A stretch of 64,000 nucleotides of DNA, taken from contig JALGSV010000001.1 in the NCBI GenBank assembly GCA_029821755.1, positions 62,001 through 126,000 of the forward strand. The letters are read 5' to 3'. The stretch comes from Candidatus Zipacnadum vermilionense (GTDB lineage: Bacteria > Armatimonadota > Zipacnadia > Zipacnadales > Zipacnadaceae). Position 1 is the stretch's first letter. Each line of letters begins with the position of its first letter. This document shows, piece by piece, positions 1 to 64,000 of this stretch. The position numbers and the translations under genes are program-made. Below the pieces are notes generated by a model. The model saw only the letters and a program-made list of their open reading frames with translations. It had not been told where the DNA came from and did not search any database.

Positions 1-469
1 GGGCGGGGGTGTTGTAAAAGAGGTCGGAGATGGTGACGGTGGTGCCCGGCGCGCACCCGACCTCTTCCAACGCGGTGATCTCGCCGCCCTCCACCAGGAT
101 AGCGGTGCCGCCCTCCTGGCCCACCGGGCGGGTGGCGATCTTCAGCCGCGCCACGGCGCCTATGGAAGGCAAGGCCTCGCCACGGAAGCCGAGGGTGGTG
201 ATGGCGTCGAGGTCCTGGGCCTCGGCAATCTTGGAGGTGGCGAAGCGATGCACGGCCAGGACCAGGTCCTCGGCGGTCATGCCGCAGCCGTCATCCACCA
301 CTTGAATCAATTCCCGCCCGCCCTCGCGCAGCCGCACCTCAACACGCCGGGCTCCGGCGTCGAGGGCGTTCTCGACCAGCTCCTTCACCGCGGAGGCGGG
401 GCGTTCGACGACCTCACCGGCGGCGATACGGTTGGCTAGATTGTCGGGGAGGATGCGGATGGTTGGCAT
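1..469 (-). CDS. mutL: DNA mismatch repair protein MutL, N-terminal part (runs off the window start)
   Basis: Reverse translation gives MPTIRILPDNLANRIAAGEVVERPASAVKELVENALDAGA...VDDGCGM...ATSKI...TLGFRGEAL, the GHKL ATPase signature of MutL. Confidence 0.95.
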   Translation of the reverse strand, partial: MPTIRILPDNLANRIAAGEVVERPASAVKELVENALDAGARRVEVRLREGGRELIQVVDDGCGMTAEDLVLAVHRFATSKIAEAQDLDAITTLGFRGEALPSIGAVARLKIATRPVGQEGGTAILVEGGEITALEEVGCAPGTTVTISDLFYNTPA

Positions 470-541
470 GATGGCAGCTGAACGGCGGTTTGGGGGCGTG
501 GGGCAGCCGCGTCGTGCGCCAGTCTCTTGTCGGAGGCGTCC

Positions 542-1351
542 TTACGCCTCCGCTATCCACCCCCGCAGCGCTCCCGCGGCCTGGGGGAGGATCTCCTCCG
601 CCGGATAGTCGCCGATCCATTCCCCGCTCAGGGCACCCTCGTAGCCCACGGACTTGAGCAGGCGGAGGTCCTCGGCGTGGGGGACCATGCCCTCTCCCAT
701 GTAGGCCTTCTGGAGGTCCTCGCCGTTCTCCGGGGGCCAGGTGTAGTCGTGGACGTGGCAGTGGTAGACGCGGCCGGCTACGTGCTGCCAGGACTGCTCC
801 GGGGTCTCGCTGGCGCGGGCGGAGTGCAGGAAGTCCCAGTTGAAGCCGAGGCGGGGGTGGTTGACGGCGTCGACCACCGCGGCGGCGTGCTCGGCGCGGC
901 AGAAGTAGTCGTGGGTCTCCAGGCACAGGTTAACGCCGCAAGAGGCGGCGGTCTTCACGCACTGCGCGAGACCTTCGGCGACGCGGGCGGCAGCTTGCTC
1001 GCGGGTGACGCCCTCGTCCGGTGCGTTCCCGCCGAAGACCCGGAGGTTGGGCGCGCCGAGGTCGGCAGCTAGCTGCAGGTATTTCTTGGTCTCCTCGACC
1101 ATCTCCGTCCGCTCGGCGTCCGGGAGGTTGTACTTCGTCGAGGTGGCCAGACAGGGCAGGGCCACGCCGCAGTCGTCGCACTGGGCGCGGAGGTCCTTGC
1201 GCTGGGCCTTGGTGGTGGTCAGCTCGATACCGTGCTGGTGCCCGGCAGCGCAGCGCGGCTCGAGGCCGTCATAGCCATAGCGGATGGCGGCGGTGAGGTG
1301 CTGCTCGAGGGTCCAGTCAGGGGCTACGAAAGTCATGAAGGCGATGGTCAT
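542..1351 (-). CDS. Sugar phosphate isomerase/epimerase (xylose isomerase-like TIM barrel)
   Basis: 269 aa ORF; LCLETHDYFCRAEHAAAVVDAVNHPRLGFNWDFLHSAR and GEWIGDY motifs typical of AP_endonuc_2-type TIM barrels. Confidence 0.85.
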   Translation of the reverse strand: MTIAFMTFVAPDWTLEQHLTAAIRYGYDGLEPRCAAGHQHGIELTTTKAQRKDLRAQCDDCGVALPCLATSTKYNLPDAERTEMVEETKKYLQLAADLGAPNLRVFGGNAPDEGVTREQAAARVAEGLAQCVKTAASCGVNLCLETHDYFCRAEHAAAVVDAVNHPRLGFNWDFLHSARASETPEQSWQHVAGRVYHCHVHDYTWPPENGEDLQKAYMGEGMVPHAEDLRLLKSVGYEGALSGEWIGDYPAEEILPQAAGALRGWIAEA

Positions 1352-1393
1352 GGGTCACTCCTTGGATCGGTAGTAGGTCGTAGTGAGTGCGAC

Positions 1394-2116
1394 TCAGAAT
1401 CTTCTCGATAGGTATTCGCTTCCGGTCAGGCCGAAGCGCAGGGGCAGCTCGTCGCCCTGGCCGGGCGGGAGGCCGATGCGGGGGCCGAGGTGGTGGTCGG
1501 CCAAGCTGCGACTCCAGTGGGCTACGAAGAGCGGGGGAGAGGTGATGTCTCCCCAGTTGGCCGCGTCGGTGAGGCCGAGAGCCTGGCTGAGCTTACCGGG
1601 ACCGCTGCACAGGTCCCGCGGGCGCTCCACGCCACGGCGCTGGCGCATCAGGTCCACGCCTGCTACCGGCTCCAGGGCGCGGATCAGGACCGCCTCGGGC
1701 GTGCCCTCGGGCTGTGTGACGAGATTCAGGCACCAGTGGACGCCGTAGATGCGGTAGATGTAGATGGTGCCGGGCCGGGCGAACATTACGGCGTTGCGGG
1801 CGGTGCGACCGTGGTGGGCGTGGGAGCCGGGGTCGCCGACGAGGTAGGCCTCGGTCTCGACGATCACCCCGGTCGTGAGGCCCTCGAGTTCGTCATGGAC
1901 GAGTAGTTGACCGAGCAGCCCGCGCGCCACCTGTACCGTGGGCTGCCGGTAGAAGCGCCGCGGGAGGGGCAGAAGCCGCGCCAGGTCTAAAGTCAACTCC
2001 GCCGAGGGGTCGGTCACGTCCGGTTGGCCGGTATCCTTCCTGGGTATACTGTCCTGGCAAGGATGGGTCCGTAAGCCCTGAATAGTTTTGCAGTATCCCC
2101 CAAGTACCCCCTGCAA
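1394..2116 (-). CDS. DNA-3-methyladenine glycosylase (AAG/MPG family); true start may be downstream of 2116
   Basis: LPRRFYRQPTVQVARGLLGQLLVHD...IVETEAYLVGDPGSHAHHGRTARNAVMFARPGTIYIYRIYGVHWCLNLVT matches the AAG family. Confidence 0.93.
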   Translation of the reverse strand: MQGVLGGYCKTIQGLRTHPCQDSIPRKDTGQPDVTDPSAELTLDLARLLPLPRRFYRQPTVQVARGLLGQLLVHDELEGLTTGVIVETEAYLVGDPGSHAHHGRTARNAVMFARPGTIYIYRIYGVHWCLNLVTQPEGTPEAVLIRALEPVAGVDLMRQRRGVERPRDLCSGPGKLSQALGLTDAANWGDITSPPLFVAHWSRSLADHHLGPRIGLPPGQGDELPLRFGLTGSEYLSRRF

Positions 2117-2277
2117 TCGATTCCGGCAGGGCTCATCCTTGCGAATGTAGGGTAGGTTCCCCTTCCCGGCCCCTGCTTCCTGCCGAGAGGCAAACAGGTG
2201 GAACGTCGGAAGTGTCAGGGGACAGTGTCAGTGGGAAACACTACCCGCACAGCCTCCTCGTCCAACGTTCTTCCCCC

Positions 2278-2306
2278 TTGACACCCGCCTGACACCGCGC
2301 TATAGT
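2278..2306 (+). promoter_or_regulatory. Sigma70-like promoter for tRNA-Leu
   Basis: TTGACA (2278-2283), 17 nt spacer, TATAGT (2301-2306); the tRNA starts 11 nt further on. Confidence 0.75.
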
Positions 2307-2316
2307 GGCGAGGCTG

Positions 2317-2403
2317 GCCGAAGTGGTGGAATTGGCAGACACGCTGTCCTCAGGAGGCAGTGGGCTCACGCCCGTGCCGGTTCGAGTCCGGCCTTCGGCA
2401 CCA
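2317..2403 (+). tRNA. tRNA-Leu (anticodon CAG), CCA encoded
   Basis: Acceptor GCCGAAG/CTTCGGC, anticodon stem CTGTC/GGCAG with loop CTCAGGA, long variable arm TGGGCTCACGCCC, T-loop GGTTCGAGTCC, 3' ACCA. Confidence 0.96.
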
Positions 2404-2539
2404 GTTTTTCTGGCGAGGCGGCAGTCTGGCAAGACGCCGCGCGCGTTTTTGTGTCCCCGGGCCTTACGCCCGACGACCCCCGCAGTACTGCCGTGCCGCG
2501 GACGGGTCGAACCGACCCACTATAGGGAGGAAGTCCCCC

Positions 2540-3265
2540 ATGCGTCTCGCACATCTGCTGCTCGTGCTGTTCCTGATCGGGATCAGCGCACACCTGGTCC
2601 TCGCCGGTGATATCGTGGCTATGCCCACCGGCAATATGATGCCCGCCAAGACCGTCTCGCTCGGCTACATCTACTGGGATACCGAAGGAAGGAACGTCCC
2701 CGGCATCGGCACCGTTGGCGACGTCACGCACATCGGTGAGCTCTTCTACGGCGTCACCGACCGGCTAGAGATCGACTACCTGTGGATTCAGCCTCGGGGC
2801 TGGGGCAAGCTGCCCGGCACCGACAGCAGCGTGTCGGAGCTGAACGTCTATTACGCGCTGGCCAAGGAGAAGACCGGGACGCATCCGTCCTTCATCGTGG
2901 GCGCCACCAACGTGACCGGGAACAAGTGGTTGCCGAGCAGTTCTCGGCCGAACCCCCCGTCCTTTGACGACCGGGTCTCCTACTTTGCCGTGTCCTCGTA
3001 CAACATCAAGGAGCCGGCTGGTCCCCCCTCCTTGGAGAATCCGCTGGTCCGACTCCACTTGGGCTGGGGCAACAACTGGCATGTCAACCGCTATTTCGGC
3101 GGCGCGCAGGTCATGTGGACGCCGCAGGTCGGCATGGCGATCCTGAACTACCAGGGCCAGCCCTCCTATCTGGGCGCCTGGATGCCGATTCCGGGTCTCG
3201 AGCTGAATGCCGGGTGGAGCCAGGGCGACGCCCTGGGGCACGTGGCGTACACCAAGACCTTCTAG
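2540..3265 (+). CDS. Secreted/outer-membrane hypothetical protein
   Basis: ATG preceded by GGGAGG; N-terminal signal peptide MRLAHLLLVLFLIGISAHLVLAG; aromatic- and Gly-rich body suggestive of a beta-barrel. Confidence 0.7.
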   Translation: MRLAHLLLVLFLIGISAHLVLAGDIVAMPTGNMMPAKTVSLGYIYWDTEGRNVPGIGTVGDVTHIGELFYGVTDRLEIDYLWIQPRGWGKLPGTDSSVSELNVYYALAKEKTGTHPSFIVGATNVTGNKWLPSSSRPNPPSFDDRVSYFAVSSYNIKEPAGPPSLENPLVRLHLGWGNNWHVNRYFGGAQVMWTPQVGMAILNYQGQPSYLGAWMPIPGLELNAGWSQGDALGHVAYTKTF

Positions 3266-3302
3266 CGTAGGCCCAGCCTACCGAACAACTAGTGATCACA
3301 TA

Positions 3303-3336
3303 ACGGGCGACGCCTTAGGCGCCGCCCGTTTTTCTT
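3303..3336 (+). terminator. Rho-independent terminator after the 2540-3265 CDS
   Basis: ACGGGCGACGCCTTAGGCGCCGCCCGTTTTTCTT: 13-nt arms with one mismatch, then a T run. Confidence 0.88.
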
Positions 3337-3359
3337 GGCAGGGGTTTGTGGGCCTACGG

Positions 3360-4385
3360 TCAGGAAGCCGTAATCAGCAGGTCGTTCCGGTCGCCCACGG
3401 CCTTTACGGCGAGGCGGGTGGGGTCGGATTGGCCGATCTTCCATACGCGGGAGGCAGCCTCTAGGTAGGTGGGGGCGGGGTCGAGTGGCCAGGGCTCGCC
3501 CTGGACGGCGGCACGCTTGGCCTCCAGGATTTGCTTGCCCACCTCGTCCATCGCGACCGGGTCGCGGGAGCAGAGCATACCGCGGTACTCCCAGCGGGGT
3601 CTGGTCGGGGGGGGAGTGGGCGGCTCGCCCTCGGCGGGGGGAGCCGGTACGGCGTAGTCTAGGTGGGTGCAGTCCAGGAAGTGAAGAACCAGCTTGTCGG
3701 CCAGGGCCAGGCGCGCGGGGACGGAGCCGATGTCCTCGGGCTTTCCAAGCAGGCCAAAGCGGGTGGGGGCGTCCACCGCATTCAGACAGTTGAAGACCGC
3801 CCCGGTCATGCCCAATTGGGCGCTGGGCCGCAGGCGGGCCACATTGACCACTTTGTCACACTGGTCGAGCAGCAGCCGGCTGTAGCCGCCCCGGTAGCCC
3901 AGGGCGTCGGCGCCGTAGACGCGGACACCGGAGCCGCTCTCCGCGCCCAGGGAGAAGCCTGCGGCGAACAGGTCGGACTCCTTGGCCGAGAAGATGAACA
4001 GCCTTTGGGGGGCCACACCGGCCGCCACCAATTGCTCGAGGACGGCTTCGACGAGGATCAGGGGCAGGGGAGGCGGGGTGGCGTCGATCATGACACCGAC
4101 GCGGTCGGCGGGGTCGAAAAGCTTCAGGGGAAGGGACAGCCCGGCGGCGCCGATAGCGCCGCGGATGAGGAACTCTACGATCTGCCAGTCGAGCTTCCCC
4201 TCGGGGTAGATGCCGGGCGGGGCGTAGACGGGGCCGGGGAGGTAGAGATGGTCACCGCGGGCGAGCCCGACAGCGACCGGCGGGGGCGGCGGAGTCTCCT
4301 GCGCGAACACGCCGCCGGCGGTGCGCCAAGCCGCCAGCACCAACGCTCCCCGCACTCCCGCGCTGAGGAATTCCCTGCGAGTCAT
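3360..4385 (-). CDS. DUF362-like protein with Tat-type signal
   Basis: MTRREFLSAGVRGALVLAAW Tat-like start; DPVAMDEVGKQILEAKR and LHFLDCTHLDY resemble DUF362. ORF is open to 4463; start chosen at MTRREFL. Confidence 0.65.
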   Translation of the reverse strand: MTRREFLSAGVRGALVLAAWRTAGGVFAQETPPPPPVAVGLARGDHLYLPGPVYAPPGIYPEGKLDWQIVEFLIRGAIGAAGLSLPLKLFDPADRVGVMIDATPPPLPLILVEAVLEQLVAAGVAPQRLFIFSAKESDLFAAGFSLGAESGSGVRVYGADALGYRGGYSRLLLDQCDKVVNVARLRPSAQLGMTGAVFNCLNAVDAPTRFGLLGKPEDIGSVPARLALADKLVLHFLDCTHLDYAVPAPPAEGEPPTPPPTRPRWEYRGMLCSRDPVAMDEVGKQILEAKRAAVQGEPWPLDPAPTYLEAASRVWKIGQSDPTRLAVKAVGDRNDLLITAS

Positions 4386-4472
4386 GGCATGCCCCTGATC
4401 GTGGATCACCGGTGGCTGGTCGGGAAGCTCTGCGGCGCATGGTCGGTCCCCACCAATGGCCACCGACCTCCC

Positions 4473-5126
4473 CTAGAAGATACTCAAGCCGGCCTTCTCC
4501 CAGTCGGCCAGGAACTTCTCCTCGCCGAGGTCGGTGAGTGGATGATGGAACATCTTCATTAGTAGCTCGTACGGCATGGTGGTGATGTCCGCGCCGAGCA
4601 GGGCGGCCCGCACAACATGGCGTGGATGGCGGGCACTAGCCACAATGATCTCGGTATCCAAGCCGTAGTTGCCGTAGATGCGCACGATCTGCTCGACCAG
4701 CTCCATCCCGTCGTGGGCGATGTCGTCGAGACGGCCGACAAAGGGGGAGATATAAGCGGCGCCGGCCTTAGCCGCCAACAGCGCTTGCAACGGGGAGAAG
4801 CACAGGGTCACATTGCAGCGGATGCCCTCGTCGGCTAGGATGCTGACGGCCTTGATGCCCTCCGGGAGCAAGGGGATCTTGACGACGATATTAGGCGCCC
4901 AGGAGCAGACCTCGCGGGCCTCGCGCACCATGCCCTGGGTGTCGCGGCTGACCGCTTCGGCGCTAAGGGGGCCGGAGCAGATCCCGGCGATCTCGGTCAC
5001 AACCTCGCGGAAGGGACGTCCGGTCTTGGCGGCGTGGCTAGGGTTAGTGGTAACACCGTCCAACACCCCCAGGTCATGGGCGGCGCGGATCTCGTCGACG
5101 TTGGCGGTGTCCAAGAAAATTTTCAT
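4473..5126 (-). CDS. Fructose-6-phosphate aldolase / small transaldolase (TalC/MipB type)
   Basis: [14 protein letters not shown]...[16 protein letters not shown]...[57 protein letters not shown]. Confidence 0.95.
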
Positions 5127-5215
5127 CGCGGTTCCTCCCTATACAACCCCTTCCGCAAGGGCGAACGCGCCGACGCGGGCGGGGAAGCCCACGCCACGCG
5201 TACGCCAGGGGAGGG

Positions 5216-5461
5216 CTACTGTATGGCCTCGACCGAAGCGACCTCCGGGATCTCTTCCTTCAAGGCGGCCTCGATGCCCATCGTCATGGTCATCTGGGAC
5301 ATGGGGCAGCCCCGGCAAGCCCCTTGTAGTTGCACCTTCACTACGCCGTCCTCGCCGACTTCGACCAGCTCTACATCGCCGCCGTGGGCCTGCAGGGCCG
5401 GACGCACCTGGCCGAGGACCTGCTCAACGCGCTCTTTGAGTTCCATGTGAATTGCCTCCAT
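5216..5461 (-). CDS. NifU C-terminal domain (Nfu) Fe-S scaffold protein
   Basis: MELKERVEQVLGQVRPALQAHGGDVELVEVGEDGVVKVQLQGACRGCPMSQMTMTMGIEAAL with CxxC. Confidence 0.94.
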   Translation of the reverse strand: MEAIHMELKERVEQVLGQVRPALQAHGGDVELVEVGEDGVVKVQLQGACRGCPMSQMTMTMGIEAALKEEIPEVASVEAIQ

Positions 5462-5670
5462 ATGGTGTTCCCGAGTGATCGGGAGCTTGTCGCCATTGTA
5501 TGGGACCCCCAGGGGGGGTGTCAAGGTTCAGGAAAATCGTGGGTCGGGGACCTTGCAGTGCAAGTTGGGGAGGGTCGGGACGCTCGACAACCGGCCGGCG
5601 AGCTCTCCTCAAGGAGGCCTCCAGTCTTCCGGTGTCGAACTTAAACCAACGACTCGCTTCTCTGAGGTGA

Positions 5671-6114
5671 GCAGCGATACCAGGAGTCGTCCGTTTGGGC
5701 CTAGTCGGCGTGGACGTTTGGGCGCCGGTGGTGGAGCATTGGCTGGTGGGGGGGCTGACCGGGAAGGCCGATCCACCAGAGATAGCACGGGCCCTGCAGG
5801 ACGCCGGGCCTTCGCTGGTCGGGATCAAGCTGGGGCCGGAGGGGTTGTACCTGTGCGCTGCCGAGCAAGAGTTGTGGGTGCCGGGCTATCCGGTGGAGAC
5901 GGTCGACGGTACCGGAGCGGGGGACGCCTTCGTAGCGGGCTTCATCTACGGTTGGCAACGTGGTGGGGAGTTGCGGGAGGTCGGGCGCTTTGCCAACGCA
6001 GGGGGGGCGCTGTCCACCACCGCCGCCGGCACCACGCGCGGCGTACGCAGCGCGGCCGAGACCATCCGGTTGATTGAGGAAACGGAAGACACTACCTGGA
6101 CGGCACCGCTGTAG
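5671..6114 (+). pseudogene. PfkB-family carbohydrate kinase, C-terminal remnant only
   Basis: DPPEIARALQDAGPSLVGIKLGPEGLYL...VETVDGTGAGDAFVAGFIYG (PfkB signature 2). The frame is closed by TGA at 5668, so the N-terminal half of the fold is missing. Confidence 0.75.
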
Positions 6115-6142
6115 GGAGCCGCCGTTCCGAGGAGACGTGGCC

Positions 6143-6943
6143 ATGAGGGTATTGCTGTTATCCCTGATATTGGCGGGCGCCGCGGCGACCGGCTGGGGAC
6201 AGGAGACCGAGGTGCACCTGCCGGGGGGCGGGCTGTTCTTTGACGTGATGCCGAGGACCATAGAGGGGCACATCCTGGCGCCGGTGCGGCCGCTGGTGGA
6301 ATGGGCCAAGGGGCGGGTAGTGTACGACAGGGGGGATGTGCGGGCTTACGAGGAGGGGGCGGTGCGGCCTCTAATTGAGTTGCGCGTGGGCACGAACGAG
6401 GCGCTGCTAAGCATGACGCCCTACACGCTCGATCTGACGGCGGAGGTCATCGACGGACGGCTCTGCGGGCCGCTTAAGTTCGTGGCCGAGGCCTTCGGGG
6501 TGTGGGTAGAGCCGAAGGGGCGCGGGGTGACGCTACGTGTGCCGCAGCTCAACCGTGAGGCGCATATGGCTATCCCACCTGACCCCGGTTCGCACCAGTC
6601 AAAGATCTGGAAGCAACTGGGGATCCGCTACGGGCTGCCGGTGCCGACGCCCGTGGACCTTGTAGCCCTGCCGCACTGGAACCTGTTCTCGGTCGAGCGG
6701 CAGCGGGAGCTGCTGGCCGACATCGGGCGCGAAGCGCCGACCATTATCGAGGCGCACTGGGGCGAGCGCTCGGTGGTGGGAATCCGGGTGCTTTCCGATG
6801 CAGTGGATGAGGGCGCGGGGGCGGCCTCGGTACAGGTGATGGCCAAGTACACCGACGGCGGGGTCTACGAGGACAGCTACAGTTTCGTGTTGGAGCCAGA
6901 CGGCTGGAGGATCCGGCGAGAGAGCAGCGCGCAGATGGAGTAG
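6143..6943 (+). CDS. Secreted protein with stalk-like (copper amine oxidase N-terminal-like) domain
   Basis: Signal peptide MRVLLLSLILAGAAATGWG; repeated APVRPLVEWAKGRVVYD and GPLKFVAEAFGVWVEPKGRGVTLRV motifs. Confidence 0.7.
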   Translation: MRVLLLSLILAGAAATGWGQETEVHLPGGGLFFDVMPRTIEGHILAPVRPLVEWAKGRVVYDRGDVRAYEEGAVRPLIELRVGTNEALLSMTPYTLDLTAEVIDGRLCGPLKFVAEAFGVWVEPKGRGVTLRVPQLNREAHMAIPPDPGSHQSKIWKQLGIRYGLPVPTPVDLVALPHWNLFSVERQRELLADIGREAPTIIEAHWGERSVVGIRVLSDAVDEGAGAASVQVMAKYTDGGVYEDSYSFVLEPDGWRIRRESSAQME

Positions 6944-6994
6944 GCAGGGGGCACGGGAGGGGCGGAGGTCCGAAAGGGAAACGGAGGCCGGGGA

Positions 6995-7924
6995 ATGCGC
7001 CCCGGGCAGCTGATGGGCTCATCGACACGCAAGATTCAGAAGGGAATTGGGCGAGGGTTCGTGAGTGGGGCCTTGCGCGCGCTGGTAAGGCCGGTACGGC
7101 GCCGGACGCTGGCCGGGTTGCGGCCGCTAGCCCGGCGGCTGGCTTGGCTGATACGGACGACGACCCCCGCGCGCCACCGGCTAGCACGCGAGAACATGGC
7201 GTTGGCCCTGGGCGACCGCTACGCGCTTCTCGACTACCGGCGCATGGCTGCGACCGCCACCTACAACCTGGTGTTGACGGGGCTGGAGCTGCTGAAGATG
7301 CCGACGCTCAGCAGAGAGGAGATCGTCGCGACCGCCCGGATAGAGGGTTTGGAGCGCCTGCAGGAGGCGCTGGCCGGGGGGCGGGGGTGTCTGATGCTCA
7401 CGGCCCACTTCGGCGCCTGGGAGTTGGGGGGGGCGGCCGTGGCGGCGATGGGGATCCCGATGACGGTAATCGGTAGCTTCGCCAGCCGCGGCGCCCTGCT
7501 GGTGAATGAGGCCCGGGAGGCCTTGGGGGTGCAGGTGCTGGAGTCGGAAGACTTGCGGGGGATGCTGCGAGCGCTGCGGCGCGGGCGGTGCCTGGCTATC
7601 CTGCCGGACCTCTCCCACGTGACGCGCAATTCGGTGGTGGTGGACTTTATGGGTCGCCCGGCGCTTACGGCAGTGGGCGTGCCGCTAATGGCCCAGCGCG
7701 CTGGGTGCCCGGTGGTGCCAACCTTCTGCTACCGGCAGGACGACGGCACCTGCCTGGTGCGTGTCTTCCCGGCGCTGGAGCTGGCGCATACCGGCCGCCC
7801 GAAGCACGACCTACGCGAGAACGCGGCCCTATTCAACCGCGTTATCGGCGACCAGATTACCGAGCATCCCGACCAGTGGCTGTGGCTGCATAACCGGTGG
7901 AAAGTATACGCGGATTTCGCCTAG
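6995..7924 (+). CDS. Lysophospholipid/lipid A acyltransferase (LpxL/HtrB family)
   Basis: LARENMALALG..., LMLTAHFGAWELGGAAVAAMGIPMTVIGS, HPDQWLWLHNRWK motifs of the family. Confidence 0.9.
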   Translation: MRPGQLMGSSTRKIQKGIGRGFVSGALRALVRPVRRRTLAGLRPLARRLAWLIRTTTPARHRLARENMALALGDRYALLDYRRMAATATYNLVLTGLELLKMPTLSREEIVATARIEGLERLQEALAGGRGCLMLTAHFGAWELGGAAVAAMGIPMTVIGSFASRGALLVNEAREALGVQVLESEDLRGMLRALRRGRCLAILPDLSHVTRNSVVVDFMGRPALTAVGVPLMAQRAGCPVVPTFCYRQDDGTCLVRVFPALELAHTGRPKHDLRENAALFNRVIGDQITEHPDQWLWLHNRWKVYADFA

Positions 7925-8040
7925 GTGGGGGGAAAGGCGCGGTAGGCAGCGGACACTGGACGGCAACACGGGGGCAGACCGGTATGGTCTGTCCCCGTTG
8001 GCATCTCTGCGGGCGGGTGGGGAGGCCTGTCCTACTGCGC

Positions 8041-10416
8041 TTACGACGACCAGGGGACCGCGGATTCGGCCAACTCGAAGGTGGACTCCTCCTTCTCCGC
8101 GTCCCAGTCGGCGACGATCTCCCCGGTGATGTCCTCCCACTGCAACAGCCTCTCTGCCAGCGGGTCCTCGAGGAGCCTCCGCACCGCCCGCCGGAGCGGC
8201 CGAGCGCCCATACTGGGGTCAAAACCGACCTCGGCCAGGCGCTCCCGCAGGGACTCGCTCAGGGTCAGAATCAGCCCGCGCCGAGCCAGCTCATCCGAGA
8301 CGGGACGGACCTCCATCTCCACGATCTCCCGGATCTGCTCCCGGGTCAACGCGTGGAAGACGACGACATCGTCCAGACGGTTGAGGAACTCCGGGCTGAA
8401 GGTCTTGCGCAACTCCTCCATTACCCGGGCCTTCATCCGCTCGTACTCACGCTCGTGTTGTGTCGAGGTCTGGCGCTGGGCTTCGCGGCCAAAGCCGATG
8501 GTGTAGCCCTCGGTGATGGTGCGGGCGCCGACGTTACTGGTCATGATGATGACGGTGTTCTTGAAGTCCACCTTGCGCCCCTGCGCGTCGGTGAGAACGC
8601 CGTCCTCCATGATCTGCAGCAAGATGTTGAAGACATCCGGGTGCGCTTTCTCTATCTCGTCGAAGAGGACCACCGAGTACGGCCGCCGCCGCACAGACTC
8701 GGTGAGCTGACCGCTCTCGTCGTAGCCGACATACCCCGGCGGGGCGCCGATGAGCCGCGAGAGACTGAATTTCTCCATGTACTCGGACATGTCTACGCGG
8801 ATGAGGGTGTCTTCGTCGGCGAAGAGGAAGCGGGCCAGCACCTGGGCCAGCAGCGTCTTGCCCACCCCGGTCGGTCCCAGGAACATGAAGGAGCCGATGG
8901 GCCGGCGGCGATCCTTGAGGCCGGTGCGGCTGCGGCGGACCGATTTGGCCACTGTGGCGATAGCCTCCTCCTGGCCGACAATGTCGCCGTGCAGGGCCGT
9001 CTCCATGCGGAGCAGGCGCTTGGACTCGGCCTCGGTCAAGTCCATCACCGGCACCCCGGTCCACATGGACACGATCTCCGCGATGTCCTCGCGGAGGACC
9101 TGGGGCGCGGCGGCTTTGGGCTCCTCCTCCCGCAGTCCGGCCTCGGTGAGTTCGCCCAGCGACTCCAGGCCGGTCTCCTCCTGGGGCCCATGGCAGTGGC
9201 GCAGCTTGACCCGGGAGCCCGCCTCATCGACCAGGTCGATGGCCTTGTCCGGGAGCATCCGGTCGCTGATGTAGCGGGTGGACAGGTCCACCGCCGCCTC
9301 TACCGCGTCGGGCGTGTAGGCTACGCCATGGAAGTCTTCATACCGATACCGAATCCCCGCCAGGATGGCCAGCGTCTCCTCCCGGGTTGGCTCCCGCACC
9401 ATGACCGGTTGGAAACGGCGCTCGAGGGAGGGGGTCTTCTCGATGTACTTACGGTATTCGTCGAGGGTGGTGGCGCCGATGACCTGCATCTCGCCGCGGG
9501 CCAGCGCCGGCTTAAGGATGTTGGAGGCGTCCATGGCGCCCTCGGCGGCGCCGGTCCCGACGACAGTGTGCAGCTCGTCGAGGAAGACGATGACCCGCCC
9601 CTTGGACTCGCGGATCTCCTCCATGACGCGCTTCATGCGCTCCTCGAACTCGCCGCGGTACTTGGTCCCCGCCACCAGGCTGGCCAGATCGAGGGCGGCC
9701 AGGCGCCGGTCGCGCAGCGGCTCGGGCACCTCACCATCGGCGATCTTCTGGGCCAGGCTTTCGGCGATGGCGGTCTTGCCCACACCGGCCTCGCCGATCA
9801 GGCAAGGGTTGTTCTTGGTGCGCCGGCAGAGAATCTGCACCACGCGATCGACTTCCTGCTGCCGTCCGATGACCGGGTCCAAGGTCGCTTCGCGGGCTAG
9901 CTGGGTTAGGTCGCGGCTGTAGTGGTCCAGGGTGGGGGTCTGTGAGCGGTCTTGCTGGGGTGTAGCCGAGCCGGTGCCGCTGTTGATGTCTTCCACCATC
10001 CGCCGGATGGTGCGCAGGTCCGCCCCGTGGTGGCGCAGGACCTGGTAGGCCGGACCCTTGCCCAGACGCAGCAGGCCGAGCAGGATGTGTTCGGTCCCCA
10101 CGTGCGAGTCGTTCATCTGCCGCGCTTCGTTGTAGGCTAGCGACAGCACTTGTTGGGCGTCAGGGGTGAAGGAGACCTCGGGGGAGGGCTCGGTGTAAAC
10201 GCCGGGGGCCAGTTGGCTCTGCAGGTCCGCCGACAGACCCTCCACATCGACGCCGGCGCGGGTGAGCGACTCTAGCGCCGCTCCCTCGGCTAGCCGCAGC
10301 AGCCCGAGCAGCAGATGCTCGGTACCGATTAGCTGGGCCCGGCTCCGGGCCGCCTCCGAATGCGCCAGAAGGATGGCTCGACGGGCGGTGCTGGTGAATC
10401 GTTGCCAAATCTCCAT
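8041..10416 (-). CDS. clpC: ATP-dependent Clp protease ATP-binding subunit ClpC-like (two AAA+ domains, Clp_N repeats)
   Basis: Two Clp_N repeats; Walker [13 protein letters not shown] and [36 protein letters not shown]-terminal D2-small domain. Confidence 0.95.
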
Positions 10417-10739
10417 GGTTGCTGGTTGCCTCGCTTGGCCGAATAATGGTGCGTTGCAGTTTCCCGGACGCTTTACTGCTTTGGTGAGTGAACCTCGATT
10501 GTGCGGAACCGCTTGCAGGCAGGCATCAGCGCGCTGTGCGAGGGGGAGCCTACGGCGTTACACACAGTTCCTAAGCTGGAGAGGAGCCGTCACCCAGCCG
10601 CCTTCCCATTGTAATAGACGCAAACGGGATATGTAAAGTTTCCCCTGGGACTCGGTGGGCTAAACCTGGGGGGGAAGCGGGACGGGTAGCGCAAGGCTGT
10701 GGGGTGCTGTGGTCAGGAGCCGGAGGGCCATAGAGAAGA

Positions 10740-10767
10740 AAGAAGGGCGGGGTGCTGACCCCCGCCC
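10740..10767 (-). terminator. Rho-independent terminator of ilvE
   Basis: On the minus strand GGGGCGGGGG-TCAGCA-CCCCGCCC followed by TTCTTTCTTCTCT; lies between the ilvE stop and the clpC start. Confidence 0.65.
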
Positions 10768-10793
10768 CAGGACCTGCCTGCCGGCAGGGCGGT

Positions 10794-11672
10794 CTACCCG
10801 TAGACCGGGGTTCCCTCGATTTGCGTGATCTGGTGGAAGCGTTCGTGAATCTTGCGGGTGATTTCCCCGGGCTTGCCGTCACCGATCTTGCGGCCGTCTA
10901 CCTGGACGACCGGCGCGATCTCCGCCGCGGTGCCGGTCAGGAACACCTCGTCGGCCGTGTAGGCGGTGAGGATGCGGAAGTTCTCCGCCGCTACCGGGAT
11001 GTCCATCTCTCGAAGAATCTCCATGGTTACCTGGGCGGTGATGCCGGCCAGGTTGCCCACCGACATCGGCGGGGTGAGCACCTCTCCGTGCTGTACCACG
11101 AAGATATTGTCTCCAGTACACTCGGCCACGTAGCCCTCCGAGCTGAGCATGATCCCCTCCGGCACTCCTGCCTGCACGGTCTCGATCTTCGCCATAATGT
11201 TGTTGAGGTAGTTGAGGCTCTTGATGCTGGGATCGAGGGCCTCGGGCGAGTTGCGGCGAGTGGCGCAGGTGATGACATGCAGGCCCTCGTCGTAGTAGCG
11301 CTGTGGGTATAACTCGATGCTGTCAGCGATGATGATGACGGTAGGCCGGGGGCACCTGCGTGGGTCCAGACCCAGATCGCCGGGGCCGCGGGTAACGACA
11401 AGGCGGATGTAGCAGTCCCGCAGGGCGTTGGCGCGCACCGTCTCGACCACCGCCTGCTCCATCTCCGCCACCGACAGCGGGATCTGCATGTGGATGACGT
11501 GCGCGGAGTCATACAGCCGGTGCAGATGCTGGTCCAGCCGGAAGACGCGGCCGTTGTAGGCGCGAATGCCCTCAAACACGCCGTCGCCGTATAGTACTCC
11601 GTGGTCGAGCACGGAGATCTTGGCATCCTCGGGAGCGACCAGTTCTCCGTTGAGGTAGATGTACTTGGCCAT
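10794..11672 (-). CDS. ilvE: Branched-chain-amino-acid aminotransferase (class IV PLP)
   Basis: MAKYIYLNGELVAPEDAKISVLDHGVLYGDGVFEGIRAYNGRVFRLDQHLHRL...SIKSLNYLNNIMAK...EVFLTGTAAEIAPV. Confidence 0.95.
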   Translation of the reverse strand: MAKYIYLNGELVAPEDAKISVLDHGVLYGDGVFEGIRAYNGRVFRLDQHLHRLYDSAHVIHMQIPLSVAEMEQAVVETVRANALRDCYIRLVVTRGPGDLGLDPRRCPRPTVIIIADSIELYPQRYYDEGLHVITCATRRNSPEALDPSIKSLNYLNNIMAKIETVQAGVPEGIMLSSEGYVAECTGDNIFVVQHGEVLTPPMSVGNLAGITAQVTMEILREMDIPVAAENFRILTAYTADEVFLTGTAAEIAPVVQVDGRKIGDGKPGEITRKIHERFHQITQIEGTPVYG

Positions 11673-11901
11673 GGAGCGATTCACCTTTCGCATCAGAGGG
11701 CGGCTGAACGCAGCCACCCCCGAAGGAATGCGCTGAGTATAGCACGCAGCAAGCGAAGGCCGCAAGCAGCGGGAGCTGTCGCGGATGAGTGGACAGGCAG
11801 AGGCGCCCCTCGTTGTTCCTTGTTTCGCGAGCGGCGCCCTGCTGTGCGGCTCCCGTTGGCGGCGGGAAAGGACCCCTGACGGGGCCAAAGCTCTGGGGGA
11901 C

Positions 11902-12882
11902 CTACGCCCAGGTCATCTCGCCCGGAGGCTCATTGATGATGGTGTTTTTGAGGAAGGCCACGGCCTTCAGGAACCCCTCATCGGAGGTCATCAGGCTATC
12001 TTCATGCTCGATGCTCAGCGTGCCGTCGTAGCCGGTCATGCGTAGGGTGCTGATGATATCGCGCCAGACGTCCTCGCCGTGGCCGTAACCTACGGTGCGG
12101 AAGAGCCAGGCGCGATGCATCTCGTCTCCGTAGTGCTTGGCGTCGAGCACGCCGTGGACGCGGGCGACCCACTCGTACACCAGAGAGTCTTTGGCGTGGA
12201 AGTGCTTGATCACGTCGCCCTGCTCCTGCAGCCAGCGAATTGGATCGGTCGGCGTGCAGCCCTGCCAGAACAGGTGGCTGGGGTCGTAATTGGCGCAGAT
12301 GCGGTCGCCATTCTTGCCCACGGCGTTACGCAGCTTGATCAGGGTCTCGGGGTTGTAGACCAGGAAGTTGGGGTGCATCTCCAAGCAGATGAAGACCCCG
12401 TTGCGGGCGGCGAAGGCGGCTTCTTGCTTCCAGTAGGGGATAGCGACGTGGTTCCACTGGTACTCCAGGGCGGCCAGGTGGTCATCCGGCCAGGGCGCGA
12501 CGACCCAGTTCGGTACCTTGTCTGAGGGACCGCCCCCGGGCAGACCGGAGAAATTGGCCACGCACTCAATCCCCAACTTCTTGGCTAGCTTGACCGTCTC
12601 GCGCCACACGTCGTGGTGGGCCTGGGCGATTTTCTTGTTGGGGTGTAGCGGGTTGCCGTGGCAGGACAGGGCCGACAGGACCAAGCCGCGGCTGGTGATG
12701 GCGGACATGAAGGCCTTGCGGGCCTTGGCATCGCCGTTGAGCTTGGCCGGGTTGCAGTGGACATTGCCGGGGTAATTCCCCGTGGCGGTCTCCACCGCCT
12801 CAATCCCCGCGCCGCAGAACCAATCCAGCGCCTCCTCGAAGGGCAGTTCGCCCTTGGCTACGGTAAAGGCTCCGACTTTCAT
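11902..12882 (-). CDS. Sugar phosphate isomerase/epimerase (TIM barrel)
   Basis: VFICLEMHPNFLVYNPETLIKLRNAVG...ICANYDPSHLFWQG...HFHAKDSLV: AP_endonuc_2-like metal-site pattern. Confidence 0.9.
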   Translation of the reverse strand: MKVGAFTVAKGELPFEEALDWFCGAGIEAVETATGNYPGNVHCNPAKLNGDAKARKAFMSAITSRGLVLSALSCHGNPLHPNKKIAQAHHDVWRETVKLAKKLGIECVANFSGLPGGGPSDKVPNWVVAPWPDDHLAALEYQWNHVAIPYWKQEAAFAARNGVFICLEMHPNFLVYNPETLIKLRNAVGKNGDRICANYDPSHLFWQGCTPTDPIRWLQEQGDVIKHFHAKDSLVYEWVARVHGVLDAKHYGDEMHRAWLFRTVGYGHGEDVWRDIISTLRMTGYDGTLSIEHEDSLMTSDEGFLKAVAFLKNTIINEPPGEMTWA

Positions 12883-12994
12883 GAGATCACGACCTCCCTT
12901 ATCATATCGTCAACGTCGTCCAGCATGTAGAGTTCAAGGACCGGGTGCACCGCGCCCCTCGGTCGCCGGCAGGGATCCGATTTCACGGCGGGGC

Positions 12995-13645
12995 CTACCA
13001 GTCGTAGTACACGCCGTCAAAATCGCCAGCGACCCAGGACTTGGCCTCGTCGTCGAAGACGAGGGCCACCTGGCCTTTCACCCGTCCCAGAACACTGTCG
13101 TCCGCTGGGTCCTTCTCTATTGTCCACTCGTCGACCTTCAGGGCGCAGCCCCAAGGCTGGTTCATGCTCATGGGACCTTTGTCGTCGCCCTGGGGGTAGT
13201 AATAGTAGGAACGGATGCTGTCGAAGTCTTTCTCGTCCGGAATCGCCAGGATGATCTCCCCGGGCTTGCCCTCGGTCAACTGGGTGGTGACGGTCAGCTC
13301 AATAGCGGTCTTGTCCGAGACCCTCCCGCTGGGCTTGTCGGGGGCCTTGTCATAGATTTGCAGCACATAGCTGTCATCCTTCTTCTCAAGGCGCACGGTC
13401 TTGGCCTCAAAGGGCTTGCCGTTGACCATGCCCAAAAGGGGGCCGGAGGGAATATCGGCGAGGGCAGGCTCCTCGGTCCACTTGAAGGTCGAGGACACTG
13501 CGGTGGGTTCCGGCGGCGGGGGAGGGGGTGGCATAACCACCGGAGGAGTATCCACCGGTTTGTGCGGACATCCCGGTATGACGGCCAGGGACAGGGCCAG
13601 AACGACGAGCAGTATTCCGAGCACGACGATACGGCTTACAGACAT
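12995..13645 (-). CDS. Putative lipoprotein of unknown function
   Basis: Hydrophobic N-terminus followed by VIPGC lipobox-like sequence and a Pro-rich linker (VVMPPPPPPPEP). Confidence 0.65.
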   Translation of the reverse strand: MSVSRIVVLGILLVVLALSLAVIPGCPHKPVDTPPVVMPPPPPPPEPTAVSSTFKWTEEPALADIPSGPLLGMVNGKPFEAKTVRLEKKDDSYVLQIYDKAPDKPSGRVSDKTAIELTVTTQLTEGKPGEIILAIPDEKDFDSIRSYYYYPQGDDKGPMSMNQPWGCALKVDEWTIEKDPADDSVLGRVKGQVALVFDDEAKSWVAGDFDGVYYDW

Positions 13646-13757
13646 GTTAGGCGCCTCCTGCGAATGCGGTTCGGCCCCAAAGAGGAACCAGGACTACTAC
13701 ACGAAAGTCGACGCAATCCCCGACGACCAGCGTGGCTGGGCGGAGTAGACTGTGCCT

Positions 13758-14948
13758 CTATATCTTCACCTGCGGCACTTTCACCCAGGCTCCATTCTCC
13801 GCCGCCATGCCGCAGGCCTCCAGGACTGCTTGGGTCTTCACGCCGTCCGCGAAGTTCGGCCAGGGGATCTTCTTCTTCGCCACCGCGACCATGAGGTCGG
13901 CGATGGTGTTGATGAAGGTGTGCTCGTAGCCCAGGATGTGCGCAACCGGCCAGTAGCGCGGTCCCCCGCCGGGCAGGCCCATGAAGGGGTGGCTGTCTTG
14001 TGTGGCTGGGATTACCCGGAAGCCGGCGGTGTCGTCGTCGTCCTCGGCATTGAAGTACTCCAGTTCGTTCATCCGCTCCAGGTTGAAGCGGATGGAACCC
14101 TTCTCGCCGTTGACCTCGAAGGTGTTGTAGTTTTTGCGCCCGGCGGCGAAGCGGGTGGCCTCGAAGGTGCCCAGCGCGCCGTTGGCAAACCGCGCCAGGG
14201 CGATAACACCGTCGTCCACGTCCACCTTGCCCATCGGCGCCCCCGCCTTGGCCTTGCCGCCCAGGCCGGTGTCGAAGGATTCCTGCTTGGGGCGCTTCTT
14301 AATGAAGGTCTCCATGGTGGAGGCCACGCTGTTGATGTCGCCCACTATCCACAGCGCCAGGTCGATGCTGTGGGCCATAAGGTCGCCGAGCGAGCCGGAG
14401 CCAGCGATTTTCTTCTGCACCCGCCACATCATCGGCACCTCGGGGCTGAGCAGCCAGTCCTGCAGGTACAGGGCGCGCCAGTGGTAGATCTTGCCGAGCA
14501 GGCCGGAATCCACCATCTGCTTGGCCAGGGAGATGGCCGGGGCGCGGCGGTAGTTGTGGCAGATCATGTGGATGACGCCGGCCTTCTTTACGGCCTTGAG
14601 GGCGGCCTTGGCGTCGGCCAGATTGGTCGCCAATGGCTTCTCGCAGAAGACGTGCTTGCCAGCCTCAGCGGCCTGGGCGATCAGCTCGGCGTGCTGGTTG
14701 TTAGGGGCGGTGATGTCGACCAGGTCGATGTCATCGCGGGCCAGCAGGTCGCCGAACTTGTGCGTAACCTCCGACCAACCCAAGCGCTGGGCTTCCGCCT
14801 CGGTGCGGCCCTTGGTGCGCCCGCACAGGACCTTCATCACGGGCATCGCTGGCAGCTCCGGCCAGTAGAAGGGAATCTGCCGGTAAGCGTTGGAGTGCGC
14901 CCGGCCCATGAAGTTGTACCCAACCAATCCGACTCTGATTTCCTTCAT
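13758..14948 (-). CDS. Gfo/Idh/MocA family oxidoreductase
   Basis: MKEIRVGLVGYNFMGRAHSNAYRQIP...DIDLVDITAPNNQHAELIAQAAEAGKHVFCEKPLATNLADAK. Confidence 0.95.
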   Translation of the reverse strand: MKEIRVGLVGYNFMGRAHSNAYRQIPFYWPELPAMPVMKVLCGRTKGRTEAEAQRLGWSEVTHKFGDLLARDDIDLVDITAPNNQHAELIAQAAEAGKHVFCEKPLATNLADAKAALKAVKKAGVIHMICHNYRRAPAISLAKQMVDSGLLGKIYHWRALYLQDWLLSPEVPMMWRVQKKIAGSGSLGDLMAHSIDLALWIVGDINSVASTMETFIKKRPKQESFDTGLGGKAKAGAPMGKVDVDDGVIALARFANGALGTFEATRFAAGRKNYNTFEVNGEKGSIRFNLERMNELEYFNAEDDDDTAGFRVIPATQDSHPFMGLPGGGPRYWPVAHILGYEHTFINTIADLMVAVAKKKIPWPNFADGVKTQAVLEACGMAAENGAWVKVPQVKI

Positions 14949-15126
14949 TGTGATTAGCCTCCGTCAATAAGTCTTTACTCCAGATGCGTCTCCACTGTCG
15001 CGAAAGTTTCGGCGCCGGGAGGGGAATTCCTTCCTGGAGACAAAAAAGGGGAGGAAAATGGAGGGAGAGGTGGAAGAAAGACATGGTACGCAGGGATCGC
15101 GATTTTCGACTTCTGGAGCACTACTG

Positions 15127-16170
15127 ATGACTTCTCGAGAACGATTGCTGTGCGCCATGCACGGGGGGACGCCGGATCGCGTGCCCGTCGGACCCTTTGG
15201 GACCGCCGGATTTGGGCTGGATAGTGAGGTAGGGCAGACGCTGCTGCGGGAAACGGACTTGCTGCATGAGGTGGGGACGGGGTCCAACGTGCTGCTAGGT
15301 CAGGAGCCGCGGGTGGAGACCGAGACGCGGGGCAGTGAGTCGGTGACGACCTACCATACCCCGGCGGGGCCGTTAACCCGCGTGGTGCGGCGGACGGAGA
15401 TCACCTCGGCTACCGTCAAGTTCCCCTGCTCTGGCCCGGCGGAGCTGGAGCAGCTTCTGGAGATGTCCTTCGAGCCGGCGGAGTTGAACCTGGCCCCGTA
15501 CGTCGAGGCGGAGGAGAAGGTGGGGGAGGAGGGGCTGACCCTGATCGGCCTGGTGACCGGGCTGTGCTGGGTGGCCGACCTGTTCTCGCCGGAGGACTTC
15601 TGCTTGCTGTGGGCCGAGGCGCCGGAGGTGATGGAGCGGGCGGTGGAGGTAGGCACCGACCGGCTGTGCGAGTGGCTAGGGCGCGCTTGCCCCGCCGGGG
15701 CGGCGGCCTTCCGCCTCATCGGGCCGGAGTACGCTTCCGTCGAGCTTGGCCCCCGTGCCTACGAGCGGCTGGTGGTGAACATGGACAGCCGGCTGTGCGA
15801 GATCATTCACCAGCACGGCGGTCTGGCCCATGTCCACAACCACGGTCCGATGACGCGCTACTACGACCTGCTGCTGCAAGTGGGGATGGACTCGCTGGAC
15901 CCGCTGGAGGCGCCGCCGTGGGGAGACTGCGACCTGGCCGAGGCTAAAGCGCGGATCGGTGGCAGCATCTGCCTGGTGGGCAACCTGGACGACATGGAGG
16001 TCCTGGGCAAGTGGCCCCAGGAGCGCATCCTGGCGCGCGGGCGGGAGCTTCTCGAACAAGTCGGGCCGGGAGGGTTCGTCCTGGGGGGAACGTCGTCAGG
16101 GACATACACGGAGTACGCGGTGGAGAACTTCATCGCGCTGCGGAGGTTGGCGGAGGAGAGGGCGGGATAG
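15127..16170 (+). CDS. Uroporphyrinogen decarboxylase-family (URO-D/MtaA-like methyltransferase) protein
   Basis: MTSRERLLCAMHGGTPDRVPVGPFGTAGF..., HQHGGLAHVHNHGPM, DSLDPLEAPPWGDCDLAEAKARIGGSICLVGNLD. Confidence 0.88.
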   Translation: MTSRERLLCAMHGGTPDRVPVGPFGTAGFGLDSEVGQTLLRETDLLHEVGTGSNVLLGQEPRVETETRGSESVTTYHTPAGPLTRVVRRTEITSATVKFPCSGPAELEQLLEMSFEPAELNLAPYVEAEEKVGEEGLTLIGLVTGLCWVADLFSPEDFCLLWAEAPEVMERAVEVGTDRLCEWLGRACPAGAAAFRLIGPEYASVELGPRAYERLVVNMDSRLCEIIHQHGGLAHVHNHGPMTRYYDLLLQVGMDSLDPLEAPPWGDCDLAEAKARIGGSICLVGNLDDMEVLGKWPQERILARGRELLEQVGPGGFVLGGTSSGTYTEYAVENFIALRRLAEERAG

Positions 16171-16200
16171 CGACTCAAGGTCGTGTCGCGTCCTGGGAAC

Positions 16201-16222
16201 GGCGGGGCACGTAGGCCCCGCC
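16201..16222. repeat. Hairpin repeat GGCGGGGC-ACGTAG-GCCCCGCC
   Basis: Perfect 8-bp stem, loop ACGTAG, followed by CTAC; located between the URO-D and nitroreductase genes. Confidence 0.6.
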
Positions 16223-16243
16223 CTACAATAGGGAGGTATTTAC

Positions 16244-16747
16244 ATGGACCTATTCGAAGCGATCGCGAAACGCGCTTGTGTGCGCGATCTGGAGGCCGTG
16301 GACATTCCGGAGGAGGACCTGTTGAAGATACTGGACGCGGGACGGCGAGCGCCCTCGGGGATGAACCGGCAGCCCTTTGAGTTCCTCGTCATCCGTGACC
16401 CGGAGACAATCAAAGCCCTCGCGTCGGCGCAGTCCTGCATCGGGGACGTGTCGTGCGCCATTGCGCTGGTGGCCGACCCGGAGCGGTCCCGGTGGTGGCT
16501 GGAAGACATTTCCGCCGCCACGGAGAACATGCTGCTGGCCATCACCGCTCTGGGCTACGCTACCGTCTGGATTGAGGGAACCCTCCTGCGCGAGGAGGCG
16601 ACGCACAAGACCACGCTGGGGGTGCCGGAGAGCCTGCGGCTGATGATTCTGCTGCCGATAGGGAAGGCCAAAGAGCCCGTCGCCCAGCCGGCCAAGCGGC
16701 CGCTGGAGGAGATGGTGTACTGGGAGAAGTGGGGGGGAAAGGGCTAG
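16244..16747 (+). CDS. Nitroreductase family protein
   Basis: MDLFEAIAKRACVRDLEAVDIPEEDLLKILDAGRRAPSGMNRQPFEFLVIRD...ENMLLAITALGYATVWIEG. Confidence 0.9.
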   Translation: MDLFEAIAKRACVRDLEAVDIPEEDLLKILDAGRRAPSGMNRQPFEFLVIRDPETIKALASAQSCIGDVSCAIALVADPERSRWWLEDISAATENMLLAITALGYATVWIEGTLLREEATHKTTLGVPESLRLMILLPIGKAKEPVAQPAKRPLEEMVYWEKWGGKG

Positions 16748-16810
16748 TCGACAGCCGACAGTGACAGTGGGGAGGCCGCACCGGCGAGTGTCTCTCTCAG
16801 CCGGCGCGGC

Positions 16811-16870
16811 CTGTGCGTTAGTGCAGCGCCAGGAGGGATACCTCGGGAAGGGTATCTCCTGCGACGCAGG
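16811..16870 (+). other. Structured leader candidate upstream of the alpha-mannosidase gene
   Basis: AGGAGGGATACC (16831-16842)/GGTATCTCCT (16851-16860) stem with a 2-nt bulge, nested in TGCGT (16814-16818)/ACGCA (16864-16868). Confidence 0.35.
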
Positions 16871-16920
16871 GAATCAGGCCGCGCTCCAGACCGCCTACGG
16901 CCACAGGAGACCGAACCATA

Positions 16921-19842
16921 ATGAATACTATTGACGACTTGCTCGCCAACCTACCCGCCGCTCGGGCCGACTATGACCAGCCGTTGACACGCCTAACGGA
17001 GGAGCTTAGATTCGCTGGGCTGTTGCTCGAGGCCCGCCCCGACTTGGCCGCTGCCTGTCAGCCGCTCGGCGAGGAGGCAATCGGGCTGGTCGAGAGAGGG
17101 ATAGCCTCGCGCCAGGACCTCGGCGCCCTCGCGTCGGCGGTGGAGGGAGTGCTCGCCCCGCTCTGCGCGGCGGCCAAGGAGTACACCATCTTCTGTGCCG
17201 GGCACGCGCATATTGATATGAACTGGATGTGGACCTGGCCGGAGACGGTGGCGGTGACCTACGACACCTTCACCACTATGGACCGGCTGATGGACGAATT
17301 CCCCGACTTCCACTTCTCCCAGAGCCAGGCCTCCGTCTACCACGCCATGCAGAAGTACGCGCCCGAGGTCTTCGGCATGATCCAGCGGCGGGTGGCCGAG
17401 GGGCGCTGGGACATCACCGCCAGCCAGTGGGTGGAGGGCGACAAGAACATGGCCAGCGGAGAGATTCTCTGCCGGCACCTGCTGTACACTCGTCGGTGGA
17501 TGAAGGAGAACTTGGGGCTTCCGTACGACGCGGCCAAGATCGACTGGGAGCCCGACACCTTCGGCCACCCCTGGACGGTGCCGGGGATTCTCGCCCGGGG
17601 CGGGGTGACGCGGTACTACCATCACCGGTCCAACGGCCCGCGCCTGCAGGCGGCGACGGCAGGGGAGGCCTCGCGGCTGTTCTGGTGGCAAAGCCCGGAC
17701 GGCTCGCGGGTGCTGGTGTACGACGACTCGCCGTACGGGTACAACTGCGAGATCACGCCGCGGATGGTGGACGGGCTGCTGACCTTCTGCCGGCTGACCG
17801 GGCTGAAGGAGATGCTGTGGGTTTACGGCGTGGGCGATCACGGGGGCGGGCCAACGCGGGTGCACTTGCGGGCGGCGCAGGAGATGAAGTCCTGGCCGCT
17901 GTGGCCTCATATCAAGCTGACCACCACCGACGATTATTTCACCACGGTGGAGAGCAAGCCGGCGACCGCGCATCTGCCCGTGCATGAGGGGGAGCTGAAC
18001 TTCGTCTTCGAGGGGTGCTACACCTCGGAGAGCGGGGTCAAGTTCGCCAACCGGCAGAGTGAGAACGCGCTGGTAGAGTCGGAGGCCGTGGCGCTACTGG
18101 GGCGGGCGTTGGCCGGGATGCAGTACCCCCGCCAGGCGCTCACCGAGTCCTGGGAGCGGGCGATGTTCTTGCAGTTCCACGACATCCTGCCGGGGTCGGG
18201 GGTACACGAGACGTATGAGCATGCGCAGGGGCTGTTCCAGGAGACCCTGGCGAACACGAGCATGATCAAGGCGCGTAGCCTGCGGGCTATTGCGGACGGG
18301 GTGGATACCTCTGCCCTCGGGGCAGCGCAGGCTACCCAACCGGGGCCGGACGTGGGCCTGGGCGGCGGAGCCGGTGAGGGCTCCTGGTGGGGCGGCGTTT
18401 CCACCCTCGGCGCGGGGGCGGCGGGCGCGGACCCCTTCCTGGTCTTCAACCCGCTGGCCTTCCCGCGGGATGAGCTGGTCAAGGTGAAGATCTGGAACCG
18501 GGAGGTGCCGGACGCAGTACAGGTCCGGGACGTGGCGGGGAGTGTGAGTTCGGCGCAGGTGCTAGAGAGGGGACACTACTGGGGGCACAGTTTCGTGGAG
18601 GTGGCCTTCCGGGCGGAGGAGTTGCCCGCGCTGGGGTACCGGGCGTATGTGATCGAGCCGCGCGCCGGTGGAGAGGGACGGGCGGAGACGCCTGTCGTAC
18701 CCGGAGGGGAGGCCTACTTCAAGGAAGTCGCGCGGCCCATCTACGGGCTAAGGTATGTCCGGGCGCAGTACACGGGGCCGGTGGCTATTGGCAACGACCT
18801 GCTGGAGGTCACTATCTCCGGCGAGGCCGGGGGCATCATCAGCGTCGTGGACAAGGAGACCGGGCTGCAGTTGGTGCCGGAGGGGTTGGTGCTGGGGAGC
18901 GTCGAGCGGGAGCAGGAGGCACCGCACCAGATGACGGCGTGGCAGCTGGGAGCGATCACGGACAGCGTCGATCCGCTGGCGGGAGCCACGGTGGAGTCAG
19001 TGGCCCAGGGGCCGGTAGTGGCTACGGTCCGGCTGAGGGGGAAGCACAATGACTCGACTTACACGCTGGATATCAGCCTGGCGCGCGGGTCGCGGGAGAT
19101 TCAATTCCGGCTGGACGTAGACTGGCTGGAGCGCGGCGACCCCGAGACGGGCGTGCCCGTGCTGCGGACCTCCTTCCCGCTCAAGATCACCGAGGGCCGC
19201 GCCTTCTTTGAGATTCCCTGCGGGTCGATAGAGCGCCCGGCGGACGGCGAGGAGGTGCCGGCGCTCAACTGGGTCGCGCTCAACGGCGTGAGTGAGGAGG
19301 ACCCGGAGCGGCGCGTCGGGGCGACGCTGCTAAACAACTGCAAGTACGGCCACCGCGTAGCGGGCGACGAGATCCGGCTGACGCTGTTGCGGTCTAGCTA
19401 TGACCCCGATCCCCTGCCGGAGCTGGGTCGGCACGAGATTCGCTACGCCCTGTCGCCCTATGTGGATGACTACTGCCCCGGTGCGGCGCACCGGCAGGGC
19501 TACGCCTTCAACCATCCGTGCATACCGGTGGGGACGACGGCGCATGAGGGGGAGCTGCCCGCGGCGGACTCGCTGGCCCAGGTGCTGACGCACAACGCCA
19601 TCCTGTCGGGCCTCAAGCAGGCGGAGGACTCGGAGGGGACCATCGTGCGGCTCTTCGAGACGGCGGGCCGGGAGACGGAGGCGGAGGTGCGGCTGTCGCC
19701 GGCGCTGATGGCGCCGGATTCGCCCGCGGTGGAGACGGACCTGATGGAGCAGCCGCTGGCGGAGTCCACGGCGCGGATGGAGGGGGAAGTGCTACAGGTC
19801 AAGCTACCGCCGCACGGGATCGCGACGGTGCGGGTGGGGTAG
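16921..19842 (+). CDS. Alpha-mannosidase (GH38)
   Basis: FCAGHAHIDMNWMWTWPETV...FHFSQSQASVYHAM...GRWDITASQWVEGDKNMASGE...KIDWEPDTFGHPWTVPGIL: GH38 catalytic signature. Confidence 0.94.
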   Translation: MNTIDDLLANLPAARADYDQPLTRLTEELRFAGLLLEARPDLAAACQPLGEEAIGLVERGIASRQDLGALASAVEGVLAPLCAAAKEYTIFCAGHAHIDMNWMWTWPETVAVTYDTFTTMDRLMDEFPDFHFSQSQASVYHAMQKYAPEVFGMIQRRVAEGRWDITASQWVEGDKNMASGEILCRHLLYTRRWMKENLGLPYDAAKIDWEPDTFGHPWTVPGILARGGVTRYYHHRSNGPRLQAATAGEASRLFWWQSPDGSRVLVYDDSPYGYNCEITPRMVDGLLTFCRLTGLKEMLWVYGVGDHGGGPTRVHLRAAQEMKSWPLWPHIKLTTTDDYFTTVESKPATAHLPVHEGELNFVFEGCYTSESGVKFANRQSENALVESEAVALLGRALAGMQYPRQALTESWERAMFLQFHDILPGSGVHETYEHAQGLFQETLANTSMIKARSLRAIADGVDTSALGAAQATQPGPDVGLGGGAGEGSWWGGVSTLGAGAAGADPFLVFNPLAFPRDELVKVKIWNREVPDAVQVRDVAGSVSSAQVLERGHYWGHSFVEVAFRAEELPALGYRAYVIEPRAGGEGRAETPVVPGGEAYFKEVARPIYGLRYVRAQYTGPVAIGNDLLEVTISGEAGGIISVVDKETGLQLVPEGLVLGSVEREQEAPHQMTAWQLGAITDSVDPLAGATVESVAQGPVVATVRLRGKHNDSTYTLDISLARGSREIQFRLDVDWLERGDPETGVPVLRTSFPLKITEGRAFFEIPCGSIERPADGEEVPALNWVALNGVSEEDPERRVGATLLNNCKYGHRVAGDEIRLTLLRSSYDPDPLPELGRHEIRYALSPYVDDYCPGAAHRQGYAFNHPCIPVGTTAHEGELPAADSLAQVLTHNAILSGLKQAEDSEGTIVRLFETAGRETEAEVRLSPALMAPDSPAVETDLMEQPLAESTARMEGEVLQVKLPPHGIATVRVG

Positions 19843-19885
19843 CCCCGTGAGGCGGCCCTGGGGCCGCGGAAGGTAGAACGGAACC

Positions 19886-20650
19886 ATGCTGACCATCGAC
19901 CTCTCTGGCAAGATCGCCCTCGTCACGGGAGGCGCGGGGCAACTCGGGCGCGTGATGGTGCGAACGCTCGCCGATTGCGGCGCGGACGTGGCGATTCACT
20001 ACCACCATAGCGAGGACCAGGCGCGGTCTCTGTTAACCGAGCTTACCGGCCAGGGCCGGCGGGCGCTGGCGGTGCAGGCTGACGTGGGCGACCTGGACTC
20101 GGTGCTGGCGATGCGCGATGCGGTGGTGGCGGGTCTGGGCGCGCCGGACATCATTGTCAACAACGCTGTCGCGCAGTACTCCGGGACCACCGTCCTGGAG
20201 CAGGCGCCGGAGGACTACGAGAGCCAGTTCCGCACCTGCGTGCTGCAGAACGTCTTCATGGCGAAGGCCTTCGTTCCGGCGATGCAGGAGAAACGCTGGG
20301 GCCGCATCATCGCCATCAGCACGGAGTGCGTGATGCAGTGCGCGCCCCACAGTTCCGCCTACGTGTCCGGCAAGCGGGGTATGGACGGGGTGCTGCGGGT
20401 GCTGGCCAAGGAGATCGGCGAGTACGGGATCACGGTCAACCAGGTCGCGCCGGGCTCGACGGTCAGCGACGCGGCGCGCGCGGCGGGCACCGAGAGCCAG
20501 CCCGCCTACGAGGCGGGGTTGCCGCTGAGACGCCGGTCGCAGGACTATGACATCGCCCACGCGGTGGCTTTCCTGGCCTCCGACCTGGCGGGGGATATCA
20601 CCGGCGCCTTCCTCCCGGTCTGCAGTGGCGCAGTGATGCCGACGATTTGA
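19886..20650 (+). CDS. SDR-family oxidoreductase (3-oxoacyl-ACP reductase-like)
   Basis: IALVTGGAGQLGRVMVRTLAD; NNAVAQYSG; SAYVSGKRGMDGV (YxxxK); QVAPGSTVSD. Confidence 0.93.
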   Translation: MLTIDLSGKIALVTGGAGQLGRVMVRTLADCGADVAIHYHHSEDQARSLLTELTGQGRRALAVQADVGDLDSVLAMRDAVVAGLGAPDIIVNNAVAQYSGTTVLEQAPEDYESQFRTCVLQNVFMAKAFVPAMQEKRWGRIIAISTECVMQCAPHSSAYVSGKRGMDGVLRVLAKEIGEYGITVNQVAPGSTVSDAARAAGTESQPAYEAGLPLRRRSQDYDIAHAVAFLASDLAGDITGAFLPVCSGAVMPTI

Positions 20651-20731
20651 AGCGGCATGGTGACCTGTCGCTGCACGGGATTGCGGCGGAGCGGGCGGGA
20701 CGGCCACTGGCAATCCGGAGGAATTAGTGTA

Positions 20732-20761
20732 TTGACAAATCGTCAACGACTCATATATGAT
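20732..20761 (+). promoter_or_regulatory. Promoter of the toxin-antitoxin operon with overlapping operator-like palindrome
   Basis: TTGACA (20732-20737) with TATATG/TATGAT -10 candidates (20754-20761); TTGAC-AAATC-GTCAA palindrome at 20732-20746 overlaps the -35. Confidence 0.6.
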
Positions 20762-20784
20762 GAGACGGTTCGGCTGGGTGCGTC

Positions 20785-21051
20785 ATGAAGATAACTCGAG
20801 TCGGCGCAACCGCCCACGTTCGCGAGAAGCTGCTGGAAAAGCACGGGGTGGAGTGGCACGAAGTGGAGGAGGTCATGGCGCAGGGCCTGCACCCCAGGCG
20901 CGGGAAGAAGGCGCACGGCGAGCCCAGGTACAACCTCGTCGGTCGCACCACCGCGGGCCGAGAGCTAAAGGTGATCTTCGCCTGGGAGGCCGAGGGCGAG
21001 GCCCGCGTGGTTACGGCCTTTGACGCGGGCAAACAACCGAGGAAGAAATGA
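20785..21051 (+). CDS. BrnT-like / DUF4258-like RelE-fold toxin candidate
   Basis: 88 aa: LLEKHGVEWHEVEEVM...RYNLVGRTTAGRELKVIFAWEAEGEARVVTAFDAG; upstream of and overlapping a BrnA-like antitoxin. Confidence 0.7.
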   Translation: MKITRVGATAHVREKLLEKHGVEWHEVEEVMAQGLHPRRGKKAHGEPRYNLVGRTTAGRELKVIFAWEAEGEARVVTAFDAGKQPRKK

Positions 21052-21431
21052 GACAGACCATGACCAATGGCAGCAAGAGGCCCAAGACCATACCGGATTT
21101 CCAGAGCGAGGACGAGGAGATAGAGTTCTGGGACACCCACGACCCGGATGACTATTTTGAGGCAGAGCCGCTGGAGGACCTGATCGTGGCAATCAAGCCA
21201 CAGCCGAAGAAGGCGGTCACGCTCCGCATGGACCCTGACCTGCTCGCCCAGCTCAAAGAGGTGGCCGCGCAACACCACATCGGTTATCAGACCCTGGCGC
21301 GTGAACTCCTCAGGCATGCGCTGTCCAGCGGAACCCCGCGCGTGGCGGGGGCCACGGTGAAAGGCCAGGCGGCTCCCGGGGTGATTGTCAAAGCTAAGGC
21401 CGCCAAGCTCAAGGAGCCAAAGAGCGCCTGA
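21048..21431 (+). CDS. BrnA/CopG-like antitoxin candidate
   Basis: IPDFQSEDEEIEFWDTHDPDDYF...KKAVTLRMDPDLLAQLKEVAAQHHIGYQTLARELLRHAL; ATGA overlap with the toxin ORF. Confidence 0.75.
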   Translation: MRQTMTNGSKRPKTIPDFQSEDEEIEFWDTHDPDDYFEAEPLEDLIVAIKPQPKKAVTLRMDPDLLAQLKEVAAQHHIGYQTLARELLRHALSSGTPRVAGATVKGQAAPGVIVKAKAAKLKEPKSA

Positions 21432-21485
21432 GGGCGGCCCTTGGCCGCGGATGGCGAAACGGGCACGACGGACGGGAGGTGCGTC

Positions 21486-22319
21486 ATGCGGAAGCTCGGA
21501 TGGGTGGCGGCGTTTCTGGCCGTGTTCATCTTCGGGGCGGCTGTCGGCGCCGGCATGTCTTACCACCACAGCTATCGGTCCTATATGGGCCTGGAGGCGG
21601 ACACGGCGGCCGGGCATCTGCTGACCGACCTTGCCGTCGCACGCCACCTGCGATTGGGGGAGCCCGAGACGGCAATGAGGAGCCTCGACGAGAAGATCGA
21701 CGGAGAGATCGTGTTCGTGGCCCAGCCGCCGCCAGGGATTCCACAGACCGCCCTCGCCAGGCGTGCGCTCACCGCGGCGAAGACCTACCGTGAGCGCTTC
21801 CCGTCAGGTTCGCCTCACGCTGCACAGGTCGCGCTGGCGCTCCAAGGCATCCAGGTGGAGCCGCGGGAGGCGCATCTCGGCATGCTTACCAAGGTGGGTG
21901 ACGCCGCTCCTGCGTTCGCCGTGAAGACCATCAACGGCACGCGGTTCGACCTCGCGAGGGCACGCGGTAAGGTGGTCGTGCTAAACCTGTTCTCGCCGAC
22001 ATGCGGCGCGTGTCTGCAGGAGCTGCCGCACCTGGAGCGGGAGATCTGGGCGAAGTACAAGGGCCGTGAGATCGCGATGGTCGCGATCGCGCGAGATTGC
22101 ACCCCGGAGGAGATCCGCGCGATCCCCCAGGCGGAGGCCCTGAGCTTCCTCATCGCCACTGACCCCGATAGAGCGGTCTTTCGGAAGTACGCGGAGCAGT
22201 ACGTGCCCCAGACGTACGTCATCGACCCGGCGGGGAAGATCGCGTACCAGTGCACCGGCTTCTACCCCGGCGACACGGCAGAGATGGCCAAGGTGATCGA
22301 GAACCTCCTCCGAGAGTGA
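21486..22319 (+). CDS. TlpA/redoxin-family membrane-anchored thioredoxin-fold protein
   Basis: N-terminal TM segment; VGDAAPAFAVKTINGTRFDLARARGKVVVLNLFSPTCGACLQELPHLE (CxxC); YVPQTYVIDPAGKIAYQCTGFYPGD. Confidence 0.9.
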   Translation: MRKLGWVAAFLAVFIFGAAVGAGMSYHHSYRSYMGLEADTAAGHLLTDLAVARHLRLGEPETAMRSLDEKIDGEIVFVAQPPPGIPQTALARRALTAAKTYRERFPSGSPHAAQVALALQGIQVEPREAHLGMLTKVGDAAPAFAVKTINGTRFDLARARGKVVVLNLFSPTCGACLQELPHLEREIWAKYKGREIAMVAIARDCTPEEIRAIPQAEALSFLIATDPDRAVFRKYAEQYVPQTYVIDPAGKIAYQCTGFYPGDTAEMAKVIENLLRE

Positions 22320-22440
22320 CTGCAGGTAAGCGCGGGGCTTCCGGCGTGGAGGGTCTGCAGAAGGCCCTGAGCTGCCGAGCCAGCCGCATGGCCTCCTGAC
22401 CTGCCCCATTCGCGCTACCACTGCATAACTCAGAGCGCCT

Positions 22441-22620
22441 GTCGCTGCGACGCTGGTCGCACGACTATGACATCGCCCACGCGGTGGCCTTCCTGGTCTC
22501 CAACCTGGCGGCGGACCTCACCGGCGCCTTCCTCCCGGTCTGCAGTGGCGCAGTGATGCCGGCGATTTGAAGTCGCTGCTATGCGCCGCCGCATGGGATT
22601 GCGACGGTGAGGGTGGGGTA
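22441..22620 (+). repeat. Duplicated relic of the SDR 3' end (22441-22572) plus alpha-mannosidase 3' tail (22585-22620)
   Basis: 22441-22572 aligns without gaps to 20521-20652 with about 11 mismatches in 132 nt; CCGCCGCATGGGATTGCGACGGTGAGGGTGGGGTAA still reads PPHGIATVRVG*, the GH38 C-terminus. Confidence 0.85.
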
Positions 22621-22648
22621 AGGCGGGAGCGAAACAGCCGTGTGGTGC

Positions 22649-22677
22649 TTGCTCAAAGCTCCAACTGCTCCTATACT
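22649..22677 (+). promoter_or_regulatory. Candidate sigma70 promoter of the membrane protein/MBL pair
   Basis: TTGCTC (22649-22654), 17 nt spacer, TATACT (22672-22677), about 55 nt before the ATG. Confidence 0.5.
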
Positions 22678-22732
22678 AACATAATGGCTGGACTGGTTTG
22701 CGGGGGGAAAGTCAGACGGCGGGAGGTAGAGT

Positions 22733-23422
22733 ATGGGGCCTAGCGTCAGACTGCAGGAGTTGACATTGTACGAGGCGTTCGGCTACCTCGTGCCGGGCGC
22801 AAGCATAGTCGCTTGGACAATGCTGGTGCCGTGGGACGGCCTGAGAGCTTGGGCGGCTGGAGGCGCGGGGAGGCTATCATTCTGGGTTGGGGCGATAGTG
22901 CTTGCGTATCTGGCGGGGCACTTGGCGCAGGCCGTGGGGAACCGCCTACCTAAGCGGCCCAGGGGGAACGCTGTCGGCGACATGGGGTTCGGGTCTGATA
23001 CACAGAGCACCGTACGCAGCGCGGTTCGTAGGCAGTTTGGGGAGGACGCGGTCGCGGATGAGGACGTCTTCAGATTCTGCGCGGCGTTCGTCAAGCGGGA
23101 GGGCTGCTTCAGGGAGTGGGAGTTGTTCGAGTACCGGGAGGGGTTCTATCGAGGGATGTGGGTTGTAACCGGCATTGCGTTTCTGGAGGTGGTCGTAGCT
23201 TACTTCACGGGGCAGCATTTGGGGTTTCCCTGGGGCGGGCCGATCAGGCAGCCCTGGATCGCTACGCTGGTGGCCCTGGGGATCACGTTCTGGCTTTTTG
23301 GAGCACGGTATTTCCGATTCCGTGGATACTTGGTTGGGGGAACATACGTGAGTTTCTGCGAGTGCGTGCTGTCGGGGGGAACTGCCAGGCGGACGACTCC
23401 CGAGCGAGGCGAAGATCGATGA
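22733..23422 (+). CDS. Predicted 4-TM membrane protein of unknown function
   Basis: Hydrophobic blocks LYEAFGYLVPGASIVAWTMLV, LSFWVGAIVLAYLAGHLAQAV, GMWVVTGIAFLEVVVAYF, WIATLVALGITFWLFGARYF; ATGA overlap with the next gene. Confidence 0.75.
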   Translation: MGPSVRLQELTLYEAFGYLVPGASIVAWTMLVPWDGLRAWAAGGAGRLSFWVGAIVLAYLAGHLAQAVGNRLPKRPRGNAVGDMGFGSDTQSTVRSAVRRQFGEDAVADEDVFRFCAAFVKREGCFREWELFEYREGFYRGMWVVTGIAFLEVVVAYFTGQHLGFPWGGPIRQPWIATLVALGITFWLFGARYFRFRGYLVGGTYVSFCECVLSGGTARRTTPERGEDR

Positions 23423-24495
23423 ACGAGAAACGGTGGTGGCAGACTTTCTTCACGTACGTGTGGGTGTTCAACACAGGGAGAGGTCTGGCAGTGTGCGTCC
23501 GCTTCCCGCATGACGTTGGACTGCTCTACGATCTTGGGTCAAGTGAGAGGTTCTCACCTACTGGGTTCATAGCTGAGCACATCAAGCCGCGTCTCCGCAC
23601 GTTCGGCAATTGCCCAGTCGGGCAGGTTGTGCTGTCGCATCCGCATGCCGACCACATCGCTGAAATCTCCGCGATTGCAGAGAAAAGCTCGTGCTACCCG
23701 AAGTTACTCACCTGCCCGCATGACAAGGGGCCAGACGAGGGGCCAGATGAGCGAGTGAACTTCACTCGGGTGAACAACCCGGCATCTGCGGCCGACCTGG
23801 TCGAGGAGTACCGTGAGGTGTTCAAGCCGCGCCGTCTGCCCCTTCAGACCATTGAGTCAGAGACCGACAATCCCGTCCCGAATGTCGAGTATGGTATCTA
23901 CTATCTCAGACCACCGGAGTGTGACAAGCTTCATCCGGAAGATGATCAGGCGTACTCCAACGCCATGAGTCTGGTGCTGTACATTCGTCATGGGCTCCAA
24001 AGCGTCCTGATCCCTGGGGACATCACGCCCGAGGCGATGGAGCGGGTTCTGGCCGGCGGGAAAGGGGTCGAGAAGCGTTACACTTACTTCGGTGATCTCC
24101 CGAAAGGGATGCCCAATAGCATCAACCTCTGCACATCGAGCCAGCCAGACCTCGGGGACCTTCTGAGTGAGAGGGGGCTGACGCTTCTCGTAGCTCCTCA
24201 CCACGGTCTTGAATCGGGTTTCTGCGAAGCGCTGTTCGACTGTATGAAGGGAGGCAAGCCGACGCTGAACATCATCTCAGAGAAACGTCATCTCAAAGAC
24301 ACGGACGGGAAAGTGGACACAAACTATCAGGGCGAGGATGGTGCACATGGCGTGAAGGTGGATGTCGAGGGCACTGTGGAGGACCGCTATTCGGTGTCGA
24401 CCCGCGACGGCCATCACATACTCGCTGTGTTGCGCGGGACTCAGCCGCGACTGGAGGTTCGTCTCCGCAAGGACGCGGAGGAACTGCTTCTGTAG
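23419..24495 (+). CDS. Metallo-beta-lactamase-fold hydrolase, ComEC/Rec2-like
   Basis: VVLSHPHADHIAEI (HxHxDH), SNAMSLVLYIRHGLQSVLIPGDI, LLVAPHHGLESGF, YSVSTRDGHHILAVLRG; the start overlaps the upstream stop. Confidence 0.85.
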   Translation: MNEKRWWQTFFTYVWVFNTGRGLAVCVRFPHDVGLLYDLGSSERFSPTGFIAEHIKPRLRTFGNCPVGQVVLSHPHADHIAEISAIAEKSSCYPKLLTCPHDKGPDEGPDERVNFTRVNNPASAADLVEEYREVFKPRRLPLQTIESETDNPVPNVEYGIYYLRPPECDKLHPEDDQAYSNAMSLVLYIRHGLQSVLIPGDITPEAMERVLAGGKGVEKRYTYFGDLPKGMPNSINLCTSSQPDLGDLLSERGLTLLVAPHHGLESGFCEALFDCMKGGKPTLNIISEKRHLKDTDGKVDTNYQGEDGAHGVKVDVEGTVEDRYSVSTRDGHHILAVLRGTQPRLEVRLRKDAEELLL

Positions 24496-24535
24496 TTCTT
24501 GGCGGGCGCCAGCCCTCCTCAAGCCTGAGCGCTGC

Positions 24536-25822
24536 TCACTGGCCTTGCCCGAGCGCCTCCTCATATAGCTTCAGCGTCTGCTCAACCGCCGCATCTACCG
24601 TATAGTGCCGCGCTATGCCCTCGGCGCCGAACTGGCCCAGGCGGTCGGCTTCCTCCGGGTGGTCCTGCAAGCGGGCCAGCGCCGCCGCCAGGGCCTCCGG
24701 GCTATCCGGCTCGACCAACAGGCCGCCACCGGTTAGCTCCAGCATCTCCGGGAATACTCCTCGATTCGGGACTACCACTGGCACCCCGGCGGCCAGGGCC
24801 TCCATCGCCGACAGCCCTCGCGCCTCGGCGAAGCGGCTGGGGAGGGCGTAGACGCTGAGGCTGTGCAGGAAACGCACCTTTTCTTCCAGGCTGATTTCCC
24901 CCAGATACTCCACCTGCCCGGCCAGTCCCGCCTCCCGCACCCGCTGCTGGACTTGCCGCCAGTAGGGCTTGTCCAGCACCTTACCTGCCACCCTCAGTCT
25001 CGCTTCCCGCCCCTGTTCCGCCAGCTTCGCCAGGGCCTCCACGACGAGGTCCACAGCCTTGCCGCCGGTAATGGCGGAGAGGTAGCCGATGGTGAAGGGC
25101 TGGCGGGGGCGAGGACCGGGACGGGCGAAGAGGGGGGCCTCCAGGCCGGTGCGGACCATACGAATGCGGTCGGGCGGGACGTCCAGGTACTCGCTCATCT
25201 TGCCGGCATGGGCCGTGTAGGGGGCGATGAACAGGTCCACGGCGCGGGCATGCTCCTGCATGAGCTGCTGCGCTTGGGAGCGATAGGGCTCAGGCATCTC
25301 CCCGACGAAGTCCTCTTCGCCCTGCAGTCCCGCCACCACTGGCACGCCCAGGCGGCGCTTGACCTCGGTGCCTACCGCGCCCAGCATGGTGTTGGTGAGG
25401 ACCACCAGGTCCGGGCGGGGGGCGCGCGCCAGGAAGCGCACCAGTCGCTCCAGTTCCGCCCTCTGGCGGCCCTGGCTCCCGGAGAGCACCGAGACGGTCA
25501 TGACCGCCAGGTCCGCGGCCTTGTTGCTCACCGCGAAGCGCGTGGCGAAGTTGAGCAAGCCAGGTTGGTCGAGGAGGCCCCGCACCGCCGCCGGAGCCCT
25601 CCCGCAGGTCGGACACTTCTGCTGCAGGAACATGTTGATGCCGCCGAGCAGGATGGGGGTGGTGGCTAGAGGGCGGGAGCCCTCCAGCTTGAGGGGTGTA
25701 TAGAGGGGCGTGACCTGCACGTCATGGCCGCGCGCGAGCAGCCCGCGAATCAACACGAGGTCGCGCGCGCAGGCTCCGCAGTACATGCCGGCCGCGCCGG
25801 CGGCGAGGTAAGCGATTCGCAT
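24536..25822 (-). CDS. Glycosyltransferase family 4 (GT4)
   Basis: MRIAYLAAGAAGMYCGACARDLVLIRGLLARGHDVQVTPLYTPL...GEISLEEKVRFLHSLSVYALPSRFAEARGLSAMEALAAGVPVVVPNRGVFPEML. Confidence 0.92.
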   Translation of the reverse strand: MRIAYLAAGAAGMYCGACARDLVLIRGLLARGHDVQVTPLYTPLKLEGSRPLATTPILLGGINMFLQQKCPTCGRAPAAVRGLLDQPGLLNFATRFAVSNKAADLAVMTVSVLSGSQGRQRAELERLVRFLARAPRPDLVVLTNTMLGAVGTEVKRRLGVPVVAGLQGEEDFVGEMPEPYRSQAQQLMQEHARAVDLFIAPYTAHAGKMSEYLDVPPDRIRMVRTGLEAPLFARPGPRPRQPFTIGYLSAITGGKAVDLVVEALAKLAEQGREARLRVAGKVLDKPYWRQVQQRVREAGLAGQVEYLGEISLEEKVRFLHSLSVYALPSRFAEARGLSAMEALAAGVPVVVPNRGVFPEMLELTGGGLLVEPDSPEALAAALARLQDHPEEADRLGQFGAEGIARHYTVDAAVEQTLKLYEEALGQGQ

Positions 25823-25925
25823 GCTGGTCCTTCGTGTGGACTCCTTGACGCTCCCCTTCGTACTCCCTACAATACCGCGAGAGGCCGGCCCGCGCAAGGG
25901 GGTCGGCCTGCTTCGCTACTTCGCG

Positions 25926-26855
25926 ATGATTATGACCGGCATTGTGTTCGACATCAAGCGCTTCGCCATCCACGACGGCCCCGGCATTCGCACCACGGTC
26001 TTCCTCAAGGGTTGTCCCCTGCGGTGCTACTGGTGCCACAACCCCGAATCGCAGGCCCCGCGGCCGGTGCTGATGCAGTATCCGCGCAACTGCATCGGCT
26101 GCCAGGCGTGCTTGGTGGCCTGCCCGCACGGGGCGCTGAGCGCCGGCGTCTCGCCGCCTAGCGGCGGCGAGGCGCAGATCGCCATTGACCGGGAGGTTTG
26201 TCAGAGCTGCGGCGCGTGCACCCAGGTCTGCTACGCCCAGGCGCTGGTGCTGCTGGGCAAGGAGATGTCGGTGGAAGAGGTCATGGCCGAGGTGGTTAAG
26301 GACCGGGCCTTCTATCAGACCTCGGGCGGGGGGATGACCCTGTCGGGGGGCGAGCCGATGTACCAGCCGGCTTTCACCACCGCCCTGCTGCAGGCGGCGA
26401 AAGCGGAGGGTCTGCACACGGCTGTGGACACCAGTGGCTATGCGCGTTGGGAACTGTACGAGCAGGCCCTGCCTTTCGTGGACCTGGTCCTGTTTGACCT
26501 TAAGCACACCGAGCCCACTGCGCATCAAATTGGCACGGGCGTAGATAACACGCTGATTCTCGAGAATCTCCGGCGGCTCGCGGCTGCCGAGGTGGAGATT
26601 CTGGTCCGCGTCCCCATCATCCCCGGCTTCAACGCCAGCCCCGAAGGAGTAGCGGCTACGGCCCGGCTGCTGGCCGGCCTGCCGCGTCCCGTCCCCATGG
26701 AATTGCTCCCCTATCACCGCCTGGGTGAGGGCAAGTACGCCTCGCTGGGCCAGGAGCCCCCGGAGCAACAGTCCACCCCACCCGAGTCGGATCTGCTCGA
26801 CACGCTAGTCGAGGTCGCCCGCAACCTAGGTGTCGAGTGCAAGCTGGAGAGGTAG
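25926..26855 (+). CDS. Glycyl-radical enzyme activating protein (radical SAM, PflA-like)
   Basis: TGIVFDIKRFAIHDGPGIRTTVFLKGCPLRCYWCHNPESQ (CxxxCxxC) plus two Fe-S clusters CIGCQACLVACPHG and CQSCGACTQVCYAQA. Confidence 0.95.
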   Translation: MIMTGIVFDIKRFAIHDGPGIRTTVFLKGCPLRCYWCHNPESQAPRPVLMQYPRNCIGCQACLVACPHGALSAGVSPPSGGEAQIAIDREVCQSCGACTQVCYAQALVLLGKEMSVEEVMAEVVKDRAFYQTSGGGMTLSGGEPMYQPAFTTALLQAAKAEGLHTAVDTSGYARWELYEQALPFVDLVLFDLKHTEPTAHQIGTGVDNTLILENLRRLAAAEVEILVRVPIIPGFNASPEGVAATARLLAGLPRPVPMELLPYHRLGEGKYASLGQEPPEQQSTPPESDLLDTLVEVARNLGVECKLER

Positions 26856-27205
26856 CTGAACGGCGGCTGAGCGACAGTTCGAGTAAGGGGGATAGCGGCT
26901 GGTCCAGCTTGGGAGGGAAGGTGGGGGGGGCCGGCGAAATCTCCACTCGGTGGTTTTGCTTCGAGCCGGGCGAAGGAGAATGGATTCGGTGCCGTTGCCG
27001 CCCCTCTGCGGTGCTGGATCCCCGGAGTGATAGTCGCGCACGGCTTGTCTTTCGTGCTTGCCACCGGTACTCCTCCCGGGCTCCTGCGCCGTAAAGCCTC
27101 TCTGCGCAAAACTGGGTGACGTTCCGGTTGTCCCGGCAGTGGGGGGACCGACAGACCTCAATAAGGTGTAGATTCGCCAACTCAAGTAGTGTAAGGAGAC
27201 GCGCA

Positions 27206-30200
27206 ATGCGTATGACTCGACTGCGGTGCCTCGGCTTGCTCTCGTTGTTCCTCGTTCTGTGCAGTCTGCCGGCCTGCGCTCAGCAGCAGACCTTCACCAT
27301 CAAAGAGTACTTTGGCGTGTCCCACCCGGATCAGATCATCGATTTTGACCTGGCCAAGAAGGTGGACGCGCAGGCCTCGCGCGTGCTTGGTCCCGACGGC
27401 GTGGAGGTCCCCTACCAGTTGGTGGGCGAGGGCAAGCGGCTGGCGATACGGACCGACCTGGCAGCCGGGGCTGAGAAGAGCTGGCAACTGGCCGCCGGCA
27501 AGCCCGTCGACGGCGAGGGCCTGACTGTGGTCGAGAAACCGACCTTCTACGAGATAACCAACGAGCTGATCGGGGTGCGCGTGACCAAGGCGCTGGAGGC
27601 GGTCGGGGAGGGGACCAACCTGCCCGCGCCGGTGCAGGGCGTGCGGATGCGTGACGGAACTTGGACCGGCGAGGGGCGGAATGCGCTCATCTACCAGTCC
27701 GGGGCGGATGGGACCAACCAGACCATCCCGACAGGGATGAAGGTCGAATTCGTCGAGCGAGGGCCGCTGGTAGTGGTCGTGCGGGTCAGGTATGACTTCA
27801 CGACCCCTGATTACAACTACGGCCAGCAGAAGATAAGGGAGGCGGGGCCAGGTTCCTACACCTGTACCATCCGAATGCAGGCCGGCCAGCCGTCGATACT
27901 CTTCGAGGAGGATACCGACATCGAGCCCAAGTGGGGCTTGGAGTTCTACGAGGCGGTACATCCCACCCACGCGCGCTACCGGGGTCATCATTCCAGCAGG
28001 CCGGAATACGGGTACCAGCCTGACGGGGCCGTGTACGGACCCTCTCACGCCCGGCCGGAGATGGACGCGCAGGTAGACCTGACGTATGACCGTCCGCGGG
28101 TGTCATACTACAACTCTAGTCCTGACTCCTGGCGCTGGATGTCGGTCTGGGACCCGTGGGCCTTCGATACCGGCTGGTACTGGCAGATGTACGACGCCCA
28201 AGCAGCGCCGAACAGCAATCTGGTGGGCATCTTCGCCGGGAAGGCCTCCCGCGCCCTCGGGGCTGGCTTTTCGGGTACGGGGCTCTACACCAGGCCGGCT
28301 GAGGGCAACGGCCCTCCCCAGGCTGGAATCGCCATCCAGTCGTACCGGCGCGGCGCCGACAACAGCATTTACCCGCGCAGCCGCTTCCAGTGGGGACTGT
28401 TCCTGGGGGTACGGGACCAAGACCTGCGAGACGCCAGAGAGATTCAGCCGATCAACCTGCAGATGAACCTGCACGGCGGCGTCTCGCTGAACGATATCCA
28501 ACGCCTGACCCTGGACTTCCCCGACCCGCCGCAGGGGTACGGGTCGATGTATGTTGACAAGCAGGTCACCGAGGCCCGCGTTGTCAGGATGCGGGCGGAC
28601 GATGATTACTTCCGGTGGTGCTACAACGTCGACCCCTACACCCGACCGCTGATGGACATGTGGAAAGATGGGACCGCTGCCGGCCTGGCCAAGATAATGG
28701 AGCCGATCACCAGTGACGCCCAGGGGATCTTGGACCAACTGGTCAACAAAGGCGGCATCTACGGCTTCCAGTATCACTACTGGCACGGGGGCCTGGCCAT
28801 GAGTAGGCTGCTCCCGTATATCGATCAGGTGCTGGCTTCCGACCAGGCCTCCCCCGAGGACAAGCGTGCAGCCAAGGCCGCCGCCGTCCTCTTCGCCGGG
28901 GTGCTGTGGGATGACGACTTCGTGCCCATGTTCGACGGGCACCGGCTCAACCTGGGCACCGAGAACATGCCGGTGCAGCAGCAAAACTACCGCGAGATGT
29001 ATGCCCTGTACCTGGCCACGCATCCGGTATTCGAGGAACGAGCCCAGCAGGTCTGGCCCAACGCCCAGAAGATGCTCGCCCAAAGCATTAACGACCAGGG
29101 CTCCCACATGGGCAGCTCACACTACATCGGGGCCGCGATGGGACCGCTGCTGTCGACCTTGCAGCAATTGCAGAAGTCGGGAATCGCCGACCCCTTCCAG
29201 GCCGAGCCGCGCATGGCCGAGTATGCGGAGTTCGAGATGAACTTTCTGACGCCTCCGGACCCCCGCTTCGATAACCTGCGCAAGCGTCCGGCCATCGGTG
29301 ACGCGCCTCCGGGGGAGGCGACCGAGTTCTGGGGGCAACTGGCTACCGCTTTCGCCGAACTCAATCCCGATCTCTCCGCTCGCCTGATGGGGGCTTGGCA
29401 ACAAAGCGGCAAACCTCATTCTGCCTTCCATGGCTCGACTCAGTTGAAGATTGACGAGGCGCTCCCGTCGGAGGATCCTGGCCTATCTTCCGCGCATTGC
29501 TCGGGCTGGTACTCAGTATTGCGGACCGGCTGGGGCACGGCCAACGAGAATGCGGCCTGGTTCGTCGACGGTGGGTGGTACCGTGACCACGCCCATCGCG
29601 ACCTGGGCGAGGTGGTGTTGTTTGCGCACAACGCCCCGTTGTCCCTCGACTTCGGGAGCTTCTACTCGCCGTCCGCGCCCGGAGGCCTCCTGCACAGCGT
29701 CGTGTTGCCGCTAGCGGAGGTGGCGGACACCTGGAACGCCTTGCCGCCGCCCCTGAGCAGGGGCGGGCGCTGGGGCAAGGCAGAGCAGCAGGCCTACCAG
29801 GGAAGCGATGAGGGAGGCTGGGCGCGGACGCATTTCGAGCGGGGCAAGATCGGCTGGACGCGCGCCGTGAGCCTGGCCGCGCCGGTGCCTGAGGTGGCGG
29901 TCTTCGGGATCCAGGATACCTTCGACGGGGAGGAAGGCGCTGCTCCGAAGGTCTTCAGCCTCAACTTCATGTCCACCGGTCCCGTGGAAACCCCCGAGGG
30001 CCCCAAGGTAGCGGGGCAGGGCTTCACGCTGCAACCTGGGCTGCGCATGCTGGGCTTCGCCGGTCAGACCTTCGCCAAGCATGCTACCCAGGGAATTGAT
30101 TGGGAGGTGTACGTGCTGGCGGACCGACCGATCCAAGGGTTCCTGGCGGAGTGGAGTCACCAGAACGTCTGCCCAGAGCAGCAGACGCTGCTGCGCCTGA

Positions 30201-30346
30201 AGAGCGACGGCCCCTTCCGGATGGTCATCGTGGCCTGGCCCAAGGGCGCGAAGCCGGTGGATCTGCAGGTCCAGGAGGCGGACGGCCTGTCGGTGACGGC
30301 CGGCGGGAAGACGGTACGGCTGGCACCGAGTGGCGCGCTGCAATAG
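27206..30346 (+). CDS. Large secreted heparinase II/III-like (PL-type) protein, paralogue 1
   Basis: Signal peptide; FTIKEYFGVSHPDQIIDFDL N-terminal motif; GGWYRDHAHRDLGEVVLFAHNAPLSLDFGSFYSP heparinase-like motif. Confidence 0.7.
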   Translation: MRMTRLRCLGLLSLFLVLCSLPACAQQQTFTIKEYFGVSHPDQIIDFDLAKKVDAQASRVLGPDGVEVPYQLVGEGKRLAIRTDLAAGAEKSWQLAAGKPVDGEGLTVVEKPTFYEITNELIGVRVTKALEAVGEGTNLPAPVQGVRMRDGTWTGEGRNALIYQSGADGTNQTIPTGMKVEFVERGPLVVVVRVRYDFTTPDYNYGQQKIREAGPGSYTCTIRMQAGQPSILFEEDTDIEPKWGLEFYEAVHPTHARYRGHHSSRPEYGYQPDGAVYGPSHARPEMDAQVDLTYDRPRVSYYNSSPDSWRWMSVWDPWAFDTGWYWQMYDAQAAPNSNLVGIFAGKASRALGAGFSGTGLYTRPAEGNGPPQAGIAIQSYRRGADNSIYPRSRFQWGLFLGVRDQDLRDAREIQPINLQMNLHGGVSLNDIQRLTLDFPDPPQGYGSMYVDKQVTEARVVRMRADDDYFRWCYNVDPYTRPLMDMWKDGTAAGLAKIMEPITSDAQGILDQLVNKGGIYGFQYHYWHGGLAMSRLLPYIDQVLASDQASPEDKRAAKAAAVLFAGVLWDDDFVPMFDGHRLNLGTENMPVQQQNYREMYALYLATHPVFEERAQQVWPNAQKMLAQSINDQGSHMGSSHYIGAAMGPLLSTLQQLQKSGIADPFQAEPRMAEYAEFEMNFLTPPDPRFDNLRKRPAIGDAPPGEATEFWGQLATAFAELNPDLSARLMGAWQQSGKPHSAFHGSTQLKIDEALPSEDPGLSSAHCSGWYSVLRTGWGTANENAAWFVDGGWYRDHAHRDLGEVVLFAHNAPLSLDFGSFYSPSAPGGLLHSVVLPLAEVADTWNALPPPLSRGGRWGKAEQQAYQGSDEGGWARTHFERGKIGWTRAVSLAAPVPEVAVFGIQDTFDGEEGAAPKVFSLNFMSTGPVETPEGPKVAGQGFTLQPGLRMLGFAGQTFAKHATQGIDWEVYVLADRPIQGFLAEWSHQNVCPEQQTLLRLKSDGPFRMVIVAWPKGAKPVDLQVQEADGLSVTAGGKTVRLAPSGALQ

Positions 30347-30464
30347 GCGCCTGGAGGCGGGAACGTGCTCTGCTGGTAGGGCGGAGGTTTCGTGGAGGTC
30401 GTATCTCCGCGCAGTCTCCGCCCGTGGCGCTATAACGCCTACACGAAGATGGAGGAGTAGAGCG

Positions 30465-31577
30465 ATGGCGGTGCCGATCAGGATGCCGGACTTGGGGACC
30501 ACGGTGGAGGAGTGCCGGATCACGGCCTGGCGTGTGCGCGAGGGCGATAAGGTGGTGCAGGGGGAGGTTCTGGCTGATATCGAGACCGACAAGGCCATTG
30601 TGGAGTTGGAGTCGGTTGCCGCGGGGGTGGTGTTGAAGCTGCGGGTGGAGGAGGAGGCATTGGTCCAGGTGGGGGAGGTGCTGGCCTACGTCGGCGAGGC
30701 GGGGGAGGCCGTGCCGGAGGAAGAGCAGCAGCCGGCCGCGTCGGAGGCGACTCCCGTGGGTCCGGCGCCGGTCGAACGGACCGGGGAGATCCGGGTGGCG
30801 CCCGTGGTGCGGAACCTGGCAGTGAAGTTGGGGGTGGACCTCGGCGCGGTGCCAGGGACCGGGCGGGGCGGGATGCTCACTCGCGAGGATGTGCAGCGGG
30901 TGAGCAAGGAGGCTCCGGTGGAGGCGCCGCCGCGGGGACAGGCGGCGGTGGCGCGGGCGGTGGGGAGGAGCTGGGCGGAGAAGCCGCATGCGTACTTCCG
31001 GACCGTGGTGGATATGAGCGCGGTGGAGGCCCTGCGTGAGCGGCTAGCGGAGGACGGGAAGCGAGTGGGGTATGATGCGCTGCTGTTGCGGGCGATGGCG
31101 ACGACGCTGGAGGAGTTTCCGGCGCTGAAGACGGCGTGGGAAGGCGGGCGGCCGGTGGCGCGAGAGGGCACACACCTGGCCGTGGCCCTGGGGCGTGGGG
31201 AGGAGCTGTTCCTACCGGTGATCCGAGACGCAGACCGGCTGTCGGTGGAGGAGATCCAGGCGGAGGTAAACGAGCTGGTCGCACAGATACGCGGCGGGAA
31301 GTCCCCAGCGGCGCGGATGACCGGCGGGGTCATGGCCCTGAGTAACCTGGGCATGTACCCGATTGAGTCGTTCGACCCGATCATCTTCCCCGAGCATAGC
31401 GCGATCCTGGCGGCCGGGCGAGTGCAGCCAGAGGCGCTGGTGGTGGAGGGAAAGGTGGAGGCGCGGCCAGCGATGCGACTGACGCTGGCAGTGGATCACC
31501 GGGTAGTGAACGGGAGGACGGCGGCGGGGTTTCTGGGAAAGGTGAAGGAGCGGCTTGAGGCCGGAGAGCTGAGCTAG
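30465..31577 (+). CDS. Dihydrolipoamide acyltransferase (E2) of a 2-oxoacid/acetoin dehydrogenase
   Basis: Lipoyl domain ADIETDKAIVELESVAAG; peripheral-subunit-binding domain RNLAVKLGVDLGAVPGTGRGGMLTREDV; catalytic LAVDHRVVNGRTAAGFL. Confidence 0.94.
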   Translation: MAVPIRMPDLGTTVEECRITAWRVREGDKVVQGEVLADIETDKAIVELESVAAGVVLKLRVEEEALVQVGEVLAYVGEAGEAVPEEEQQPAASEATPVGPAPVERTGEIRVAPVVRNLAVKLGVDLGAVPGTGRGGMLTREDVQRVSKEAPVEAPPRGQAAVARAVGRSWAEKPHAYFRTVVDMSAVEALRERLAEDGKRVGYDALLLRAMATTLEEFPALKTAWEGGRPVAREGTHLAVALGRGEELFLPVIRDADRLSVEEIQAEVNELVAQIRGGKSPAARMTGGVMALSNLGMYPIESFDPIIFPEHSAILAAGRVQPEALVVEGKVEARPAMRLTLAVDHRVVNGRTAAGFLGKVKERLEAGELS

Positions 31578-31597
31578 TTCCAGCCTGGAGGAGACAC

Positions 31598-32557
31598 ATG
31601 GCATACGACACGCAATTCCTGCTGGGGCTGTACCGGCAGATGGTGCTGATAAGGCAGTTTGAGGAGCGAGTGAAGTTCCTGTTCCTGGAGGGGGTTATGC
31701 CGGGCACTATTCACCAGTACCAGGGCCAGGAGGCCGTGGCGGTGGGGGTGTGCAGCGCGCTGGAAGCGCAGGATGTGATCACCAGCACCCACCGGCCGCA
31801 TGGCCATGCCCTGGCCAAGGGGTTGAGCATCGAGTCACTGATGGGGGAGCTGTTCGGGAAGGTCACCGGCTGCTGTCACGGTAAGGGCGGGTCGATGCAC
31901 GTGGGGGACCTGGAGAAGGGGATGGTGCCGGCGATCGCGATTGTCGGGGGCGGGGTGCCGATTGCGACGGGGATCGGCCTATCGTTCAAGCTGCGCCAGG
32001 AGCCGCGGGTGGCGGTGTGCTTCATGGGGGACGGGGCGACCAATGAGGGGGCCTTCCATGAGGCGGTCAACATGGGGGCGATCTGGTCGCTGCCTGTGGT
32101 ATACGTGATCGAGAATAACCGCTACTCGGCCTCGACGCCGATCTGCCAGACGGCGCGGGTCGAGCGGCTGACGGAGCGGGCACATGCGTACGGGATTCCG
32201 GGTGTGACGGTGGACGGAAACGACGTGTTGACAGTGCATGAGGCCGCGCAGGTGGCGGTAGAGCGGGCGCGGAGTGGGGCGGGGCCGACGTTGTTGGAGG
32301 CGATGACCTACCGGATTACCGGGCACTCGCGGCGGGACCCCTGCCTCTATCAGCCCGAGGAAGAACGCAAGCAGGCGCTGGCGGAGGAGCCGATCGGGAG
32401 GTATGGGGCGTGGCTGCTGGCGGAAGGGACAGCCGAGCAGGCGGCGCTGGACCAGGCGCGGGCGGAGGTAGACGCGGAGATTGAGGAGGCGGTGCGAGCG
32501 GCGCAGGCGGCCCCGGCGCCGGCCCCGGAGGCGGCATTGGAGGATGTGTTTGCCTGA
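31598..32557 (+). CDS. 2-oxoacid dehydrogenase E1 alpha subunit
   Basis: GKGGSMHVGDLEKGMVPAIAIVGGGVPIATGIGLSFKL...VCFMGDGATNEGAFHEAVNMGAIWSLPVVYVIENNRYSAST: TPP-binding E1 alpha. Confidence 0.95.
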   Translation: MAYDTQFLLGLYRQMVLIRQFEERVKFLFLEGVMPGTIHQYQGQEAVAVGVCSALEAQDVITSTHRPHGHALAKGLSIESLMGELFGKVTGCCHGKGGSMHVGDLEKGMVPAIAIVGGGVPIATGIGLSFKLRQEPRVAVCFMGDGATNEGAFHEAVNMGAIWSLPVVYVIENNRYSASTPICQTARVERLTERAHAYGIPGVTVDGNDVLTVHEAAQVAVERARSGAGPTLLEAMTYRITGHSRRDPCLYQPEEERKQALAEEPIGRYGAWLLAEGTAEQAALDQARAEVDAEIEEAVRAAQAAPAPAPEAALEDVFA

Positions 32558-32597
32558 GCGGCGCGATGAGGTTGAGGTTGAGCAAAGGAGACGTCCA

Positions 32598-33623
32598 GTG
32601 GCACGTTTGAGCATAGCGGAAGCGTTGCGAGAAGGACTGCGTGAGGAAATGGCCCGCGATGAGCGGGTGTTCTGTATCGGGGAGGACATCGGGATCCCCG
32701 GCGGCTGGGGCGGGGCGTTTACGGTGACGCTTGGTTTGGAGCAGGACTTCCGGGAGCGGATCATTGATACGCCCATCTCCGAGGCCGGGCTGTTTGGGGT
32801 GGCGCTGGGGGCGGCGATCATGGGGCTGCGGCCGGTGGCCGATGTGCAGTACGGGGACTTCCTCTTCTGCGCCATGGACCAGGTGGTCAATCAGATCGCG
32901 ACGATGCGGTACATGTCCGGCGGGAAGGTGACGGTGCCGCTGGTGATGCGCGCACCGGTGGGGGCCACGGGGCGCGGGGCGCAACATGCGCGCAATCCCG
33001 AGGCGATCTTCTACGGCATCCCCGGGCTGAAGATCGTCTGTCCGGCCACGGCGTACGACGCCAAGGGTTTGCTGAAAGCGGCGGTCCGCGAGGACAATCC
33101 GGTGCTAATCTTCGAGCACAAGCTGCTGTACGGCTCGAAGGGTGCGCGAGCGGAGACGGAGGCGTTGGACGCCTCCAGCGAGGTGCCGGAGGAGGACTAT
33201 GTGGTACCGCTGGGAGAGGGGATCGTGCGGCGGGAGGGGACGCACGTGACCGTCATTGCCAACCTGCTGATGATGCACCGGGCGCTGCTGGCAGCGGAGC
33301 GGCTGGCGGGGGAGGGGATCAGCGCGGAGGTGATCGACCCGCGGAGCCTGGTACCCTTTGACTGGGAGCTGGTGGAGGCGTCGGTGGGCAAGACCATGCG
33401 GGCGGTAGTGGTGGAGGAGGGGCCGCGGACGGGCGGGATTGGGGCGGAGATCGCGGCGAGCCTGGCCGAGCGGATGAGCGACTACCTACTGGCGCCGGTT
33501 GGGCGGGTGGCCTCGCCTGATATTCCCGTGCCCTTTGCGCCCCCGATGGAGGAGTTCTACCGGCCGACCGTGGAGAGGATCGTGGAAGCGGCGCGGGGAG
33601 TGGTGGTGGGCAGCGGAGGGTAG
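32598..33623 (+). CDS. 2-oxoacid dehydrogenase E1 beta subunit
   Basis: GTG start; VFCIGEDIGIPGGWGGAFTVT...DTPISEAGLFGVALGAAIMGLRPVADVQYGDFLFCAMDQVVNQIATMRYMSGG. Confidence 0.95.
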   Translation: MARLSIAEALREGLREEMARDERVFCIGEDIGIPGGWGGAFTVTLGLEQDFRERIIDTPISEAGLFGVALGAAIMGLRPVADVQYGDFLFCAMDQVVNQIATMRYMSGGKVTVPLVMRAPVGATGRGAQHARNPEAIFYGIPGLKIVCPATAYDAKGLLKAAVREDNPVLIFEHKLLYGSKGARAETEALDASSEVPEEDYVVPLGEGIVRREGTHVTVIANLLMMHRALLAAERLAGEGISAEVIDPRSLVPFDWELVEASVGKTMRAVVVEEGPRTGGIGAEIAASLAERMSDYLLAPVGRVASPDIPVPFAPPMEEFYRPTVERIVEAARGVVVGSGG

Positions 33624-33670
33624 AGAAGCCTCAGCCCCCTGCCCTCTTTCCCTGCGCACGTTCCGTGCGC

Positions 33671-36181
33671 TTACGGGAGAGGGGGAGTTCGGAGGAGGGT
33701 GGACTCCTCGGGGGAGAGGAACTGTATCGTCTCCACCCGGGTGGCGGACTCGTCTTTGTCGAGGCGGTAGGGGGGCGTGGTTAGCTGGAAAGAAAAGTTG
33801 TTGTCAACCCAGAAGCCCATAATGGCGACGTCCTCGGGCTGGAAACGGACGACGACGCCACGGCCAGTCTTGCGGTTGATTAGCGCCCAGCCCCCACCGC
33901 GAGCGTAGCCCAGCCAGCCCATCTGCTCGTAGCGGCCCTCGGGGTAGCGGTCCTCCTGCCAGGTACCGTCGGGCTGTCGTAGGTAGAGGGCCTCCGCCTC
34001 GCGGCTCTCCAGGGGGAAGATATGGTTGCTGAGGAAGGGCTTGACGAGCTGGCCGGGGCTGCGGTTGGTGAGCTTCTCGGTGATCTGGAGGGTGGTGGCG
34101 GCGGTGAGCTCGTAGGTGCGCTCCAGTTCCATGCCGCCGCTGAGCAGGGCGGTCATGCGGAGTCGGGCGGGGGTGGACTCCTCTAGGCGGTAGGGCTCAC
34201 ACCAGCCGGGGTCGTGCCAGCGGGAGCCTACATAGGTCTCGTAGGCGGACATACGGGTGGGGCCGGTGTCGGGCGGGGTCTGGACGAGGCTAAGCAGGCC
34301 ACCGGAGCCGGGGAGAGTACGCACAGACATGGTGGGGGAGCGGAGGAAGACAAAGGGGTGGTCGCGCAGGGAGGCCCGCACTTCCTGCTCCAGCGTGTCA
34401 AAGTCCCCCGCCCCCTCGCGATAGCGCACAACCTCTAGGTCCCGCCCCAGCGCGAAGAGCCGATCCACGGTCTTGCGGTAGTCCTCGCTGATCTCCCCGG
34501 CCGGCTTGAGTCCCGTGGCCGTCGTCACCATCTGGGGCTGCCGGACATAAACCATGTCCTTGTAGATCGGCAGCAGCAGCAGCTTTAGGTGCTTGACCCG
34601 CACCGGGTCCTGCTCGGCGGCCAGGGCCGCCTCCAAGCGGTCCCGCCATACCTGCAGGTCCTCATAGCGGTAGCCGCCCTTGTTGAATTCCCACCCGGAC
34701 GCGACCATGGCCTTGTTCTCATGCGCCGCCCGGGCCGCGGTCACGCAGAAGTCCAAGAACTGCGCCACCAGCTTTCCGGCCGGGCCGTAGACCCCGTCGC
34801 AGTACTCCCGGATCAGCGCCCGATCATCCTGCTCGGGATCCCACAGCAGCTTCCCCATCACGTACGCCCGCAGGTATCCGAGTTCCCCCCACGGCACGCT
34901 GTAGGAGCCCTGCATGTCCACAATGCGTACATGATGATCTCGGTAGTACCGGAAGTTGGGCCCCCAGGTGTAGTAGTCTGGGAAGATGTCCAGGTAGTCG
35001 GCGAAGTTGGTGCCGTAGTCCCACACCAGCAGGTTCTGGGCGTGCTCCGCCCAGCCCTCGAACTCCGCCGCCATCTTCCGGCTTGCCTCCACCGGCGAGT
35101 CCGCCGCGAGGGGCCGCAGGCAGTCCTTGTCGTAGGTGCAGATACGCACGCCTACGTTGCGCCGCGCCTGCACCTGCTTCGGTGGCTCCACCCCGTACGC
35201 GTACGCAAAGGTGGTGAACATCGCCTCGGGAAACTCCCCTTCCAAGCGCTCCGCGATAGCATTCAGGAAGTGAATGATCGGTCCCGACTGGGAGCCCTCG
35301 GCGTCGGCCAGGGCGGAGCAGCGGGGGCATCGGCAGTAGCTGAGGTTGTCCACCTGACTGATGTCCCACAGCCAGACGTCGGGGAGCTGGGCCATGCGCT
35401 CGCGGAGGAGGCGCACGACTTCATCGCGCAGATCGGGATTGGTCAGGCAAAGCTGGCCGCCGGGGGTACGCTGGCCGTCTATCTCGGAGAACCACTCGGG
35501 ATGGTCCTGGAAGTAGCGCTCCGGGGGAATGATGGTGAAAAAGGAGTGGGGGCCGAAGCCGTAGCGCAAGTGGCCGCCACGCTCCTCCTGCCATTGGCCA
35601 AACCAGGGGCTGTTGTAGCGTAGGCGTACGGCCCAGTCATTGTCGGACTGCTGGACCGCCCAGGACATGAAGCCGCGGCCCTCGAAGGCGGGGCGCTGTA
35701 CCTCGTTCAGTGGCGGGCAGGTTAGGCTAGGGCGGCGGGGGACCAAGGTGACGTCGGGAGCGAAGAAGCGGACGCCTTGGCGCTCGAGGAAGTCGTAGAC
35801 GGCGTAGAGGGTGCCGCGGGGGCGGTCGCCGGCCAGGATCAGGCGTTCACCGGCGGTGCGGAGGGAGAAGCCGTCACGTCCCCAGCGGTCGGCTGGGAGG
35901 GTGAGGGCGAGAGCGGCGAGGCGGCGGTTGGTGGAACCGAGGATGATCTCATGGGGGGCGAGGGGGGCGTCGTCCTGGACGACGGCAAGTTCCGCCCCGG
36001 TGAGTTGTTGGAGGTAGACTACCAGTTCACTGGCGGCGTAGGTCTCGGCAGGTAGGGCGTCAGCGGGGGTCACGACTACATAGTCGGAGTGGCCGGCGGT
36101 GACCAGGGCCAAGTCAGGAGCGGCGAAGGCGGCGGAAACGGGGAGACATGTGCAGGTGACCAAGAGAAGGAGAGGGCGCAT
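33671..36181 (-). CDS. Secreted DUF4838-like (alpha-glucuronidase-related) protein
   Basis: Signal peptide MRPLLLLVTCTCLPVSAAFA; YAASELVVYLQQLTGAELAVVQDDAPLAPHEIILGSTNR, YAVYDFLERQGVRFFAPD, LCLTNPDLRDEV, CRCPRCSAL. Confidence 0.85.
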   Translation of the reverse strand: MRPLLLLVTCTCLPVSAAFAAPDLALVTAGHSDYVVVTPADALPAETYAASELVVYLQQLTGAELAVVQDDAPLAPHEIILGSTNRRLAALALTLPADRWGRDGFSLRTAGERLILAGDRPRGTLYAVYDFLERQGVRFFAPDVTLVPRRPSLTCPPLNEVQRPAFEGRGFMSWAVQQSDNDWAVRLRYNSPWFGQWQEERGGHLRYGFGPHSFFTIIPPERYFQDHPEWFSEIDGQRTPGGQLCLTNPDLRDEVVRLLRERMAQLPDVWLWDISQVDNLSYCRCPRCSALADAEGSQSGPIIHFLNAIAERLEGEFPEAMFTTFAYAYGVEPPKQVQARRNVGVRICTYDKDCLRPLAADSPVEASRKMAAEFEGWAEHAQNLLVWDYGTNFADYLDIFPDYYTWGPNFRYYRDHHVRIVDMQGSYSVPWGELGYLRAYVMGKLLWDPEQDDRALIREYCDGVYGPAGKLVAQFLDFCVTAARAAHENKAMVASGWEFNKGGYRYEDLQVWRDRLEAALAAEQDPVRVKHLKLLLLPIYKDMVYVRQPQMVTTATGLKPAGEISEDYRKTVDRLFALGRDLEVVRYREGAGDFDTLEQEVRASLRDHPFVFLRSPTMSVRTLPGSGGLLSLVQTPPDTGPTRMSAYETYVGSRWHDPGWCEPYRLEESTPARLRMTALLSGGMELERTYELTAATTLQITEKLTNRSPGQLVKPFLSNHIFPLESREAEALYLRQPDGTWQEDRYPEGRYEQMGWLGYARGGGWALINRKTGRGVVVRFQPEDVAIMGFWVDNNFSFQLTTPPYRLDKDESATRVETIQFLSPEESTLLRTPPLP

Positions 36182-36284
36182 GGGAAGGTCTTCGTTGGGG
36201 TGGAGGTGGATACCTGCCAGGGAGTGGAGCCGCTTGCCCCCTCCCACATGGGAGAGGGGGCTCTTGTCAGCGCAGGCGGGCAGA

Positions 36285-38645
36285 CTAGCGGATGAGCTGC
36301 CAGTCAATGGTGGCGCGCGCGGGAGCGGGGGCGGAGAATTCCACGGTAAAGCCTTCTCGGCGCTTCCTGGTGACGCTGTCCATGGTCATCCAGGAAGGCT
36401 GGACGACCAGGGAGTAGGCGCCATCGGTCTCCCGCGACGGGAAGGTGATGGTTACCCGCCTGGTGCCCTCTTCCATCCTGACGGCGACTCCCCGCAGGTT
36501 GGCTGCCCGGGTGTCGGTGCCCGAAAGGCCCGTGATCCCCTGCAGTCCCTGACCATCCAGACTCACGCCGCGCCCGCTGAGATGCATCAGCCCGTCCAAG
36601 GGGTTGACCCAGAGCCGGACCGGGGAGGCGGAGTCGTTGACCTGCCAGTGGATCTCCTGGGCGCGGTCGTGAGGCTGGGCGAAAAGAATCGCCTGTTCTG
36701 CGGTGTCGGCGTTGAAGGCGATCCCGGTGTTGGTGGCCGAGTCCAGCCTGAGGCCGGTGAGGAAGGCGGGCTGCTTATCCTTCTGACGCATGGCGTCCTC
36801 CAGGCTGTAGGTGCCGGAAAGCGAGAAGGCACTGGTCATGGCCACGCGGGAGAGATTCATGACGGCAACGCCGGCGTCCTCCAAAGTGGTGGGCATCTGG
36901 TTGTGGAAGCGGACGCGCAGGCCGATGGGGTTGGCGGGGTCGGGGCCGACGGCCAGCTCCAGGGGGTCGCCGGGCTCGAAGTCGAAGGGCGTGCCCTTGT
37001 CGGGGCTAGGGACGATCTTGATCTTGCGGGGGTCAGTGCCGGTGGACCACGTACGATCTACCCAGCCCTCGCCGACGTTGGTGACCCAGGCTCCCGGCGC
37101 GATGAGGTACTTCATGGGACGCTCATGGTCATCCCAAGTGTAGTTGTTCTTGTCAAAGAGGAGAGGCGACCCGGCGTTGACCGCCGCCCAGCGAATGCGC
37201 TCGATGCGGATCGCCTTCGTCCCGTCGGGGCGCTCGATGAACTCTCGGATCAGATACCAGCGGTAGACGTTGCGCTGGGGGTCGGTCGTGGCGTAGCCCG
37301 CTCCCGGGTCATTGGGCGTCAGGCATTCGCTGTCGTCGGCAACGGTGAAGTAGCGTCCCACCACCGCCTCGGTCCAGCCGCAGTCCGGGGAGCCGATGAT
37401 CCGGCCGCCCATGTGGTTGCGGTTGTCGTCCTTGATGAGGGAGGGATAGGCCTTCCCCTGGTAGGTATAGGTCAAGCTATCCACCGGGTTGCCCTGCCAG
37501 GTCGTCAGCGCAGGCTTGTCGCCCTGGTACGCGCTCAACTTGCCCAGGTCCACGGTGAGACCATCGGGGTCGAGAATGGAGGGATCGGCGAACATCCCGG
37601 CCCAATCGTCAGGCGCAACGATCTTTACGGTACCCGCGGTGATCCACTTCTCCTCGTTCATGTTGATCAGGGCGCGGCAACTGGCGAGCTTGTGGGGGTG
37701 CTCGGTACCGGCGGCGGTGAAAACAACGGTGTTGCTCTGGGGGTCCTTGGACTCGACGGTGGAGTGGAAGGACTGAGCGTCGTAGACCGTCTCGGCGTTG
37801 TAGATGCAGGCCGCTTCATCCCCGCCGCCGGAGAAGACGTCGCCCTGGTTGAATAGGGAGGCGCTGACCACGAAGCAATCGCCCTGAGCGTACTGCTTGC
37901 GGGTGACTTGGAAGTCCATGGTCTGGGTATTGGCCTGGGTGCTGTTCTCCAGGTACATGATGCCGGTGACATGCTTGTTCCAGATCAGCGAGCCGAGAGG
38001 GTGGGGTTTCTCGAAGTCGCCGGTGATGTAAGGCAGGTTCTGGTCCCGGTCCCAGCCGACCGACTTGACGGTGAACAACTCAAAGCCGGCGGGGTCGCTG
38101 AGGTTGAGCTGTTGTCCCACGAAGGTGCCGCGGGCGGTGGGGAGATAGACGCGCTGGTCCGGGCCGGCGGGGGTATCGGCCACGATCCACTGGTTATAGG
38201 ACGAGCTGCCGTGGGGGACCATGCTGCGGACCTCCTGGACCTGGTAGCAGCCGTGGCTGGAGAGGCCGGGCTCGTCCTCCTTGACGTTGATGGTGCGGGA
38301 GAGGCGCTGCCCGGCCCAGCCGGCCGGGGCGATGCTGCCGATCGGTGGCAGGATGTAGTTCTGGTAGCCGTTGCGCAGGTCCAGCACGGTGACGGTGGGT
38401 TGGCCGTCGCGGTTCTGCTGGAAGGTGTTGACGATGGCCCACTCCTTGGGCGCGATCGGGGGGACGAGGAGCAGGCCGCCGCCTTTGGCGATGATGTCGG
38501 CAGCGGCTTTCTCGTAAGTCGCCTGCGCCTCAGCGGCAGTGGCGAAGGGGCCGAAGTCGGAAAGGTAGTACTCGCCGGTATCGGCAGCGCATAGCGGGAG
38601 CGTCAGAGAGAGCAGCAGAACGCCTAGCAGTAGCGTGCGAGCCAT
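36285..38645 (-). CDS. Large secreted protein of unknown function with tail-fibre-like C-terminal segment
   Basis: Signal peptide MARTLLLGVLLLSLTLPLCAADTG; no familiar catalytic motif; C-terminus RRVTITFPSRETDGAYSLVVQPSW...GFTVEFSAPAPARATIDWQLIR. Confidence 0.65.
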   Translation of the reverse strand: MARTLLLGVLLLSLTLPLCAADTGEYYLSDFGPFATAAEAQATYEKAAADIIAKGGGLLLVPPIAPKEWAIVNTFQQNRDGQPTVTVLDLRNGYQNYILPPIGSIAPAGWAGQRLSRTINVKEDEPGLSSHGCYQVQEVRSMVPHGSSSYNQWIVADTPAGPDQRVYLPTARGTFVGQQLNLSDPAGFELFTVKSVGWDRDQNLPYITGDFEKPHPLGSLIWNKHVTGIMYLENSTQANTQTMDFQVTRKQYAQGDCFVVSASLFNQGDVFSGGGDEAACIYNAETVYDAQSFHSTVESKDPQSNTVVFTAAGTEHPHKLASCRALINMNEEKWITAGTVKIVAPDDWAGMFADPSILDPDGLTVDLGKLSAYQGDKPALTTWQGNPVDSLTYTYQGKAYPSLIKDDNRNHMGGRIIGSPDCGWTEAVVGRYFTVADDSECLTPNDPGAGYATTDPQRNVYRWYLIREFIERPDGTKAIRIERIRWAAVNAGSPLLFDKNNYTWDDHERPMKYLIAPGAWVTNVGEGWVDRTWSTGTDPRKIKIVPSPDKGTPFDFEPGDPLELAVGPDPANPIGLRVRFHNQMPTTLEDAGVAVMNLSRVAMTSAFSLSGTYSLEDAMRQKDKQPAFLTGLRLDSATNTGIAFNADTAEQAILFAQPHDRAQEIHWQVNDSASPVRLWVNPLDGLMHLSGRGVSLDGQGLQGITGLSGTDTRAANLRGVAVRMEEGTRRVTITFPSRETDGAYSLVVQPSWMTMDSVTRKRREGFTVEFSAPAPARATIDWQLIR

Positions 38646-38811
38646 GAGAGCCTCCTGTTCGCCTCACCCGGGAGAGGCGCGCGTGATTGTAGGAAGAGTT
38701 CCCCGTGCGTGGCGGGATTCCTCGTCGGTCGGCGCCGCGAGTGCACGGAGGTCTGGCACAGTCAGGCGCGGAAGAGGTCACTGATTTGGCATCCCGACTG
38801 CAATAGGGAGC

Positions 38812-41800
38812 ATGGGAATGCGAAAAATGCCCTGGTTGGTTCTGCTCGTATTGTTGTCCGCGGCGGCCATGGCGGCACCAGTGAAGTTCTCGGATGGGCA
38901 GGTGCGGCCGGCGACGCGCGTGTTTGAGCTGCAGGAGTATCTGGAACATGCCTATACAGATGAGCTGGTGAGCTTTCCGGTCAGTTTCTCGGCAGAGGAG
39001 TGCCGGGTAGAGTCGCTGCGACTGATGGACGATGCAGAGAAGGAAGTGGTGTTCCAGCTGAGCGAGGCGCAGGTGGAGGAAGGGATGCTGAGGTCGGCCC
39101 AGGTGTGGTTCTGGGTGGATAGCCTGCCGGTGCTGGGGCAGAGGACATACACGCTGTACGGGTCGAGGAGGACGGGGTGCAAGCCGCCGGACTTCGGCAA
39201 GTCGCCCGTTACCTGGACGGCTCTGGAAGGGGAAAGCGTGGAGGTAAGTAACGGCCTGTACTCGCTGCGGCTGGCGGGGAACGCCGAGTATGCCGAGCCT
39301 GCGGACGGGACGAAGGTGGGAGGGCCGCTGCGAGGGTTCAAGGGACCGGACGGGGTGTGGCGGGCGACGGGGGAGTTGCAGGTGGAGTCGGGGATTCTGC
39401 GGCATACGCTGCGGGTGGCGGAGGAGGGGCCCCTGTGGACCACCTTCGTTTCGCACTTCGACTTCATCGCGCCGCCGGGGACGGGTGGGATGGCCGCTGG
39501 ACCATACTATGAAATGCGCTTCCAGGTCCTGACGAACCGCGACTTCTGCCGGATCACCGAGAAAAGTGACTTCCCGGTGCGGCTCAAGCCGCTGCCGCGG
39601 GACGCGATGGGCCTCAGCAAGGACCCCGAGGATACGGACGGCTGGCGCATGCTGCCGTGCCCGGCAGACAATTCCATCCTCAACTGCACGCCGGACTGGC
39701 AGCCGGACAACTTCTATGCCGCCTCGGTGCGGAGCGAGACGCTACTGAACATGCCGATTCTCCCGGACCAGATGCGGGTGCAGACGGCGATTCGGCCGGT
39801 GTATCCGTTCATGGACGCGGGATGGTTCAGCGTGTACAACTCCGGTTCGCAGGACCTGTTGGGGCTGGTGGGAGTGGACGGGAGTCACTGGCAGTATCCC
39901 GACAATGAGGCCCACCGGACAGCAGGTTCGCCGGGGTGGAATGCGGACATCATGTTCTTGAACGAGCCGGGCAAGGGCACCTACTTCCGTCTGCCGCTGG
40001 CACGGATGCAGCGGCACTGGCTGCTGGTGGTGACCAGCAAGGACAAGGTGGTGCACACGCCGGAGTGGCTGGAGGAGCACAAGACGCAGACCTTCCTGGG
40101 CTGGTCCACCGGCAAGCGGCTGGCGACGGATACCTGCTGCCTGTGGGAGCTGCGCTATAAGTTCGGGGACCTGCCGCTGAACAAGGTGAAGGACTGGGTG
40201 CTGGACTACGACGAGCCGCAGATGGAGCACCCGCGGCTATTTCCAGAAGCGAAGGACCGGGAGGCGGTGATGCGGAGGATCGAAAGCCTGCCGGGGCTGA
40301 GCCGTAACTTCAAGCAGCAGTACGACCAGTCGCCGTACCTGCAGTACTTCAAGACCGGGGTCTACAAGGACAAGGAGCCGTTCGACCCCTTCAGCGGGGT
40401 GACCTGCGTGAAGGAGCACATGGCGGTGGGGTTCAACGCGGGGATGTACGTGCTGAGTATGGGGCAGTATGTACCGTGGATGTTCCAGTTCAGCGATATG
40501 GTGGCACCGGAGATGACGCCGGAGAACTGGAAGAAGATGGTGCGGTTCTCGCTGGCGGGAATGTACATCATGTCGGACGACGACTACTGGCAGTACGCCT
40601 GCGTGCCGGGCGTGACCACGTACCTGCCCAACTTCAACACCACCCGCTGGTATAGCTTTGGGTTGGCCGGGCTGATGTTCCCCAAGCACCCCATGGCCAA
40701 GGAGTGGCTGGCGCGGTCGCAGTACTATCTGGATAAGGAGTTCACCTACAACGTTTCCCAGGACGGGATGGGGGCAGAGAACATCGGGAGTTACTACCCG
40801 TTCGCCTGGCGGATGATCACCCAACTGGTAGACGGTTTCCAGCGCAGCGGGATCGCGGACTGGCGCCAGGAGCCGCGGTACGTGCGGGCGACGCAGTGCT
40901 TCCTGGACGTGATCACACCCCAGGACCCGCGGTTTGACCCGCCGCATCGCATGCTGCCGCCGGTCGGCAACCACCCCTATTCGGCAGCCGGGCTGACCGG
41001 TCTGTACGAGTGGAACTCCCGGTTGCAGCAGGAGGTCAATCCCGAGCTGGCGGCCTGGTCCCACTGGGCTTGGCTGGAGGGCGGGCAGCAGGCCGACTAC
41101 CACTACTTGATGCCGCTGAACGACCTGTGGGCCAGCAAAGACTACGAGGCGAAGGTGCCGCCGCTCAAGAGCCTGCCGCTAGACGGGTTTGGGTACATCT
41201 TCCGTAACCACTTTCCCAGCGAGAAGGAGACGTACATGGCCTTCAAGGCGGGGAGGTACAACTACCACTACGACGTGGATGAGGGCAGCTTCCACATGTT
41301 CCTGAAGGGTGTGCCGCTGGCCTGCGACGGGCTGACGCTGCTGAGCTCCGATTACGGCAACCACCACAACACGGTGACCATCGGGCTAGATGGGGAGGAC
41401 AACTACCTGGTGCAGCGCGGCGGGGAGATCATTGACCACTTCGAGTCGCCGGTGGTGGACTGGGCCGAAGCGCTGTTCGCCAAGGAGAAGACGCGCCGGG
41501 TCGAGTTCTTCCTGCGCCACCCCCACACCACCGACTGGTGGCGGAACATCATGCTGGTGAAGGGCAAGAACCCGGAGGACGCCGAGTACTTCGTGGTCTA
41601 CGACAACCTGAACGGTCCGGAGGCGAGCAAGTGGCACCTGGATGTGCATAGCGCTGAGCCGACGATAGAGCCGGCGGTCAACGGCGCGCCGGCGGTGGCA
41701 CACTATCCGGGGATCGCGCAGGATGGCTTTTACGTGGGACTGGACGTGATCTTCGTGACCCCGGCCAACCCGGCGGTGGAGAAGGAGAAGGGTGAGTGGC

Positions 41801-42153
41801 AGGAGGCGATGGAGAACCAACTCCCCGTCATTGAGCACTGGTTCATCCACTCGCCGCGGGCGCCGAAGGAGGATACGCTGGCCATTCTGTACCCGCGGGT
41901 GGCGGGGCAGCCAGCGCCGAAGGTGACGCCGCTGTTGGGAGGGAAGGGGTTGATCATCGAGCACCAGAACGGTCGGGACTTCGTGTTCGCCTCGGCCGTG
42001 CCGGTGACGTACAAGGAGAACGGGGTCGAGTTTGCCGGTAAGTATGCGGTGATCCGGGATCGGGCAGGGGAAGCGACCCTGACCCTCTTGGAGGGGGAGA
42101 GGCTGTCCTACCAGGGCAAGACACTGACGGCTACGGGAACGGAAGGGGTCTAG
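38812..42153 (+). CDS. Large secreted heparinase II/III-like protein, paralogue 2
   Basis: Signal peptide; YNYHYDVDEGSFHMFLKGVPLACDGLTLLSSDYGN; DAEYFVVYDNLNG; ITPQDPRFDPPHRMLPPVGN. Confidence 0.7.
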   Translation: MGMRKMPWLVLLVLLSAAAMAAPVKFSDGQVRPATRVFELQEYLEHAYTDELVSFPVSFSAEECRVESLRLMDDAEKEVVFQLSEAQVEEGMLRSAQVWFWVDSLPVLGQRTYTLYGSRRTGCKPPDFGKSPVTWTALEGESVEVSNGLYSLRLAGNAEYAEPADGTKVGGPLRGFKGPDGVWRATGELQVESGILRHTLRVAEEGPLWTTFVSHFDFIAPPGTGGMAAGPYYEMRFQVLTNRDFCRITEKSDFPVRLKPLPRDAMGLSKDPEDTDGWRMLPCPADNSILNCTPDWQPDNFYAASVRSETLLNMPILPDQMRVQTAIRPVYPFMDAGWFSVYNSGSQDLLGLVGVDGSHWQYPDNEAHRTAGSPGWNADIMFLNEPGKGTYFRLPLARMQRHWLLVVTSKDKVVHTPEWLEEHKTQTFLGWSTGKRLATDTCCLWELRYKFGDLPLNKVKDWVLDYDEPQMEHPRLFPEAKDREAVMRRIESLPGLSRNFKQQYDQSPYLQYFKTGVYKDKEPFDPFSGVTCVKEHMAVGFNAGMYVLSMGQYVPWMFQFSDMVAPEMTPENWKKMVRFSLAGMYIMSDDDYWQYACVPGVTTYLPNFNTTRWYSFGLAGLMFPKHPMAKEWLARSQYYLDKEFTYNVSQDGMGAENIGSYYPFAWRMITQLVDGFQRSGIADWRQEPRYVRATQCFLDVITPQDPRFDPPHRMLPPVGNHPYSAAGLTGLYEWNSRLQQEVNPELAAWSHWAWLEGGQQADYHYLMPLNDLWASKDYEAKVPPLKSLPLDGFGYIFRNHFPSEKETYMAFKAGRYNYHYDVDEGSFHMFLKGVPLACDGLTLLSSDYGNHHNTVTIGLDGEDNYLVQRGGEIIDHFESPVVDWAEALFAKEKTRRVEFFLRHPHTTDWWRNIMLVKGKNPEDAEYFVVYDNLNGPEASKWHLDVHSAEPTIEPAVNGAPAVAHYPGIAQDGFYVGLDVIFVTPANPAVEKEKGEWQEAMENQLPVIEHWFIHSPRAPKEDTLAILYPRVAGQPAPKVTPLLGGKGLIIEHQNGRDFVFASAVPVTYKENGVEFAGKYAVIRDRAGEATLTLLEGERLSYQGKTLTATGTEGV

Positions 42154-42196
42154 GAGCGGGCGGACTTGTTGAGAACGACCATAGGAGGATTTGACT

Positions 42197-45100
42197 ATGC
42201 GCGCAATCATCTTGGGGGCCGTGCTTATGTTGTCTAGCTTGGCGTGGGCGGCGGAGGATCCGCTGCAGCGGGCGGCGGTGCCCGCGGATGGGCAGATGAA
42301 TCTAGTCGACTACGGGTACCGGAACTGGGGGCCGGAACTCGTGCAGTACCGCGTCGATACGGCTAAGTTCAAGCCGGGAGCGCTGGTGCTGACCGACCCG
42401 GCGGGGCAGGTCGTGCCACTCCAGATAGACGGCGGGGTGCTGTCGTTCGTGGCCAGGCTACCCCGAGGGAGCGCGGGGGCGTATGAGCTGCAGCAATCGG
42501 CAACGGACCGGTCGAAGGAAGGGACGACCCTGGCCGCGGTGGTGCAGGGGGATGCGCTGGAGGTGCGCAACGAGTTCCTGGCCGTACGGATGCCCGCGCC
42601 GGGGAAGAAGACGTATGAGCCGGCGGCGGAGGCAAGCACGGTACCGGCGCCGATCAGACAGTGGGCGGTGGGGGGCGGCGAGTGGATAGGCGGGGCGCAC
42701 TTCCAGACGGCACGGAAGGTGGCGTCGTATGCGTTCAGCATCGTGCGGCAGGGGCCAGCGGTGGTGGAGTACGAGGCTCGCTACAATTTCGTGCCGCGGG
42801 GAGAGTACGTGTGGCGGTTGCGGCTATCGCCGGGGATGCCCCTCGCCATAGTCACCGAGGAATTCGACGTGGGGGAGATCACCGACGGCGGAGATCTGTT
42901 GATGCTGGACCTGCACAGAGGGTGGCAGCCCCAGAACGTGGGCTGGGTGCCGGGCTCTGGCGAGCAGCAGATGCCCGTACTGGAGACGAGGGCCTACGAC
43001 GCGGCCTACCTCGACGCTAAGCGCCAGGCGCAGGGCCAGGCGGCGCCGGTAGGAGGCGTCGGCGAGGCTCCGGCTCCCTATCTGCCAGAGCCGGGGCTGT
43101 TCTTGCTGGACAAGATCGCCCCCGCGGGGCGTTGGGGTGGACTGAAGGGCGGCGTGCAGGTGGAGGACGGCCGGAGTGTGGGGTTGATACCGCTGTACGC
43201 CGGGTCGTGGCGGCGGGCAATGGCGCTCAACGTGTGGTACCAGGACCAGGTGGGTATGACGGTAGGGCTGCCGCTCAGCGTGCGCTACTCGCGGTGGTCG
43301 CTGGAGGTTACCGACGACCACTCGCCCTTCTCCTCCCACGAGCACGACCCCGGTTTGTCGCCGACCTACGGGCGGCGGGAGTGGGGGCTGTATGTGGGGG
43401 CCAAGCCGGCCGAGGCACAGGCGCAGTACGGGTACATCGGGCTGGACCGGTACAAAGATTGGGTGGTGGATTACCCCGAGGACGAAGCGCAGGCTAAGTA
43501 CCCTGGCGCCTTCTTCTCGCCGCAGCAGGTGGAGAAACTGAAGGGAGCGCTTGACCAGCATCCGGATGCGGACTTCCTGCGCACGTGGTACCTGATAAGC
43601 GGCAGGACAGAGGACGCAGTCGCCCATGCCCAGCGGGTGATTAATGGACTCAAACAGCCCGCCGGGGAGAACAACTTCTACCTGGTGGGGCTGTCGAACT
43701 ACCGCAAGTCTCAGTTCTTCGCCTTCGTGTGCCTGGCCGAGGACGCGCTGGCTTGCCCGGACCTGCCGGCGGACTTGCGGCAGGAGTTGCGACGCCGGCT
43801 GGCGCTGTATGCCCATGTGTTCTCCGACCCGGACCTGAATCCGCGCGGAGCGGGGGTACATCTGGGCAACAACAATATGACGATAAACCGGACCCTGGCA
43901 CTGACCTACTTCGCAGGGCTACTGCCGGATCATCCGCGGTATGCGTACTGGATGGAGTGCGCACGGGATTTCGAGCAGTACAAGTACGGGACGGAGATGG
44001 CGGTGGATGGGCCGAACATCGAGTGCCCGAGCTACGCGCTCTACAGCCCCTTCCGCACGGAGAACATCACGCAGAACATCCTGCGCAATCGGGGGATTCA
44101 TGACTTCGGCCCGGCCCTGTACCATGCCAGGTTCGTACAGTACTTGAGTAACCTGTCGATGGCCGACGCCCGCTGGGACGGCATGCGGATCATCCCGGGG
44201 ATGGGGAATTCGTCGAATCAGTTCGAGAACTTCTGGGGTTTCAGCATGGCTGCCCAGGTAGACCGGGACCCGGAGTTCGCCGGCTGGCTACGGTTCATGA
44301 ATCGGCTGGGCAATCGGGCCACGTCGCTGGAGCCGGGGCCCAATGGGCACGACAACGTCCAGAGCACGCCCCATGCCATGTACTACCTGCCGTATGTCCC
44401 GGAGAACCCCCAAGCGCTGACCACCACCTTCATGCCCACGTACGGGGTGGCCTTTCGCAATCACTTCAACACGCCGAACGAGACCGCGATGCTGCTGCGT
44501 GCGGGGATGAACTGGGGGCACTGGGATACCGACGCGCTGAATGTGATTCTCTACGGGAAGGGCGCTCCGCTCTCGCCAGGGACGGAGTACCAGTACTTCT
44601 CCGAGGACGGGCCGTGGTCGAACGATGGCGTCTACCACAACCAGGTGAAGGTGGGGGCGCGGGATACCCAGGAGGTCTTCGGCCGGGTGGACGACGCTGT
44701 GAGTGACTACGGGTTTGGACCGCATGCCGACTACGCGGTGGCGGATCGCTACTACCCCTCGCAAGTCTTCAAGGACGGGCTCGGGGCGATGTGGTGGAAG
44801 CGGCACGTACTGTTCCTCAAGAGCGACCGGCCGGACGGTCCCGACTACTTCGTGCTGCGGGATACCTTCCCCGGCGGGGAGAAGCGGCCGACCTGGTGGA
44901 ACTGGATGAACCTGGAGACGCCCGACCGGATCCTGGTGGACGGGCAGGCTTTCCCCAACGCGGGGCCGCTGAACCAGACGGTGCCGGAAGAGCAGATGCC
45001 GACCCAAACGGGGCAGACGGTAGAAATGCGGACCGACTACGGGGCCTCCACCTGGATGTGGTTCGCCGAACCTCGAACGGTGCGGATTCGTATGATCGCC

Positions 45101-45865
45101 GAGTACACCCGCCAGGACGGCAAGGGCGGCAGGCAGCAGAAGACGGTGGTAGAGATACCGGGCGTGCCGGGGCAGGACTACTTCTACGCGGTCTACCCCC
45201 GCCAGGACGGAGAGGCCCCGCCGGCCTGCCGGCTGTTGGCGCCGGGGGTGATGGAGGTCCAGACCGCTGAGGCCACCGACACGGTGTTCGTGGGCGACAG
45301 CGCTTTCAGCTACAACCAGGGCGACCTGGTCTTCAGCGGCCAGGCCGGGGCGGTGCGGGTCTATCCGGACCGGGTGGTGCTGTGTATGAACGCCGGGAAC
45401 GGACGGGTCGGCTACAAAGGCCACATCATCGAGGGGCCAGCGCCCTTCGAGGTGGTCGTCGCTCTCAAGGACCTGAAACCAGGAGTGCAGAAGCGTCTCG
45501 GCGGGGTGAAGGAGAAGCTCACTGTGGATCTGGGGCAGGGCGTGCAGGTGAGCGGCGAGGGGCCCTTCACGGCCACGCTGGAGGGGCAGACGATCAAGAT
45601 CAGTACCAGTGGACGGGCACGGGTGCTGCAGGTCACCCAGCCGCCATTCATCGTGCGGCCCGAGTACAGGATCGACGGGCAGCAGTGGATGGCGAACTGG
45701 ACCGACTACCCGGCCAGTGGCTGGGGGGCGTACGACCGGACCTGGCTGATCGGGCTGTCGGTGCCGGCGGGCGACCATGAGCTGGTGGTGAGGGATCTGC
45801 AATTCCCGCCGGTATGGACGCGGCCCTTCACGCCGTTGCTTGAGGGCGTGGTGGTGGAGAAGTAA
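42197..45865 (+). CDS. Large secreted heparinase II/III-like protein, paralogue 3
   Basis: Signal peptide MRAIILGAVLMLSSLAWAAE; MNWGHWDTDALNVILYGKGAPLSPGTEY; GPDYFVLRDTFPGGEKRPTWWNWM. Confidence 0.7.
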   Translation: MRAIILGAVLMLSSLAWAAEDPLQRAAVPADGQMNLVDYGYRNWGPELVQYRVDTAKFKPGALVLTDPAGQVVPLQIDGGVLSFVARLPRGSAGAYELQQSATDRSKEGTTLAAVVQGDALEVRNEFLAVRMPAPGKKTYEPAAEASTVPAPIRQWAVGGGEWIGGAHFQTARKVASYAFSIVRQGPAVVEYEARYNFVPRGEYVWRLRLSPGMPLAIVTEEFDVGEITDGGDLLMLDLHRGWQPQNVGWVPGSGEQQMPVLETRAYDAAYLDAKRQAQGQAAPVGGVGEAPAPYLPEPGLFLLDKIAPAGRWGGLKGGVQVEDGRSVGLIPLYAGSWRRAMALNVWYQDQVGMTVGLPLSVRYSRWSLEVTDDHSPFSSHEHDPGLSPTYGRREWGLYVGAKPAEAQAQYGYIGLDRYKDWVVDYPEDEAQAKYPGAFFSPQQVEKLKGALDQHPDADFLRTWYLISGRTEDAVAHAQRVINGLKQPAGENNFYLVGLSNYRKSQFFAFVCLAEDALACPDLPADLRQELRRRLALYAHVFSDPDLNPRGAGVHLGNNNMTINRTLALTYFAGLLPDHPRYAYWMECARDFEQYKYGTEMAVDGPNIECPSYALYSPFRTENITQNILRNRGIHDFGPALYHARFVQYLSNLSMADARWDGMRIIPGMGNSSNQFENFWGFSMAAQVDRDPEFAGWLRFMNRLGNRATSLEPGPNGHDNVQSTPHAMYYLPYVPENPQALTTTFMPTYGVAFRNHFNTPNETAMLLRAGMNWGHWDTDALNVILYGKGAPLSPGTEYQYFSEDGPWSNDGVYHNQVKVGARDTQEVFGRVDDAVSDYGFGPHADYAVADRYYPSQVFKDGLGAMWWKRHVLFLKSDRPDGPDYFVLRDTFPGGEKRPTWWNWMNLETPDRILVDGQAFPNAGPLNQTVPEEQMPTQTGQTVEMRTDYGASTWMWFAEPRTVRIRMIAEYTRQDGKGGRQQKTVVEIPGVPGQDYFYAVYPRQDGEAPPACRLLAPGVMEVQTAEATDTVFVGDSAFSYNQGDLVFSGQAGAVRVYPDRVVLCMNAGNGRVGYKGHIIEGPAPFEVVVALKDLKPGVQKRLGGVKEKLTVDLGQGVQVSGEGPFTATLEGQTIKISTSGRARVLQVTQPPFIVRPEYRIDGQQWMANWTDYPASGWGAYDRTWLIGLSVPAGDHELVVRDLQFPPVWTRPFTPLLEGVVVEK

Positions 45866-45893
45866 GCGCGGGTAAGGCGCAGGGACGAGGATA

Positions 45894-45925
45894 CATCCCC
45901 ACCGTGGCTACCTACGGTGGGGATG
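45894..45925 (+). terminator. Hairpin/terminator-like element after paralogue 3
   Basis: CATCCCCACCGT-GGCTACCT-ACGGTGGGGATG, perfect 12-bp stem 28 nt after the stop, followed by TTGGTTGGTTG. Confidence 0.55.
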
Positions 45926-46249
45926 TTGGTTGGTTGGGGGCTGTGACGCGCGCCCCTCCGGTCCCTGGGCGCCGACGCCCGTGGCAGGGGGAGAGTCAGG
46001 GGGGCGCGCGGCGACACAGGAGGTTTCTGGAGTGTGCCTCAAGCCACCCAGGACCGCGGTGGATGATGACGGCACGGGTGGGGCATGCTGGAGGGCGACG
46101 CGCTTGGCCTCTTCCTTTGCCCAGGGGGGAAGTCTCCTGTGGGGAAGCGTTCCAGGTAAGGGGGCGGGGAGGCAGGTCTGGCGTGCCTGTGAAGGGAATA
46201 GCCAGAACGCAGCAGCCACCAGGGGGACTCGGGAAGGAGAGAGCTGGCG

Positions 46250-47395
46250 ATGTTCTGTACTCAATGCGGCAAGGCCAACCCCGACGACGCCAGATTCTGC
46301 GCCTCGTGTGGCCGGGAGGTGCAGCCGGCGGCGCCGGTCGCGGCAAGTCCCGTCCCGCCGGCCACTCCGGCAAGTCGCTCCACGCCCGCAGCGCCGCCGG
46401 TGGCGGCTCCCGCTCAAGGTCCTGTGGCGTCGCCGCAGCCCGAGGCGTCCGCTCAGACACCGGCAATGCTTCGGGAGGAGGTGCCCCCAGTTTACGCCCC
46501 CGCCCAGCCACCCGTGGCGCAGCCGACTCCAGTGTCGCCAGTTCCTCCCCAACAGCCTCCGCCCCAGGCCAGGACGCCCCAGCCGGGCGCCCCGCAGCCG
46601 GTGGCCGCTCCCGGCTACGCCCTTGCCGCTGCCCTCCCGGCGGCATACCCGGCCTATGCCGGGCCGCCGGGTGGTGTCGGGTTCTCCTTCTGGGGCACCG
46701 GCTGGCAGGCTCTGGGATGGGGGCTGCTGAATTACCTACTGGCCGCGACCTGGTTCGGCACCGCGTGGGGACTGGAATACCTGTACAAATGGTTCTTCAG
46801 CAAACTCCGGCTCAGCGACAACACCACGGTGCAATTCGCGGGCAGCGGAGGGCAGGTCTGGTGGGTGCCGGTGGTGGGGATGCTGCCCCTGATGCTGGCG
46901 AACCTGGTGAGTGCCTTGCCAAGTATCGCCCAGCAACTGCCGCTTGAGGCCGAAATACAGAGGATTCTGTTAACCAGCGGCACGATAGCCATGGCAGTAC
47001 TGATGGTCCCTGGGGTCATCGCCATGTGCTGGGTCGTGGTGCGCATGACGCGGTGGGCGCTGGAGAACCTCGTGCTGGGGTGCGGGACGCGCCTTACCTT
47101 CACCGGCACGCTCTGGCAGTGCCTCGGTTGGACGCTGCTGCTGTGGCTGTCGGTCTACTCCATTATCGGCTGGGCCTGGGTGATGGTGGCCATGATCAAG
47201 TGGCTCTTCCGCAACACGGCCTCCTCCGGCGGGCACCAACTGGTGTTCCACGGCACGGGTGGTGAGGTGCTGTGGCGCTACCTGGTGGTCGGGCTGGTGG
47301 TAGGAGTGACCTTGGGGATTGCCGCACCGTGGATGGCGGTGTGGCTCGTGAAATGGGCGGCGAGTCGGACGTCCGTACTCACGGCGGCGCGGTAG
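46250..47395 (+). CDS. Zinc-ribbon protein with Pro-rich linker and multi-TM (DUF898-like) domain
   Basis: MFCTQCGKANPDDARFCASCGREV zinc ribbon; long Pro/Ala linker; repeated VGFSFWGTGWQALGWGLLNYLL / LTFTGTLWQCLGWTLLLWLSVYS membrane modules. Confidence 0.8.
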   Translation: MFCTQCGKANPDDARFCASCGREVQPAAPVAASPVPPATPASRSTPAAPPVAAPAQGPVASPQPEASAQTPAMLREEVPPVYAPAQPPVAQPTPVSPVPPQQPPPQARTPQPGAPQPVAAPGYALAAALPAAYPAYAGPPGGVGFSFWGTGWQALGWGLLNYLLAATWFGTAWGLEYLYKWFFSKLRLSDNTTVQFAGSGGQVWWVPVVGMLPLMLANLVSALPSIAQQLPLEAEIQRILLTSGTIAMAVLMVPGVIAMCWVVVRMTRWALENLVLGCGTRLTFTGTLWQCLGWTLLLWLSVYSIIGWAWVMVAMIKWLFRNTASSGGHQLVFHGTGGEVLWRYLVVGLVVGVTLGIAAPWMAVWLVKWAASRTSVLTAAR

Positions 47396-47616
47396 CCGGA
47401 AGTCGATCGGATGCCGTGGCGAGGAGGTAGAGGGGGGCTGGGGAAGGGTCGTTCCTCTGGGCCTCGTGTGGGCGATGGGTACGGCGGGGCCTTGGGACCG
47501 GAGTTGGTGCAGAAGACGATTGACCAAGGTCGCCTCCACCTTGTCCAGGAAGATAACTGGCCACGCGCCACTGCCGGGCGTGGTGGCGACAATATGACTA
47601 CGATTGGAGTCCCACG

Positions 47617-50600
47617 ATGAACGCCTATTCGCCGTATCTCCTGATTCTGCTGTTATCCGCCCTTATCCTGCCTTGCGCCCGGGGTGAGGCCGCCGAGGTG
47701 GGCAAGATCATGCTCAAAGAGCACTTGGGGGTAGAGTTCGTTCCCCAGGTGCTGCACTACACCCTGACGCTCGAGCCGGGGGCGCTGAGGGACGTCGCCC
47801 GCTGCACGCTGCGGGATCCCGCGGGGGCAGCGATGTTGGCCCAGTGCAAGGCCCTGGACGCCTGGGAAGACGGCTCGGTACGGCACCTGCGGGTGGCCTT
47901 CATCAGTGGGCTAGGGAAGTACGAGACGAAGCAGTTCGCGCTCGATGACTCGGGGCAGGCCCCGAAAGACGACGGGGCGCTGAAGCTGAGCCGGGAGGGC
48001 GACAGCCTGATCTTGTCCTCTCCGCTGGTAGCGGCGCGGATTCCGGCGCAGTCGCAGGCGTACCCGGGGGGCGGCATGTCGGCGCAGAAGGTGCCGCCGC
48101 CGGTCAGCCAGATTCGCGGGAAGACCCGGTGGTACGGCAGCGCCTCGCTGGACAGCGTGCAGCGGGTGACGGAGCGGAAGGTGAGTGTCGCCGAGGACGG
48201 GCCCATCTATAAGAAGGTGGGCATCGAGTACACCTTCGCTGGGGGCGAGAAGTATGTGGTCGAGGTGGTGCTCAACCGGGGCGAGGAGCTGGTGAGGGTA
48301 TCGGAGGACTTCACGCTCACCTTCTCCGAGCCGACGCGGGCTGAGTTCGCCTTCAACTTGGCGCCAGGGCTGAACCCGGACCGGTCAGTGGAGAAGCCGG
48401 TGCAACGTCTCGGCTCGGTCGCCAGTACGGGCAGCCTGTGGGACCTGAATCCCTACCGTGGCGACATGTTCCCCATCACCTATGACGAGGACACCACCTA
48501 CGGGGCGCTTACCCCCTGGTCGGCCCATCCGGGGCAGTGGGTGCATTTCGCCTGCTACAACTCCGCGACGCCGGGCGGGGATATGGTCGGGATCATCAAC
48601 ACGGCGCCGGAGCGCTGGGACCACATCGCCTACGTCTCCCCCGGCGATTCCTGGAAGCTGGTGCAGAATCCGCACATGTTCTTCACGCTCCGCTTGGTGA
48701 AGAACGTGGACCTTACAGTCGGGGCCGCCGACCGGAGCCTGACGGCGCACTTCCGGCTGCTGACCGGGCACCGCGAGTGGGCCTTCTTTGTGAGCGACGC
48801 CTTCCCCCTGACCGAGGAGATCACGGAAGGCACCGGCGCCAATGCGGTCCAGAAGACCTACAACTCCGGCCCCCGGACCTTCTTCACCCAGAAGACGCGG
48901 GACTACCTCTGGAACTCCCTGGATCGGATCAAGGACTACAACCTGGAGTGGACGCCCGACCCGGAGGCAGCCTACCCGCACCTGTACGCCTCGCAGGAGG
49001 AGTTCACGGCGCGGGTGGTGCGATACAACGCCTGGTTCGGGGGGGCGCCTTTGCCCCTGGTGGAAGACCCCGACGTGCAGGCGAGAATGAAGGCGACGCT
49101 GCTGGCGACGCTGGACGACCTGATGGAACGGGCTACCACCAACCCCGGCCCGCCGCACCATGTCAGCGCCGGCATCTACATGGCGGCCAACGTGGCGGAC
49201 ATGGTGCTCGGCACGGGCACGCTCACTCCCGAAGAGGAGGTCCGCGTCAAGGCGCGGCTGGCGTACGTGGCCTACATGATGAACTGGCGGGGGTATTGGG
49301 GGCCGGAGATGGGGTACGCGGGCAACCCTAACATGACCTCCTTCTGCTATGACGCGGTAGGGCTGATTGGCCTGCTGCTGCGCGATCACCCGCAGTCGGA
49401 TACCTGGGTGCGCTCCTGTACGAGCGAGCTGGACCGGGAGATGGCCCACTGGACTTCGTCAGACGGTGCGTGGATCGAGTCGCTGCACTACGTCCGGGCG
49501 GCCTGGCAGGAGCATACCATGCTCTTTGCCACGCTCAAGCACATGGGGGTAAAGGACTACTACCGCGAGCCACGGGCGCAGAAGTTCTTCCGCTACTATA
49601 TGGCCATGCAGACCCCGCCCGACCCGGAGTTCAACGGCCAGCGGGGCATCACCCAGATCGGCAACAGCTATGTCTTCGAGCCGGTGCCGGAGTTTGGCTA
49701 CTGGGCAGCGGGCATGGTGGATGTCGATCCGGAGTTGGCAGGCAACCTGATGTGGATGTGGCGGCAGGAGGGCTTCGGTACGGCAGAGGAGATGGCGGGG
49801 AAGAAGTTCGTCGCCTATGGGGCCGGGCCGTCGATGTGGTGGGGGGCGCACACCGGCCTACCGGGGTATCACGAGGTAGCGCTGCTCAATCCTACCGTGC
49901 AGCCGCTGGCCCCCACGCCTAGCGAGGGGAGCCCCTGGCTGGGGTTCGGGGCGACGCTCAGCGCGCACGCCGGGGGGCCGAAGGAGACCAAGCTGTACCT
50001 GCGCACGGGCTCCTATTACTCGCACTGGGACGCGGATCAGAACAGCGTCGTGCTCTGGGGCAAAGGCGCGCCGCTCTGCCTGGATCACGGCTACGGCGAG
50101 TTCCAGCCGTGGCTGCACAACCGTATCAACGTCAACCACATGAACGACATGAAGCTGGGCGAAGTAACCTCCTTCTTCGCCGGCCGCGGCGCGGGGTTTG
50201 TGCAGGGCGAGGTGACGCTGGACAATCTGAACAAGGATGAATACCCCGGCGTCAAGGTTTGGCCGATGCAGCCCGAGCCCCTCAATGGCCGGAGCATGAC
50301 CACGCTCTGGACCCGCCGGGCGCTGCTGATGAAGGACGAGGACCCCGACGGTCCCAACTATGTGGTAATACGGGACACGGTGAGTGGCGAGCTGCCGACG
50401 GAGTGGTGCCTGTGGGCTTACGGGACGATCGACGACTTCGCCGCGACCCCGATTCGCGCGGTAGGCAAGTTCGGCGTGGACCTGCTCGTCTACCTGACCG
50501 ACGCCGACAAGGGGCAAGTGAACACGGCGACGGTGGAGATGCCCGCCGACCGCCGGAAGCAGACCCTGATCCACCTTAGGCGCCCGGCGGGGCGCGGGGT

Positions 50601-51072
50601 GCTAGCGGTACTCTTCCCGGTGATGGCGGGGCAGGAAGGCCCGGCCGTATCCACCTTTGCCGAGGGTGCCGGGGTGAAGATGCAGGCCGAGGGCCGGACG
50701 GACTGGGTCTTCCTGCCGGAGCGCAAGGGCGCCTGCACTGTCGAGGGAATCACCGTCAGCGGAAGCGCCGCCGCTTTCTCGCAGCGGGGCGGGGCCGCCT
50801 ACTACTGGGTAGAGCGCGACACTACCCTCTCGGCGCAGGGGCTCACGGTCCGCAGCAGTTCCCCGGTGGAGTTGCTCGTCCGGGACAATACGATCACGGG
50901 TCGGCTCTGGGCGAGGGACGCGGTGCCGGTGGTCACGCTGAGTGGCGAGATGGCCGGGCGGGTGAAGGTATTGACTTGCGGGGGCGATACGCGAGAGGTG
51001 GCGGCCGAGAACGGGACGGTGACCTTGCGACTGCCGGTCGGTGACACCGAGTTCGCGCTAGAACTGGAGTAG
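47617..51072 (+). CDS. Large secreted heparinase II/III-like protein, paralogue 4
   Basis: Signal peptide; YYSHWDADQNSVVLWGKGAPLCLDHGYGEF; GPNYVVIRDTVSGELPTEWCLWAYG; TPPDPEFNGQRGITQIGN. Confidence 0.7.
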   Translation: MNAYSPYLLILLLSALILPCARGEAAEVGKIMLKEHLGVEFVPQVLHYTLTLEPGALRDVARCTLRDPAGAAMLAQCKALDAWEDGSVRHLRVAFISGLGKYETKQFALDDSGQAPKDDGALKLSREGDSLILSSPLVAARIPAQSQAYPGGGMSAQKVPPPVSQIRGKTRWYGSASLDSVQRVTERKVSVAEDGPIYKKVGIEYTFAGGEKYVVEVVLNRGEELVRVSEDFTLTFSEPTRAEFAFNLAPGLNPDRSVEKPVQRLGSVASTGSLWDLNPYRGDMFPITYDEDTTYGALTPWSAHPGQWVHFACYNSATPGGDMVGIINTAPERWDHIAYVSPGDSWKLVQNPHMFFTLRLVKNVDLTVGAADRSLTAHFRLLTGHREWAFFVSDAFPLTEEITEGTGANAVQKTYNSGPRTFFTQKTRDYLWNSLDRIKDYNLEWTPDPEAAYPHLYASQEEFTARVVRYNAWFGGAPLPLVEDPDVQARMKATLLATLDDLMERATTNPGPPHHVSAGIYMAANVADMVLGTGTLTPEEEVRVKARLAYVAYMMNWRGYWGPEMGYAGNPNMTSFCYDAVGLIGLLLRDHPQSDTWVRSCTSELDREMAHWTSSDGAWIESLHYVRAAWQEHTMLFATLKHMGVKDYYREPRAQKFFRYYMAMQTPPDPEFNGQRGITQIGNSYVFEPVPEFGYWAAGMVDVDPELAGNLMWMWRQEGFGTAEEMAGKKFVAYGAGPSMWWGAHTGLPGYHEVALLNPTVQPLAPTPSEGSPWLGFGATLSAHAGGPKETKLYLRTGSYYSHWDADQNSVVLWGKGAPLCLDHGYGEFQPWLHNRINVNHMNDMKLGEVTSFFAGRGAGFVQGEVTLDNLNKDEYPGVKVWPMQPEPLNGRSMTTLWTRRALLMKDEDPDGPNYVVIRDTVSGELPTEWCLWAYGTIDDFAATPIRAVGKFGVDLLVYLTDADKGQVNTATVEMPADRRKQTLIHLRRPAGRGVLAVLFPVMAGQEGPAVSTFAEGAGVKMQAEGRTDWVFLPERKGACTVEGITVSGSAAAFSQRGGAAYYWVERDTTLSAQGLTVRSSSPVELLVRDNTITGRLWARDAVPVVTLSGEMAGRVKVLTCGGDTREVAAENGTVTLRLPVGDTEFALELE

Positions 51073-51125
51073 CAGCGGGCCAGCCGACGCCTGGCCACGC
51101 ACAAACCGAAAGGAAGGGATAGCAG

Positions 51126-53336
51126 ATGCGTTACCTGACAATGGTGCTGTTGGTGATTGGTGCCGGCTGGGCCTGGGCCCAGGAGCCGCTGGCCCGGCCG
51201 GGAGTGCCGGCGGTGGAGATACAGGGACAGGCGGGCCAGCAGACCATTTACTACTGGGCGTATGCCACTGACGAGCGGGGACATACGGCGTACTCCGACC
51301 CGGTGGTCGTCAACAACGCGCCCGATACGCTGTCGGGGGAGAACGCGGTCGTGCTGACCCCGGCGCCGGTAGAGGGCGCCACCGGGTACGGCATCCTCAG
51401 CAGCCGCTGCCAGGCGCCGCGCGATCTGCAGGTGGAGGTGGGTGCCCAGGGCGAGAAGACCTTCTACTATTGGACCCAGGCCCGCAACGGGCGGAGCGTG
51501 TGGTCGGCGGTGGAAGGGCCGTTCCAGGTGGACGGCTGTGCCGACAATCCCGAAAACACGATGACGTGGGGGGACAGCGGGGTGGAGTTCTACTATCTGT
51601 ACCGGACCGAGACGGAGGTGCAGCCGCTGGGGTGGCGGGGGTGCGTGATCCTGACGGCGGGTAAGGAAACCGAGTGGAGCGACAAGGGCCTCACCCCGGA
51701 CTCGCGCATCATCAGCCCGGCGGGCAACGCTGAGGAGAAGCCGGAGGGTATCGGCATCTACGTGGTGGGGACCTCCCAGGGGGAGCAGATCGTTGATCAG
51801 GGCCAGAAGCTGGCGTCGACGTTCATCTACGACATCAACACGACCGACACAGCCTACCAGTCGTTCACTCCGGTAGTGAAGGGCTTCGAGCCGAGCGGGG
51901 AACGAGGCGCCTTTCAGTTCAACTACCGCAACACCCTCAAGAGCCCACAGTACAGTTGGGACTTGCTCAACAACGTGACCATCCATCAGGACAACATCGC
52001 TGGCGGCCTCAACGTCTACCCCGGGGTCGGGGGCATTCACCACGAGAGCGCCAAGAACACCTACAACGGTATTGATATTCACCAGTTCAACTACACCGCC
52101 GGGCAGCACTCTCCCTACCTGACCTTCATGTACAACTACGGCATAGGCGACAATGTTCTCTTCCACGCCGCGCTGGAGCAGCAGGGCCAGAACCGCACCG
52201 CCGGCGACGAGGGCAGTGAGTTCTTCAGTCTGCACATGAACCGGCGGCTAAGCTTCAGTCGGGTAAAGGTAGCGGCGGAGGCGCAGCCGGGTGATCTGTA
52301 CCTGTCGCTGGAGGGTAGCCCGGGGATTGTTGCCTCCGGGCGGGGTCTGGTCAACCTCACGCAGAAGTATACAGCAGGGCAGGCGCATGTGGAGGGGAGG
52401 GCGGTCGCGGTCGGCAAGGATACCAACTGGACGCCGGAGCTGGAAGGGCGCTGGATTAGCTTCGATGCGGACACCGTCCAGAGCAGCGCCGGCGACACGC
52501 GGCAATGGTACCTGGTGGAGCGGTATGTAAACCCAACGCGACTGCAATTGTGGGCGCAGACGTACTGGGGCAAGTACAACTACAAGGGCGGAGCGCGGGC
52601 GGACGGAGCGTATATGATCTGCCCGTATACGGAGATGAACGATGGGGATTCAGCGACCTCCAAGGGGCTGCGGGTGGCGCCGCTGACCGTGGTGTGGAAG
52701 GAGGGCGACGACGTCGAGGTGATCGCCGGACCGCAGACCACCTTCCGGCTGGGCTGGTGGGAGATGGGCGGCGAGTTCCTGCCCCAGGACCACGTGGCCG
52801 GGCTGGGGATCGCCTACAACGGCAACAAGCCCACGAGCGAGGGGGCCCTGATCACCTATAACTGGGGGATCGGGTTGGAGACGCACGGAGCAGAGACGGC
52901 CGTGGCCTGCATGGACGGAACAAAGGTGGGTATGCAGGTATACAAGGACACGGCGACGCTCATTTCCTGCATCCGGGATGATCCCTACCGGTTCAACCTG
53001 GCGCAGGACGCCAATGGACTGTTCCTGGAGCAGGCCGGCGGGGCACGCTGGGTGGCCCTGGGGCAGAAGGGGATCACCCTGTACGGTGACGCCACCATCG
53101 CTGGAAGCCAGCGGACGCGGGGCAAGGCCACCTTCTCCGGCGACGGGCAGCAGGTGGAGTTCACGTTCCAGTTCCCTTCCGCCTACGCGGCGGAGCCCTT
53201 CGTGGTGGCGTCGTCGAACCTACCCATCGGTATGGGCGTGACGGCGGCGACGAAGGACGGGTGCACGGTGACCTTCGCCACGCCGCCGCCGGCCGGGGAG
53301 GGCAACATCGTGGTGACCTGGATGGTGCAGGAGTAG
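51126..53336 (+). CDS. Secreted protein with two Fn3-like modules, a long unknown core and a tail-fibre/H-type-lectin-like C-terminus
   Basis: Signal peptide MRYLTMVLLVIGAGWAWAQ; QQTIYYWAYATDERGHTAYSDPVVV / EKTFYYWTQARNGRSVWSAVEGPFQV repeat; VEFTFQFPSAYAAEPFVVASSN...EGNIVVTWMVQE. Confidence 0.65.
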   Translation: MRYLTMVLLVIGAGWAWAQEPLARPGVPAVEIQGQAGQQTIYYWAYATDERGHTAYSDPVVVNNAPDTLSGENAVVLTPAPVEGATGYGILSSRCQAPRDLQVEVGAQGEKTFYYWTQARNGRSVWSAVEGPFQVDGCADNPENTMTWGDSGVEFYYLYRTETEVQPLGWRGCVILTAGKETEWSDKGLTPDSRIISPAGNAEEKPEGIGIYVVGTSQGEQIVDQGQKLASTFIYDINTTDTAYQSFTPVVKGFEPSGERGAFQFNYRNTLKSPQYSWDLLNNVTIHQDNIAGGLNVYPGVGGIHHESAKNTYNGIDIHQFNYTAGQHSPYLTFMYNYGIGDNVLFHAALEQQGQNRTAGDEGSEFFSLHMNRRLSFSRVKVAAEAQPGDLYLSLEGSPGIVASGRGLVNLTQKYTAGQAHVEGRAVAVGKDTNWTPELEGRWISFDADTVQSSAGDTRQWYLVERYVNPTRLQLWAQTYWGKYNYKGGARADGAYMICPYTEMNDGDSATSKGLRVAPLTVVWKEGDDVEVIAGPQTTFRLGWWEMGGEFLPQDHVAGLGIAYNGNKPTSEGALITYNWGIGLETHGAETAVACMDGTKVGMQVYKDTATLISCIRDDPYRFNLAQDANGLFLEQAGGARWVALGQKGITLYGDATIAGSQRTRGKATFSGDGQQVEFTFQFPSAYAAEPFVVASSNLPIGMGVTAATKDGCTVTFATPPPAGEGNIVVTWMVQE

Positions 53337-53406
53337 GTCCGCCTCGTTCCTGCCCCCGGCGGAGGGGGGCCGCGACGAAGACCTGCCGAAGGAGATCTTG
53401 ACTAGC

Positions 53407-56400
53407 ATGAGAACCCAGCGCGGAAGCAAGTGGGGAAGGGGTCGGTGGTGCCTGCTAACGGTGACCGCTTACCTCTTCGGTTTGGCCATCGCCGGGTGCG
53501 CGGCCGAGCCAGAGACGTTCACCGTCAAGGAGTGGGTGGGCCTGGCCCATCACAATGAGCGGGTGAGCTTCCCCCTCAGCGCGGCGCAACTGGCTCAGGC
53601 CAAGGCGGGCGACAGGCTGCTGGGACCGGGCGGTCAGGCCGTCACTTACCAGCTCATCCCCGGGCAGACGGCGCAAGATAGCCGGATCGAGTTCGCGGCG
53701 GACCTGGAGCCTTTCGAGAGCGCCGTCTATAGCTTCGGCGACGGCCAGGGTGAGCCGGTCACCGATCTCACCGTGCAGGACAGGGGCGAGACCATCGAGC
53801 TGAGCAATGGCCTGATTGGGATCGTGCTCAACAAAAGGCTGGAGGGCGGCGTCGGGCCGGTGGCGCGGCTGCAGCTGACCTCGGGCAAGCTGGTGGGCGG
53901 GTCGCTGCTGCAGACCGACCAGCCGGTTACTGACTACAAGGCGATGGTGACCGCTCGCGGGCCTGTCTACGCGGAGGTCATGTGCCGGGCGGAGTTCGGG
54001 GACAAGGGAAGTTGGGCCATGCGGTTCCAGCTTCAGGCCAACGAGCCGGTCATCCGGGTGGACGAGTGGTGCAAGGTCCAAGGGGCCCAGGTCGAGCTAC
54101 GCCTCTTCCCGGACCGCAACTTCGGCGCCAATAAGATCCTGTTCAAGACCGGCAACAACGAGGTAGGGAAGAACAAGATCGACGATGTGAAGCCAGGGAC
54201 GGTGTTCACCTGGGAGCCACGCCTGTTCTGGGCGTATGCCGAACGGCGGGGGCAGTGCTTCACGCTCTTCAACCCGAACGGGCCGGATGCGCTGTCCTTC
54301 GGGGCCGGCTGGGCCGGCAGGTGGGTGGACCCGCAGATACCGTGGGCGGAGCGAACGCCAGGGAACCTCACCGTCACCAAGGACGACCAGGGGCTGTGGA
54401 TTCCCTTCCCCGTCAGGCGCGGGCAGCGGATGTGGATCATCACTGCCTTGAGCACCGAGGAAGCTCTTACCGGCTTTAGCGAAGAGGAGTACTTCAAGAC
54501 TCTCCCCGCCTACGCCTACCTGATCAAGCACGGGCAGTTCCCGCTGGACGTCACCAAGGACTATCAGTATACGTGGCAGGGCGCCCACGACAACTACCCG
54601 CGGCTGCTGCTAACGCAGGACGGGGTGAAGCGATTCCGGGAGAACCTGGCGGAGGTGGCGCCCTACGAGAGGGCCGCGGCGGGTTACGTGGCCCAGGCGG
54701 CCGGGGGGGCGCTGCAGGTCCAGCAATACAATATGGGCGGGCCAATCTCGGCCTACCTGGCGACTGGCGACGAGGCGATGGGGAAGGTGCTGGGAGATGT
54801 GGCCGAGGACTGGCTGCTGCGCGTTATCCGCCGCGTAGTGATGCAGCCGGACATGCCCTACGGCTCGGCGCCGCACCATTTCCAGGAGATCGGCTCGTCG
54901 ATTCTCCTATGCGACGTCGCGCTGAGCAACCCGAAGATGGACCCCGTCCTGCGCGAGCGGATGCTGGCCCAGATCGCCTTCATGTGCTACACGATCAGTC
55001 GCTCGGAGTTCTGGTCGGAGGAGCGTGGCTTCAGCGGCACCGCCAACATGTCCACAAGCGTCTACGGCTACCAGGTCACGGCGGCCTGCGCCATTTCCTC
55101 GCACCCGCTGGCCAAATCCTGGGCGCGGGACGGGCTGGAGCGCCTCAAGAACCAAGTTGACACCTGGTCGGACGACCACGGTGGGTGGCTGGAGGCACCG
55201 CACTATGCGATGGTGTCGCTGGACCAGATCCTATCGTGCTTCGTGATGGCCAACAACGCCGGGTTCAACGACTACCTGTACGACCCGCGGATGAAGGCGA
55301 TCATGAACTGGTTCAGCAAGATCGCCACCCCGCCCGACTCCCGCCTCAACGGCTACCGGCATCAACCGCCGGTGGGACATACTTACCTGCGCGAGCCGTG
55401 CGGAGAGTTCGGGATCGTCGCGGCGCTGTGGCGCGACAAGGACCCGGAGTTCTCCGCGCAGATGCAGTGGATGTGGCGCCAGCAGTGGTCTTACAAGAAG
55501 CCGGGAATCGGCGGGAGCGCCCCCGGTTTCGCCGGGTTCCGGGAAATCATCGCCGATCCCACCCTCCCGGAGAAGGCGCCGCCCTGGACCAGCGAGTGGT
55601 TCCCTGAGACCGGAGTCATCCTCCGCAACGTCTTCCCCAGCGACCGAGAGACCACGCTCTACATGATTGCGGGCAACAATCACCAGCACTACGACGACGA
55701 TTCCGGGAGCGTCACCATCTGGGGCAAGGGCCGGATCATCGCCGATGACTTCGCCTACGGCACTCTCACCCGCCCGGAGCACAGCCTCCCGGAGACACCC
55801 CTCGCCCAGGGGATCATGAGCGTCAAGGAGTACCTCCCCGGCGAGCGACTCGACTATGTCCGCGGTATCAGCAACGCCTGGACGCGCCAGGTAGCCTTCG
55901 TCAAGGACTCGGATCCGCTGGGCCCCAACTACTTCGTCCTCTGCGACAGTTTCCCGGTGGCGACCACGGGCACCTGGCGGCTGTGGCTGACCGCGAAGTC
56001 CGTGACTCCGCAGGGGCAAGCGGCGGTCGTGGAGGGCGCCGACGACGTCGACACCGACATCTTCTTCGCCCTGCCCAACGGCGTCAAGCTGAGCACCGAG
56101 GAGAAGACCCTGGCCGCGGGCTCAGGCATGTACCCCGACGGCCACTGGAGCGGGATGTCCTCCACGCAGACGGCGCTGATCGCCCCCTTCGAGGGCGCCG
56201 AGACGGTGACCGCCCTGGTCTACCCGCGCCTGAAGAACGAGGCTCCGCCGAGGATGACGGCCCTCGCCGGGGGCAAGGGGATTAAGGTGGAGTCCCCCGT
56301 CGGCACCGACTACGTCTTCCTCAGCCCGACGCGGTTCGAGTACCAGGAGGGCGACGTCTCCTTCGAGGGCACTGTGGGCGTGGCGCAGATTCGCGACGGC

Positions 56401-57003
56401 AAGGCCACGCTGAGCCTGGGCGCGCCCGGCAGGCTCTCCGCCGCCGGCCAGAGTGCCGAGAAGGCGGGCCAGACCTTCGCCGCGACCTGGCGGCCGGTCA
56501 TGGGCGGCGATTTCGAGTCCGGCCAGCAGGAGCTGTTTGTGGTCGATAGCCGGCAATACGGCTGCACGGCCACGCTGCACGAGGGAAACCCCGTGCCCGG
56601 CGATGGCCAGCACCAGGGCAAGTTCTGCGTGGCGGTTCGCATCGAGGGCAAGAGCGGGGTGTGCATAAGTCCCAAGCAGATCTACGTCGACGCCCGCAAG
56701 ACTTACCGCGTGAAGATGAGCTACTACACCACCAGCAACATGAGCGTAGGGGCCGGCGGGTACGGGCGGGACCTCGTGCGCCAGATCACCGACGACAAGG
56801 GAAACACCTGGGGCTGGAGCGTCGACATGAAGGGCCCAGTCGACGGATGGATGGCGGCGGAGACCACCATCGGGCCGCCCGGCTCCGGGGCCAAGTACAT
56901 CTGGCCGCCGGGGGTCATCTCGACCTTCATGAACCTGTGGATCTCCGGCGACCCGGGAGCGGTGCTGTACCTGGATGACATTACCTGGGAAGAGGTGCAG
57001 TAG
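53407..57003 (+). CDS. Large secreted heparinase II/III-like (lipo)protein with C-terminal CBM-like domain, paralogue 5
   Basis: LFGLAIAGCAAE lipobox-like; FTVKEWVGLAHHNERVSFPL; NHQHYDDDSGSVTIWGKGRIIADDFAYG; GPNYFVLCDSFP; beta-sandwich-like C-terminal extension. Confidence 0.7.
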   Translation: MRTQRGSKWGRGRWCLLTVTAYLFGLAIAGCAAEPETFTVKEWVGLAHHNERVSFPLSAAQLAQAKAGDRLLGPGGQAVTYQLIPGQTAQDSRIEFAADLEPFESAVYSFGDGQGEPVTDLTVQDRGETIELSNGLIGIVLNKRLEGGVGPVARLQLTSGKLVGGSLLQTDQPVTDYKAMVTARGPVYAEVMCRAEFGDKGSWAMRFQLQANEPVIRVDEWCKVQGAQVELRLFPDRNFGANKILFKTGNNEVGKNKIDDVKPGTVFTWEPRLFWAYAERRGQCFTLFNPNGPDALSFGAGWAGRWVDPQIPWAERTPGNLTVTKDDQGLWIPFPVRRGQRMWIITALSTEEALTGFSEEEYFKTLPAYAYLIKHGQFPLDVTKDYQYTWQGAHDNYPRLLLTQDGVKRFRENLAEVAPYERAAAGYVAQAAGGALQVQQYNMGGPISAYLATGDEAMGKVLGDVAEDWLLRVIRRVVMQPDMPYGSAPHHFQEIGSSILLCDVALSNPKMDPVLRERMLAQIAFMCYTISRSEFWSEERGFSGTANMSTSVYGYQVTAACAISSHPLAKSWARDGLERLKNQVDTWSDDHGGWLEAPHYAMVSLDQILSCFVMANNAGFNDYLYDPRMKAIMNWFSKIATPPDSRLNGYRHQPPVGHTYLREPCGEFGIVAALWRDKDPEFSAQMQWMWRQQWSYKKPGIGGSAPGFAGFREIIADPTLPEKAPPWTSEWFPETGVILRNVFPSDRETTLYMIAGNNHQHYDDDSGSVTIWGKGRIIADDFAYGTLTRPEHSLPETPLAQGIMSVKEYLPGERLDYVRGISNAWTRQVAFVKDSDPLGPNYFVLCDSFPVATTGTWRLWLTAKSVTPQGQAAVVEGADDVDTDIFFALPNGVKLSTEEKTLAAGSGMYPDGHWSGMSSTQTALIAPFEGAETVTALVYPRLKNEAPPRMTALAGGKGIKVESPVGTDYVFLSPTRFEYQEGDVSFEGTVGVAQIRDGKATLSLGAPGRLSAAGQSAEKAGQTFAATWRPVMGGDFESGQQELFVVDSRQYGCTATLHEGNPVPGDGQHQGKFCVAVRIEGKSGVCISPKQIYVDARKTYRVKMSYYTTSNMSVGAGGYGRDLVRQITDDKGNTWGWSVDMKGPVDGWMAAETTIGPPGSGAKYIWPPGVISTFMNLWISGDPGAVLYLDDITWEEVQ

Positions 57004-57161
57004 GGCTCATGGAGGGGCCGCATGGGTGGCTCGCGCGCGTCGTTTGCGCGCGAGACGGGCCCCATCCGGCCCCCGCGGCCACGAACCTGACCGGGCATCC
57101 ATCCGATAGCCGCAGGGCTCACGGAGCGGCCGCGTCGAGTGGCCCGCGTCGTTCGCGGGCC
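57003..57161 (+). repeat. Degenerate tandem repeat (period about 112 nt) carrying two hairpins with a shared TCGTT loop
   Basis: GGGCTCATGGAGGGGCCGC (57003) and GGGCTCACGGAGCGGCCGC (57115); hairpins CTCGCGCGCG-TCGTT-TGCGCGCGAG (57030-57054) and GGCCCGCG-TCGTT-CGCGGGCC (57141-57161). Confidence 0.7.
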
Positions 57162-57344
57162 AGGAGGCCGGCCTCCGCCTGTGGGCTGCCACCGCCGTAT
57201 CGCTGCAGCCACTGGCCGCATGAGCCTCGGCTCCCGACGGGCTTCCGCTGAGCTTCCGTTGGGCTATTGCACAAAGGAGCGTTCCCCGCTCCCATTTCCC
57301 ACTCGCGTCTCGCGTCTCGCGACTTCCGAAGGAGCAGCCTACCT

Positions 57345-58436
57345 ATGCCCTGCAACCTCTACGGCTTTCTTGTCACCGACTTCGGCGCGAAAGGGGACGG
57401 GGTGACCGACGATACTGCCGCCTTCCAGGCCGCGCTGGAGGAGGCCGGCAAGTCGCGCGGCACCGTGTTTGTGCCGGACGGTACCTACCTGTGCGCCGAT
57501 CTGAAGATGCCGCCGCATACCGGGTTGGTCGGCAACGCCACCTGGGGCTACCGGGAGGGCGGCGGGTCGGTACTCAAGCTCAACAACCCCGCGGCGACCT
57601 GCCTGCTAGATATCACTGGCGCGGTGGGGGCGACTGTTAACGGGCTGTCGCTTTACGGCGACCAGTTGGGGGAGGGGATACACGGTATCCACATGGGGGA
57701 GCTTGCCGAGAAGAAAGAGGAAGACACCCCCCGGATCGAGCGTTGCCACATCAGCCGCTTCACCGGCGACGGCATCCGGCTGGCTCCGGTATGGTGCTTC
57801 AGCGTGCGGGGGTGCGAGATCATCTTCAACGGGGGCAACGCTCTGTATGTGCGCGGTTGGGACGGCTTCATCCTGGACAACTGGTTCTCCGGCAATGAGG
57901 GCTCCGGCTACCTGGCCGACGGCCCCAACGCCTCGGTGACCATGACCGGCAACCGCATCGAATGGAACCACCGCGGAGGCATCCGCATCTACGGCGGGAG
58001 CCACTACAACATTACCGGCAACTACATCGACCGCTCCGGCGGGCCGGGGATCAGCCTGTACCCGCGTGACGGGGTGGGCTGCCTCTGCGTCACCATCACC
58101 GGCAACATTATCTACCGCAGCGGCAAGCCGGAGTGGACTACGGAGCAGTATGACAGCGCCCACGTACGCTTCGAGGGGGCCCGGGGGCTCGTCTTCAGCG
58201 GCAATAGCATGTGCCTGGGGCAGGATGACGGCGGCGGGCTGAACTCGCCTGAATACGGGATAGTGCTGCGGGCGCTGAAGAGCGCGGTCATCAAGGACAA
58301 CACCATGCACCTGGGGGCGCTGACAGAGCTGCTCGTGGACCTGGGCGAGCACGGGGAGGGCGTCATCATCGCGGACAATGTGGGGATGGTGCACACCGAG
58401 AGGGAGAAGGGCGTCTGGGAGTCGCCGGAGAGGTAG
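57345..58436 (+). CDS. Right-handed beta-helix (pectate lyase 3-like) protein
   Basis: VTDFGAKGDGVTDDTAAFQAALEEAGKSRGTVFVPDGTYL plus serial NxI/TGN turns (ITGNYIDRSGG, ITGNIIYRSG, FSGNSMCLG). Confidence 0.9.
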   Translation: MPCNLYGFLVTDFGAKGDGVTDDTAAFQAALEEAGKSRGTVFVPDGTYLCADLKMPPHTGLVGNATWGYREGGGSVLKLNNPAATCLLDITGAVGATVNGLSLYGDQLGEGIHGIHMGELAEKKEEDTPRIERCHISRFTGDGIRLAPVWCFSVRGCEIIFNGGNALYVRGWDGFILDNWFSGNEGSGYLADGPNASVTMTGNRIEWNHRGGIRIYGGSHYNITGNYIDRSGGPGISLYPRDGVGCLCVTITGNIIYRSGKPEWTTEQYDSAHVRFEGARGLVFSGNSMCLGQDDGGGLNSPEYGIVLRALKSAVIKDNTMHLGALTELLVDLGEHGEGVIIADNVGMVHTEREKGVWESPER

Positions 58437-58512
58437 CTCCCGCGCGGCGCGAGCTTTCTAGCCCGTGCGGCACCAAATGCACCTCCGCCGAGACGCCGGT
58501 GCCACCGAGAGG

Positions 58513-59601
58513 CTACCGCTCGTACCCCTCGTTGTAGAAGACGTACAATCCGTCCTTCCCCGGCGCGATTACGTCCAGCCGCTCGGTGCCCTGCAGATCG
58601 GCGAGGGCGAAGTGAATGCCGCAGCCCTTGCCCACCCGCGTCGGGCCGTAGTCAATGATCTGTTTGGCGAAGCAGTCGCCGGTCCACTTGAAGTAGTACA
58701 GCCCCACGGGGTCGGACTGCCCCGGGTCGGTGCCGCAGTGGGCGCGATAGCGTTTGCCGGTGATGAGCTCGCACTCCCCATCGCCGTCGATATCGGCCCA
58801 GATCAAGTCGTGGTACTGGGAGTTGTAGCGGTCAAGGCGATGCCGCGTCCAGGTGCGCTGTCCCTCGGCGTCGCGGCCTTGCTCCCACCAGTCCAACCCG
58901 TAGTCATGCGCCTGGCCGCAGATGAGGTCGTTCAGGCCGTCCCCGTTCACATCCACCACCAGGATCGGTATGCTGCCGGAACCGAGGTCGAAGTCGGGGT
59001 GGTAGGTCCACTCGCCGGCGTAGGTATCCGCGGGCGCCTCCAACCAGCCGTGCTCGAGGATGAAATCCCCGTGGCCGTTGCCGGTGACATCCCCAAAGCC
59101 CAGCCCGTGGCCCTGATTCTGGTCCCAGAGCTGGTGGGTGGCGAACTCCCCCGTCCCGCGGCCGGCGTCGTCCGTGAGCAGCTTGAAGACCTGGAGGGGC
59201 CCGCCGGGGCAATTGGGGACCAGCTCGAGTTGCCCGTCGCCGTCCACGTCCCAGGCGCGGGTGGTCTCCACGTTGCCGACCTCGGCGATCACGTGTTCCG
59301 GCCACTCCTGCGCCGGGTCGCCGGGGTTCTCGCGCCAGCGCAGGGTATTACCCCACCAGCCGCCGGTGATGAAGTCCAGGTAACCGTTGCCATTGACATC
59401 CAAGGCGATGGTCGAGAAGTCGTCGTAGTACTCCCCCTCGGCCTGCACCTCTCCCACCGGGTGCCGCCGCTTGAAGTCCGGTCCCTCATACCACCAGGCG
59501 CCGGAGACGATGTCGAGGATGCCGTCGTTGTTGACGTCGAAGCAACCAGCCGATTCATAGCGCTCGTCGGCGACGAGATGTTTGCGGAAGGTGAGGGGCA
59601 T
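58513..59601 (-). CDS. VCBS/FG-GAP-like repeat protein
   Basis: FDVNNDGILDIVSGAWW, LDVNGNGYLDFITGGWW, WDVDGDGQLELVPN, VDVNGDGLNDLICGQ, ADIDGDGECELITGKRY repeats. Confidence 0.9.
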   Translation of the reverse strand: MPLTFRKHLVADERYESAGCFDVNNDGILDIVSGAWWYEGPDFKRRHPVGEVQAEGEYYDDFSTIALDVNGNGYLDFITGGWWGNTLRWRENPGDPAQEWPEHVIAEVGNVETTRAWDVDGDGQLELVPNCPGGPLQVFKLLTDDAGRGTGEFATHQLWDQNQGHGLGFGDVTGNGHGDFILEHGWLEAPADTYAGEWTYHPDFDLGSGSIPILVVDVNGDGLNDLICGQAHDYGLDWWEQGRDAEGQRTWTRHRLDRYNSQYHDLIWADIDGDGECELITGKRYRAHCGTDPGQSDPVGLYYFKWTGDCFAKQIIDYGPTRVGKGCGIHFALADLQGTERLDVIAPGKDGLYVFYNEGYER

Positions 59602-59645
59602 GGGTGGACCTCCAGTAGATGCGTGGAACGGGCAATCGCGCACCG

Positions 59646-60037
59646 TCAACTCGGGCCAGCGGAGGCAGGCACGGGCACGTATTCAACAGCCGGCAGCTCG
59701 GTGAAGTGGGCGTCTCCGGTAACCAACGTAGCGCCGCGGGCACGCGCTGTCGCATAGATCACGGCGTCGGCCATGGGCAGATTGTGCGCAAGACTGAAGT
59801 CGGCGGCTTCGAGCGCCAGGTGCTCAGACAAGGCCCGATCTCATGGCGCCGGAGGCGACCCGCCGCCAGGTTGGCGGCTTCCTCGCTGAGTTCGCGGCGA
59901 GCCACCTTGTAGACTTCGTAGACAGTGACGGTCGGTACCAGCACGTGGTCTGCCTGCTCGAGGCGTTGGAGGAAGGTTTGCGCGCGCGGTCCCTCCTTCA
60001 GCACCTCAAGCCATCCAGAGGTATCGAGGACGATCAA
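59646..60037 (-). pseudogene. VapC-like PIN-domain toxin disrupted by a single-base frameshift
   Basis: Frame A: LIVLDTSGWLEVLKEGPRAQTFLQRLEQADHVLVPTVTVYEVYKVARRELSEEAANLAAGRLRRHEIGP; the frame then shifts near 59830-59833 to LSEHLALEAADFSLAHNLPMADAVIYATARARGATLVTGDAHFTELP. Confidence 0.85.
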
Positions 60038-60246
60038 TAGCGATCTACCTCCTCGCGGTACCCCTCGGTATTCATGCCCCGGAAGATGTCCTGCAGTTCC
60101 TCTATGGACAGGACCGGCACAAGAGTGACCATGCCGTGCTTGACCATGATAGTCATCATTTGACCCGGCTTGATCTTCACCTGTTCCCGGACTTCCTTGG
60201 GGATGACCACCTGGTATTTGCGGGAAACCTTGACTTCTTGCGCCAT
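60034..60246 (-). CDS. AbrB-family (VapB-like) antitoxin
   Basis: AQEVKVSRKYQVVIPKEVREQVKIKPGQMMTIMVKHGMVTLVPV SpoVT/AbrB fold; stop overlaps the vapC TTG start. Confidence 0.9.
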   Translation of the reverse strand: MAQEVKVSRKYQVVIPKEVREQVKIKPGQMMTIMVKHGMVTLVPVLSIEELQDIFRGMNTEGYREEVDRY

Positions 60247-60372
60247 CACATTCGCCCCCTTCGTTGAACGCTTTTGGCGTATCCGACCACATTATCCGGC
60301 TGACGTGCGGGGGTGTCAAGGGGGGCAGTCGAGCGGCGCGCGTGGCTGGTCCGAGACACGGGCCTTGCGGCC

Positions 60373-60396
60373 GGGCGCGGCACGTAGCCCGCGCCC
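60373..60396. repeat. Hairpin repeat GGGCGCGG-CACGTAGC-CCGCGCCC downstream of GH4
   Basis: Perfect 8-bp stem around a CACGTAG loop; same design as 16201-16222. Confidence 0.6.
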
Positions 60397-60400
60397 TACC

Positions 60401-61840
60401 TCATTCCTCCGGACACCCCACGTCCTGGCTGAGCAGCGTCCCGAAGCGCTTGCCGATGGCGAGGGCGGGGTCGAGCGGGACCTCCACCGGCTTGACCCCA
60501 GCGGAGACCGTGATCGACGGGGTCGGGCGGAGAGACTTGCCGGCGAATTGCGGCAGCCACTGGGCTTCGGCTTGGAGCAGCTCCCCCGTCATCTCGCGGG
60601 TCTCGCGCAGCGTACATACCGCCGAGGTGAGCGGGTCCATCGCCACCGCCTGCATGGCCGTCTCCGGGTCGCCGCTGAGGGCCGCCTCCACCGCCAGGGC
60701 CTGCACCGTGACGTTGCTCTGGTTGAGGGCGGCGCATTGCACCGGCAGGGCCCCGACGCGCAGCGGGTGCAGCCCCTCGCGGTCCACGTACACCGGCACC
60801 TCCACGCAAGAGCCCTGCGGCAGGTTGTCTATGTACCCGTCATTGCGTACGTTGCCCTGCAGCCGGAAGGGCTGGCCGGTGGCCGCCGCCTCCAGGACGT
60901 AGGAGCAGTATTCATTGCTGCGCGGCTCGGGTTCGGAGGACTCGAAGGTCAACGGGTCAATCTGGGCGTACTTCTTCGCCACCGTCGCGCACCAGTTGTA
61001 GTACGCGCCGCTTTCCCCGCCGAAGGCCGGCTGGTCGCAGAACTCCTGCAGCCCCCGGTCACTGCTGCGGAACCAGGGGACGTATTCGGACAGGTGGCCC
61101 GTAGACTCGGTCATGAAGTAGCCGAAATGCCGCATGACCTCGATGCGGACCTTCTCGTTGACGTAGTACTCCGGCTTCTCGCAGGTGGCCTTGAAGAGCG
61201 GGTAGAGGTCCTCCCCGTTGTGCTCCAGCTTGAGGAACCAGGCCATGTGGTTGATCCCGGCGCAGAGGTAGTCGATCTCGGTCTTGGGCACCCCGACATA
61301 GCCGGAGATCAGGTCCAGGGTGGTCTGCACGCCGTGGCACAGGCCGAGGAAGGGGACGTTGGAGACCTTCCCCAAGGCATAGCAGCACGCGCCCATGGGG
61401 TTGGCGTAATTGAGCAGAATCGCACCAGGACTGGAGATTTCCTCCATATCGCGGACCAGCCCCTCCAGCACGGGAATGGTGCGCAGGGCGCGGAAGACGC
61501 CGCCGGGCCCCAACGAATCCCCGATGCACTGGTCCACACCGTACTTGAGCGGGATCTCGTAGTCCTGCTGGAAGGCCTCGACCCCGCCAACCTGGACCAT
61601 GCAGATAACATAGTCAGCGTCGCGCAGGGCGTGGGCGCGGTCGGTGGTGGCGTACACGTTAGCAGGCAGCCCGCGGGCGGCGATCATGCGCTGCGCCAGC
61701 GTCTCCATCTTGCGGAGCTTGGACTCGGTGGGGCTCATCAGGGCGTAGGTGGCGCCCTGCAGCGCCTCGGTGCCCAGCATGTCGTTGAGCAGCGTCTTGG
61801 TGAAGACGATGCTGCCGGCGCCGATCATCGCGATCTTCAT
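60401..61840 (-). CDS. GH4-family alpha-glucosidase/alpha-galactosidase (NAD-dependent)
   Basis: MKIAMIGAGSIVFTKTLLNDML...ADYVICMVQVGGVEAFQQDYEIPLKYGVDQCIGDSLGPGGVFRALRTIPV...LLNYANPMGACCYAL. Confidence 0.95.
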   Translation of the reverse strand: MKIAMIGAGSIVFTKTLLNDMLGTEALQGATYALMSPTESKLRKMETLAQRMIAARGLPANVYATTDRAHALRDADYVICMVQVGGVEAFQQDYEIPLKYGVDQCIGDSLGPGGVFRALRTIPVLEGLVRDMEEISSPGAILLNYANPMGACCYALGKVSNVPFLGLCHGVQTTLDLISGYVGVPKTEIDYLCAGINHMAWFLKLEHNGEDLYPLFKATCEKPEYYVNEKVRIEVMRHFGYFMTESTGHLSEYVPWFRSSDRGLQEFCDQPAFGGESGAYYNWCATVAKKYAQIDPLTFESSEPEPRSNEYCSYVLEAAATGQPFRLQGNVRNDGYIDNLPQGSCVEVPVYVDREGLHPLRVGALPVQCAALNQSNVTVQALAVEAALSGDPETAMQAVAMDPLTSAVCTLRETREMTGELLQAEAQWLPQFAGKSLRPTPSITVSAGVKPVEVPLDPALAIGKRFGTLLSQDVGCPEE

Positions 61841-61960
61841 GGGAAGGCCCTCCTTGGGAAGCTGAACGACGGCTGAACGGCGGCTGAACGACCGCGAGGC
61901 AGCCTGTCGCGCGCCTTTCGCCGCTGGCCGCCAGAAAGCCTCCTGGAGAGGTATCGGGAG

Positions 61961-62012
61961 CTCGTAGGGGCGGATGTTGCGGCTCAGAAGCCGCAACATC
62001 CGCCCCTACGAG
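61961..62012. repeat. Perfect palindromic hairpin repeat (24-bp stem, CAGA loop)
   Basis: CTCGTAGGGGCGGATGTTGCGGCT-CAGA-AGCCGCAACATCCGCCCCTACGAG. Confidence 0.9.
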
Positions 62013-62101
62013 GCCAGATTCGACTGCTCATACACGCTCTTGCAGGTCTGCCAGGGGCAGGCGGGGAATGCCCCCGCGCAGCATCCATGGCTCACCGGGA
62101 G

Positions 62102-63190
62102 ATGACAATGTCAGACGACCCCGTTCGCTTCGGATATATTGGCTGCGGCTTCGTGGCGCAGACCATCCACATTCCCAACTTCAGGGCGCAGGCCGATTGC
62201 GACTTCCTGGCGCTGGCCGAGGTCCGGCAGGACCTGGGGCGGCGGGTCGCGCAGCGCTACGGCATTCCCCGCGTCTATGCCGACCACCATGAGCTGGCCG
62301 CCGATCCGGAGTTGGAGGCCGTCGGCGTGTCGGCGCCCTTTGCTCTGCAGGGGCGGATCGCCGAGGACCTGCTCCGCGCCGGCAAGCACGTCTTTATGGA
62401 GAAGCCGATGGCCATCTCGGTGGCGCGGGGCGAGGCGATCCTGGCTGCCGCCCGCGAGAGCGGCAAGCGCCTGATGGTGGGCTACATGAAGCGCTACGAT
62501 CCGGGCAATCTCATGCTGCGCGAGCGTCTGCAGGCCTGGCAGGCGTCCGGCGAGTGCGGGCAAATTGTCCTGGCGCGCAATCATGGGTTCTGCGGCAACT
62601 GGACGTATGCGCGGGACCCAAATGTGGCCTGGGAGGAGTCGGAGGCAAAGGCGCCCGTGCCGGACGACGCGGCCGATTACCCGACGTGGCTGCCCGAGGA
62701 GCGGCGCGGCTCGTACGTCGGGTACTTGCAGCAGTGGACCCACAATATCAACCTGCTGCGCTTCCTGCTGGGGGACGACGCCGGGGAGGCGCGGGTGGTA
62801 CAGGTCATGCTGGACGAGGACGGGATGACGGGGCTCACGGTTCTGGAGATAGGCGGGGTGCGTGCGGTGGTTGAGAGCGGCATGACCCAGTTCCATGCCT
62901 GGGAGGAGCACACCACCGTCTACTTCGAGGGCGGCTGGCTGCGGACGGCGGCGCCGCCGCTGATGCATAAGGAGACCCCCGCGAGTGTCGAGATCTACCG
63001 CGCCGCCCATGACGGCGAGCCGGTGCGCGAGACCCGCGAGTTGGCCCCGGCCGCCTGGTCTTACCGCGAGGAAGCCAGGCACTTCTTGGCCCAGGTGCGC
63101 TCTGGAGAACCCTTCCGGTCGTCCGGAGAGGACACTCTGGCGGATGTGCGCTTGTGTGAGGAGATATACCGTCGGTTCCTACAGATCTGA
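62102..63190 (+). CDS. Gfo/Idh/MocA family oxidoreductase
   Basis: VRFGYIGCGFVAQTIHIPNFRAQADCDFLALAEVRQDLGRRVAQRYGIPRVYADHHEL...AGKHVFMEKPMAISVARGEAIL. Confidence 0.95.
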   Translation: MTMSDDPVRFGYIGCGFVAQTIHIPNFRAQADCDFLALAEVRQDLGRRVAQRYGIPRVYADHHELAADPELEAVGVSAPFALQGRIAEDLLRAGKHVFMEKPMAISVARGEAILAAARESGKRLMVGYMKRYDPGNLMLRERLQAWQASGECGQIVLARNHGFCGNWTYARDPNVAWEESEAKAPVPDDAADYPTWLPEERRGSYVGYLQQWTHNINLLRFLLGDDAGEARVVQVMLDEDGMTGLTVLEIGGVRAVVESGMTQFHAWEEHTTVYFEGGWLRTAAPPLMHKETPASVEIYRAAHDGEPVRETRELAPAAWSYREEARHFLAQVRSGEPFRSSGEDTLADVRLCEEIYRRFLQI

Positions 63191-63222
63191 GGGCGGGGAT
63201 GAGGACCGGGCGGCTCCTGTAG

Positions 63223-63265
63223 GGGCGGATGTTCCGCGGAGCCGTATCCCGCGCAACATCCGCCC
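63223..63265. repeat. Degenerate copy of the 61961 palindromic repeat
   Basis: GGGCGGATGTT...AACATCCGCCC arms around a diverged centre. Confidence 0.7.
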
Positions 63266-63332
63266 GCGCGTGCGGCGGACCCTCTGGATTGTTGGAAGCC
63301 GACGCCCTCGGCGTCCTGTTCTCGGCAGTCGC

Positions 63333-63370
63333 GGGCGGATATTGCGGCTCAGAAGCCGCAATATCCGCCC
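63333..63370. repeat. Third copy of the palindromic repeat (17-bp stem, CAGA loop)
   Basis: GGGCGGATATTGCGGCT-CAGA-AGCCGCAATATCCGCCC. Confidence 0.9.
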
Positions 63371-63408
63371 CTACCGAGCGTAAGCTCAGAAGCAAGGAGA
63401 TACTCGGC

Positions 63409-64000
63409 ATGTCGAACGATAGCTCCCAGAAACGATGCGCCCTGGAGATTCGCCAGGGGCGGCCGGTGTTTGTCTTCAACGGTCAGCCGATTTCTCAGGC
63501 CATTGCCAGCGACCCCGTGGTCTGGATCAAGCCGCTGGCCCACTCCAAGCCGGAGATGTGGATCGAGCGCTGCCGATTGTTCCGCGAGAGCGGCGTGCAC
63601 AACTACAGCATTAACCCGGTGCACTGGACCACGGACGGGAGGAACAACCGGTTCTGGGTCGGGGAGGGGCAGTACATTACACCCGACCCGAACGATGCGG
63701 AGTACGGCATCGAGAAGCAGGCGGCGGCGCTGCTAGAGATCGACCCCGACGCGCGGCTCTGGGTGCGTTTCGGGGACACAGTGCCCCCGGCCTGGGTTGC
63801 CGCCAATCCGGATGAGATCCAGCGCAACTACAGCGGCGAAGAGCGTCCCTGGTTCTCCCCGCAGCCCTCGTTAGCCTCCGAAAAGGGGCTGGCAGATCTG
63901 TGCACTTTCGTCCAGCATTTCCTGCGCTTCTGCGAGGCGCAGCCCTGGGCCGAGCGGCTATTCCTCTACAGCTACTGCCCCGGCGGGGAGGGTATCCCCA
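63409..64000 (+). CDS. Putative TIM-barrel glycoside hydrolase (beta-galactosidase-like), truncated by the window end
   Basis: ATG at 63409; FNGQPISQAIASDPVVWIKPLAHSKPEMWIERCRLFRESGVHNYSINPVHW...; open to the window end. Confidence 0.6.
   Translation, partial: MSNDSSQKRCALEIRQGRPVFVFNGQPISQAIASDPVVWIKPLAHSKPEMWIERCRLFRESGVHNYSINPVHWTTDGRNNRFWVGEGQYITPDPNDAEYGIEKQAAALLEIDPDARLWVRFGDTVPPAWVAANPDEIQRNYSGEERPWFSPQPSLASEKGLADLCTFVQHFLRFCEAQPWAERLFLYSYCPGGEGIP

Follow-up and report, generated by a model that had tools for sequence, protein, structure and literature searches.

Gene content and insertion site

Two overlapping genes on the forward strand of the window (the whole 64-kb stretch of DNA that was analysed) make up the locus described here. 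Gene A (22733..23422) begins with ATG and encodes a 229-aa, four-helix membrane protein that is probably Csx27-like. Gene B (23419..24495), also with an ATG start, encodes a 358-aa stand-alone ComEC-type MBL-fold protein, predicted to be a metal-dependent DNase. The stop of A and the start of B overlap as ATGA (23419..23422, +), indicative of translational coupling, and both the ORFs and the sequence bore out the initial annotation, which had described a 229-aa membrane protein and a 358-aa MBL-fold protein overlapping in this manner. A ribosome-binding site, GGGAGG, is present in the sequence ahead of the gene A ATG (22721..22726, +). The promoter that had been proposed upstream, TTGCTC-N17-TATACT, is present at 22649..22677 (+) and matches the consensus at three of six and five of six positions, respectively; however, it is weak, its promoter scan score fell below threshold and a strong promoter upstream of gene A was rejected. 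An Rfam search of the A-B region returned no match. The reported local drop in base composition is real: 600-bp windows of gene B reach 57–59 % GC, the lowest in the 64 kb, for which the overall GC content is 65.7 %. Third-position GC was 0.74 in gene A and 0.70 in gene B, compared to 0.83–0.89 in four other genes.

Comparison with a genome of the same genus (G001) revealed a clear empty site. In G001, the mannosidase gene is followed by a glycosyltransferase gene after a gap of 16 bp, whereas 4.7 kb separates them in the window; a nitroreductase gene lies upstream of the mannosidase gene in both, with order kept. The 4.7-kb segment absent from G001 (19843..24535), which may have been gained in one step or several, contains an SDR gene, BrnT/BrnA, a thioredoxin-like gene and A-B. 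BrnT/BrnA (CopG; 20785..21431, +) is the toxin-antitoxin pair that the initial annotation had noted nearby, and is a neighbour within the inserted segment that lies outside the module itself. Directly upstream of A-B is a rearrangement scar (22440..22620), in which the 3' ends of both the SDR gene and the mannosidase gene occur a second time in truncated form. It forms a 180-bp direct repeat, 86 % identical, with positions 20520–20702, bracketing the BrnT/BrnA and thioredoxin-like genes and leaving a broken gene remnant before A. The flanking glycosyltransferase (24536–25822) matched Pfam GT4-conflict barely above the cut-off, and is probably outside any conflict system as it occupies the same site in G001 without the insert. 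The reading of A-B as a horizontally acquired, mobile two-gene membrane and MBL module is well supported.

Gene B and the ComEC nuclease domain

All three blocks previously noted in gene B (HPHADH, SLVLYIRHGLQSVLIPGD and APHHGLESG) were found in its translation. The HPHADH metal-binding motif spans residues 74–79 (23638..23655, +), with H74, H76, D78 and H79 kept in at least 21 of 22 homologues, and the SLVLYIRHGLQSVLIPGD block is of the N-S/GD type. The absence of a ComEC channel domain was also borne out, as gene B matched only the C-terminal tail of NCBIfam TIGR00361 (ComEC_Rec2), scoring 28 bits where the cut-off is 190. It matched Pfam Lactamase_B at the cut-off. A single-chain AlphaFold model built from 22 homologues (pLDDT 90) found its best PDB match in the crystal structure of the ComEC beta-lactamase-like domain (9ic4, E 1e-9), which was also the best match to the gene B family profile by sequence (E 2e-17). 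The Pce esterase was another structural neighbour of the model. ComEC residues H598, D600, D602, H603, D700 and H725 correspond to H74, H76, D78, H79, D201 and H261 of gene B; the first five of these are kept as predicted metal ligands, and H261 is the counterpart of the ComEC histidine that contacts phosphate and DNA. Among the 22 homologues, D78, H79, D201 and H261 are invariant, and H74 and H76 are each present in 21. The ComEC beta-lactamase-like domain is an Mn2+-dependent endo/exonuclease that acts at the membrane, and mutating the mapped residues abolishes or weakens its nuclease activity (PMC12455585). Given the ComEC fold and profile match, and the retention of sites at which mutation affects the ComEC nuclease, the most likely function of gene B, as predicted from sequence and model, is that of a two-metal DNase.

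Some observations count against the DNase reading. The counterpart of the DNA-contacting ComEC serine S728 is Leu or Arg in gene B, and several MBL-fold proteins process lipids, cyclic nucleotides or phosphorylcholine, with the Pce esterase among the structural neighbours noted above. Instead of a nuclease, gene B could be a regulatory phosphodiesterase that keeps A in check by breaking down a nucleotide messenger or small ligand. Loss of the serine fits such a role, many MBL-fold phosphodiesterases use small substrates, and the MBL-fold nucleases of phage anti-CBASS reportedly cleave cyclic nucleotides. Nonetheless, gene B is closest to ComEC and not to the cyclic-nucleotide enzymes, and the A-B operon contains no nucleotide cyclase or CARF/SAVED gene, such that we consider a regulatory phosphodiesterase improbable.

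Gene A and the Csx27 family

The four hydrophobic segments initially ascribed to gene A are supported by the long helices of its single-chain AlphaFold model (residues 12–31, 46–70, 129–158 and 173–213; mean pLDDT 84.9). A simple hydrophobicity counter, which under-counts, scored two segments in the same protein. Residue R140 was invariant in the homologue alignment. The positive-inside rule predicts cytosolic N and C termini, and the middle domain (about residues 71–128), which is basic and helical, would probably also be cytosolic.

Gene A itself had no direct match in Pfam, NCBIfam or PADLOC, including the PADLOC Csx27 profile, whereas all five close relatives that were scanned matched Csx27 (E 6e-8 to 7e-4). 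The A partner in Adhaeribacter matched the same profile at 7e-7, along with tm_4 and PDC-M48A. Two haloarchaeal A partners also matched Csx27, and the A homologues cover most of the profile length. A fold search of the gene A model against solved structures returned nothing significant and matched no solved pore, and sequence comparison with the PDB gave a non-significant E of 2.4 to KwaA of Kiwa and no other signal. Csx27 is an accessory membrane protein of type VI-B CRISPR systems, where its known partner, Cas13b, is likewise a nuclease. The A homologues share the Csx27 profile, but A is paired with an MBL protein and has neither Cas13b nor a CRISPR array beside it: no CRISPR array-like repeat family was present at 19000–25900 and no type VI-B effector candidate was found between the genes flanking the insertion. 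The A-B pair, examined over this region and these genes, is not a type VI-B system.

Conservation of the pair and exchange of the membrane partner

Neighbourhood conservation, a check that the initial annotation had proposed, showed that the pairing does recur. A genome-wide scan identified 80 B homologue loci, 65 of which were evaluable, and a directly adjoining small membrane-protein gene (140–290 aa, either containing two or more hydrophobic segments or matching the A profile) was present in 52 of them, compared to 18 of 449 control genes drawn from the same loci. The A profile recognized 21 of these 52 partners. The Fisher p value of about 3e-43 is overstated as the loci are kin, yet the contrast is large. 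In homologous loci the A and B genes are often joined via ATGA or separated by a few bases. Gene order is identical in the closest B relatives (L062, L067 and L068) and is kept on an Adhaeribacter swui plasmid that carries both genes. The closest B relatives display 43–54 % identity and belong to about nine other phyla (Acidobacteria, Verrucomicrobia, Omnitrophota, Elusimicrobia, Nitrospirae, Clostridia, Calditrichia, Aminicenantes and Eisenbacteria), and the pair overall is distributed across many phyla and archaea. Gene B falls in a long-B clade that is well supported in the tree, spans phyla and carries an insert of about 30 extra residues between D201 and H261.

Within the phylum of the window, A was present in six of 292 genomes, its own included. 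The other five genomes contained six A loci, three of which (L045, L046 and L050) directly adjoin an MBL gene. In L047 the MBL gene is about 2.4 kb from A, and in L048 and L049 A shares an operon with an MBL-like gene and an E1/JAB-type gene. The MBL assignments in L048, L049 and L050 are motifs judged by eye, and the MBL-like protein of L048 has no Pfam match. Regarding mobile elements, phage records contained no B homologues and a scan of viral contigs with a single query sequence gave no match; the same scan with an alignment (A3) gave eight loci, one of which (L054, 7264–8882) is on an IMG/VR contig that carries the A-B pair at its end. Judging by this contig, the pair may travel on phage or plasmid.

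Mapping membrane partners onto the B phylogeny revealed that the partner family has switched at least twice on the tree. L062, L067 and L068 carry A, whilst L064, L065 and L066 carry in its place an unrelated TM family, A7, with no detectable homology to A. A7 genes were located beside B at L064 976–1599, L065 7360–7983, L066 4961–5572, L072 6276–6956, L082 7374–7982, L097 7393–7992 and L013 5402–6004. Assignment of A7 to Pfam 8xMP was rejected, as the match was weak and limited to two of seven members (best E 0.012).

Several further arrangements were observed. Still other TM types adjoin B in L069 and in L105/L106. Tandem long and short MBL genes share one operon with a single membrane partner in L070, L071, L072, L073, L066, L063 and L135, and in L046 A is sandwiched between two MBL genes. 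In L048 (8285–12744), L049 (7853–11947) and L016 (1626–6918, with a second MBL after the A-like gene), an A-like membrane protein is encoded in one operon with an E2-E1-JAB fusion and an MBL-like protein, joining ubiquitin-like machinery to the A membrane family.

Partner-family switching, as read from these sequences, would also fit exchangeable effectors. This bears on abortive infection as an explanation, whereby A would be a toxic pore or depolarizing effector like Csx28, switched on by B upon sensing or processing of phage nucleic acid, with death or arrest of the cell as the outcome. Csx28 does form a depolarizing pore (PMC12669027). A-type proteins occur with other putative sensors, both in the E1-E2-JAB operons of L048 and L049, where the MBL-like protein is a different one, and in the pairing of Csx27 with Cas13b, and the replacement of A by unrelated A7 in related B clades is common behaviour for effectors. 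However, Csx27 is distinct from Csx28, the A model did not significantly match a solved pore, no homology between A and A7 is detectable, and the constant component is B, the bearer of the enzymatic active site. We regard abortive infection as less likely than not, and as the main rival to the mechanism proposed below. Of the module with a membrane effector proposed in the initial annotation, the horizontally acquired membrane and MBL pair stands, but A need not be an effector, being at least as likely to tether the nuclease to the membrane or to act as its sensor there.

Defence context of homologues

Homologue neighbourhoods were dense in defence genes. PADLOC analysis of 80 proteins neighbouring the homologues matched 498 families at a cut-off of 1e-8, compared to 37 for 80 control proteins taken from arbitrarily placed regions of the window genome and of its relatives; as PADLOC models are partly redundant, this is a ratio of families and not of genes. 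Matches included MADS, type I RM, DISARM DrmD, a BREX helicase and Hma. For example, L062 carries PDC-S02 and an HmaA-like helicase upstream and an HmaB-like methylase downstream, whilst L067 has E1-E2-JAB upstream and the defence reverse transcriptase UG21 downstream. HmaB and DUF499 lie beside the A and MBL genes of L046, type I restriction HsdR and a YgjP protease are near those of L047, and E2-E1-JAB is part of the A operon in L048. On a Methylocystis plasmid, B and an A7-type partner occur together with a restriction endonuclease and BrnT/CopG. B homologues did not occur in housekeeping settings, and the whole proteins matched no experimentally characterized non-defence family. Counting against a defence role, the surroundings of A-B in the window contain only the toxin-antitoxin pair and no rich defence island. 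Based on the conserved adjacency, the defence neighbourhoods relative to control, the empty site in G001 and the PADLOC matches, A-B is very probably a mobile anti-phage defence module, and we propose it as a candidate.

These observations also bear on whether A and B are a housekeeping or DNA-uptake pair, in effect a split ComEC with no defence role. A ComEC-type domain beside a membrane protein does resemble the layout of ComEC. However, the host genome encodes its own separate 836-aa ComEC elsewhere, for which reason this reading was rejected; B is missing from 150 relatives of the window genome save for one weak partial match, the pair lies within the insertion that is empty in G001, and homologues are carried by bacterial and archaeal plasmids and in defence islands. 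A housekeeping role is therefore highly improbable.

Proposed mechanism and relation to known systems

For the candidate defence module, we propose with about even confidence that A holds or licenses the ComEC-type DNase B at the inner membrane, where it cuts incoming DNA. Gene B would act as a ComEC-type MBL DNase that lacks the DNA channel, and gene A as a Csx27-like four-helix inner-membrane protein that binds B and tethers it or releases its activity. Injection of phage DNA would be the trigger, and the incoming DNA would be cut at its point of entry, destroying the phage DNA instead of killing the cell. The conserved pair, the horizontal insertion, the retained ComEC fold and catalytic residues, the topology model of A and the defence-island context of the homologues are the observations that this model brings together. 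It draws on the precedents of SNIPE, Kiwa and Zorya, and on the fact that Csx27 also accompanies a nuclease in type VI-B systems. More tentatively, and with rather less confidence than an even chance, Csx27-like proteins may be general membrane partners of unrelated nucleases: Cas13b in type VI-B, a ComEC-derived DNase here and E1-JAB operons elsewhere. The pair would then be a split ComEC that has been repurposed for immunity and cuts entering DNA, with A7 and other families able to replace A.

The initial annotation had considered the system undescribed. This requires qualification, as the pair is, by sequence, a divergent long-MBL variant of the PADLOC candidate PDC-M48 and not a strict member; its description as a mobile and probably defensive membrane and MBL module stands. 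PDC-M48, a two-gene candidate as read from PADLOC model names and not from a paper, shares the membrane and MBL layout. Gene B matched PDC-M48B (PDLC04675) in two stretches (E 1.3e-11), compared to 5e-94 for a short-type B relative, and the genes are adjacent, with the A/B ATGA overlap and conserved adjacency. In contrast, the window gene A had no PADLOC match to PDC-M48A, to which its relatives matched weakly (Adhaeribacter 1.5e-4, L070 0.015), and gene B belongs to the long-MBL clade with its extra insert. The literature searched contained no experiments on PDC-M48 and nothing specific on Csx27 together with MBL; a figure legend in the CoCoNuTs paper lists an MBL-fold protein and a 4-TM protein among members of defence superoperons. 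These data suggest that the PDC-M48 candidate is far broader than the PADLOC models, and that many phyla have co-opted the ComEC DNA-uptake nuclease for immunity. As a minimal two-gene system containing a probable Csx27 relative without CRISPR, the pair also makes the role of Csx27 approachable via one nuclease and one membrane protein.

Three other systems warrant comparison. ComEC/Rec2 has a nuclease domain with the fold and catalytic residues of gene B, but gene B has no channel or OB domain, its membrane part is a separate and unrelated four-helix protein, and it falls short of the channel and MBL domain score; by sequence, it is not ComEC/Rec2. Kiwa (KwaA/KwaB) likewise consists of two genes, a four-helix membrane protein and a cytosolic DNA-acting partner. 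However, KwaB binds DNA without cutting it, gene B has an MBL fold and similarity to KwaA is not significant; judged by KwaA/KwaB homology, the pair is not Kiwa. Both Kiwa and Zorya are membrane-held, DNA-acting defences (PMC12904381), as is SNIPE (PMC13190303). SNIPE, whose nuclease is held at the inner membrane and cuts injected phage DNA, is the candidate for what A-B may work like, although it is a single protein with other domains and we claim no homology between the two.
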